Shown here: positions 1-35,815 of the stretch, piece after piece
How the letters are laid out: every line of letters starts with the position of its first letter
How positions within the stretch are numbered: position 1 is the stretch's first letter
Virus record (IMG/VR): IMGVR_UViG_3300027857_000011
Span: 1-35,815 of that record
Source of the DNA: a virus
Direction: 5' to 3' (one strand)
DNA length: 35,815 bases
The notes under the pieces: model-generated
What the model was told of the DNA's origin: nothing
Databases searched by the model: none
What the model saw: the letters and a program-made list of their open reading frames with translations, nothing else
Made by a program: the position numbers and the translations under genes

Positions 1-127
1 AAACATTTAGAGTCCGCTAAGGAGCTATTATGGCACAAGCACGACAAAGAACGCGTAAAGAGGTTCGCAAATCCACTAAAGTGTGGGAAGAGAAGTCTGA
101 AGACATGCAAAGGTTTAACTTTGACCG
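1..127. repeat. Left copy of 127-bp terminal direct repeat (circular join)
   Basis: Bases 1-127 are identical to 35689-35815. The repeat cuts through the end of one small gene and the start of the next (35559-35708 and 30-317), which is what an assembly overlap on a circular or circularly permuted genome gives. A length of exactly 127 matches a common assembler k-mer, so this is more likely an assembly overlap than a biological terminal repeat. The true circle would be 35,688 bp. Confidence 0.95.
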
Positions 128-317
128 TGTCAACAGCGCCCAATCATCACTTTATGCTGGTATTGACCCTCGACGCCGACGAGAAGTTGCTGACTCTGGG
201 ATGGTCCAAGAGGATCAGAACGCAGTCGCTAACTTATCGCCCATTCCGATCCACCGAGAATATGTGCGCTTTGGGTTCTACTCAACGCCCTATATCGATG
301 ATACGGAGTTAGATTAA
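30..317 (+). CDS. Small basic conserved phage protein with PRRR motif (paralogue of 35165-35557)
   Basis: The protein has 95 residues and starts behind a good ribosome site (AAGGAG, 18-23). The N-terminal 25 residues are strongly basic. Residues 43-69 carry AGIDPRRRREVADSGMVQED followed shortly by AVANL. The same block appears at residues 57-83 of the protein encoded at 35165-35557, which lies just upstream on the closed circle, so the two are paralogues from a local duplication. The function is unknown. Its place downstream of the portal gene and upstream of the scaffold and capsid genes suggests a virion-associated or head-assembly role, but this is inference. On the circle it follows the 49-residue gene 35559-35708 by nine bases, in one operon. 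Confidence 0.85.
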   Translation: MAQARQRTRKEVRKSTKVWEEKSEDMQRFNFDRVNSAQSSLYAGIDPRRRREVADSGMVQEDQNAVANLSPIPIHREYVRFGFYSTPYIDDTELD

Positions 318-327
318 CTCTATGGCT

Positions 328-360
328 GGGATGATAGCCTCTCCTGGGGGTTGTCATCCC
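328..360 (+). terminator. Intergenic hairpin, weak terminator or processing site
   Basis: GGGATGA (328-334) pairs with TCATCCC (354-360) in the gap between two co-directional small genes. No U-rich tract follows (ACTTAAAGG, containing the next ribosome site), so full termination is doubtful. It may stabilise mRNA ends or only attenuate transcription. Confidence 0.45.
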
Positions 361-376
361 ACTTAAAGGATCTCAT

Positions 377-685
377 ATGGCTAAGAAAGTTACAGTAGCC
401 CGAGGGGTTAAAGTACCTCGTGGCACTGAAAGTAAGATGCGCAAGAAGAAGGGATCTTCAAGCGCAGGGAAATATAAGAATGTTAAACCTAGTGACTTCG
501 CTGGCTCTGCTGGTGGCGCTAATCGTTACAGCTTTCCTATACCTGATCTGGCACATGCTCGAAACGCTTTAGCCAGGGCACACTTTGCACCCAATCCTGA
601 GGGAATCCGCAGGAAAGTGTACAGAATGTACCCACAACTAAAGAAACGAGGTAAACACATGACCCGAAGATCATCAAAGCAGTAG
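377..685 (+). CDS. Small basic protein, DUF6582-like C-terminal segment
   Basis: The protein has 102 residues and starts at ATG behind AAAGGA. Residues 1-40 are Lys/Arg-rich. Residues 51-70 (YSFPIPDLAHARNALARAHF) and the following basic helix to about residue 92 resemble the DUF6582-type block seen in phage head-region proteins, in which a short FP-x-D-xxHxRNAxAR motif precedes a basic helix. I recognise this by pattern only. No catalytic residues are apparent. The gene sits in the run of small basic genes between portal and scaffold, so a DNA-binding or head-associated role is possible. The function is unknown. Confidence 0.8.
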   Translation: MAKKVTVARGVKVPRGTESKMRKKKGSSSAGKYKNVKPSDFAGSAGGANRYSFPIPDLAHARNALARAHFAPNPEGIRRKVYRMYPQLKKRGKHMTRRSSKQ

Positions 686-717
686 CCTACCAATACGTAA
701 ATTTATAAGGAATTATC

Positions 718-966
718 ATGAAATCTTGCAACAACCCCGCTCACATGAAGATGATGAAAGCTAAGAAAGCTGCCCATAAGGCGAAGCCTAAAGCCAAGAA
801 GGCTAAGAAAGCTGCTCCTAAAGGCAAAGCTAAGATCAAGAAAGTTATGGAAGAGTTTAAACATGGTAAGCTTCATAGCGGATCCAAGAAGGGTCCGAAA
901 GTGAAGAATCCTAAACAAGCCATTGCTATAGCCCTTTCTGAACAGCGTAAAGCTAATAAGAAGTAA
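718..966 (+). CDS. Lys/Ala-rich histone-like protein with DUF6496-like C-terminus
   Basis: The protein has 82 residues behind AAGGA. Residues 11-42 are an almost pure Lys/Ala tract with KAKPKAKKAKKA-type repeats, like the tail of histone H1 or bacterial Lys/Ala-rich nucleoid proteins. Residues 43-79 carry EEFKHGKLHSGSKKGP and then KQAIAIALSE, the signature I associate with the DUF6496 family. It is the last gene of its operon, with a terminator right after it at 976-1023. The charge suggests nucleic-acid binding, perhaps in packaged DNA or in host nucleoid interference. No experiment-based function is known to me. Confidence 0.85.
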   Translation: MKSCNNPAHMKMMKAKKAAHKAKPKAKKAKKAAPKGKAKIKKVMEEFKHGKLHSGSKKGPKVKNPKQAIAIALSEQRKANKK

Positions 967-975
967 TTTATACCG

Positions 976-1023
976 TAGTCCCTCACCCTTTAGTATATCT
1001 TCTGGATGGGGGACTATTATTTA
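976..1023 (+). terminator. Rho-independent terminator
   Basis: TAGTCCC (976-982) pairs with GGGACTA (1010-1016). The stem extends by three more pairs (983-985 with 1007-1009, one of them U-G) and is followed by TTATTT. It closes the operon of small basic genes ending at 966. Confidence 0.75.
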
Positions 1024-1065
1024 GTATACACTATTTCATTAGTGAAACCTATGTATATTCCACTA

Positions 1066-1524
1066 CTATTTCCGACTGGTACAACAGGCAAAGAAACAGG
1101 TAAGCCAATTAGGCCAACGCTGACCTTCCTTACGCTCGCAACATGGCTGACAGCCGCGTACGCGTACATCAATATTCTGAGCTTCTACGCCTTTGATTAC
1201 ATCTCGTGGATAGAATACACCCCCGCCTCCGCCATGGAGAACAACTGGCCGGCTCACCGATCGTAAATCCTCTCCATCGAACCCTACTACCGAATCTTGA
1301 CGGTACATGGGCACTGGTGTGAGATCTCTTCTTACCGGTGGATGTACTTTGCGATTTATCGATATGCGCTTTGGGATATCGAAATCTACCATCTTCTCTC
1401 GGGAATCTCCCCGCCTCGCAACATCAGCTCTGGTTTGGTGATGGGTAGTGCGTGATGACTTCTTACGGCCCTCTGACCCTACTAATGGTGACATGAGCAG
1501 GAATAGTAACAGTAAAGTGGCCAT
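1066..1524 (-). CDS. Possible secreted protein on the reverse strand, unknown function
   Basis: This 152-residue reading frame is the only sizeable one in the 620-bp gap between 966 and 1623 that has a plausible start. AAAGGG lies about eight bases before its ATG. Residues 1-19 (MATLLLLFLLMSPLVGSEG) look like a signal peptide or membrane anchor. The rest is highly charged, has a GGGGG run near residue 95, and ends in a Cys-rich stretch. It is antisense to the surrounding late genes, like the secreted cassette at 30561-32627. I recognise no family. The Cys/Trp-rich tail looks less protein-like, so the frame could be shorter or spurious. Confidence 0.45.
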   Translation of the reverse strand: MATLLLLFLLMSPLVGSEGRKKSSRTTHHQTRADVARRGDSREKMVDFDIPKRISINRKVHPPVRRDLTPVPMYRQDSVVGFDGEDLRSVSRPVVLHGGGGGVFYPRDVIKGVEAQNIDVRVRGCQPCCERKEGQRWPNWLTCFFACCTSRK

Positions 1525-1622
1525 ATTGCTTGCCCTTTCGTAAGGGGTTGTCTACGGTCGTCTAAGTCCAGTGTAGCGTATAGCGCGCTGTGATAGCTAT
1601 GAAACTTCATTTAAGGAGAGAG

Positions 1623-2108
1623 ATGAAGGATAATCCTACCCCTACCACCGACCAGGTATTGACCGTTGGTGCTCAATATCTTGCCGAGGCGACCAAAGAG
1701 GCAGACACGCGAGACCCTATCGCGCTTCAACGTGAGATGCAGTCTCAGTATGTCGATAATCTCATGCAGTGTGCGAGTAACTTCAGGAAGACGTTTCCTA
1801 ATCATGACTTCTTTGTTGTGGTTATTACCAAGCGCGAGCGACTCATGGAGAAGCTATTCCGCTTGTACTATACCGCGCGGCACTCATGCCCAACGCCCGA
1901 ATGGGACCAGTCAGTATACCACTACACCCACAAAGATGAGCGCCTTGAGTTCTTATGGACTATACCTGACAAGGATAGCTGCGATCATCTACGTGATAAT
2001 GCCCTCATGGTGCATCCAGAAGAGAGGCAACTATTGAAGTTTGTTCTCGATTTCCAGGATGGAACGCTCTTGCAACTAGCCAAGAAGCTTAATAAAGAAA
2101 TTGATTAA
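1623..2108 (+). CDS. Unknown conserved-type phage protein upstream of the scaffold
   Basis: I chose the ATG at 1623 because a strong ribosome site (AAGGAGAG, 1612-1619) lies directly before it. A GTG at 1590 in the same frame would place that site inside the gene. The product has 161 residues, is acidic to neutral, and is mostly helical by eye, with a segment rich in Phe/Val (HDFFVVVITK) and a C-terminal helix (LLKFVLDFQDGTLLQLAKKL). It lies 27 bases before the scaffold gene, in the head-assembly operon. I recognise no catalytic motif. A head-assembly or internal head protein is the most likely role by position. Confidence 0.85.
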   Translation: MKDNPTPTTDQVLTVGAQYLAEATKEADTRDPIALQREMQSQYVDNLMQCASNFRKTFPNHDFFVVVITKRERLMEKLFRLYYTARHSCPTPEWDQSVYHYTHKDERLEFLWTIPDKDSCDHLRDNALMVHPEERQLLKFVLDFQDGTLLQLAKKLNKEID

Positions 2109-2135
2109 CCCGCCAAATACTAAGGAGAGAGTATT

Positions 2136-2855
2136 ATGGTATATACCCCATTTGATGATACTAACCCTACCGTTCAAGACCTTCCCCCTATACCACAAGA
2201 TGACAGTGCGCCGGCTACTATGGACACACCACCCTCAGAAGAGGCTGTGGAAGCACCCAAACAAGATGCTGCCCGCGAGATCAGCTCTGAGGAACGCAAC
2301 TTCCGCAATCTGCGCATGAAAGCTGAGCGGCTCGAGAAGGAGCGTAATGAGGCCATGGAGCGACTGAGAGCCTATGAGTCACAAGCCCCTGAAGAGCCTG
2401 AATTTGATCTACGCCCTAATGATCTTGCCGAGGGAAAGCATCTTAATAAAGTGCAGAATAAGATCCAGGTTCTTGAGAGTCAGCTTATCGAGACTCGCCT
2501 GCGTGCACAGTACCCCGATATCGATTCAGTTGTATCCGCAGATAATTTAGCCACGCTACAGCGAGATTATCCTGAGCTTGCCAATACCATTGGATCATCC
2601 AAGAACTTGTATTCTAAGGCCGTTTCTGCTTACACAATTCTCAAGAAGCTTGGAATACATGCTGATTCTGGCCCCTATGAGCAAGATAAAGCTATCGCTC
2701 AGAAGAATGCCGCTAAGCCGAAGCCCATGGCAAGTATTTCGCCCCAGCAAGGAGATAGCCCGCTATCCCATGCGAATGCATTTGCTAATGGATTGACTGA
2801 TGATATTAAGCGTAAGTTACACCAGGAGATGATGGCTGCCATTAAGAATCGCTAG
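2136..2855 (+). CDS. Probable capsid scaffolding protein
   Basis: The protein has 239 residues and starts behind AAGGAGAG. Residues 1-45 are acidic, Pro-rich and probably disordered. Residues 48-80 form a charged coiled coil (ERNFRNLRMKAERLEKER and onward), and a second helical segment follows near residues 105-125. The C-terminus (DDIKRKLHQEMMAAIKNR) is a basic amphipathic helix, as in scaffold proteins that bind the inner coat surface through a basic C-terminal helix. The position immediately before the major capsid gene is typical of scaffolds. Sequence family membership is not certain, so the call rests on composition and context. Confidence 0.75.
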   Translation: MVYTPFDDTNPTVQDLPPIPQDDSAPATMDTPPSEEAVEAPKQDAAREISSEERNFRNLRMKAERLEKERNEAMERLRAYESQAPEEPEFDLRPNDLAEGKHLNKVQNKIQVLESQLIETRLRAQYPDIDSVVSADNLATLQRDYPELANTIGSSKNLYSKAVSAYTILKKLGIHADSGPYEQDKAIAQKNAAKPKPMASISPQQGDSPLSHANAFANGLTDDIKRKLHQEMMAAIKNR

Positions 2856-3016
2856 GGTTATTTCTGGACTTTATTTGCCGTTATCGCCTATCATAGGGGC
2901 GCGCATCGGGATTCGCTATCCCAAATCTCTGGCGTACCTTGGACTCGCCACCCGTGCCGACGTATGTAAGTTTCGTCAACTTGTAGTTACCTCGTACTCT
3001 CTCTTAGGAGAAGATT
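2856..3016 (+). promoter_or_regulatory. Leader region of the major capsid gene with small hairpin
   Basis: This 160-bp gap precedes the capsid gene and is long for this compact genome. It contains a hairpin (GGGAT 2908-2912 with ATCCC 2918-2922, five-base loop) and a strong ribosome site TTAGGAGA before ATG 3017. I see no convincing promoter. It may boost or stabilise the capsid mRNA. Confidence 0.35.
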
Positions 3017-3967
3017 ATGTCGATTACAACGACAAGTACGTTGCCAGCACCGGTACAACAGAGTTTCAGCTATAAGCTACTTTCCGTCCCTGTGCCTAAT
3101 ATGATCCATCAGATCCCGGCAATGAAGAAGAATATGCCGCGTAACGGGGGTACAACCCTTCGTATGCGTCGGTATAATCCATTAAATACCGCATTAGTTC
3201 CTCTTGGAAATACAGGTGTTACACCTCCTCCTCAGAACTTAACCGCTGTTGATATAGACGCTAAGATTAGTTTCTATGGCACCTATGTACAGCTTAATGA
3301 GCAAGTCACCTTACAGAACCAAGACCCTGTCTTGAACGAATGTGCTGCTCGACTTGGCGTTTCGCTTCGCCAAACAGAAGATACGCTTACCCGCGACATG
3401 CTTGCTGGTACTGCTGCCTTCATTAACTGTACCGGTGGTGTTAACGGTGACAACCCTACTGAAATCACACGTTCAGACGTTGATACAGTAGTTCGTACCC
3501 TCCTTAACAACAACGCGTACACCATCATGGATAACATCGAGGGTGAAGATAAATTTGGTACCGCACCAGTTCGTGATGCGTACTTTGCACTTTGTTCAAC
3601 AAACCTTACGGGTAACTTGGACAACGTTGCTGGCTTCATTCAGAAGAACCAATATCCTGCTCCTATGAATGCTCTCCGTTCAGAGTGGGGTGCTATTGGT
3701 AACTTAAGGTTCTTGGTCTCATCTATCGGATCAGTAACCGCTAACGCATCTAACTTAGGCGCGAATGTGTACAACATATTCTGCGTGGGTATGGAAGCGT
3801 ATGCGATTATCGAGCAAGACGGATACAGCGCAAGCTTTATCTATCGTCCACCGATATACGATGGGCCTTTGGCTCTTAACGCAAGTGTTGGTTATAAATT
3901 CGCGCAGGTTCCAAGGATCACAAACGATCTTTGGGTCATAAACCTACGTGCAACTCTTGCTGTGTAA
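3017..3967 (+). CDS. Major capsid protein, N4-gp56-like
   Basis: The protein has 316 residues. It shows the conserved pattern of the N4-gp56 family of HK97-fold coat proteins: an early SVPVPNMIHQIPAMKK segment, then GGTTLRMRRYNPL (44-56), PLGNTG, a FYGTYVQLNEQVTLQNQDPV block (about 92-111), and a helix with TEDTLTRDMLAGTAAF that corresponds to the spine helix. Length is somewhat below the usual range for longer family members but consistent with a compact coat protein. It follows the scaffold gene and precedes abundant beta-rich virion proteins. It forms the icosahedral shell around the DNA. No N-terminal delta domain or protease gene is evident. Confidence 0.9.
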   Translation: MSITTTSTLPAPVQQSFSYKLLSVPVPNMIHQIPAMKKNMPRNGGTTLRMRRYNPLNTALVPLGNTGVTPPPQNLTAVDIDAKISFYGTYVQLNEQVTLQNQDPVLNECAARLGVSLRQTEDTLTRDMLAGTAAFINCTGGVNGDNPTEITRSDVDTVVRTLLNNNAYTIMDNIEGEDKFGTAPVRDAYFALCSTNLTGNLDNVAGFIQKNQYPAPMNALRSEWGAIGNLRFLVSSIGSVTANASNLGANVYNIFCVGMEAYAIIEQDGYSASFIYRPPIYDGPLALNASVGYKFAQVPRITNDLWVINLRATLAV

Positions 3968-3976
3968 GGAGATACT

Positions 3977-4942
3977 ATGGCTTATAATACCGTCCTTCAA
4001 CAAGGATCATTCGTCTCTACAGGCGCTGCAACAACCATTCAAGTCCGCTCGGGAGTTGATTGGATTCGCACGTATAACTACACACAAATCGCTGCTAACG
4101 CTGTTACTACTGGTTATGAATTCTACTACCAATTCGGCATGCCCGCTGGTGGTGGTTTGGAATACCAAAGTAATGGTGCTGGTACTGCTATCAACCTTAT
4201 CGCTTTAGCTGCTGGAACAGGGTTCACGATTGTAGATTCATCTCTCAATGTCCCTGGCCCTGCTGTTATCGTTACCGGCTCTTCTAACGTAGTTCGTCCA
4301 ATCGTAACTACCGGAAACACTGCTGGTTTAGCTACTAATAGCGTAGTTCGTCTTACCAATCTTACCGGTCAGGCAAACTTAAGTGGTTATGATTTCACCA
4401 TCGATACTATTGTGGCTAACACAAGCTTCCGTATCGCAAACGCTTTGGCAAACGCTCCTGGAGCTGTTGCAACTGCTGGTTTCTACCGCATAATTCCATT
4501 CGATCCTTTGTACTACCCAACCAAACGTAACATCGTAAATATTACGCAAGCTGCACAAGCTGTCGTAACAACGAGCGTTAACCATGGTTATGTACCGGGA
4601 ATGTCAGTAAGGCTCTCAGTTCCGGCTGCTTTCGGAATGACCCAAGCTGATGGATTGTTGGTAAATATTACCGCAGTTACCCTAGGAACCTTCACCGTAA
4701 ACCTTGATACAACAGCATTCACTGCCTTTGTATTCCCAGGTGCGGCTGCAGTTCCGTTTACCCCAGCTTCATGTCAGCCAGTTGGTGAAGAGACCGATCA
4801 GTTCTCTAACCCTAACTTGCTTGATGACGCTACGGTCAACACAGCATATATCGGCGTTCAATTGGCTGCGGGTGCTAATAGCCCTGCTGGTCAGGCGGCC
4901 GACGTTATTTACTGGTTAGCTGGTAAATCATTCAACATATAG
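3977..4942 (+). CDS. Beta-rich virion protein with E1-FCCH-like domains (head decoration or head-tail protein)
   Basis: The 321-residue protein begins nine bases after the capsid gene behind AAGGAGA. It is rich in Ala/Thr/Val/Asn and almost wholly beta by eye. Two segments look like the small beta domain often annotated in phages as ubiquitin-activating E1 FCCH-like: about residues 95-170 (VVRLTNLTG and onward) and about 185-275 (TTSVNHGYVPGMSVRLSVP and onward). The second copy is clearly related to the protein at 5393-5746. The position directly after the coat gene suggests a decoration or head-completion protein made in large amounts. Its exact role is unknown. Confidence 0.8.
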   Translation: MAYNTVLQQGSFVSTGAATTIQVRSGVDWIRTYNYTQIAANAVTTGYEFYYQFGMPAGGGLEYQSNGAGTAINLIALAAGTGFTIVDSSLNVPGPAVIVTGSSNVVRPIVTTGNTAGLATNSVVRLTNLTGQANLSGYDFTIDTIVANTSFRIANALANAPGAVATAGFYRIIPFDPLYYPTKRNIVNITQAAQAVVTTSVNHGYVPGMSVRLSVPAAFGMTQADGLLVNITAVTLGTFTVNLDTTAFTAFVFPGAAAVPFTPASCQPVGEETDQFSNPNLLDDATVNTAYIGVQLAAGANSPAGQAADVIYWLAGKSFNI

Positions 4943-4951
4943 TTATGTAGC

Positions 4952-4975
4952 GGGTGGGATGAAATACTCCCACCC
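4952..4975 (+). terminator. GC-rich intergenic hairpin after the capsid genes
   Basis: GGGTGGGA (4952-4959) pairs perfectly with TCCCACCC (4968-4975) around an eight-base loop, followed by CCTGTTTA. The weak U-tract suggests partial termination or 3-prime end protection. Either would keep capsid and decoration mRNA levels above those of downstream tail genes. Confidence 0.6.
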
Positions 4976-4993
4976 CCTGTTTAAGGAGAGATT

Positions 4994-5383
4994 ATGGCGA
5001 AGAAAGAATCAGTAGGACAAGCACAACCAAGCTTAAAGTATCAGCGCGAGAGAGATAAGACGCCGGTGCGTGGGAAATTTATATTCCACGAAGTACCTGG
5101 CGGAGTCATGAGCTTTAATTATAAGAAGTATAAAGAAGATGAAGTAGAGCGCTACGATCTTACCGATGGTCAGATTTACACCATACCACTGGGCGTAGCT
5201 AAGCATCTTAACAAGAACTGTTCTTATCCCATCCACTCGTATCTGCTTGATGACGCAGGCAAGCCAATGCAGCGCGTAGGAGAGATGAAGCGTCGTTGCA
5301 GTTTCCAGAGTCTGGAATTTATCGACGATATTGATCTTGCGGGAGCCGGAAACAGTATTGTAATGGTAGAGAATATGATCTAG
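4994..5383 (+). CDS. Unknown small virion-region protein
   Basis: The protein has 129 residues behind AAGGAGAG. The first 25 residues are basic and probably flexible. The remainder is mixed alpha/beta with FIFHEVPGGVMSFNYKKYKE, then a YDLTDGQIYTIPLGVAKHLN segment and a hydrophobic C-terminus. This pattern (polar N-tail, then a -DG-x-Y-x-P-x-x-V-A-x-H-L-N block) is one I associate with small conserved proteins next to capsid genes in uncultured podoviruses. It carries no recognised domain name. It is probably a head-completion or structural protein by location between decoration and tail-adaptor genes. Confidence 0.8.
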   Translation: MAKKESVGQAQPSLKYQRERDKTPVRGKFIFHEVPGGVMSFNYKKYKEDEVERYDLTDGQIYTIPLGVAKHLNKNCSYPIHSYLLDDAGKPMQRVGEMKRRCSFQSLEFIDDIDLAGAGNSIVMVENMI

Positions 5384-5392
5384 AGGGTAATT

Positions 5393-5746
5393 ATGGCTTA
5401 TTACGCTAATCCCCATCCTGTATTTCAGCCCGCTATGAGGCTTGTTGCCTCTATAACAAATTCATTCCCCGCAATAGTTACCACTACGTTCAATCACCAA
5501 TATAAGAATGGTGCCATTGTGCGATTTGATATCCCGTTTGCTGATGGTATGCAAGAGCTTAATTTGCAATTGGCGCCTATAGCTGTAACAAGCCCAACTA
5601 CCTTTACGATACCTATCGATACTACCAATTTCAGCCCCTTCAGTATTCCTGGAGGGGTTCCCCCCTATGTTAATACTGCTGCTCAGGTGGTGCCGGTAGG
5701 AGAACAGGCTGATACCTTAGATTCCGCAACCTTTAACGTCACTTAG
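5393..5746 (+). CDS. Single E1-FCCH-like beta-domain virion protein
   Basis: The protein has 117 residues and is beta-rich. Residues 15-105 align by eye with about residues 185-280 of the product of 3977-4942. Shared features are VTTxxNHxY, a G-x-x-VR-x-x-(I/V)P block, then TFT-x-x-x-DTTxF, a PGG/PGA turn and PVGEQAD/PVGEETD. It is therefore a stand-alone copy of the same domain. The ribosome site GAGGG precedes ATG 5393. It is likely a minor structural or head-tail joining component. The function is inferred only from homology within this genome and from context. Confidence 0.8.
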   Translation: MAYYANPHPVFQPAMRLVASITNSFPAIVTTTFNHQYKNGAIVRFDIPFADGMQELNLQLAPIAVTSPTTFTIPIDTTNFSPFSIPGGVPPYVNTAAQVVPVGEQADTLDSATFNVT

Positions 5747-5753
5747 GAGATAC

Positions 5754-6851
5754 ATGGCAGATTCATCACTACAAGCGATACAAGTTAAAGTGCGGCGCCT
5801 TACCCGTAGCCCCTCAGAATCTCAGCTCACTGACAGCGATCTTAACCAGTATATTAATACCTTTGTGGTCTATGACTTCCCCGAACATCTGCGTACCTTT
5901 AACTTAAGGACGGTATTTAGGTTCTGGTGTAATCCCTATCAAGATAGATATATTACGGATAGTTCATTGCCCATAACCAACCCCCTTTATAACTTTCAGA
6001 ACCGCTATATTAGCATAGCGCCCCCACTTTATATCGCCGGATTTCAGTCATTCTACTCAGAATCCCGTGAACAATTCTTTGGCATTTATCCCAACGTCAA
6101 TAGTATATTGAGCATAGGCTTCCAAGGAGACGGAGCTACGACAACCTTCACGGGCGTCGTGAATCTAAATTCCGGACCCAACTTTGTGAACCCGACACTG
6201 AGCGATCAAACTTCGGTCCTTATCCAGAACGAGGTGCTCTTTGATTCTGTCGACCTTAATGGTAACGGGATATCACTTATCGACGTCCCTATTGTTGACG
6301 CGGCAACTGGTAATCCAACAGTTAATGGAAATTTGTATGTACCTGGGATGCAGCCCGCTACTCCTCCAACTGCTATTACGCCTACTAATACTATCAATTA
6401 TGTTACGGGCGCTTTCACGATTACCTTTCCAACGGCGCCAGGAGCGGGACAACCCATAAATAGCCAAACAATCCCGGCTATTATCAGCATGCCCCAGGCG
6501 ATGCTGTACTATAACAACGTCATTACCCTACGTCCCGTTCCGGACCAACCCTATCAAATTAACTTTGAGGCGTATCAACGCCCAACAGAACTATTGGCAA
6601 CAAATCAGAGTCCTCAGCTAGAGGAATGGTGGCAGTATATAGCATACGGTGCAGCCAAGAAGATATTCGAAGATCGCATGGACACCGAAAGTGTCACCCA
6701 GATTATGCCTGAATTTAAGCAGCAAGAACGGCTCTGTAATCGAAGAACTATAGTTCAATACACTAATCAGCGTACCGCCTCTATTTACACGGAGCAGACC
6801 AGTTATGGTCCTAATTCAAGTGGATGGGGATGGGGAGGAGGACAATTCTGA
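5754..6851 (+). CDS. Tail adaptor protein, P22 gp4 / T7 gp11-like
   Basis: The protein has 365 residues. The N-terminus (about 5-45: QAIQVKVRRLTRSPSESQLT, then DSDLNQYIN) and the C-terminal block (about 260-345: ITLRPVPDQPYQINFEAYQR, then a helix with EEWWQYIAYGAAKKIFEDRM) match the helical ring part of podovirus tail-adaptor proteins that dock under the portal. A beta-rich stretch of roughly 190 residues (70-255) is inserted between the two helical parts and may decorate the tail. The C-terminal tail is Gly/Trp-rich (GWGWGGGQF). It precedes the tail-hub gene, separated from it by an HNH gene and a fibre-like gene. Family assignment is by pattern. Confidence 0.75.
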   Translation: MADSSLQAIQVKVRRLTRSPSESQLTDSDLNQYINTFVVYDFPEHLRTFNLRTVFRFWCNPYQDRYITDSSLPITNPLYNFQNRYISIAPPLYIAGFQSFYSESREQFFGIYPNVNSILSIGFQGDGATTTFTGVVNLNSGPNFVNPTLSDQTSVLIQNEVLFDSVDLNGNGISLIDVPIVDAATGNPTVNGNLYVPGMQPATPPTAITPTNTINYVTGAFTITFPTAPGAGQPINSQTIPAIISMPQAMLYYNNVITLRPVPDQPYQINFEAYQRPTELLATNQSPQLEEWWQYIAYGAAKKIFEDRMDTESVTQIMPEFKQQERLCNRRTIVQYTNQRTASIYTEQTSYGPNSSGWGWGGGQF

Positions 6852-6921
6852 TGGGGTTGAATACTTCTAGAAATATAAATATACTTTCTATAATTAGCTC
6901 ACTTATAGAAAGGAATTTGAT

Positions 6922-7476
6922 ATGGGAAGACATTGTAAATCTTGTAGTTGTCCTAAGGTGCCAACTGGCATTGAATGGTTATGTGAATATTGCGGCAATC
7001 CCTGTAAGAGAACTGCTAAGAGGGCGCTGTGTTCACTTAAGTGCAGACTACTGGGGAATGTTGATAAATCTGGAGAGTGCCTACTCTGGAAGGGGAAGAT
7101 AGGTATGGATGGATATGGCTTAATTATGATAGGCAATAAGCGCCATAGGGTTCATAGGATATCTTATATGAGGTTTGTCCGTGATAATATTCCAAGTGGG
7201 ATGCTTGTTAGGCATTCTTGTGATGTTAAGGCATGTATAAATCCTGAGCATCTATCAATTGGTACCGTTCAAGACAATTCTAATGACTTTGGCGAAAGAC
7301 AGGGACATCCTAAGGGAGAATTGGCTCCTAATTGCAAACTTAAGAAATCTCAGGTGAGCGAGATAAGAGATTTGTATTCAAAGGGGTCTACTCAGCAACA
7401 ATTAGCCAATTTATTCGGTGTTTCACAGAATATGATTAGCCATATTATCTTGAGGAAATCATGGTCTCATATATAA
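6922..7476 (+). CDS. Intact HNH homing endonuclease with C-terminal helix-turn-helix
   Basis: The protein has 184 residues. N-terminal cysteine pairs (C21xxC24 and C37xxxC41) form a likely zinc ribbon. An HNH_3-type core follows, with HRVHRISYMRF near 75-84, then H98-S-C100, C105, N107 and H110 in RHSCDVKACINPEHL. A helix-turn-helix lies at about 142-180 (STQQQLANLFGVSQNMIS). H98 is the expected catalytic base, with N107 and H110 as metal-site residues. It is a free-standing mobile gene that interrupts the tail operon, with its own ribosome site (GAAAGGA). The coding sequence looks richer in A/T and AGA/AGG codons than its neighbours, which fits transfer. It probably cuts intronless or HNH-less alleles of neighbouring tail genes. 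Confidence 0.9.
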   Translation: MGRHCKSCSCPKVPTGIEWLCEYCGNPCKRTAKRALCSLKCRLLGNVDKSGECLLWKGKIGMDGYGLIMIGNKRHRVHRISYMRFVRDNIPSGMLVRHSCDVKACINPEHLSIGTVQDNSNDFGERQGHPKGELAPNCKLKKSQVSEIRDLYSKGSTQQQLANLFGVSQNMISHIILRKSWSHI

Positions 7477-7497
7477 ATTACAGAAAGGAATAAATTT

Positions 7498-8130
7498 ATG
7501 GCATATCAAGCAAATATACCGCAGCCCAATAACTTATTATCGCAATCCCAGGACGATATACTTAACAATTTCCAGGCGATTCAGACGCTTATAGGTATCA
7601 ATCACGTTAACTTCAATGCAGCCGATCAAGGTAAGCATAAGTGGGTTACCTATCCTCAGCAGGCAGCAACACCCCCCGCAGGATCAGGATTCCTGGCTAC
7701 TGAACTAGGAGCCTATAACGCGGTATATACCCTTACCAATCAGAATGAACTTTATATTAACAAGACCAACCAAGCTACGGTCGTCCAAGTCCCTTCAACC
7801 GCTTCGGTCTTGAGTGCTAACTCTGCCCCAGCTCAGAATACCCAGGGGTGGACCCTTCTCCCTTCGGGAATACTGCTACGATGGGGCAATTTCTCAGGAT
7901 TTACCGGACTTAACACGGTAACCATGACCTCTTCGGCAGCGGGAGGGCCAGTGCCTACCCAGATCCTATCGGTACAATTAACTGCTTATGATCCTAGTGC
8001 TGGCGATGTTAACTTTGCAGTTCGATTAGCAAATATAATTAGTAATAGCCAATTTAATGTATATATCTCAAGCAGGACTAATACGGGCGCAGGAACCGGT
8101 GGATTCCAATGGTTAGTGATAGGGTACTAA
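7498..8130 (+). CDS. Tail fibre-like protein, gp53-like C-terminal domain
   Basis: The protein has 210 residues. The N-terminal 35 residues (PNNLLSQSQDDILNNFQAIQ) are the short helix found at the head-proximal end of many short fibres. The C-terminus (about 115-210) starts with LPSGILLRWG and ends FQWLVIGY. This is the signature of the putative gp53-like tail-fibre C-terminal fold, a trimeric beta tip. It sits between the HNH gene and the tail-hub gene. It is likely a small receptor-facing or tail-tip fibre. The exact receptor is unknown. Confidence 0.8.
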   Translation: MAYQANIPQPNNLLSQSQDDILNNFQAIQTLIGINHVNFNAADQGKHKWVTYPQQAATPPAGSGFLATELGAYNAVYTLTNQNELYINKTNQATVVQVPSTASVLSANSAPAQNTQGWTLLPSGILLRWGNFSGFTGLNTVTMTSSAAGGPVPTQILSVQLTAYDPSAGDVNFAVRLANIISNSQFNVYISSRTNTGAGTGGFQWLVIGY

Positions 8131-8131
8131 T

Positions 8132-10441
8132 ATGGCCTACGATCGTTTCCTGATAGCGCCATTTGCTACTGGCCTTCAGACTAACATGAGACCGTGGTTA
8201 ATTATGGATGATGCATTTGAAGATCTTCAGAATGCCTACGTCTTCCGTGGTCGCGTGAGGAAGCGATTTGGTTCGAGGTTTATGGGAACTGGATGGGATA
8301 GTACTCAGACAGAGCCATTATTCTCTCGTTTAAGGATTAATCTAGGCAATACAAATGGCTCTGGCAATATAAGCGTCACTGTCCCCGGATCGATCTTTAA
8401 GGTTGGACAAATGTTCTCTATCGGCGATGAAATATTCACGGTAGTGGTTACTGGGACCCCTGGAACGCTTCTCGATACCGGAGCAGCTACTCTTGCGACG
8501 TATAATACCTCAACGGGGGCGCTTGTTATTAATGGTGCCGCTGCTGGTACTCCTGCATGGTTCTATCCTGCGCAGCCAGTAATGGGATTTGTCCTCTATT
8601 TGGTGGGAAGTAATTTCGATTCGCCTCTCTATGCATTTGATACTCAGTTTGCCTATTTATTCTCAGGAGGGTTCTGGCAGAGATCAGGATCGGGATCTAA
8701 CCCCATCTGGCATGGCAACGATCTTAATTTCTTCTGGAGTTATAACTATCGTGGGGCGAGTGATAATGTAGACGCGCTCTTCACGACTAATTTCCAGGTA
8801 ACTAACCCTAATGGTGCAGGTACTGCCACTGATGATCCTATATGGTACACCCAAGATGGATCCACATGGACGCCGGCTAGTGGGACAACGGGATTCTACT
8901 TCCTTCCTGCGGGTGGCTCTCCACAAACGGGTCCATTTATACAAACAGCGCTCATTATAGTCGCATTCAAGGGAAGGTTAATTCTTCTCAATACCATAGA
9001 GAATGATAATGGTGGTGGCTTAGGTACTAATTCTCAATATCCCAATAGAGCTCGTTGGAGCTGGGATGGTAGTCCATTCGCCCCTAATGCATGGTACGAG
9101 GCTAATCAATTTGACAGCTCGGGAAACCTATGGGGAGGCGCTGGATTTCTAGATGCTTCAACAGAAGAACATATCGTAAGCGCCGAATTTATTAAGGACA
9201 GGCTTATCGTCTACTTCGAAAGTAGTACCTGGGAGTTGGCATTCACCTATAATAATTCAGCTCCATTCACTTGGCAGAAGATTAATACTGAATTAGGATC
9301 TGAGGCCACTTTCTCGACAGTTCCCTTCGATAAGCAGGTTCTTACGATTGGTAATACGGGAGTACACGCTTGTAATGGTGCTAACGTAGCCCGAATAGAT
9401 AATAAGATCCCTAACCAGATATTCCGCATTGTAAATAAGAATGCTGGTGTAGAGCGTGTTGCTGGTATTCGCGATTACTATGCGGAATTAGTGTATTGGA
9501 CATTTCCTTCGATAGAGCAGAATCCTAATGAGAAGTATCCAGCCAAGGTACTCGTGTACAATTACGCCAATGATTCATGGTCATTTAATGACGATTGCAT
9601 AACAACCTGGGGCTATTTCGAACAGCAACAGGGTACTACGTGGGCATCCACTACCGATACCTGGCAGTCGGCTAACTTTACCTGGGCTAGTGGAACGGTA
9701 GAGGCTCAATTTAGACAGGTGGTCGGCGGAAACCAACAGGGATATACATTCATCATTGATACTAATTATGGGCGAAATGCTCAGGCTATGCAGATAACTA
9801 ATATGACGTGGAACCCAACTCGTGATACGGTAACCTTAACTATTATTGACCACACTCTTAATGTGACTCCATATGGCGATTATGTTAACATTCGCGACGC
9901 CTCAGGAGTCTCCTTTAGTGGGTTTGGAATTTATAAAGTGGTCGCTTATGTGGACACTAATAATGTTGAGGTTGGCCCTATAACATTCTTTACAGGAACT
10001 TATGAAGGCGGCGGGACCGCAGCCCGAGTATCCAACATTCTTCTTCTCACTAAGCAATGGAATCCCTATGTCGATAAGTCGCGCAACGTATATGTGGCTA
10101 AGATAGATTTCGGAGTTCAGAAGACTGATTCGGGACAGATAACAGTTGATTATTATCCTTCAGCCACTGAATTATCAATGCTCTATGAGGCGAGACAAAC
10201 GGGAACCCTACAGGGAAATGGTACCCTTGAAACCTCCCCCTACAACCCTACCTTCTACCCGCTTGAGCAGGTACAAGATAGATTGTGGCATCCGATTTAC
10301 TTCCAGACTGATGGTGAATGCATACAGCTATTTATGTATATGGCTGAAGATCAGATGGTGGTGCCTGATATTTCATTCTCTGACTTTGAGCTTGAGGGAA
10401 TGGTACTTCATACGCAGCCTACAGCCTCGAGGTTAGAATAA
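8132..10441 (+). CDS. Tail hub / stabilisation protein, P22 gp10 / T7 gp12-like
   Basis: The protein has 769 residues. The N-terminus has the typical opening of podovirus tail-hub proteins: NAYVFRGRVRKRFGSR at about residues 30-45, comparable to the start of gp10/gp12-class beta-propeller proteins. Long beta-rich segments with many aromatic residues and no catalytic motif follow. The C-terminus contains a region with LYEARQTGTLQGNGTLETSP and a jelly-roll-like end. It begins two bases after the previous gene stop, and its stop overlaps the start of the next gene (TAATG). It would extend the tail below the adaptor. Assignment is by pattern and gene order. Confidence 0.75.
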   Translation: MAYDRFLIAPFATGLQTNMRPWLIMDDAFEDLQNAYVFRGRVRKRFGSRFMGTGWDSTQTEPLFSRLRINLGNTNGSGNISVTVPGSIFKVGQMFSIGDEIFTVVVTGTPGTLLDTGAATLATYNTSTGALVINGAAAGTPAWFYPAQPVMGFVLYLVGSNFDSPLYAFDTQFAYLFSGGFWQRSGSGSNPIWHGNDLNFFWSYNYRGASDNVDALFTTNFQVTNPNGAGTATDDPIWYTQDGSTWTPASGTTGFYFLPAGGSPQTGPFIQTALIIVAFKGRLILLNTIENDNGGGLGTNSQYPNRARWSWDGSPFAPNAWYEANQFDSSGNLWGGAGFLDASTEEHIVSAEFIKDRLIVYFESSTWELAFTYNNSAPFTWQKINTELGSEATFSTVPFDKQVLTIGNTGVHACNGANVARIDNKIPNQIFRIVNKNAGVERVAGIRDYYAELVYWTFPSIEQNPNEKYPAKVLVYNYANDSWSFNDDCITTWGYFEQQQGTTWASTTDTWQSANFTWASGTVEAQFRQVVGGNQQGYTFIIDTNYGRNAQAMQITNMTWNPTRDTVTLTIIDHTLNVTPYGDYVNIRDASGVSFSGFGIYKVVAYVDTNNVEVGPITFFTGTYEGGGTAARVSNILLLTKQWNPYVDKSRNVYVAKIDFGVQKTDSGQITVDYYPSATELSMLYEARQTGTLQGNGTLETSPYNPTFYPLEQVQDRLWHPIYFQTDGECIQLFMYMAEDQMVVPDISFSDFELEGMVLHTQPTASRLE

Positions 10442-10986
10442 TGGCTAACAATCCTTCAAATGCCTTATCATTCATAGTAACAACGCTTATATGGGACGTT
10501 ATAGCGCGCATCAATGAGGTTGATGTTACTAGTCCAGAGTTTAAGGAACTCTTAGTACGACTATCTCAGTATATTAATAATCTCTCCTTGGTGGTTAATC
10601 TTAAGGATACGGGAATTTACAGCACGAATGAGATTATTAACGGCCAGAAATACTTCCCCAATCCTCTCCAGAATTCGTCTACCGCGGGCACTCCCCTCGA
10701 TAGGCAGGTTTATCGCATGACCATCAATTTCGGGGCCCTTCCAAATGCTTCCACAAAGTCCGTTCCTCATAATATAGAGATTACTCCTGGTACCACATTT
10801 ACGAGGATTTATGCGACTGCGAGTGATCCAGTGAATAAAGCTTACGTACCCATACCTTATGCTGCTATTGTATTAGCTGATAATATCGAGATGGCTGTTG
10901 ACGCTACTAATGTGAATATAACTACGGCGATAAATTTAACAAATTATACGGTGTGCTATGCCGTGTTAGAATACCTTCAGAACTAA
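10441..10986 (+). CDS. Unknown beta-rich tail-region protein
   Basis: The protein has 181 residues. ATG 10441 overlaps the stop of the tail-hub gene, indicating translational coupling. Residues 1-60 are helical. Residues 85-181 are beta-rich (RMTINFGALPNASTKSVPHN and onward, ending YTVCYAVLEYLQN), a style common in small phage virion proteins that sit on the tail. I recognise no named family. Coupling to the hub gene argues for equal stoichiometry or direct interaction with it. Confidence 0.8.
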   Translation: MANNPSNALSFIVTTLIWDVIARINEVDVTSPEFKELLVRLSQYINNLSLVVNLKDTGIYSTNEIINGQKYFPNPLQNSSTAGTPLDRQVYRMTINFGALPNASTKSVPHNIEITPGTTFTRIYATASDPVNKAYVPIPYAAIVLADNIEMAVDATNVNITTAINLTNYTVCYAVLEYLQN

Positions 10987-10995
10987 GGAGAATGT

Positions 10996-11541
10996 ATGGC
11001 ATTCATGGATACATTGCAGAATATAGGAACAGGGGCTAAGAACTTCCTTATTGGAACGCCAGGGAGCGTAGAGCAAGTTTCTCGCCTTAATCCTCAGCAG
11101 GTCGCCCTACAGCAACAAATAGGTAATACTGCGTCCAATATGCTGGGAGGGCTCGGGCAAAGTCAATTTAACTTCTCTCCTATAGCTCAGCAGGCCCGAA
11201 CTAACTTTCAAACCCAGACCATACCTTCTATAGCCGCCCGATTCTCGGGGATGGGTAACCAGAGGGGTAGTGATTATAGGGCTGCTTTATCATCTGCTGG
11301 AGCTGGCCTTGAAGAAGGGTTAGCGGCTCTTCAAGCCAAGTATGGATTGGCTCAGAGCGGACAACAACAGCAATTATTATTATCGCTCCTCTCTCAAGCA
11401 TTACAACCCCAACAAGACAATCAGTTTCTTGCTCCACAAGGAGGATTCTTGCAGTCTATATTGCCAGCTATTGGAGGAGGAGCTGGGATAGCGGCTAATG
11501 CCGGGCTCATGAGTATATTACGTCTTATAGGATTAGGGTGA
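10996..11541 (+). CDS. Probable internal virion / DNA ejection protein (small)
   Basis: The protein has 181 residues. It is Gln/Ala/Gly/Leu-rich: a QQVALQQQIG helix, then a conserved-looking block with RFSGMGNQRGSDYRAALSSA (near 82-101), a LAALQAKYG helix, and a hydrophobic Gly/Ala-rich C-terminus (LPAIGGGAGIAANAGLMSIL) able to insert in membranes. Such low-complexity amphipathic proteins placed between tail-hub and fibre genes are usually ejected virion proteins, as P22 gp7/gp20 are. This is inferred from composition and place. Confidence 0.7.
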   Translation: MAFMDTLQNIGTGAKNFLIGTPGSVEQVSRLNPQQVALQQQIGNTASNMLGGLGQSQFNFSPIAQQARTNFQTQTIPSIAARFSGMGNQRGSDYRAALSSAGAGLEEGLAALQAKYGLAQSGQQQQLLLSLLSQALQPQQDNQFLAPQGGFLQSILPAIGGGAGIAANAGLMSILRLIGLG

Positions 11542-11544
11542 TTT

Positions 11545-12687
11545 ATGGCACAAGAATTACAAAGACCAAGTTTAGCGGCATCACTAGGGCAGGCTGCGGG
11601 TGGAGGAGTAAATAAAGCGCTCCTCGATATCCTTAACGGCATAGCGCAGAATAAGATATCTCAACTAGAGGATCGCCAGCAGGCCTTTCAGCCCCAAGGC
11701 AATCCTGTCATGAGAGACCTGGCACTTATCAGTGAGAATCGCCAGCCTCAACAGATAGCTCCTGCTATGGAAGAAGATATATCACAATCTCCTTTGCGCG
11801 ATGCGCTCAGTGCTCTCGCCCCCAAGGAAGAGGCTCCTCAGGAAATTAAGATTAAACCGAAATCTAAGACTGCTACTAAGGCTACTCCCAAACAAGCTAT
11901 CCCTAAGGCTGAGCGCCAGGCGGTTGATAAGATCAATAAGATGATCGATAAGCCATCCAAGGCAACTCCAGCGGAGAAGGCTGAAGAGATCGCAGAGTTA
12001 AATCCCGATCCTATTAAGCACGCGGCGGTTAAGGCAGAGCAAGATAAGAAGATAGCTAAGATTCCTAAGCTCAGTGAGAAGCAACAACTTGCTGCCGATA
12101 AGGAAACCAAGCCCTACTTTGATGAGATCTCAAAGCATGGTAGAGCCGCTCAGGAAGGTAACCAGCGCCTCGATCGTATGCTTGAGCTTATCAAGGGGGG
12201 CAACCTTGTGTGGCCTTCAGTGGCATCATTCTTAGATGTTATGGAGAGGGGGATCCCTCTATTCGGCGGCCATATAGGGCTTGATCTACGATTTGTTGAG
12301 AATGCTGATACCCACGAATTTAGAAAGCTCTCAAGCGACTTTGTTAAAGGCGCTAAGGATGTATTTGGAGGAAGGATAACGAATCTTGACCTTGAATCAT
12401 ACCTAAAGACCATTCCCAATGTCTCTCAGACTGATGCGGGCAAGATTCGTGTTATTCGTAATATGAGACTTCTTAACGCAGGCTCTATGGTCCGTAAGAA
12501 AGCTATGGATGAGATTATAGATGAGAATGACGGACAACGCCCTCCCAATCTTGAATATCTCGTTGAGCAACGCTCTAAGGATCAACTTGATTCTCTTGCT
12601 GATAAATTCAAGAAGGGCATTATGGAACCTGATGAGTTGGCGGCGTTAGAAGGCGCTCGCAACCGATTACTCGGAAACTTCCAGTAG
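11545..12687 (+). CDS. Probable internal virion / ejection protein (large)
   Basis: The protein has 380 residues. It has a Lys/Ala/Pro-rich central linker (about 95-190) and a folded helical C-terminal domain (about 195-375) with a hydrophobic patch (VWPSVASFLDVMERGIPLFG) and a block FGGRITNLDLESYLKTIPNV. I have seen this GRITN-x-DL-x-x-x-L-x-x-IP type block in virion proteins of several podoviruses and siphoviruses. It follows the previous ejection-type gene by three bases. It is likely delivered with DNA or lines the tail channel. The last codon is one base from the end of the reverse-strand regulator gene, with no terminator between. Confidence 0.7.
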   Translation: MAQELQRPSLAASLGQAAGGGVNKALLDILNGIAQNKISQLEDRQQAFQPQGNPVMRDLALISENRQPQQIAPAMEEDISQSPLRDALSALAPKEEAPQEIKIKPKSKTATKATPKQAIPKAERQAVDKINKMIDKPSKATPAEKAEEIAELNPDPIKHAAVKAEQDKKIAKIPKLSEKQQLAADKETKPYFDEISKHGRAAQEGNQRLDRMLELIKGGNLVWPSVASFLDVMERGIPLFGGHIGLDLRFVENADTHEFRKLSSDFVKGAKDVFGGRITNLDLESYLKTIPNVSQTDAGKIRVIRNMRLLNAGSMVRKKAMDEIIDENDGQRPPNLEYLVEQRSKDQLDSLADKFKKGIMEPDELAALEGARNRLLGNFQ

Positions 12688-12688
12688 A

Positions 12689-12880
12689 TTAATCCTTATC
12701 TACGAGGTCCTCGATTTGGATTCCATATTTATCGAGCATTACCATGATTGCTTCGGTTACTATGCTCGACATAGATCTGAAGTTCTGTCGTGATGCTAAT
12801 TGGAGTCCCTTGTAGACAGGGGTAACCAAATCTACGAATAGGCGCGAACGGGGCTGTTTAGGTCTCTTATTGTTTCCCAT
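12689..12880 (-). CDS. Ribbon-helix-helix (Arc/MetJ-type) regulator
   Basis: The 63-residue form starts at ATG 12880, preceded by AGAAGAGAGAG. An upstream in-frame ATG at 12919 would add 13 residues but has no ribosome site. Residues 12-54 match the ribbon-helix-helix pattern: a basic arm, the strand RSRLFVDLVTP, helix A (VYKGLQLASRQNF), then MSSIVTEAIMVMLDKYG as helix B. Dimers would bind short operators through the strand. It lies antisense between the ejection and fibre genes, so it can regulate the fibre genes divergently. The 12920-13047 gap contains a TCTAA-TCA-TTAGA dyad that may be its operator. Confidence 0.85.
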   Translation of the reverse strand: MGNNKRPKQPRSRLFVDLVTPVYKGLQLASRQNFRSMSSIVTEAIMVMLDKYGIQIEDLVDKD

Positions 12881-12957
12881 GGAATCTCTCTCTTCTAGGT
12901 ACTGGATATCACCATTCATTCTATATGGTTTCTATGTATTTATCTACAAAGTTGGCT

Positions 12958-12970
12958 TCTAATCATTAGA
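12958..12970. promoter_or_regulatory. Perfect dyad TCTAA-TCA-TTAGA, candidate operator
   Basis: A perfect inverted repeat with five-base arms and a three-base centre sits in the AT-rich gap between the divergent ribbon-helix-helix gene and the first fibre gene. Position and size fit an operator. No binding evidence exists. Confidence 0.4.
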
Positions 12971-13047
12971 TTGCTTGATTAAATTGCCATCGGACTGCTT
13001 TGTTGTATGCGTCTCAAGTTATGGTCTTATCTTAAGGAGAGGAAGCC

Positions 13048-13662
13048 ATGTCAGTCGCAATACGACAGAATGACGTATATGGGTTAAGTCAACCTATTGT
13101 CAGAGGAGCTCCGACTCCTATTATTAGTAAACGTTCGCCCGGAGTATCGGATTTCGCTACCCCAGGAACCGTTTGGACTAATATTCTTACTAATCAAGTT
13201 TATATTCTCGCAAGTATCGTCGCCAACTCGGCAACCTGGGTATCAGTCGCTGGTGGAGCAGGGGTGTTCTCCTCGCTTACCGTTACTCCAGGGCCTATTA
13301 ACCTCACGGGAACAACAAATATCAACACTGCCGGCGCTGCTGTTACCTCAATCGGCGTTGGTGGAACTGGTGCAGTCCATATTGGGAATGCTACTGGTAA
13401 TACTACTATCTCTGCTGGCAACTTAACATTAACTGCGGGCAACCTTGCTCTCACCCTTGGCGATATTCATCTTAACGCTGCTCGCGCAATAATCTGGGAC
13501 TTGGGAGTAGCTATTATACAAGGCGCTGGAGATCCCAATGGTGCCGTCCTAGGAACTCAGGGAACCCTATTCCTACGTACTGATGGTACGGGGGTAGGCG
13601 ATCGTGCTTACATAAATACTGATGGCATATCGACATGGGCAGCAATAACAACTACTGCTTAA
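13048..13662 (+). CDS. Fibre-locus protein with shared N-terminal docking domain
   Basis: The protein has 204 residues. Residues 1-70 (with PTPIISKRSPG, GTVWTN, VYILASIV and ATWVSV) match the N-termini of the proteins at 13678 and 20068, so they form a common virion-docking domain. The middle (about 75-150) has Gly/Thr/Asn beta-helix-type repeats (SAGNLTLTAGNLALTLGD). The C-terminus (about 150-204) ends with TLFLRTDGTGVGDRAYINTD, a pattern seen in small phage fibre or decoration tips. It is the first gene after the regulator gap and has a strong AAGGAGAG ribosome site. It is probably a short fibre or adaptor. Confidence 0.8.
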   Translation: MSVAIRQNDVYGLSQPIVRGAPTPIISKRSPGVSDFATPGTVWTNILTNQVYILASIVANSATWVSVAGGAGVFSSLTVTPGPINLTGTTNINTAGAAVTSIGVGGTGAVHIGNATGNTTISAGNLTLTAGNLALTLGDIHLNAARAIIWDLGVAIIQGAGDPNGAVLGTQGTLFLRTDGTGVGDRAYINTDGISTWAAITTTA

Positions 13663-13677
13663 TCGCAAGGAGTCACT

Positions 13678-16600
13678 ATGTCAGTGAATCAACCGGGCGA
13701 TGTAGCATATGGGTTTAGCCAGGCGCTCTTAGGAGTTCCTAGTAAACCTATACTAGCCCAACGCAATCCTACAACGAACGATAAGGCACAAATAGGTACT
13801 ACCTGGATCAACCAATTCCTTAATAAGGTATTTATTATTACCTCCATTGTGGATAATGTGGCCAATTGGGTAGAGACCGATAGTAGTGGTGCTTTCAATG
13901 AAGTTATAACCGACTCAGGGAATGCTGTTCCTATCGGAGGGATGCTCAATCTCTTTGGTGGTCCCAATATCAATACCTCAGCCTCAGGAAATACCGTAGA
14001 TGTTAATCTCAATGACATCGTCAATCTCCCTGCTACCAATGCTGGTGCCACTCAAGGCATTTATCAAATTGGTGGTGTTAACTTTCTCTTTGGTTATGGT
14101 CCTACTAATACTTTCGTTGGTGATAGTGCTGGGAATACGTCGTTAAACCCATTGCTCTCAGTTCGTAATATTGGCGTTGGCGTTAACTCTTCTCAAGGAT
14201 TAACCTCTGGTGCAAATAATACCGCTTTGGGTGCAGAATCACTCAATGTGGGTGCAAGCGCTACTAACAACGTCGCCGTGGGATATCTCTCTCTTACTGC
14301 ACTGACTTCTGGGGATTCCAATATAGCCGTGGGAACTCAGTCCCTTCAGAACTTGGTTACCGGTTTAGATAATATCGCTATCGGCTTGGCTGCGGGCTCC
14401 GCTCTTAACGGAGCCCAAAGTTCTAATATTTATATTGGTAATATAGGTGATTCCGGCGATGGCAATACCATTCGCATAGGAACCCAAGGATCAAGTGCAG
14501 GCGAACAAGATTCATGCTATATAGCGGGTATTGGTGGCGTAACTCCTGGCGGAACTCCTCAATTTGTAGTGGTAGATCCAGCTACGGGACAAATGGGAAG
14601 TGCTCTTCATACGGGTGCTATAGAAACCATAGATGGCAATTCAGGGACAATTTCAGGAACGACCGTAACTATTGAGGGCGGAGATAATATCACCACAACA
14701 GGTGATAACGCTCAAACTATGACCGTTGCGGTTTCAGGAACCACGGACCATTCACTACAGCTTGGCAACGCTTCGGGAAGCCTCACTTCACTTGGAGTGG
14801 CGCTTGACGGTCAATTGCCTATAGGTTCTACCGGTGCTGATCCTGTTCTTGCCCTACTTACCGCGGGGACAGGAATAAATATTACTAATGGAGCTGGATC
14901 GATCACAATCGACTCAACGGTAACTCCCGGCATTGTTACCATTGATGGTGACTCGGGCTCAGCTACTGGCGCTACCATTACATTTACTGCAGTAGCCCAA
15001 GCACCCACCGTGGCATTTAATGCATCGGGATCAACTGTAACGCTCGATTTCCAGGACGGTAGTAATAATATCGCTATAGGAACCGGGTCTAATGCGGGAA
15101 CTGGCGATAATATCGCTATAGGTCAGAATGTATTCGAGAATGGCGCAGCCACGGCATTTCAGTCTATATCCATAGGATTTAATTCATCACGTGGTCCTTG
15201 TGGAACTCAGAACGTGGCAGTCGGTGTTGGGGCTCTTGAGGACACGGCCTTTGCAGGGAGTTATAACTTGGCCCTTGGTACAGTTGCAGGATTTGCCTAT
15301 AACAGTACCGAATCGAGCAATATCATTATTGGTAGTGCTGGCGGAACCGTAGGCGAGAATAATGTTATCCGCATCGGCGACCAGGGCTCAGGAAACTTAC
15401 AGCAGAATACCTGTTACATAGCGGGTATTCATGGGGTTACTCCAGGCGGTGGTGGCATAGAAACGGTTACCATCGATAGTAATGGACAATTAGGTAGTAC
15501 TTCAAGTAGCGGCGGAATCGTCACCCTTGATGGTGATACTGGCTCAGCAACGGGCTCTACAGTTACTATCACGGGGGCGCAATGCGGAGAGTCTGTTACC
15601 TTCTCGGGATCGGGCGCTACCATTACGATGCATCTTACTGACGCATCACTCCGTAATACATTCTTAGGATTAACGGCAGGTAACGGCGCCGTATCGGGAA
15701 ACCTTAATACGTCGGTTGGATATGGATCGCTCGGGAATATAGGTACTGGCGGCCATAATACCGCTATCGGCTATGAAACAATGAATGGCATGGCGACTGG
15801 CTCTAATAATACAGCGATAGGTTATGGTGCCCTTGCTGGCGATGACGGCAATAAGAGTACCGCTATAGGAGATGGAGCTCTCGGTGCTATATCGGCTGGA
15901 TTCCAGAATATTGCTCTTGGGTATTCAGCTGGCTCTTCTTATGCTGGCGGAGAAGCTAATAACATTATCATAGGGAATAGTGGCGTACTTGGAGAGAGTA
16001 CTACTATTCGGTTGGGAGATCCTGCGGTCCAAGGCGCTTGTTATATAGCGGGTATTGGTGGAGTCACACCTGGGGGCACTCCTCAGATAGTGATCATCGA
16101 TCCTGTGACAGGTGAGTTGGGCAGTACAGCTGGTGGCGGTATAACCGCAATAGATGGTGATGTTGGTGGTGGAGCTACATCCCCTACCATAACCTTCGAT
16201 GCTACTACCAATTCAGGCTCAACCGTTAGCTTTAATGCAACCGATCCCCATGTATACCTCAGGGTTAGTGATGGATCAGATAACACTATCATTGGATTTA
16301 CGGCTGGCAATGGCTCGATATCAGGGACTGCAAATACTGGTCTTGGTATGGCTACTCTCCATGATCTTACTTTGGGGAATAACAACACTGCTGTGGGCGA
16401 GACCTGCTTAGATGCTCTTACGAGCGGCAGTAATAATGTGGGCATAGGTCAGGCTGCTTTAGGTAATTTAACTACCGGAAGTGGGAATATATGCATCGGT
16501 GAGAGCGCGGGACTTAACTATACGACGAGTGAGGCCAATAACATACTATTGGGCAATTCCGGCGTGGTTTCCGAATCTGATGTTATACGCATTGGTACCT

Positions 16601-17022
16601 TCGCAACTCAAACTGAATGCTTCGTAGCAGGTATTGCTGGCGTCACAGTGTCTAATAGCGCTGCGGTTCTTATCAACACCACAAATGGCCAATTAGGAAC
16701 GGTGGCATCATCCCGTCGCTATAAAGAGAATATCCAGGACATTAAGGGAAGTGGTCGAATTCTCGAACTGCAACCCGTCCAATTTAACTATAAGAATGAC
16801 ACTTCTCGTGAGCTCCATTATGGGCTTATCGCGGAAGAGGTCGATGGGACTATTCCTGAGATCGTTACCTATAACAAGGATAAGGATCCAGAGACGGTTC
16901 GATATCACGAACTGCCAGTCCTATTACTCAATGAATTACAGCGGCAACATGCCGTTATTGTCGAGCTATCACGTCGTTTAGAGAGACTAGAAACGAGAGG
17001 AACCTATGAATCAAAGGCTTGA
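13678..17022 (+). CDS. Large tail fibre: docking domain, YadA-like beta-roll repeats, S74 self-cleaving chaperone
   Basis: The protein has 1114 residues. Residues 1-70 are the shared docking domain. Four modules of about 190-300 residues follow, each with NNTAIG/NIAIG-type repeats like YadA-head left-handed beta-rolls. Each module ends in NNxIRIG then CYIAGIxGVT (Cys at about 280, 579, 788 and 981). Residues 1011-1105 are a Peptidase S74 intramolecular chaperone: the SSRRYKENI start gives the candidate nucleophile Ser, then HYGLIAEEV and RYHELPVLLLNELQ. The C-terminal helix would trimerise. The family trims itself after folding the fibre. The gene is by far the longest of the fibre locus. Its repeats resemble those of 18116-20065 and could recombine with them. 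Confidence 0.9.
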   Translation: MSVNQPGDVAYGFSQALLGVPSKPILAQRNPTTNDKAQIGTTWINQFLNKVFIITSIVDNVANWVETDSSGAFNEVITDSGNAVPIGGMLNLFGGPNINTSASGNTVDVNLNDIVNLPATNAGATQGIYQIGGVNFLFGYGPTNTFVGDSAGNTSLNPLLSVRNIGVGVNSSQGLTSGANNTALGAESLNVGASATNNVAVGYLSLTALTSGDSNIAVGTQSLQNLVTGLDNIAIGLAAGSALNGAQSSNIYIGNIGDSGDGNTIRIGTQGSSAGEQDSCYIAGIGGVTPGGTPQFVVVDPATGQMGSALHTGAIETIDGNSGTISGTTVTIEGGDNITTTGDNAQTMTVAVSGTTDHSLQLGNASGSLTSLGVALDGQLPIGSTGADPVLALLTAGTGINITNGAGSITIDSTVTPGIVTIDGDSGSATGATITFTAVAQAPTVAFNASGSTVTLDFQDGSNNIAIGTGSNAGTGDNIAIGQNVFENGAATAFQSISIGFNSSRGPCGTQNVAVGVGALEDTAFAGSYNLALGTVAGFAYNSTESSNIIIGSAGGTVGENNVIRIGDQGSGNLQQNTCYIAGIHGVTPGGGGIETVTIDSNGQLGSTSSSGGIVTLDGDTGSATGSTVTITGAQCGESVTFSGSGATITMHLTDASLRNTFLGLTAGNGAVSGNLNTSVGYGSLGNIGTGGHNTAIGYETMNGMATGSNNTAIGYGALAGDDGNKSTAIGDGALGAISAGFQNIALGYSAGSSYAGGEANNIIIGNSGVLGESTTIRLGDPAVQGACYIAGIGGVTPGGTPQIVIIDPVTGELGSTAGGGITAIDGDVGGGATSPTITFDATTNSGSTVSFNATDPHVYLRVSDGSDNTIIGFTAGNGSISGTANTGLGMATLHDLTLGNNNTAVGETCLDALTSGSNNVGIGQAALGNLTTGSGNICIGESAGLNYTTSEANNILLGNSGVVSESDVIRIGTFATQTECFVAGIAGVTVSNSAAVLINTTNGQLGTVASSRRYKENIQDIKGSGRILELQPVQFNYKNDTSRELHYGLIAEEVDGTIPEIVTYNKDKDPETVRYHELPVLLLNELQRQHAVIVELSRRLERLETRGTYESKA

Positions 17023-17224
17023 AATTACTATTGAGGCTGTTCTAGATAACCGTACTTATCGATTGGCACTTCCTATAGGCGCTCCCTATAGCGATGTGTT
17101 TCAGATTCTTGATTCCTTTAAGGTGCAAGTATCTACCATGCAAGATATAGATCAGCAACAACAAGCTGCTGCTCAAGCTGCTTCTCCCGCCCAACCAGCG
17201 GCTCCTGAAGCTACCTGGCAGTAA
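17006..17224 (+). CDS. Small fibre-locus protein with Gln/Ala-rich tail
   Basis: The protein has 72 residues. Its start lies inside the last 17 bases of the large fibre gene, behind GAGAGGAA, so translation is coupled. Residues 1-50 are alpha/beta (LEITIEAVLDNRTYRLALPI and onward), and 51-72 are a Gln/Ala/Pro-rich tail. I recognise no family. It could be a fibre-assembly helper or a small virion protein. Confidence that it is expressed comes from the ribosome site and tight packing. Confidence 0.75.
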   Translation: MNQRLEITIEAVLDNRTYRLALPIGAPYSDVFQILDSFKVQVSTMQDIDQQQQAAAQAASPAQPAAPEATWQ

Positions 17225-17245
17225 ACCATTCTTTAAGGAGAGGAA

Positions 17246-17593
17246 ATGAGTTTAGCAATCAGATTAGTGCCAGAGACCCTGCGCACATTGGCCTTTGGGG
17301 CTATCGGTGCAGGCTACACTGCTGTGGGGGCAGCGCTTGCGCATCCGTGTTCAATATTCCTCATGCAGAATGCCACCAACTCAGGATCTCTATGGTCGCT
17401 TGATGGTGTTCATGATCATTTCTATATCCCGGCGGGTGGATTTATTCTACTGGATCTTACGACCAACAAGACCCTTCCTCAGGGAGCATTTATCGGCCAA
17501 GGAACCCAAGTATACGTCAAGTATAGCGGTGGTGCTCCTGCGACCGGTGCGATCTATGTATCAGTGATGTACGGTCTTAATGGAAATGGATAA
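17246..17593 (+). CDS. Small beta-rich virion or fibre-accessory protein
   Basis: The protein has 115 residues behind AAGGAGAGG. It has a compact beta-sandwich look: LVPETLRTLAFGAIGAGYTA, then IFLMQNATNSGSLWSLDGVH, FYIPAGGFILLDLTTNK and VYVKYSGGAPATGAIYVSVM. This is the style of small phage decoration or adaptor proteins that have a hydrophobic core and an exposed loop. No catalytic motif is visible. It lies between fibre genes, so it may connect fibres to the tail. The function is unknown. Confidence 0.8.
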   Translation: MSLAIRLVPETLRTLAFGAIGAGYTAVGAALAHPCSIFLMQNATNSGSLWSLDGVHDHFYIPAGGFILLDLTTNKTLPQGAFIGQGTQVYVKYSGGAPATGAIYVSVMYGLNGNG

Positions 17594-17595
17594 TT

Positions 17596-18108
17596 ATGTC
17601 ACAGTCAGGATCATATAATGTCGGAGGCGGAGGCGCCGGAGACATCTTAACGCTCACGGGTAACGTAGGTGGCGCTGTCGGACCAGATGGTGGCGGGAAT
17701 ATAAATGTAGTAGGCGCTGGCGATGTTCTAGTAACGGGTAATAATGCCACCAATACACTCACTATAACGGTGCCTGGTGGAGGCCTTCAATGGTTCTTTG
17801 TGACGGTTAACACCGCCATGATTGATAACGCAGGCTATATAGCAAATGGCATAGGGACTCTTCAGTTTCTTCTCCCGGCAGTTTCTGTGCTCGGCGACAT
17901 CGTTCGAGTTGCGGGTATTACCGCAGCAGGATGGCAGATTACCCAAGCCGCAGGTCAACAGATTCAATATGGAAATTTACTAACCACAGCAGGTGCTGGC
18001 GGGTCGCTCAATTCTACAGCAACAGGTGACGGCGTGGAGCTTGTGTGTGTGGTAGCGAATACCGCGTGGATTGTGTTATCAGGCGTTGGCAACATTAACG
18101 TAGTGTAG
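17596..18108 (+). CDS. Short tail fibre with phage-type trimer tip
   Basis: The protein has 170 residues. The N-terminal 70 residues are a Gly/Asn-rich repeat (LTLTGNVGGAVGPDGGGNIN, then VLVTGNNATNTLTITVPGGG) as in many fibre shafts. The C-terminal 100 residues have GDIVRVAGITAAGWQITQAA, then GQQIQYGNLLTTAGAGGSLN, and VELVCVVANTAWIVLSGVGN. This is a widespread small C-terminal beta domain of environmental phage fibres, here probably the receptor-facing tip. It starts two bases after the preceding gene. Confidence 0.8.
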   Translation: MSQSGSYNVGGGGAGDILTLTGNVGGAVGPDGGGNINVVGAGDVLVTGNNATNTLTITVPGGGLQWFFVTVNTAMIDNAGYIANGIGTLQFLLPAVSVLGDIVRVAGITAAGWQITQAAGQQIQYGNLLTTAGAGGSLNSTATGDGVELVCVVANTAWIVLSGVGNINVV

Positions 18109-18115
18109 GTGAAAT

Positions 18116-20065
18116 ATGGCGACAATAACAAACGTACTGAACGCAAATAGCGCTACACCGTTACCCGTAACGCGTGGCGGCACAAGTGCTAATACTCTCA
18201 CAATTCATGGATTACTCAAAGGCGACGCCGCAGGAGCGGTTAGCGCATTGCCCGCAGCTTCTAATGGACAATTACCTATTGGCTCTACGAGTGCTGATCC
18301 AGTGCTATCTACCCTGACCGCAGGAAGTGGCATCATGATAACCAACGGTGCTGGCTCGATTACTATAGCCGCAACGGGAGGTGGTGGAAGTATTATAACC
18401 CTAGAGGCTGATGATACCAATACTGCTTCAGGATCTACAGTAACCATCGCTGGTGATGCGACTAATATATTTACGACTGCCAATAATGCTTCCACCCTAA
18501 CTATTTCTCAAGGTCCTAACCTTGTACTTCCCGCAACCAACGCTGCCCTTAATCAGGGAACTATTCAAGTCGGGGGCGAAGTATTTATGCAGTTCTATGG
18601 CGATGCCGGATCAGGTTACTACAATATTGGTATAGGGAAGAATTCTACTGGCCCTGGAACTATAAATCCTGGTGGCGGTGGTGTTTCTAATTTAGGTATC
18701 GGTGATGAGACGCTTACGCCTATTACTACTGGCGCCGGAAACGCTGCGGTAGGATATTTAGCGGGCGCCAACATGACTACAGGTTCCCTTAATCAGCTAT
18801 TTGGATATGGTGCTGGCGCGTCTATATCTACTGGATCTCATAATACCTGCGTAGGGCAACAACCTGCAACTCTTATGGGGGGCGGCAGTTATAACTGTGT
18901 AATGGGAGCATTTCAGGCCGGAGTTAGCTGGACTGGTAATGAAACTTCTAATCTATGTATTGGTAGTCCTGGAGTATTAGGAGAGAATAATACCATTCGT
19001 ATAGGCGACCAAGGGACCGGCAATGCTCAACAGAATGCCTGTTACATAGCAGGTATTAATGGGGTTACTGTTGGATCCCCCACTTTCGTCACGATAGATA
19101 CCGGTACCAACCAGTTGGGAGTATCTGCAGGTGGTAGTGGCATTACCACGATCGATGGCGACACGGGATCTGCCACGGGAGCTACAGTTACCTTTAATGC
19201 AACTGCTACGGCTGGCGCATCGGTCAATTTCGCCGCATCTGGATCTACCGTAGCCCTTGATATTGGCGATACGGTTCTCACAAACACTATAGTGGGCGTT
19301 ACTTCAGGCAATGGGAGTATTACGGGGGTTAATAATACGAGCCTTGGGCAGGGGAACTTTGTATCTCTTACCTCGGGATCTGACAATACCGCCATGGGTG
19401 TTAACGCGCTATTCGCCGTAACGGATTCTCCTAACAATACAGCATTGGGTGATGGAGCCTTAGCAGCCCTTACCACTGGCTCTGGATTCAATACGGCAGT
19501 TGGCATAAGCGCGCTCACTTCTTTAGGATCCGGTGATAATAATATCGGTATCGGATTCAACGCAGGTTCGTCTTATACCACAACTGAAACATCTAATATC
19601 GTCATTAATAATAATGGGGTTATTGCCGACGCAAATACCATCCGTATCGGTACCCAAGGATCGGGTAGTGGCCAACAAGATACCTGTTATATCGCGGGTA
19701 TAACCGGCGTAACAGTTGCTAATACTGCTGCAGTACTTATAGATACCACAACTGGTCAGCTCGGCACGGTTATTTCATCAGAAAGATTTAAACACAATAT
19801 TAAGGATATGGGCGATAAGAGTGACGCGCTCATGAAGCTTCGTCCGGTTACCTTCTCCTACAAAGATGATGCCTCAAATTCAATGCAATATGGATTAATA
19901 GCTGAAGAAGTAGCTAATTTAATGCCGCATATTGTCACGTATGATGCCTATGGAAGTCCCTACACTATCCGCTACCACGAACTACCGAGCATCCTCCTTA
20001 ATGAGATGCAGAAGCTCGCGAAGCGTGTAGAAGAACTAGAGGCCAAACTATCCGATAGGGAGTAG
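18116..20065 (+). CDS. Second S74-type tail fibre with YadA-like repeats
   Basis: The protein has 649 residues. The N-terminus lacks the shared docking domain. Instead, residues 10-85 carry the LPVTRGGTSANTLT motif followed by GQLPIGSTSADPV and GIMITNGAGSITI, a shaft pattern also present inside the 13678 fibre. Two YadA-like modules end with CYIAGINGVT (Cys about 309) and CYIAGITGVT (about 524). Residues 554-649 are a Peptidase S74 chaperone starting SSERFKHNIKD, with QYGLIAEEV and RYHELPSILLNEMQ. The Ser in the leading SS pair is the candidate nucleophile. It may be a second specificity that replaces or joins the large fibre. Confidence 0.9.
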   Translation: MATITNVLNANSATPLPVTRGGTSANTLTIHGLLKGDAAGAVSALPAASNGQLPIGSTSADPVLSTLTAGSGIMITNGAGSITIAATGGGGSIITLEADDTNTASGSTVTIAGDATNIFTTANNASTLTISQGPNLVLPATNAALNQGTIQVGGEVFMQFYGDAGSGYYNIGIGKNSTGPGTINPGGGGVSNLGIGDETLTPITTGAGNAAVGYLAGANMTTGSLNQLFGYGAGASISTGSHNTCVGQQPATLMGGGSYNCVMGAFQAGVSWTGNETSNLCIGSPGVLGENNTIRIGDQGTGNAQQNACYIAGINGVTVGSPTFVTIDTGTNQLGVSAGGSGITTIDGDTGSATGATVTFNATATAGASVNFAASGSTVALDIGDTVLTNTIVGVTSGNGSITGVNNTSLGQGNFVSLTSGSDNTAMGVNALFAVTDSPNNTALGDGALAALTTGSGFNTAVGISALTSLGSGDNNIGIGFNAGSSYTTTETSNIVINNNGVIADANTIRIGTQGSGSGQQDTCYIAGITGVTVANTAAVLIDTTTGQLGTVISSERFKHNIKDMGDKSDALMKLRPVTFSYKDDASNSMQYGLIAEEVANLMPHIVTYDAYGSPYTIRYHELPSILLNEMQKLAKRVEELEAKLSDRE

Positions 20066-20067
20066 TT

Positions 20068-21954
20068 ATGAGCCTTAGACTTGATGGGATAAATCCGTTA
20101 GCATATATGGGGGTTAAGCCGGTTCAACCACCTAATCTTATGATAAGGCCGGTTGATCCTACCGCTAACGACTTTCAGAATATTAATGTTGGTACTTTCT
20201 GGTTAGTGTATCCTGATCAGCGCTTATGGATTCTCATAAGTGTGGTCGGGGGCACTGCTACGTGGGTACAACTCTATCCTGGCGGCGGCGGTGGAGGAGG
20301 CACGACTAACTTCCCTTGTGATACGGGTACTGCCATTGAAGTTGGCGGTGTCGTTAACGTATTTGGAGATGGTAATGTCGTAACCCATGGTGCGGGTAAT
20401 ACAATAACCTTGTCTATGGCTGGAGACTTTATTGAGAATTTCGATACTGATTCTGGGACTGCTCATCCGAGTAGCAACACTATTAGGATTCTGGGTGGTA
20501 CTAATATTAACACCGCAGGATCCGGGAATACCGTTACTGTTAATCTTGATAATAGCGTTAGTCTTACGGGCACTTTGGGGGTATCTGGCAACACTACCTT
20601 AGATTCGGCCGTTACGTTAAGCTCGCTTACTGATGGCGTTCTCCAAACGAATGGCGTGGGCACTGTTAGCGCTACTAACGGAACTGATGGCCAACTATTG
20701 ATCGGTGGTGGAACTGCGCCAGTATGGGCGAATTTAACGTCGCTTGGTGGTACGGTTATTATCACGGATGGCCCTAATTCTATTAACTTAGAATCTACTG
20801 GTGGTGGCGGGGGAAGTCCTATCTCCTTCTATGCTTTCCAGGCTACGGATTATTTAGTTCCCCAGCCTGGCGTTTCGAGCCAGGTTGCGTATCCTATGGG
20901 AAGTGCTAATGTCCTTTCGGTTAATTTCAACAACGGAGGAGCATTCTTCCCAGGAGATGGGCTAGGAACTCCAGCATCATTTACCGCTCCCGTAACGGGA
21001 TCGTATTACTTTGCTTTCAATGTAGTGTTAAGGGCTGGTACATCTCCTAATAACAATATAAATACAGCGTATGCCCAAATAGTCACCTCGGCGAGTACTC
21101 AAACTTATTCTGGAACGGTATCTAATAATAACGGCGGCGCGCCCTTGAATTATACGTATGTTCAAGCGCAATCCAACACTACGCTACAATTAACCGCTGG
21201 CACTGTTGTCACATTCCAACCCGTTGTTGCTGTATCAGGAGGCATTGGTGGTACTGCGTACATTGTGAGTGGTTTACGTGGTATTGGCGGTTCATTCGTT
21301 CCAACGACGGTTACCTCTATAGAGGGCTTCTTAGTATCGGCTAGTAGTGGTGGCGGAGGCGGTGGCGCGGGTTCTGTGGCATTCTATGGATACCAAGCTA
21401 CTGGCTATCAAGTTCCCCTTATAGGCACGTCAGGCACCGTTCCCTATACTTGGGGCACTGGTGTTGCCTTTACTACTACCGTAAATGAAGGTGCTGCGTT
21501 CTATCCTGGTGATGGCTCGGGCACTCCAGCTACCTTTACCGCTCCGGTAAATGGGATATATTACCTCGAAGCCGCGGGACAATTTAGGGCTGGGTCTACC
21601 AACCCCGGCACAGTTGCTCTGATTTATTCAAGCGTGCAAATAGTAACGCCAGGATTAGTCTACGCGGGAGTTTCTGGACAGCCAGGAGGATCAGTTACGG
21701 GTCCTGGACCAGCTACTTGGTATGGACCGCCTGCAACAGATCAAAGTGGGAACTCAGCGCGAGCCAGCACTGTTGTACAACTTAACGCAGGAGATGCAAT
21801 TACCTTTACTAGTGCTGTATCGGGAAGTGCTACACAAACACCTGCGCCTGGTAAATATTCGCATGTTGTTGCAGGATTAATGCAGCCTATACCATCGAGC
21901 GGAACTACTTGTCCGGTAACATATGTTCAAGGATATTTGCTCAAGGAGCTTTAA
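20068..21954 (+). CDS. Fibre with shared docking domain and tandem C1q-like domains
   Basis: The protein has 628 residues. Residues 1-72 are the shared docking domain (with GTFWLV, LWILISVV and TATWVQL), followed by a seven-Gly linker. A beta-rich shaft spans about 80-245, containing an NTIRILGGTNINTAG-type motif. Two tandem domains of about 175-190 residues start near 250 and 437. Both carry F-x-PGDG-x-GTPA-x-FTAPV-x-G-x-YY and then RAG, the pattern of C1q/TNF-like jelly rolls. Such domains trimerise and bind ligands at fibre tips. It is the last gene of the fibre operon. Confidence 0.85.
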   Translation: MSLRLDGINPLAYMGVKPVQPPNLMIRPVDPTANDFQNINVGTFWLVYPDQRLWILISVVGGTATWVQLYPGGGGGGGTTNFPCDTGTAIEVGGVVNVFGDGNVVTHGAGNTITLSMAGDFIENFDTDSGTAHPSSNTIRILGGTNINTAGSGNTVTVNLDNSVSLTGTLGVSGNTTLDSAVTLSSLTDGVLQTNGVGTVSATNGTDGQLLIGGGTAPVWANLTSLGGTVIITDGPNSINLESTGGGGGSPISFYAFQATDYLVPQPGVSSQVAYPMGSANVLSVNFNNGGAFFPGDGLGTPASFTAPVTGSYYFAFNVVLRAGTSPNNNINTAYAQIVTSASTQTYSGTVSNNNGGAPLNYTYVQAQSNTTLQLTAGTVVTFQPVVAVSGGIGGTAYIVSGLRGIGGSFVPTTVTSIEGFLVSASSGGGGGGAGSVAFYGYQATGYQVPLIGTSGTVPYTWGTGVAFTTTVNEGAAFYPGDGSGTPATFTAPVNGIYYLEAAGQFRAGSTNPGTVALIYSSVQIVTPGLVYAGVSGQPGGSVTGPGPATWYGPPATDQSGNSARASTVVQLNAGDAITFTSAVSGSATQTPAPGKYSHVVAGLMQPIPSSGTTCPVTYVQGYLLKEL

Positions 21955-21956
21955 TC

Positions 21957-21973
21957 TGAGTGTAATTCACTCA
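21957..21973. terminator. Short hairpin between convergent genes
   Basis: TGAGTG (21957-21962) pairs with CACTCA (21968-21973) around TAATT, just after the fibre operon stop and overlapping the stop of the convergent gene. The stem is short and the U-tract poor, so this is only a weak terminator candidate. Confidence 0.4.
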
Positions 21974-22153
21974 AATATCGAGTAGTGCTGGGTCATAATT
22001 ATCGAGGGGAACCCATATTGGGTTCTCCCAATCTTCATTGGTTTGTTCCCAGACTTCAGGCTTATCAAGATATGCTGATCTCACGACGCAGATAGTTCCC
22101 TTAGCACACTGATCCATCTTGTTGGGCGAAGCGTAGCGCTTAATTATATTCAT
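21971..22153 (-). CDS. Small unknown protein
   Basis: The protein has 60 residues. The start is supported by TTAGAGGAGA just upstream on the reverse strand. It contains a Cys pair (C16, C22) and an acidic Trp-rich C-terminal half (EVWEQTNEDWENPIWVPLDN). I recognise no family. It is the last gene of the reverse early operon that holds erf, so an early or host-takeover role is possible. Confidence 0.75.
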   Translation of the reverse strand: MNIIKRYASPNKMDQCAKGTICVVRSAYLDKPEVWEQTNEDWENPIWVPLDNYDPALLDI

Positions 22154-22207
22154 ATATCTCCTCTAAGATGAGGCTTAGCCTACCGCATTTCTGCATGGAG
22201 ATATAGT

Positions 22208-22564
22208 TTATTTAGCTTGCAAGTCGTCATACCACATCTTACGAGTAGCCTTCTTCTTCTTTGAAGGGTCTTGAGGTTTAACCTCGTATTTAGGGACTCC
22301 AGCCAACTCTTCTAGGTTCATGAGCTTCTTATTCATCAGCTCTAGTCTGTCTCGTATATTAGTGAGTTCCTTAAGGCCTGCAGTGACTCGTGCTGTAAAG
22401 TCGTATATATGGCTGCGTGTTTCCCAGCTCTGGCGCCGTATATCCTCAACCTGCTTAGCAACTACTTCGGCAACAGCACCGGTTATCTGTAATAGATTTA
22501 TATTGATAGCATGCGTTCTACTATCGACAGCCATTAAGACTGACTTTAAATCTTTCTCGTCCAT
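22208..22564 (-). CDS. Small coiled-coil early protein
   Basis: I chose ATG 22564 because AGGAGAG lies directly upstream. The frame is open further to 22696 but would overlap erf by over 100 bases. The 118-residue product is almost all helix, with heptad-like runs (VAEVVAKQVEDIRRQSWETR, then LKELTNIRDRLELMNKKLMN) and a Lys-rich C-terminus (KKKKATRK). It probably oligomerises. It follows erf by about 16 bases, so it may work with the annealing protein, but no family is recognised. Confidence 0.8.
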   Translation of the reverse strand: MDEKDLKSVLMAVDSRTHAININLLQITGAVAEVVAKQVEDIRRQSWETRSHIYDFTARVTAGLKELTNIRDRLELMNKKLMNLEELAGVPKYEVKPQDPSKKKKATRKMWYDDLQAK

Positions 22565-22580
22565 TATCTCTCCTAATGGC

Positions 22581-23228
22581 TTATTTCGTTTCGCGATTGC
22601 GTTTAATCTCGCGGATTCTGGTGATCGTGGCGTCATACATGCTTGGCGGGAAATCTTTAAGGCTCGATATTTCGAACTTAGCAAATAAGGAATCAAGCAT
22701 TGAATCTTCGCCTCTCAATTCATACTCGAGTACCCCCAGTTGCTTCTCAGTAAGCGCCGCTGGAGAAGTAATCTTCTGAGCGGCTTGAGGCTTTGGGCTG
22801 GTATGATACTCCTGATTGATCATTCTATCACGTGCGCCATCATCATCTTCATCATCAGTGACGAGGCCTATAATGGCTACATAAGCGTATCGCTTAAAGT
22901 AGGTAAGGCGACTACCTATATCTTGTGCGCTTGCAGTATTGGCCACCCAGAGCGGCATAAGGCTTTCCAGCCATTCCCCTGATTCATGGAACAATGTTGT
23001 TGCGAGGACCATTTGTCCTTCGAGAATCTTTATTCTTTGAGATATGCATAACTTATTATCGACGAGAGGCTTACGTGATGCATCTACTATAGTTGCCCAA
23101 TCGGCATACTTCCAGGACCTACCACCACCACCCGACTTCCTGCTCTTCTCGGCTATATCTAGCTTTGTTTGCGCCTTAAGTAGGGCGGGGATAATATTCA
23201 CTACCGAATCTGATTGATAGCTATACAT
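22581..23228 (-). CDS. erf: ERF-family single-strand DNA annealing protein
   Basis: The protein has 215 residues. It shows the ERF superfamily core: SWKYADWATIVDASRKPLVD (38-57), then the ISQRI strand, LATTLFHESGEWLES, and AQDIGSRLTYFKRYAYVAII (101-120), followed by the acidic DDEDDDGARDR (125-135). ERF proteins form rings on single-stranded DNA and anneal complementary strands. They support circularisation and recombination-dependent replication of phages. The C-terminal part (about 160-215) is a small Asp/Glu-Lys helical module. It is the first gene of the reverse operon, divergent from the replication-initiator-like gene, and a dyad overlaps its ribosome-binding region. Confidence 0.92.
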   Translation of the reverse strand: MYSYQSDSVVNIIPALLKAQTKLDIAEKSRKSGGGGRSWKYADWATIVDASRKPLVDNKLCISQRIKILEGQMVLATTLFHESGEWLESLMPLWVANTASAQDIGSRLTYFKRYAYVAIIGLVTDDEDDDGARDRMINQEYHTSPKPQAAQKITSPAALTEKQLGVLEYELRGEDSMLDSLFAKFEISSLKDFPPSMYDATITRIREIKRNRETK

Positions 23229-23233
23229 GTTTG

Positions 23234-23248
23234 ACTTTCATGGAAAGT
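23234..23248. promoter_or_regulatory. Dyad ACTTTC-ATG-GAAAGT at the erf ribosome site
   Basis: A perfect inverted repeat with six-base arms lies six to twenty bases upstream of the erf start codon, covering its ribosome-binding region. It may be an operator or an RNA hairpin that controls erf translation. Another ACTTTC copy lies nearby (about 23258). Confidence 0.45.
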
Positions 23249-23330
23249 GACTGTGTACTTTCTGGCTCTTAAGAACTCTTCCATACTCGCACTACACAAT
23301 CGATTGAATTTAGATTACTCTATGTACTGT

Positions 23331-23420
23331 CATTGAATGGTTCAATGGCTAGCACAGACCACCTGTGAATCGTAACTCTAATACGATTTACAGCTGTGTT
23401 GATATCACGGACATGATATC
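23331..23420. promoter_or_regulatory. Stacked dyads between erf and the replication gene (operator array or origin)
   Basis: Four inverted repeats lie in 90 bp: CATTGAA-TGG-TTCAATG (23331-23347), CACAG-ACCAC-CTGTG (23353-23367), AATCGTA with TACGATT (23368-23388), and two GATATC palindromes (23401-23406, 23415-23420) inside TGATATC direct repeats. They fill the divergent promoter region. A TTGATA at 23399 could be a -35 box for the rightward gene. The density suggests a repressor operator array or initiator-binding sites of a replication origin. Confidence 0.55.
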
Positions 23421-23463
23421 GGTTTATCAAATACCCGACCAAGAGATTTAATAGTTCAAGTTT

Positions 23464-24567
23464 ATGCTAAACGTCAACACAAATCAAGTAAATTCGTCAA
23501 TAAAGTTCAATCAGCTAAAGCTGTCTGCATCCAATGCGCTTGATTGGTTAATTTCAAATATAGTTAATAACAGGAGCCGTAAGATTGGAATTAGAATCCT
23601 ATCTAGATTTATTGGCTTGTCTAACCGCTGTAAGACGATATATATTCGGCAGGACACAATTGCAAGGGATATAGGCTGCTGCCGTGAGTCGGTTAACCGC
23701 TGGATAGCTTACTTCTGTGAGTTGGGTATTCTTTCGAAGGCCTACCGCCCTATGACTTCATGCCTTTATGAGATAAATCCCCTCTTCTATAAGAAGGAGA
23801 TACGCAACGAGATATACTTCCTTCTCCGTTCTGCTATCTTCCTCCCCATAGCCCTTCTCACTTCTATAAGAGGAGAAATTCCACCTGAAACAGATAAGTA
23901 TATATTCCCTTCAGAATATTCTCAGGGAGAAATGTCACACAAGGAGTCTGTTAGGAAGAGTATTAATACTACCCCCCTATCCCCCCATGACGCCTCTCGG
24001 GGTTCTGAGCGCGGTAGGGAGGGTGATAAACCACCAGGTAGAGGGAGAGCTATACCGATGGAAACAGTCAAGGGCCCGAAAGAGCTCAAGTTAAACCGTG
24101 TCGGTGAATTATTGCTCTCGGTGTATCCACCACAAGCTAGGAAACATGCCGGTAAAGTCGTCTCAGAGTGCACGATGGCCATTAAATTGCCATTCTTCTA
24201 CTACCGCAAGCTGTGTAACGACTGGTGTAAGGCTAACAATTTCAAGATAGCTAAGGTTAAATTCCGGGAGATGCACGATACTATCAGGGCAGAAAGATTG
24301 GATTCTAATGCCAATGGTGTTGATCCTAAAGATCCATGGATATATCTCACTCCTAAGCCGTTGGGCCGCACGTCTGATAATCGCCCTCCCACCGGTCCTC
24401 TCTCGAATGCAGTAGTCCCTGTTCTTAAGCCCAAGCTTGAGCATGATGCGGTTGCCGATACTAAGTCGAAGATGGAAGAATTTGCTAGTTCTCGGGGTGA
24501 TGGTATGCTTTCTAGTATATTGGAGAGCATGATTAGCCTCATGGTGAAGGCCAATACCAAGATATAA
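23464..24567 (+). CDS. Winged-helix replication-initiator-like protein
   Basis: The protein has 367 residues. Residues 40-105 form a winged helix: SRKIGIRILSRFIGLSNRCK, then QDTIARDIGCCRESVNRWIA and YFCELGILSKAYRP, with the wing before LYEINP. This is the HTH style of phage O-like and plasmid RepA-like initiators and of related early proteins. The middle (about 160-205) is a Pro/Arg/Ser-rich linker. The C-terminal 165 residues are helical and lack helicase or primase motifs. It is divergent from erf across a dyad-rich gap, the usual arrangement for an initiator near its origin. The ribosome site is weak. Function is inferred from fold and context. Confidence 0.7.
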   Translation: MLNVNTNQVNSSIKFNQLKLSASNALDWLISNIVNNRSRKIGIRILSRFIGLSNRCKTIYIRQDTIARDIGCCRESVNRWIAYFCELGILSKAYRPMTSCLYEINPLFYKKEIRNEIYFLLRSAIFLPIALLTSIRGEIPPETDKYIFPSEYSQGEMSHKESVRKSINTTPLSPHDASRGSERGREGDKPPGRGRAIPMETVKGPKELKLNRVGELLLSVYPPQARKHAGKVVSECTMAIKLPFFYYRKLCNDWCKANNFKIAKVKFREMHDTIRAERLDSNANGVDPKDPWIYLTPKPLGRTSDNRPPTGPLSNAVVPVLKPKLEHDAVADTKSKMEEFASSRGDGMLSSILESMISLMVKANTKI

Positions 24568-24569
24568 CC

Positions 24570-24956
24570 ATGGAATATGAACCAAGCCTTCCCTATCCCG
24601 ATTTCGGAGATACTAAGGCAATAGAAGCATTTAAAGTTATAGAAGATTGCACTCGCTATATAAAGCTTCCCTGGAGAATTGATCAGGACCTAGGTAACGG
24701 ATCATCGCTTTCTTACGAGACCATCAACCCACTCATTGACTATTATGCCCCTTGCGTCACGTTTCGGATGTACGCAAATAACCATGAAGTGCATGTGCAA
24801 AGATTCTTAGAAGCCCCCAAGGGTATTAGATATAGGTACACTAAAGAATATCTACAATTCTTGCATTACATAAGCACCACACTGTCTGACTATAAGAAGC
24901 AGAATGAAGAAGATCAGCTTGCTCCCTTTCGGGAGATGCCCGATCCAGATTCTTGA
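24570..24956 (+). CDS. Unknown early protein coupled to the replication gene
   Basis: The protein has 128 residues. It starts two bases after the previous stop, so translation is probably coupled. It is mixed alpha/beta with many aromatic residues (IDYYAPCVTFRMYANNHEVH, then RYRYTKEYLQFLHYISTTLS) and an acidic C-terminus (EMPDPDS). I recognise no domain. A partner of the initiator, such as a loader-like factor, is possible by position only. Confidence 0.75.
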   Translation: MEYEPSLPYPDFGDTKAIEAFKVIEDCTRYIKLPWRIDQDLGNGSSLSYETINPLIDYYAPCVTFRMYANNHEVHVQRFLEAPKGIRYRYTKEYLQFLHYISTTLSDYKKQNEEDQLAPFREMPDPDS

Positions 24957-24959
24957 AGT

Positions 24960-24987
24960 TTGTCAAAGTTGCTAAATAGGTTATACT
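24960..24987 (+). promoter_or_regulatory. Sigma70-type promoter before the non-coding segment
   Basis: TTGTCA (24960-24965) and TATACT (24982-24987) are separated by 16 bp. The ten bases GTTATACTTA around the -10 box recur at the promoter at 26314-26341. It lies right after the 24956 stop and points into a stretch without genes. Confidence 0.65.
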
Positions 24988-24993
24988 TACGCT

Positions 24994-25225
24994 ACCGAGC
25001 TAGCACTCTCGATACGAGCAACTGAAGACCGCCTGATTCCGTACAGAGTCTTGCGGTATCCGCGGATAGCTGCATACATCATTGAGCTAGCGGAGTGAAC
25101 TCGTAGGGTTCCACGGACAAAGGGAGCCCTATTTAAAGATTTCATTAGGGATAATGGTTCTTGCATACCTTATCCCACTCCTTTCCCCACTAAGAATGTC
25201 TATGTTCCTAGTGGGGTTCTTATTT
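24994..25225 (+). ncRNA. Candidate structured non-coding RNA (~230 nt) ending in an intrinsic terminator
   Basis: A promoter at 24960-24987 and a terminator at 25185-25225 frame a stretch with no convincing gene. Inside are a 12-base palindrome TATCCGCGGATA (25057-25068), GAGCTAGC twice (about 24996 and 25088), a GGGTTCC / GGGAGCCC stem (about 25112-25135), and a CATTA-GGGA-TAATG hairpin with a GNRA-type loop (25143-25156). The last competes with a longer GGGATAA / TTATCCC stem (25148-25154 with 25170-25176). AAGAC / GTCTT and ACCGC / GCGGT also compete near 25024-25057. This is the look of a folded RNA or an attenuator leader. No known RNA family is recognised. Confidence 0.5.
25185..25225 (+). 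terminator. Rho-independent terminator
   Basis: CCCCACTA (25185-25192) pairs with TAGTGGGG (25209-25216), extendable past one mismatch by GAA/TTC, and is followed by TTCTTATTT (25217-25225). It would end the transcript from the promoter at 24960. Confidence 0.75.
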
Positions 25226-25409
25226 CCGAATCACCATGCAAATTACTACATGCATGTCCGCAATTACATGGTGCCTCTAAATATGGCCGTAGACAGACGA
25301 ACTCAGATATACTATTGTCTATGTAGGGTTATGTAATAATCTTTCGCCTTAAGGCAAACTAGATAGTCCCACAGCTTTGTAGTACTTCCTAGTTAGAATT
25401 CTACCTAGG
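25226..25409. other. Palindrome-rich gene-free region upstream of rusA
   Basis: This stretch has no gene but holds, in order: CACCATG with CATGGTG (25232-25238, 25267-25273) enclosing the palindrome ACATGCATGT (25248-25257), TAGACA with TGTCTA (25290-25295, 25316-25321), the palindrome GCCTTAAGGC (25346-25355), and a 22-bp near-perfect dyad CCTAG-N12-CTAGG (25388-25409) ending eight bases before rusA. It may be an origin, a packaging signal or a regulatory leader. Confidence 0.5.
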
Positions 25410-25417
25410 TCAAATGT

Positions 25418-25822
25418 ATGGTATATGTGATTGAAGGAAAGCCGGTACCACTCCAACGAGCTCGCTTTGCACGAGATCATTGTTGGGATGCCCAGAAAGC
25501 CCTCAAGTGCTCAATAGCCATTTCCCTTGAACGACAACATCGCGACTTTCCCCTCCTTTCTGGACCCCTTAAGCTCAATATTACCTTCTACTTTGCTGAA
25601 CCCGTGAAGAAACGTCACAAGTTGAAACAGCCCGTGACGGAATGTCACGCACTCAGAAGCCATATCACTAAACCTGATCTCAGCAATCTTATTAAGTTCG
25701 TAGAAGATGTTGCAACGGGCATTATTTATAGCGATGATGCCATAATTGCTGAAATACACGCCTACAAGTGCTATGATAACCCGGCGAGAACAGAGTTTGA
25801 GTTGGTCCCATTGGAGAGATAA
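25418..25822 (+). CDS. rusA: RusA-family Holliday-junction endonuclease
   Basis: The protein has 134 residues, the usual RusA size. The N-terminus has the G-x-PVPLQRAR element (7-15). The catalytic block is KPDLSNLIKFVEDVATGIIY followed by SDDAII (85-110), with D87, D97 and D106/D107 as the likely metal-binding acids and a downstream Lys (K117). RusA enzymes are dimers that resolve four-way junctions with Mg2+, here probably to clean branched replication or packaging DNA. The gene sits directly before the probable small terminase. Upstream is a 22-bp dyad covering the weak ribosome site (TAGG). Confidence 0.92.
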   Translation: MVYVIEGKPVPLQRARFARDHCWDAQKALKCSIAISLERQHRDFPLLSGPLKLNITFYFAEPVKKRHKLKQPVTECHALRSHITKPDLSNLIKFVEDVATGIIYSDDAIIAEIHAYKCYDNPARTEFELVPLER

Positions 25823-25824
25823 AC

Positions 25825-26292
25825 ATGGATGACTTTAGAGAATATTGGAGAAATCCCACTACCCAGAAGAGCATAGGCGTATGGCGTGCTTCATCACACA
25901 CCTCTATTGCGGAGTTGGAATTCATTTCGGAACTTCTTCTTGACTGGTTGGATAAAGAGCAAGCATTGATCGCATCTACCTTCTATTCATCGCGTAATAT
26001 AGCACGTGCAACTTTCTATGATTGGATGGAACGCTGCCCGCAATTGAAGTGGGCGTGGCAAGTAGCACTACAAAGAATTGGAGAGCGTAGAGAGCTGGGT
26101 GGATTAAAGGGTCAGCTTAATTCAGGTATGATCCAAGCTTCTCAGCCTCTCTATAGTAAGGATTATTTGGACTTGAAGATGCAACTCATGAAGCATTCTG
26201 ATGAAAGTGTGAGACAGACAATCGTAGTTCTTCGTGATAAGATGCCCGAGACAGATGAAGTGAAGTCTAAGGGTTACGAAGGCGCTGAATAG
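25825..26292 (+). CDS. terS: Probable terminase small subunit
   Basis: The protein has 155 residues. The start is two bases after rusA, behind GGAGAG. Residues 47-72 look like a helix-turn-helix (ALIASTFYSSRNIARATFYD, then WMERCPQL), followed by a long helix (LKWAWQVALQRIGERRELGG) and a C-terminal helical arm. This is the architecture of small terminases that bind the pac site and form a ring. The position after rusA and about 1.4 kb before the large terminase supports it. The gene does not directly adjoin the large subunit, which is somewhat unusual. Another HTH packaging or regulatory protein is possible. Confidence 0.65.
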   Translation: MDDFREYWRNPTTQKSIGVWRASSHTSIAELEFISELLLDWLDKEQALIASTFYSSRNIARATFYDWMERCPQLKWAWQVALQRIGERRELGGLKGQLNSGMIQASQPLYSKDYLDLKMQLMKHSDESVRQTIVVLRDKMPETDEVKSKGYEGAE

Positions 26293-26313
26293 TATTATAT
26301 TTGCGGCATATTC

Positions 26314-26341
26314 TTGATCTTATTCGTAGATATGTTATACT
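26314..26341 (+). promoter_or_regulatory. Sigma70-type promoter before the packaging-region genes
   Basis: TTGATC (26314-26319) and TATACT (26336-26341) are 16 bp apart, with the same GTTATACTTA surround as the promoter at 24960. It lies 36 bases before the 26377 gene. Confidence 0.6.
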
Positions 26342-26376
26342 TAGAATATGTTTAATCTACACAGGAAAGGAATCCC

Positions 26377-26517
26377 ATGTGTAACAATTACGAAACTTTC
26401 TGGACCCTATTGTTCCTCTATCTTATTTATAGATGGGGAAAGCGTAATGGATATCGAGAAGCACTCTATTGCGTAGGGTGTGACAACTTATTATCGTGTA
26501 ATGAATGTAAAGAATAG
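26377..26517 (+). CDS. 46-residue membrane mini-protein with two CxxC pairs
   Basis: This small frame has a strong ribosome site (AGGAAAGGA) and its own promoter. A hydrophobic segment spans about residues 8-19 (FWTLLFLYLIYR). The C-terminus has C32xxC35 and C41xxC44, a probable small zinc knuckle on the cytoplasmic side. No family is recognised. It lies before a terminator at 26553, so it may be transcribed as a short separate mRNA. Confidence 0.7.
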   Translation: MCNNYETFWTLLFLYLIYRWGKRNGYREALYCVGCDNLLSCNECKE

Positions 26518-26552
26518 ATTCCGCGTCCCACCCCCTGGGATGTGGGATTCCG

Positions 26553-26582
26553 ACTGGCCTTACTTCGGTGGGGCCAGTTTAC
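26553..26582 (+). terminator. Rho-independent terminator
   Basis: ACTGGCC (26553-26559) pairs with GGCCAGT (26572-26578), followed by TTACTAT. A second small hairpin (TCCCA 26526-26530 with TGGGA 26536-26540) precedes it. It would end the 26377 transcript, so the following genes depend on readthrough or another promoter. Confidence 0.65.
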
Positions 26583-26596
26583 TATAGAAAGGCAAT

Positions 26597-26926
26597 ATGG
26601 GAAGAAAGTGCTGTGGCGATAAAGGACAGGAATTGGTTGATGGCCTATTTACCAAAGTCCCAATCGATGAATTATTGAATGGTATGATCGATATATTAAA
26701 GCCCATGGGCAAGATGTGCGATTTGCTGTGGAGTGAATACCAGGGAGGAGCTGATTGGGACTTCCTGTTTGAGAAAGACAATGCTGCCATGATGTTGCCC
26801 CATGTAATTATGATTAAGAGGCTTACCAATCTGCCCCATATGCGAGAATTGCTTCAAGATTATATTGGCGCGGATAATGAAATATTAGAAGCTATTGCTA
26901 CATTGTCGATCGAATTAAAGGATTAG
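26597..26926 (+). CDS. Unknown protein, tandem paralogue of the next gene
   Basis: The protein has 109 residues behind AGAAAGG. It is mainly helical. Its segment KPMGKMCDLLWSEY, and its C-terminal end with RELLQDYIGADNEILEAIAT, align by eye with the next protein (NPIMGNIKALCDYVWHKF and then RAILSQLLDKDNDVIRLLDN). The Cys pair at residues 5-6 is unique. The two are probably duplicated. No family name is recognised. Position near the terminases hints at packaging or early regulation. Confidence 0.75.
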   Translation: MGRKCCGDKGQELVDGLFTKVPIDELLNGMIDILKPMGKMCDLLWSEYQGGADWDFLFEKDNAAMMLPHVIMIKRLTNLPHMRELLQDYIGADNEILEAIATLSIELKD

Positions 26927-26928
26927 TT

Positions 26929-27276
26929 ATGGTTAAGATTAAGAGAGACTCCCAAGACGACAATATGCCACTCATAAAGAAGGTAACTAATTGCATAGTA
27001 AAGAATAGCGTGGCTCACTCTATTATGGTTATTAATCCCATCATGGGCAATATTAAGGCGCTATGCGATTATGTATGGCATAAATTCAAGGAAGAGGGCC
27101 GTGAGAAGTTCTGTTCTAATCGCGGTACTTTCATAGTCTTGATAGGGTTCTTAAAGGAGGTTATAGCTGTTGCAGAATCAAGAGCTATTCTGAGCCAATT
27201 GCTTGATAAGGATAATGACGTCATAAGGTTATTAGACAATATGTCGGTGTGTACTGAGGAGGAAGAGAGCTCCTAA
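26929..27276 (+). CDS. Unknown protein, tandem paralogue of the previous gene
   Basis: The protein has 115 residues. It starts two bases after the previous stop, with AAGGA upstream. It is helical, with Cys residues at about 22, 47 and 64, and a Glu/Ser-rich C-terminus (TEEEESS). See the previous gene for the shared W-containing motif and the shared C-terminal helix. The function is unknown. Confidence 0.75.
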   Translation: MVKIKRDSQDDNMPLIKKVTNCIVKNSVAHSIMVINPIMGNIKALCDYVWHKFKEEGREKFCSNRGTFIVLIGFLKEVIAVAESRAILSQLLDKDNDVIRLLDNMSVCTEEEESS

Positions 27277-27303
27277 GTGATCCTTAGGTGATTAGCATAA
27301 TCC

Positions 27304-27660
27304 ATGGTAGTATGTGAGGGTATCACATACGCAAATGGAGAGTGCTATATGAACCAAGGAGAGAGCCTTGTTCCCGTCAACTGGGACTGTCGTGTTGATC
27401 TTGTAGAGAAGACACTGAATAGTTGTGCAGCCAAACATATATTTAAATTCCAGCTAGATGATGATCACTTCTTCTTATGGTCACGGAGAATGTCGAGGGG
27501 CTATCGTCTCTTGATTGCCGTGCCTGAGGGCAAGCGTTATACGTATCAGCCCTTTCTTGAGGCTGACTATACCCTTGTTCAGAAGTTTGGTCCCTTCTTG
27601 CAGGAATTCTTCGCGCTCATTATGGAGTACTTGGAGTTCGCGCCTCGGCCTTTGTGGTAG
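27304..27660 (+). CDS. Unknown protein upstream of the large terminase
   Basis: The protein has 118 residues from ATG 27304. An alternative in-frame ATG at 27349 has a better ribosome site (GGAGAG, six bases before it) and would give 103 residues, so the start is uncertain. The middle is beta-rich (KHIFKFQLDDDHFFLWSRRM, then YRLLIAVPEGKRYTYQPF) and the C-terminus is helical with many aromatics. Its last seven bases overlap the GTG start of the large terminase, so the two are translationally coupled. No family is recognised. Confidence 0.75.
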   Translation: MVVCEGITYANGECYMNQGESLVPVNWDCRVDLVEKTLNSCAAKHIFKFQLDDDHFFLWSRRMSRGYRLLIAVPEGKRYTYQPFLEADYTLVQKFGPFLQEFFALIMEYLEFAPRPLW

Positions 27661-29006
27661 AGAGAGTAGTTAAGCTTGAAGGATTTAAACCACGACCCTA
27701 CCAACTACCGATCTTCGATGCGATAGAGAATAAACGCTATAAGCGAGTATTGGCTATCCTACCACGCAGGGCGGGAAAGGATATCTGTGGTTTCAATCTG
27801 TGCATTAGAGCTGCTCTTCACCTTGTGGGAGTGTATTACTATATCTTTCCGACCTATAGCCAAGCGAAGAAGGTAATCTGGGACAGCATGACCAATGAGG
27901 GCAAGCGGTTCCTGGATTATATACCTGAAGAGCTCGTTGAGAGCAAGAACTCATCTGAGATGAAGATCCGTCTTGTTAACGGGTCGCTCATACAGCTGGT
28001 AGGTTCTGACAATTATGATAGCTTGATGGGAACGAACCCCCGTGGTGTAGTATTTAGCGAGTACGCGCTTCAAGACCCGCGGGCATACCAATTTATCAGG
28101 CCTATTCTGGCAGCCAATAATGGGTGGGCATTGTTCCTTTCCACACCACGTGGCAAGAACCATCTGTGGGAGTTGTACAATATAGCAACACAGTCTCCTG
28201 ACTGGTTCGCTTATAAACTTACCGTTGAAGATACTCATCACATTCCCCTTTATGAAATTGAGCGGGAGAAGGCAGAGGGCATTATGTCCGAAGACCTCAT
28301 CCAGCAAGAATACTATACCTCATTTACTATGGGAGTCGAGGGTGCTTATTACGCTAAGTATCTTGATCGCATGCGCGTTAACGGTCAAGTGGGAATTGTA
28401 CCTTGGGAACCGGCGTTTAAGGTTAATACCGCATGGGACTTGGGCATGCGAGATAGTACTTCAATCATCTTCTTTCAGGTAGTAGGCCAAACAATTCGCA
28501 TTATCGATTGCTATGAGAATTCTAAAGAAGGACTCGAACACTACATTAAGGTAGTTCACAACAAACCTTATCAGTATGGCAAACATATTGCGCCTCACGA
28601 TATCAAGGTCAAAGAGTTCACTTCTGGTGTAGCACGTATTGAGAAGGCGCGTCAATTGGGAGTAAACTTTGTCGTGGCCCCCAATATCACCATAGAAGAC
28701 GGCATAGAATCGGTTCGTAGTGCCACCGCCAAGATATGGATAGATGAGCGTCAATGCGCACCATTACTTAAAGCCCTGGGCAATTATCGCCAAGAATTCG
28801 ACGTTAAACGCAAAGTATATAAGCCCCAACCTCTGCACGATTGGTCTTCACATTACGCGGATTCCATGCGGTATCTCTGCATATCACTATCCAAGACTCG
28901 TGATGGGCTCAGCGCCGAGGAGTTGGAACAGCGATATCGGGAAGCGATGCAGGGGGATACCGCCAATTTACCGAAGTTCTATAGAAGTGATTCAACTGAT
29001 TATTAA
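27654..29006 (+). CDS. terL: Terminase large subunit (packaging ATPase and nuclease)
   Basis: The protein has 450 residues from a GTG start overlapping the previous gene. The N-terminal ATPase has Walker A LPRRAGKD (36-43), Walker B GVVFSEYA (131-138, with catalytic Glu136) and the coupling motif FLSTPRGKNH (161-170). The C-terminal RNase-H-like nuclease has candidate metal-binding Asp262 (NTAWDLGMRDS), Asp316 (PHDIKVKE) and Asp403 (HYADSMRY). Together with the small subunit it drives DNA into the procapsid through the portal and cuts it. Length is typical for a compact large terminase. With a P22-like portal, headful packaging from a pac site is likely, which fits the circular assembly. Confidence 0.93.
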   Translation: MVERVVKLEGFKPRPYQLPIFDAIENKRYKRVLAILPRRAGKDICGFNLCIRAALHLVGVYYYIFPTYSQAKKVIWDSMTNEGKRFLDYIPEELVESKNSSEMKIRLVNGSLIQLVGSDNYDSLMGTNPRGVVFSEYALQDPRAYQFIRPILAANNGWALFLSTPRGKNHLWELYNIATQSPDWFAYKLTVEDTHHIPLYEIEREKAEGIMSEDLIQQEYYTSFTMGVEGAYYAKYLDRMRVNGQVGIVPWEPAFKVNTAWDLGMRDSTSIIFFQVVGQTIRIIDCYENSKEGLEHYIKVVHNKPYQYGKHIAPHDIKVKEFTSGVARIEKARQLGVNFVVAPNITIEDGIESVRSATAKIWIDERQCAPLLKALGNYRQEFDVKRKVYKPQPLHDWSSHYADSMRYLCISLSKTRDGLSAEELEQRYREAMQGDTANLPKFYRSDSTDY

Positions 29007-29014
29007 GGAGAGAG

Positions 29015-29392
29015 ATGGAATTTGCTAACCGTCAGGATTTAATAAAGAAAGTTATTGGAAGAGAGCAGCTTGAGTATATAGACGCTTTCTGTATGCAATC
29101 AAGCCGCATGGAACGCATCGAGATCCTTGCCGCTATGCGTAAAGAACTAAGCGGTCTCGTTAAGGAAGTTAATGAAGCAGGCAAGTCCCATAAGATATGC
29201 GCGCACCTTAAGGGCCAGATGAATGAGCTTATTAAAGAATATAGAGACTCTATGAAGAGCTTCACTGAGACCCAGAAGACGATGCCGTGTAACACCAAAG
29301 AGATCATGATTAATTATCGTCTTGTTAAGGCGTTAATAGAGAACACGTTATCCGAAGGTAATGTATGTGATGAGGGCGCTGTTGTGTGTTGA
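29015..29392 (+). CDS. Small helical protein after the large terminase
   Basis: The protein has 125 residues behind AAGGAGAGAG. It is nearly all helix with two charged coiled-coil segments (RMERIEILAAMRKELSGLVK, then MNELIKEYRDSMKSFTETQK) and Cys residues at both ends. It may oligomerise. No family is recognised. Its end overlaps the next gene by seven bases. Confidence 0.75.
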   Translation: MEFANRQDLIKKVIGREQLEYIDAFCMQSSRMERIEILAAMRKELSGLVKEVNEAGKSHKICAHLKGQMNELIKEYRDSMKSFTETQKTMPCNTKEIMINYRLVKALIENTLSEGNVCDEGAVVC

Positions 29393-29733
29393 ATATTCGT
29401 ACGATAGTAGTGTGCGTGTATTGCGGATCTGCACTCCCCAGTGCAGTACGCAAGGAGCGCACCATAAAGATGGAGGAGGGTGCTATATGTTCCCCTCTCT
29501 GTAAGATACGGGGTAGATTAGTGGTTCCCAATGATCAGGGCTGTTGGTTGTTCATGCGTCCCGCATTCACCTGGAACTACCGATCTTATTCCATTAAGGG
29601 AGTGCTTTATGAATGGCACTTTGACGCTCCTAAGGCGCCCGAGGTTATTCCTATGAGTTGTAGTATTAAGAACTGCGCTAACCCTGAGCATATGGTTGCT
29701 TATGGGCGCGCTCGTATCAGGAGAGTGATATGA
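29386..29733 (+). CDS. Degenerate HNH-fold protein (catalytic His replaced by Met)
   Basis: The protein has 115 residues from GTG 29386, with GAGGG upstream. It has the same layout as the intact HNH protein at 6922: zinc pairs C10xxC13 and C35xxxC39, a QGCWLF strand, and a final IPMSCSIKNCANPEHM block (88-103). At the place of the catalytic His in RHSC there is Met90 (MSC). The later Asn99 and His102 remain, and the HRISY element has become EWHF. The C-terminal HTH is missing. It is probably a nuclease-dead zinc DNA-binding protein kept for another task, or a decaying homing gene. It is coupled to both neighbours. Confidence 0.7.
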   Translation: MLNIRTIVVCVYCGSALPSAVRKERTIKMEEGAICSPLCKIRGRLVVPNDQGCWLFMRPAFTWNYRSYSIKGVLYEWHFDAPKAPEVIPMSCSIKNCANPEHMVAYGRARIRRVI

Positions 29734-30200
29734 AGAAACTAGGAGAGATAGCATCGTGGATCGCGGGAAACAATCCCTTCGATAACATAGTTCCCGGAGA
29801 TAAGGGTAAGCGCAAAGTCCGCAAGGACGATAGCCCTACGCTACGTCTTGATAAGATGAGCAAAGATCAGATCAAGGGAGCCTTTGCTCATGATGTATGT
29901 GATGCATGGAGATTCAATCTCCCCGATCAGGATACGGTGAGCTTCTATCGTACCTATTTAAGGGTCTGTACGAGGCTGGGATTATTCTCTAAGGCTGATG
30001 GTTCATTTCTTACGGTCGAGGAATTCGCCGCGAAGGATTATGACGCCATGCAAGAGATTATTAAGAGCGCTCCCGATGTAACTCTGGGCACAAAGAGAGG
30101 AGCGGTTAAGTTTCACCAGAACTTCTGCAACTTCTTACACGGGATAACTGGTGGTGAATGTAAACGTTACGAACGAGAATTGGACCCTATTTATGGTTAG
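29730..30200 (+). CDS. Unknown helical protein
   Basis: The protein has 156 residues. Its ATG overlaps the stop of the previous gene (ATGA) and has GGAGAG upstream. The first 45 residues are basic and flexible. The rest is helical with MSKDQIKGAFAHDVCDAWRF, then TVSFYRTYLRVCTRLGLF and VKFHQNFCNFLHGITG. The hydrophobic helix pairs suggest a small oligomer. No family is recognised. Confidence 0.75.
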   Translation: MKKLGEIASWIAGNNPFDNIVPGDKGKRKVRKDDSPTLRLDKMSKDQIKGAFAHDVCDAWRFNLPDQDTVSFYRTYLRVCTRLGLFSKADGSFLTVEEFAAKDYDAMQEIIKSAPDVTLGTKRGAVKFHQNFCNFLHGITGGECKRYERELDPIYG

Positions 30201-30498
30201 TAGAGAAGACAAAGATATTAAGATATATATCCGTAAGAAAGAATATCAAGATATTGATATTAAATGCCTTGGCTTTATTGATAGCTTCATCCAGAAGTAT
30301 ATGAAGCAGTATTATGGGAAGTCATTTAATGGTGGTATAGATAAGATAGACGGTCTCACCTGGGAAGAGATCCTGGGCGATCTTAATGCAGTCTATGAGA
30401 CCAAGTGGAAGGATCATGGCAAGAATTATAAAGATCTTGTGGATCGCACCTTGCCTAAATATGAGGACCCGCTCATCAAAGCGGTCAACGAATTATAA
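30193..30498 (+). CDS. Unknown small protein at the end of the packaging operon
   Basis: I chose ATG 30193, which overlaps the previous stop by eight bases, giving 101 residues. An in-frame GTG at 30151 would add 14 residues but lacks a ribosome site. The protein is charged and helical, with many Lys/Asp/Tyr (SFIQKYMKQYYGKSFNGGID, then GLTWEEILGDLNAVYETKWK). No family is recognised. A strong terminator follows at 30517. Confidence 0.7.
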   Translation: MVSREDKDIKIYIRKKEYQDIDIKCLGFIDSFIQKYMKQYYGKSFNGGIDKIDGLTWEEILGDLNAVYETKWKDHGKNYKDLVDRTLPKYEDPLIKAVNEL

Positions 30499-30516
30499 CA
30501 CCACGCGTGTTCATTC

Positions 30517-30562
30517 CCCGGGAAAGGGACATCGGAAATTGGTCCCCTCCCGGGTTTATATT
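30517..30562 (+). terminator. Strong rho-independent terminator between convergent operons
   Basis: CCCGGGA-AA-GGGAC (30517-30530) pairs with the arm 30542-30554 (ending CCTCCCGGG), giving a GC-rich stem of about twelve pairs with one small bulge, followed by TTTATATT. It ends the packaging operon just before the convergent reverse-strand cassette. Confidence 0.75.
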
Positions 30563-31196
30563 ACTTACTACTGTCTTTCTTGATAGGAGCAAATCTGACA
30601 AATCTACTAGCGAGACTTACTACTTCAGATTCCCCACCATCCTCAAGCGATAGCTTAAGTCCTTCATCTTCACACTCGGTAGGATATCCCGTAGAGGTAA
30701 ATGATCGAGATCTTCTATTCTTATAGAGGCAATCTTGAAAGGCTTTCACTGATCCTGCGCGTTGACGGCGACACTTTACGATCTCCGCTTCCTCGAGGTC
30801 AGCCTGCTTCTTACGCTCTCTTTCTGCATTCTTAGCTTGCTGTTCTTTGGTGGGATAGAAGTGCCTATAGGCGGCATAGCCACCTCCGGCAACTACTGCG
30901 CCTCCTGCAACGTAAGGGGCCGCTGGGGCAGCCGCTACGGCAACCGCAGTTCCCTTTGCCCACGCGAAGGCTGAACATACACCAGCCTTGATACTACCAG
31001 CTGCGCTTACCAATCCCTTACCTATATAGGCTACCGTGACTAATCCTACCTTCATACCGGCATCAGATCCCATTCCACCCTGCCTGAACATCTCTTGTTC
31101 TGCGGGAGTAAAGATAGGCTTCTTGTCCTTATCTTGCTCTGATGCTTGTAGTGATACTACTAATGCCGATAGTGCTATTATTCTATTCAGTTCCAT
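30561..31196 (-). CDS. Secreted Gly/Ala-rich protein with charged coiled coil
   Basis: The protein has 211 residues. Residues 1-19 (MELNRIIALSALVVSLQAS) look like a cleavable signal peptide. Residues 50-105 are Gly/Ala-rich and hydrophobic (AVAVAAAPAAPYVAGGAVVA, then GGGYAAYRHFYP), able to span a membrane. Residues 112-135 form a charged coil (KEQQAKNAERERKKQADLEE). Cys residues at about 139 and 153 flank a KAFQDCLYK segment. The start overlaps the previous gene by 14 bases. The style (signal peptide, Gly/Ala membrane stretch, coil, CLYK) reminds me of Dependentiae secreted proteins. The function is unknown. A role in envelope modification, lysis or superinfection exclusion is possible. Confidence 0.75.
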   Translation of the reverse strand: MELNRIIALSALVVSLQASEQDKDKKPIFTPAEQEMFRQGGMGSDAGMKVGLVTVAYIGKGLVSAAGSIKAGVCSAFAWAKGTAVAVAAAPAAPYVAGGAVVAGGGYAAYRHFYPTKEQQAKNAERERKKQADLEEAEIVKCRRQRAGSVKAFQDCLYKNRRSRSFTSTGYPTECEDEGLKLSLEDGGESEVVSLASRFVRFAPIKKDSSK

Positions 31197-31497
31197 ATTC
31201 TATTAAATCTCGTTTCATACGCGCTAGCCGTGCTCGTGCGTTACTCAACCCAATCACGAGATTGCCGTAGAATGATGCGGATTTCTCAGCTTCTTCACTA
31301 AAGGGGCCTCTCCATACCTTATCTTCCATGTCCTTCTGGAACCACTCTATCTTAGGCTCTACACCCTTTATGGTTTCTTCCAGCTGGTATATATCAAGAA
31401 CTAATTGTTCTCGAGATGGTTTAGTGGGAGATTCCGTAATAGCTGCTTGGCATGAGTAGCACATGATGATGGCTAATAGCGTTGCTTTGTGTAACAT
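31183..31497 (-). CDS. Secreted small helical protein (spanin-like by context only)
   Basis: The protein has 104 residues. Residues 1-19 (MLHKATLLAIIMCYSCQAA) look like a signal peptide with a short n-region and possible cleavage after CQA. The Cys there does not fit a clean lipobox. The mature part is one or two long helices (EQLVLDIYQLEETIKGVEPK, then SNARARLARMKRDLIEYG). A periplasmic coiled coil after a signal peptide next to small membrane proteins is what a spanin would look like, but sequence support is absent. Three GTCGAC palindromes lie just upstream. Confidence 0.7.
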   Translation of the reverse strand: MLHKATLLAIIMCYSCQAAITESPTKPSREQLVLDIYQLEETIKGVEPKIEWFQKDMEDKVWRGPFSEEAEKSASFYGNLVIGLSNARARLARMKRDLIEYGTE

Positions 31498-31515
31498 AAT
31501 TCGTCTCCTTCAGTC

Positions 31516-31553
31516 GTCGACATTGTGTCGACAACTGTCTCCAATTTGTCGAC
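31516..31553. promoter_or_regulatory. Three GTCGAC palindromes in helical phase, candidate operator
   Basis: GTCGAC occurs at 31516-31521, 31527-31532 and 31548-31553. Spacings are 11 and 21 bp, so all copies lie on one face of the helix. The second copy extends to TGTCGACA. They sit between the 30-residue gene and the start of the 104-residue secreted gene, within a few tens of bases of its start. They are likely binding sites for a dimeric regulator. Confidence 0.5.
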
Positions 31554-31559
31554 GGTTCA

Positions 31560-31652
31560 TTATTTAATTCTTGTTAGTAGTGCTGCGATAGCACTTACCA
31601 GTAATGCAAGGGCGAATTCACTCAACCCTTGCATTATTACCGGATCAATCAT
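31560..31652 (-). CDS. 30-residue single-span membrane mini-protein
   Basis: ATG 31652 overlaps the stop of the preceding gene (ATGATTGA), so translation is probably coupled. The product MIDPVIMQGLSEFALALLVS plus ten more residues is one hydrophobic helix (about 5-26) with a short basic end (TRIK). Small one-span peptides coupled to other membrane proteins are typical of holin or antiholin partners. This is inference from size and setting. Inside the gene an 11-bp perfect stem (31602-31612 with 31626-31636) could fold in the mRNA. Confidence 0.6.
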   Translation of the reverse strand: MIDPVIMQGLSEFALALLVSAIAALLTRIK

Positions 31653-31878
31653 CCTGCGGATACTTTCTGTCTACATATACTTGAAGTAGTCCAATTAATG
31701 CGATACCCATAACTCCTCCCAGAATATGTAGAGACCATTCCCACGGAGTAACGAGGGGAAGTGCTCCCGTAGCTATCCGCTTACAGATACAATACGTTAT
31801 GAGATTGAGCTGAGAGTATACGCCAATAAACATTATATTGCTGGATATATACTTCTTGTATTGTTCCCAGAAAGTCAT
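31645..31878 (-). CDS. Small membrane protein with two or three spans (holin-like by context)
   Basis: The protein has 77 residues. Hydrophobic segments lie at about 13-32 (SNIMFIGVYSQLNLITYCIC) and 47-68 (WSLHILGGVMGIALIGLLQVY). Charged ends are MTFWEQYKKY and DRKYPQDD. Its start overlaps the previous gene stop (ATGA). Size and topology are holin-like, but sequence similarity to a holin family is not recognisable. Confidence 0.7.
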   Translation of the reverse strand: MTFWEQYKKYISSNIMFIGVYSQLNLITYCICKRIATGALPLVTPWEWSLHILGGVMGIALIGLLQVYVDRKYPQDD

Positions 31879-32147
31879 GACAATCCTTCTCTAGATCCTA
31901 TGATTGCCATTATAGCTCCAAATATACATGAAGCGATAAGTATTTCCCCCAGCTGCTCGAAGCTTACATCAATATGTATAATATATCCGGTCATTAACTG
32001 AATTATATACATAAGTATCCCGAGCGCAGCAAGCGATAATATTCCCCTTGTTCCCTTGATTATAAATACATCGTATTTATTTCTCAGTACAAGAAGGGGG
32101 ATATTTATGCACAGTGCCATAAGAAGGAGGTCATACCAACGAGTCAT
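31875..32147 (-). CDS. Small membrane protein with about three spans
   Basis: The protein has 90 residues. Predicted hydrophobic segments are about 4-22 (WYDLLLMALCINIPLLVL), 36-58 (GILSLAALGILMYIIQLMTG) and 66-85 (LGEILIASCIFGAIMAIIGS). It begins one base after the upstream gene stop and overlaps the next gene. It is a holin or membrane-partner candidate by position, with no recognised family. Confidence 0.7.
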   Translation of the reverse strand: MTRWYDLLLMALCINIPLLVLRNKYDVFIIKGTRGILSLAALGILMYIIQLMTGYIIHIDVSFEQLGEILIASCIFGAIMAIIGSREGLS

Positions 32148-32627
32148 CTATACAGGCCCTGTAGCTACCGCACCAATAATCATGCCGCCAACTGCGCCTA
32201 CGTTGCTAGCAGCTTCTAAGGGCCCAATAAAGGTTGCTTCAAGTGCCGCGAAGGTTGCTGGCGCTGCTGGTCCTGTGCATGCAGCTGCAATAAGCATTGC
32301 GCCGTGACCTAGGAAATGTACGGTGAACTTACCAAGGTAAGATCCTATCATTGCCCCTGTAGGTCCTCCGCCCAATCCATTCACATGGCCGCGCAATACA
32401 TAGGTTCCATCATTAGTCTTATGTGCTGATAAACGACCTCTCTTCATGAACATGGCTAAATTAGCCTTATTCACATTCTTGAGGGTGCTATCAAGCGATT
32501 CTCTTCCCACCCGATACGATCGATCAGACTCACTGACGGTAAAGTACTTACCTGTGTGCCCTACGACGGCTCCGGACATACTCTGCGCTGCTACTATGAG
32601 TAACACCATAGATAACATTCTCTTCAT
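32148..32627 (-). CDS. Secreted Gly/Ala-rich protein, unknown function
   Basis: The protein has 159 residues. Residues 1-18 (MKRMLSMVLLIVAAQSMS) form a signal peptide. Residues 85-159 are Gly/Ala-rich and hydrophobic (GHVNGLGGGPTGAMIGSYLG, then GAVGGMIIGAVATGPV). This GxGGGPxGAxxG...ATGPV style reminds me of membrane-associated secreted proteins of Dependentiae, from which a phage could have acquired it. I cannot test this. It is the first gene of the reverse cassette, with a leader and a candidate promoter upstream. Confidence 0.7.
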   Translation of the reverse strand: MKRMLSMVLLIVAAQSMSGAVVGHTGKYFTVSESDRSYRVGRESLDSTLKNVNKANLAMFMKRGRLSAHKTNDGTYVLRGHVNGLGGGPTGAMIGSYLGKFTVHFLGHGAMLIAAACTGPAAPATFAALEATFIGPLEAASNVGAVGGMIIGAVATGPV

Positions 32628-32721
32628 TTCGGAATTCCTTGCTTTATTAAAGGATATAACACTGCTTTATAACTGATGGATTACTGCCCCTCCCCCGATT
32701 ACTGCAGCCAGTTATACACCA

Positions 32722-32727
32722 ATTATA
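32722..32727 (-). promoter_or_regulatory. TATAAT -10 box, candidate promoter of the reverse cassette
   Basis: A perfect TATAAT on the reverse strand lies about 95 bases upstream of the first gene of the cassette. The -35 region is weak, so the call rests on the -10 box and position. A related TATAAC lies twelve bases downstream. Confidence 0.35.
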
Positions 32728-32767
32728 CATGGTTCCCACTACAAGTGCTAGTATGGCCTCCAAAGTG

Positions 32768-32796
32768 TTGATAATAATGGTGTGGAAAGCTAGCAT
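32768..32796 (+). promoter_or_regulatory. Candidate promoter for the portal operon
   Basis: TTGATA (32768-32773) and TAGCAT (32791-32796) are 17 bp apart, about 50 bases before the portal start. The -10 box has four consensus bases. The 32640-32845 gap holds no gene. Confidence 0.4.
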
Positions 32797-32845
32797 GTTG
32801 CCGTTATTCCTCTAGATATACATCCCACAATGGAGAGGTGGATAG

Positions 32846-34873
32846 ATGATATTCCCGGAACTTGGTCCCCAGTATTACTCTGAGAAGGACCGTCCCATAT
32901 TATCGCGCATGGAAGCATTCTATGCGGAGAGTATTACTATTAACCAATCATTCTGGGGTGAAGCAGATACCGATACTAGATTCCACGCAGGCGATCAGAC
33001 TCTATGGAATGATCTCTATGGCAATCTTCCGGCTAATCGTCGTCGTCAATTCCAATTCAACCGGATACGCCGCGTCATTAATATGATCAGCGGTTATCAA
33101 CGCCGTAATCGGAAATCTACGATCGTAACCCCTGTCGAGAATGCTGATGCGGAGACCGCTGATCAGTTCTCTAAGGTGCTTCTCTGGCTTAATAACCAAG
33201 AGGGCATCCTTGAAACCATATCTGAGTCATTTGAAGGATCTCTAGTTACGGGCATGAACCTCCTCCAAGTGTGGATGGACTACCGACAAGATCCTGTATC
33301 GGGCAATATTCGCGTAGATAATTGTAGCTATAATAGCTTCTTAATTGACCCCTACTTCCGTAAGACTGACCTATCCGATTGCAATGCTATATGGAAGCGA
33401 TCATTCCTTACTAAGAGAGAATGTATCTCCCTCCTACCGGATATGGCCGACCAAATATTAGGCCTCGTAGGTAACGATAGTGGCACGGGTCGGGATGGCA
33501 AATTCCAGTTCATGCCAGAAAGTTATAACTATGGCATGAAGAACCTGCTCACCTATGACGAATATTACTATCGGGATTATCGGAATCAGAAGATGCTTGT
33601 TGACACACAAACTGGCGATACGATGGAATGGCGATCTGAAGATGATTCTCGTTTGAAGGAGTTTGTTAAGACGTTCCCGTCGGTGACGGTCATTGAGCAA
33701 GAGATTCCCACGGTTCGTCTCGCTATTGTGGTACAAGGAAAGGTGATGTATGACGGTCCTCAGCCTATGGGTATTGATCAGTATCCTTTCGTTCCTGTGT
33801 TCGCTTATTATCATCCAGAAATGCCGTACTTCCCCTGGAGAATACAAGGTGTCGTTCGCGGTCTTCGAGACGCTCAATATCTTTATAATCGTCGCCGCGT
33901 TATCGAACTTGATATATTGGAATCCCAAATCACCTCCGGCTTCAAGTACAAGGAGAATGCCCTCGTTAACCCCAAGGACGTATTTCTTTCGGGCCAGGGT
34001 CGCGGGCTTGCGCTCAAAGAAGAAGCCTTAATGAGCGATGTTGAACAGATTCAACCGCCTAACGTTCCCCCATCAATGATTCAACTCTCAGAACTCTTGG
34101 GCAAAGAAATTAGTGAGATTTCAGGTGTCAACGAGGAGTTGCTCGGGTCTGCAATAGATGACAAAGCTGGTATCTTGTCGATGTTGCGCCAAGGGGCCGG
34201 GCTTACCACCCTCCAAGTCCTCTTTGATAACCTGGATAGAGCCCAGAAGCTACTCGGTAAGATCATGATCGATCTTATTCAGGCTAACTTTACTCCCGGC
34301 AAGATAGCCAAGATTCTCGAAGGCAAACAGCCAGCACCACAGTTCTACAATAAGGCCTTTGGTCGCTATGATGCGGTCGTAGAAGAAGGCATTAACACGA
34401 CCACTCAGAAGCAAATGCAATTTGCACAATTATTACAACTTCGTGAAGTGGGAGTTCCTATACCTGATGATATCCTGCTCGAATCAGTGACCCTACAGAA
34501 CAAGAAACAGCTTATTGAGGCTATTGGCCAACAGAAGCAGCAACAACAACAGATGCAGCAAATGCAGATGCAAGCGGCTATGCAGGAACAACAAGCTAAG
34601 ACTGAGCTATCTCAAGCTCGAGCTATCGCCGATCGGGGCCTCGGCATGGAACGCGCTTCACGTGTTCAGGAGAACCAAGCGCTCGCCGTTGAGCGTAGGG
34701 CTGCTGCAGAGAAAGATCATGAGATGGCGATACTCAACCTCGTTAAGGCTATTAAGGAGATGGATTCTGTCGACATTGACCATATCCAGAAATTAATGGC
34801 ATTATCTAATCTTGTGCGGGAGAGGGAATTAGAGGCTAAGCCAGAAATCACGCAACCTACAGGAGCGGTATGA
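32846..34873 (+). CDS. Portal protein, P22-type
   Basis: The protein has 675 residues. The N-terminal half has the P22-portal family pattern: RRRQFQFNRIRRVINMISGY, then RNRKSTIVTPVE, a SFEGSLVTGMNLLQVWMDYR helix-strand unit, and DNCSYNSFLIDPYFRKTDLS. The middle contains FAYYHPEMPYFPWRIQG and VVRGLRDAQYLYNRRRV, typical of the clip and stem. The C-terminal 170 residues are Gln-rich coiled coil (QQKQQQQQMQQMQMQAAMQE and onward), as in P22, where a long helical barrel extends into the head. Twelve copies would form the DNA channel and the packaging motor dock. It starts behind TGGAGAGG and is the first gene of its operon. Confidence 0.92.
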   Translation: MIFPELGPQYYSEKDRPILSRMEAFYAESITINQSFWGEADTDTRFHAGDQTLWNDLYGNLPANRRRQFQFNRIRRVINMISGYQRRNRKSTIVTPVENADAETADQFSKVLLWLNNQEGILETISESFEGSLVTGMNLLQVWMDYRQDPVSGNIRVDNCSYNSFLIDPYFRKTDLSDCNAIWKRSFLTKRECISLLPDMADQILGLVGNDSGTGRDGKFQFMPESYNYGMKNLLTYDEYYYRDYRNQKMLVDTQTGDTMEWRSEDDSRLKEFVKTFPSVTVIEQEIPTVRLAIVVQGKVMYDGPQPMGIDQYPFVPVFAYYHPEMPYFPWRIQGVVRGLRDAQYLYNRRRVIELDILESQITSGFKYKENALVNPKDVFLSGQGRGLALKEEALMSDVEQIQPPNVPPSMIQLSELLGKEISEISGVNEELLGSAIDDKAGILSMLRQGAGLTTLQVLFDNLDRAQKLLGKIMIDLIQANFTPGKIAKILEGKQPAPQFYNKAFGRYDAVVEEGINTTTQKQMQFAQLLQLREVGVPIPDDILLESVTLQNKKQLIEAIGQQKQQQQQMQQMQMQAAMQEQQAKTELSQARAIADRGLGMERASRVQENQALAVERRAAAEKDHEMAILNLVKAIKEMDSVDIDHIQKLMALSNLVRERELEAKPEITQPTGAV

Positions 34874-35082
34874 ACTATATATTCCTTCCTATAATATTCT
34901 ACCCTGTCTTTGGGTTTGAATATCCTGAACCTATCACGTATGTACAATATGCACCAGTGCGCGTATATGGACCTAAATACGAACCAGATTATGTTTATAT
35001 AACCGAAGATTATAACCCTTATACCCATGGATTTCTTCCCGAAGATGATTCCGAGGAAGTACCGTTATTTGAAGATTCTTGA
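34870..35082 (+). CDS. Small Tyr/Pro-rich protein with N-terminal hydrophobic segment
   Basis: The protein has 70 residues. Its ATG overlaps the portal stop (ATGA). Residues 1-16 (MNYIFLPIIFYPVFGF) are hydrophobic, possibly a signal anchor. The remainder is Tyr/Pro-rich (EYPEPITYVQYAPVRVYGPK, then YEPDYVYITEDYNPYTHGFL) with an acidic end. No family is recognised. It may associate with the portal or be a membrane protein. Confidence 0.65.
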   Translation: MNYIFLPIIFYPVFGFEYPEPITYVQYAPVRVYGPKYEPDYVYITEDYNPYTHGFLPEDDSEEVPLFEDS

Positions 35083-35125
35083 TACGATCCCGCACTGTGT
35101 GGGGTAGTTAGAGGCACACAAACCT

Positions 35126-35143
35126 TGCAGTAACTATACTGCA
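35126..35143. promoter_or_regulatory. Small dyad TGCAGT-AACTAT-ACTGCA
   Basis: A perfect six-base inverted repeat followed by GTTTCT lies 22 bases before the start at 35165. It could be a small hairpin or operator in the portal operon. Confidence 0.35.
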
Positions 35144-35164
35144 GTTTCTACCAAAGGAGAGCTT

Positions 35165-35557
35165 ATGGCTAAACGATTCCATAACTCAAAGTCAGCTACA
35201 CAACATGCTGATAAGTTTAACGACGAAACTCATCACGACAAGTCACCTATGAGAATGGGGCCTTACCATTATGATCGCCAAGAGATGCAGAGCGAATACC
35301 GACGTGGTAATAGCATGCGCGATGGTTTCTACGCAGGAGCTGAACCTCGTCGCCGCCAAGAAATGGCCGACGCAGGGATGGTCCATGAGGATCCGCGTGC
35401 GGTGGCTAATCTCCCGCAACACGTCATCAATTCTTATTATCCGAAAGATGCCAATTTCCTTCCTGAGGACCTTGATGACACCTTAATGGGTATTGACCGT
35501 CAGCTCAAATATGACAATGGCAAGAAGATGAATCACTTCTACCCTAAGAAGGTATAA
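35165..35557 (+). CDS. Small conserved phage protein with PRRR motif (paralogue of 30-317)
   Basis: The protein has 130 residues behind AAAGGAGAG. The first 30 residues are basic, His-rich and probably flexible. Residues 57-83 hold the AGAEPRRRQEMADAGMVHED and AVANL block shared with the 30-317 protein. The C-terminal half adds a YYPKDANFLPEDLDDTLMG segment and a basic end. It precedes a 49-residue gene and, across the join, its paralogue. The function is unknown. A head-assembly role is possible by position. Confidence 0.85.
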   Translation: MAKRFHNSKSATQHADKFNDETHHDKSPMRMGPYHYDRQEMQSEYRRGNSMRDGFYAGAEPRRRQEMADAGMVHEDPRAVANLPQHVINSYYPKDANFLPEDLDDTLMGIDRQLKYDNGKKMNHFYPKKV

Positions 35558-35558
35558 G

Positions 35559-35708
35559 ATGCCGGCAATGCCACGCACTTTGAACAAAGCTACCCGTGTT
35601 GCCTATAAGATTATGGGCATCCCGGCTAATATTGCTCATAAGCGCACGAAGGTTGAGAAGAAGATCAACAAGCGACTCTTGTTTGAAGAAACATTTAGAG
35701 TCCGCTAA
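35559..35708 (+). CDS. 49-residue basic protein
   Basis: ATG 35559 lies one base after the previous stop. The product MPAMPRTLNKATRVAYKIMG plus 29 residues is basic (KRTKVEKKINKRLL) and has one helix. Its stop (35706-35708, also at 18-20 on the left copy) is inside the terminal repeat, so the gene is continuous only on the closed circle. No family is recognised. It may belong to the set of small nucleic-acid-binding proteins next to it. Confidence 0.65.
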   Translation: MPAMPRTLNKATRVAYKIMGIPANIAHKRTKVEKKINKRLLFEETFRVR

Positions 35709-35815
35709 GGAGCTATTATGGCACAAGCACGACAAAGAACGCGTAAAGAGGTTCGCAAATCCACTAAAGTGTGGGAAGAGAAGTCTGAAGACATGCAAAG
35801 GTTTAACTTTGACCG
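35689..35815. repeat. Right copy of 127-bp terminal direct repeat (circular join)
   Basis: Identical to bases 1-127. It contains the end of the 49-residue gene and the start of a second copy of the 30-317 gene, which should be counted once. Confidence 0.95.

Follow-up and report, generated by a model that had tools for sequence, protein, structure and literature searches.

Gene neighbourhood

The stretch of DNA analysed here (the window) is an IMG/VR virus record of 35.8 kb (35,815 nt) which encodes a P22-type portal, the large terminase subunit, an Erf-like annealing protein and a RusA-like resolvase. The segment under study, 24960-25225, lies upstream of the resolvase gene, rusA. Its other neighbour is a 128-aa ORF without an assigned function (24570-24956), which is itself preceded by a gene of replication type that has a weak HTH match. 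The features of the locus are collected in Table 1.

In most of the relatives read, which comprise 80 TerL-related and 17 RusA-related loci, the replication gene runs right up to rusA or overlaps it. The segment is therefore extra DNA, an insertion in this lineage. The gene-free remainder in front of rusA contains a 28-nt motif (TAGTACTWCCTAGTTA onward, 25380-25409), which occurs with 86% identity in one related locus (L004:10401-10428), where it is found in the gap 5' of the portal gene. The motif is absent from the remaining fetched loci and is possibly an operator.

Table 1. Coordinates of the features in and around the gene-free segment
Feature	Position	Strand	Description
Sigma70-type promoter	24960-24987	+	TTGTCA-N16-TATACT; 10 of 12 consensus positions
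Predicted non-coding transcript, ~232 nt	24994-25225	+	Start placed from the -10 box; fold z -4.1; no credible ORF
5' domain hairpin	25028-25057	+	ACCGC/GCGGT with inner GATTC/GAGTC; probability ~0.91-0.98; z -3.7 alone
3' domain hairpin 1	25103-25132	+	GTAGGGTTCC/GGGAGCCCTA region; -16.1 kcal/mol, z -3.2
3' domain hairpin 2	25148-25176	+	GGGATAA/TTATCCC; -13.0 kcal/mol, z -4.2; probability ~0.90-1.0, mostly >0.95
Intrinsic terminator	25185-25225	+	Hairpin 25185-25216; 8-bp CCCCACTA/TAGTGGGG stem and 4 inner pairs; tail TTCTTATTT
Gene-free remainder	25226-25417		Imperfect palindrome 25232-25273; dyad 25388-25409 directly upstream of rusA; sequence scan
rusA-like Holliday junction resolvase gene	25418-25822	+	Downstream neighbour; phrog_140, E 9.6e-25
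Second promoter	26314-26343	+	TTGATC-N16-TATACT-TA; same form as the 24960-24987 site
46-aa ORF of the second cassette	26377-26517	+	AGGAAAGGA upstream; hydrophobic stretch; CxxC motif
Two strong consecutive hairpins	26517-26579	+	End of the second cassette; folding

Promoter, terminator and a second cassette

The promoter named in the original prediction is present, though the quality of its match is within chance for the window as a whole: matches at 10 of 12 positions number 7 in the window and 12 in shuffled sequences, and the match is not significant alone. The site is the best one in 20-30 kb, and the stop codon that ends the 128-aa ORF precedes the start of the -35 box by 4 bases. The form TTG-N19-TATACTTA is found once more within the window, 1.35 kb downstream, and four related loci (L003, L004, L007 and L069) share it at one conserved position. 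The credibility of the promoter is raised by its position just after a stop codon, at the edge of the sole local gene-free stretch, and by the recurrence of its exact form, the latter support being post hoc, as the pattern was derived from the finding itself. The promoter-like site in the homologous DNA reads TTGATA-N16-TATACTTA (L003:14756, L004:15708, L007:7811 and L069:15038), and in L003 and L004, the two that were read, it is followed by a conserved leader-like stretch.

The intrinsic terminator that had been claimed for the other end of the segment is also found, with its hairpin and T-rich tail. The hairpin has a z-score of -4.5, its stem pairs with a probability of mostly 0.96-1.0 (0.75 for the outermost pair), and it is present in nearly all structures of the folded ensemble. 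The distance to it from the stop codon of the preceding gene is about 229 bases. Terminators of the CCCC..GGGG type are common in this phage group, behind protein genes.

The second promoter heads a cassette (26293-26596) in which the promoter, the AGGAAAGGA ribosome site, the 46-aa ORF and two hairpins follow one another in a typical moron layout. The ORF has no match in Pfam or NCBIfam and, to judge from its sequence, is likely to be a real small protein of membrane/CxxC character. The layout of the 24960-25225 segment is the same, minus the ORF. Because the same promoter form heads both, the phage seems to bear two or more cassettes of this kind. The small ORFs 26597-26926 and 26929-27276, which follow side by side, are apparent distant paralogues (BLASTP E 9e-5, 16% identity).

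Coding potential and homologues

The claim that about 230 nt lack a convincing gene is borne out. The ORFs of the gap between the two genes (24957-25417) were checked by codon score, start site and Pfam, and none is a credible gene. Their codon scores (-0.22, -0.15 and -0.30) resemble the mean of off-frame runs (-0.27), a score that separates short genes poorly, and there is no well-placed Shine-Dalgarno sequence. Comparison of the readthrough frame with phage genomes and Pfam gave no match.

No homologue of the segment was found in Rfam, in phages and plasmids (blastn), in pattern scans of IMG/VR with three exact 18-20-mers, or in about 110 fetched loci (nhmmer, blastn and two single-sequence covariance models). 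Close relatives were also sought via the flanking genes, with an empty result, and nothing was found in two MAGs. At the gathering score Rfam gives 0 matches in the window; the only match, to a snoRNA, is below threshold and due to chance. The covariance model of the 3' half gives weak matches in L039, L081, L067 and L023 (E 0.004-0.3), which have nothing in common beyond a lead-in rich in pyrimidines and the C-rich terminator. Two of these four, L039 and L081, were checked and rejected as homologues, being ordinary terminators behind protein genes. A "conserved spacer family" of 72 clustered gaps was likewise dropped; where checked, it included a small conserved protein gene.

Predicted structure of the RNA

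The predicted transcript folds with -81.2 kcal/mol, a value equalled by none of 200 shuffled sequences. Among 312 gene-free gaps of the phage group the fold score of the segment ranks 22nd, which is high, not unique. The 5' domain as a whole (24997-25100) has a z-score of -1.0 and is no better than chance, so that the signal stems mainly from the terminator and the adjoining hairpins, that is, from three hairpins in the last 125 nt. On the minus strand, 25126-25275 also scores well (z -5.2) because the hairpins are nearly symmetrical, but that strand carries no T-tail. The smaller elements of the original prediction are in place and give weak signals: the repeat GAGCTAGC, at 24997 and 25084, is matched by 25% of shuffles, and the 12-bp palindrome TATCCGCGGATA, at 25057, by 5%. 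The number of 5-bp stems in the segment, equalled in 2% of shuffles, is a similarly weak signal.

Unusually stable folds are predicted elsewhere in the window as well. In the gap between two minus-strand genes at 31501-31650 there are GTCGAC repeats, and both strands fold into strong hairpins (z -6.2 and -4.7). The folds of 526-675 (minus strand) and 8851-9000 (plus strand) have z-scores of about -6, the latter within a coding region.

Two pairs of mutually exclusive stems had been proposed. Their halves are indeed in the sequence, but the balance between them is not, since one form of each pair accounts for more than 90%, mostly more than 97%. When the full RNA is folded, AAGAC/GTCTT has a probability of about 0.002 versus about 0.91-0.98 for ACCGC/GCGGT, and CATTA/TAATG, the proposed GNRA-looped hairpin, pairs with a probability of 0.000 versus about 0.90-1.0 for GGGATAA/TTATCCC. 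The GNRA hairpin is thus virtually missing from the ensemble. The rare forms, when imposed, are 4-5 kcal/mol less favourable, and folding of successive prefixes reveals a short-lived alternative in the first 60 nt only. The modelled balance of stems is not that expected of an attenuator or switch. The ensemble of the folded RNA contains no antiterminator competing with the terminator, the alternatives being near 0, and no leader peptide was found in the segment.

Interpretation of the segment

The reading that we favour, with a probability of about 0.45, is that the segment is a lineage-specific, moron-like transcription unit, which would produce a short untranslated RNA, a candidate sRNA of a known general kind. 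It is suggested by the promoter and terminator at both edges of a gene-free stretch, by a fold of z -4.1 (rank 22 of 312) without a coding signal, and by the insertion between genes adjacent in relatives together with the second cassette of the same promoter. The host RNA polymerase would start near 24994 and stop near 25225, and the stable product, about 230 nt long, would be insulated from the rightward operon around it. The most speculative step is that this RNA would regulate host or phage messages in trans, as an sRNA. Of the regulatory small RNA originally proposed, the non-coding unit from promoter to terminator fits every test; a trans target was not found, and the predicted RNA pairs no better than chance with the start regions of genes in the phage itself. 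It is unlikely that the segment, as an accessory cassette with the promoter type of the neighbouring small-protein cassette, specifies a trans-acting structured RNA of about 230 nt that belongs to a new class without any described relative.

The combination of an accidental promoter with an operon end is nearly as likely as the moron-like unit. The hairpins and the terminator would then halt transcription arriving from the replication genes (23464-24956), so that it ends ahead of rusA and the packaging genes, and no separate functional RNA would be made. This possibility agrees with the confinement of the structure signal to the last 125 nt and with the abundance of CCCC..GGGG terminators behind protein genes in the group, such terminators also being what the 3'-half covariance matches proved to be in the 2 loci checked; promoter matches as good as this one are, moreover, expected by chance. 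It accounts less well for a terminator some 229 bases past the upstream stop codon, for a promoter-like site right at that codon and for the recurrence of the exact promoter form in the second cassette. It is improbable that the segment holds a protein gene, whether decayed or very small. Such a gene could be a moron that has lost its ORF, the 60-aa ORF 25154-25336, or the plus-strand frame 24976-25326, where a single TGA separates open runs of 40 and 75 codons, and the sister cassette does contain a likely small protein gene. The codon scores, however, are nearer to those of off-frame runs than of genes, a good start with a Shine-Dalgarno sequence and a protein homologue are lacking, and the 60-aa ORF extends through the terminator.

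The two remaining proposals of the original prediction found no support. A leader that controls rusA, as an attenuator or in the manner of a riboswitch, would have its promoter, folded part and terminator in the correct order upstream of that gene; yet nearly every structure contains the terminator, the named alternative stems, unequal in energy, reach at most 0.002, rusA begins another 192 bases past the terminator, and there is no match in Rfam. We consider such a leader very unlikely. Still more remote is a replication origin or an origin primer transcript, as which the palindromes and hairpins could be taken, given the adjacent replication-type gene and its weak HTH match: 23229-25417 contains no iterons or tandem direct repeats, and the GC skew shows no consistent change.

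Comparison with known phage RNAs

A small phage RNA from the segment is plausible on sequence grounds. EcOnc, AsxR and AgvB of lambdoid prophages are Hfq-bound RNAs of 51-60 nt, conserved among prophages and arranged in convergent pairs (PMC4104026). The candidate resembles these moron-associated sRNAs in being a small RNA gene at an insertion site between phage genes, and differs from them in its length of about 230 nt and in being an orphan and single. OOP, sar, PreS and VpdS are further phage sRNAs; of these, sar and OOP, like aQ, are antisense to a gene of the phage (PMC12197685). The predicted RNA would share with OOP, sar, PreS and VpdS that it is a short phage RNA; unlike sar, OOP and aQ, it does not lie antisense to any annotated gene, and no match to the gene starts of the window was found.

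The Hfq-binding sRNA module consists of a double hairpin, a pyrimidine-rich stretch and a terminator hairpin with a T-rich tail, and Hfq-dependent sRNAs follow the rule of a poly(U) tail of seven or more (PMC5558911). The segment has the double hairpin, the pyrimidine-rich stretch before the terminator and the T-rich tail, but the tail TTCTTATTT contains no run of seven T, and for this reason the label of an Hfq-type sRNA is withheld. With the double-hairpin operon terminators of the group the segment shares the CCCC..GGGG stem, the pyrimidine-rich lead-in and the GGGGTT tail; it differs from them in that a promoter and a gene-free stretch of 190 nt precede its terminator.

At present the segment mainly illustrates that a terminator, nearby hairpins and a promoter-like site can mimic an RNA gene. 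If it is transcribed, an orphan accessory phage RNA would join a short list, and this would suggest that some phages acquire non-coding morons besides the protein-coding ones, with a shared promoter type.
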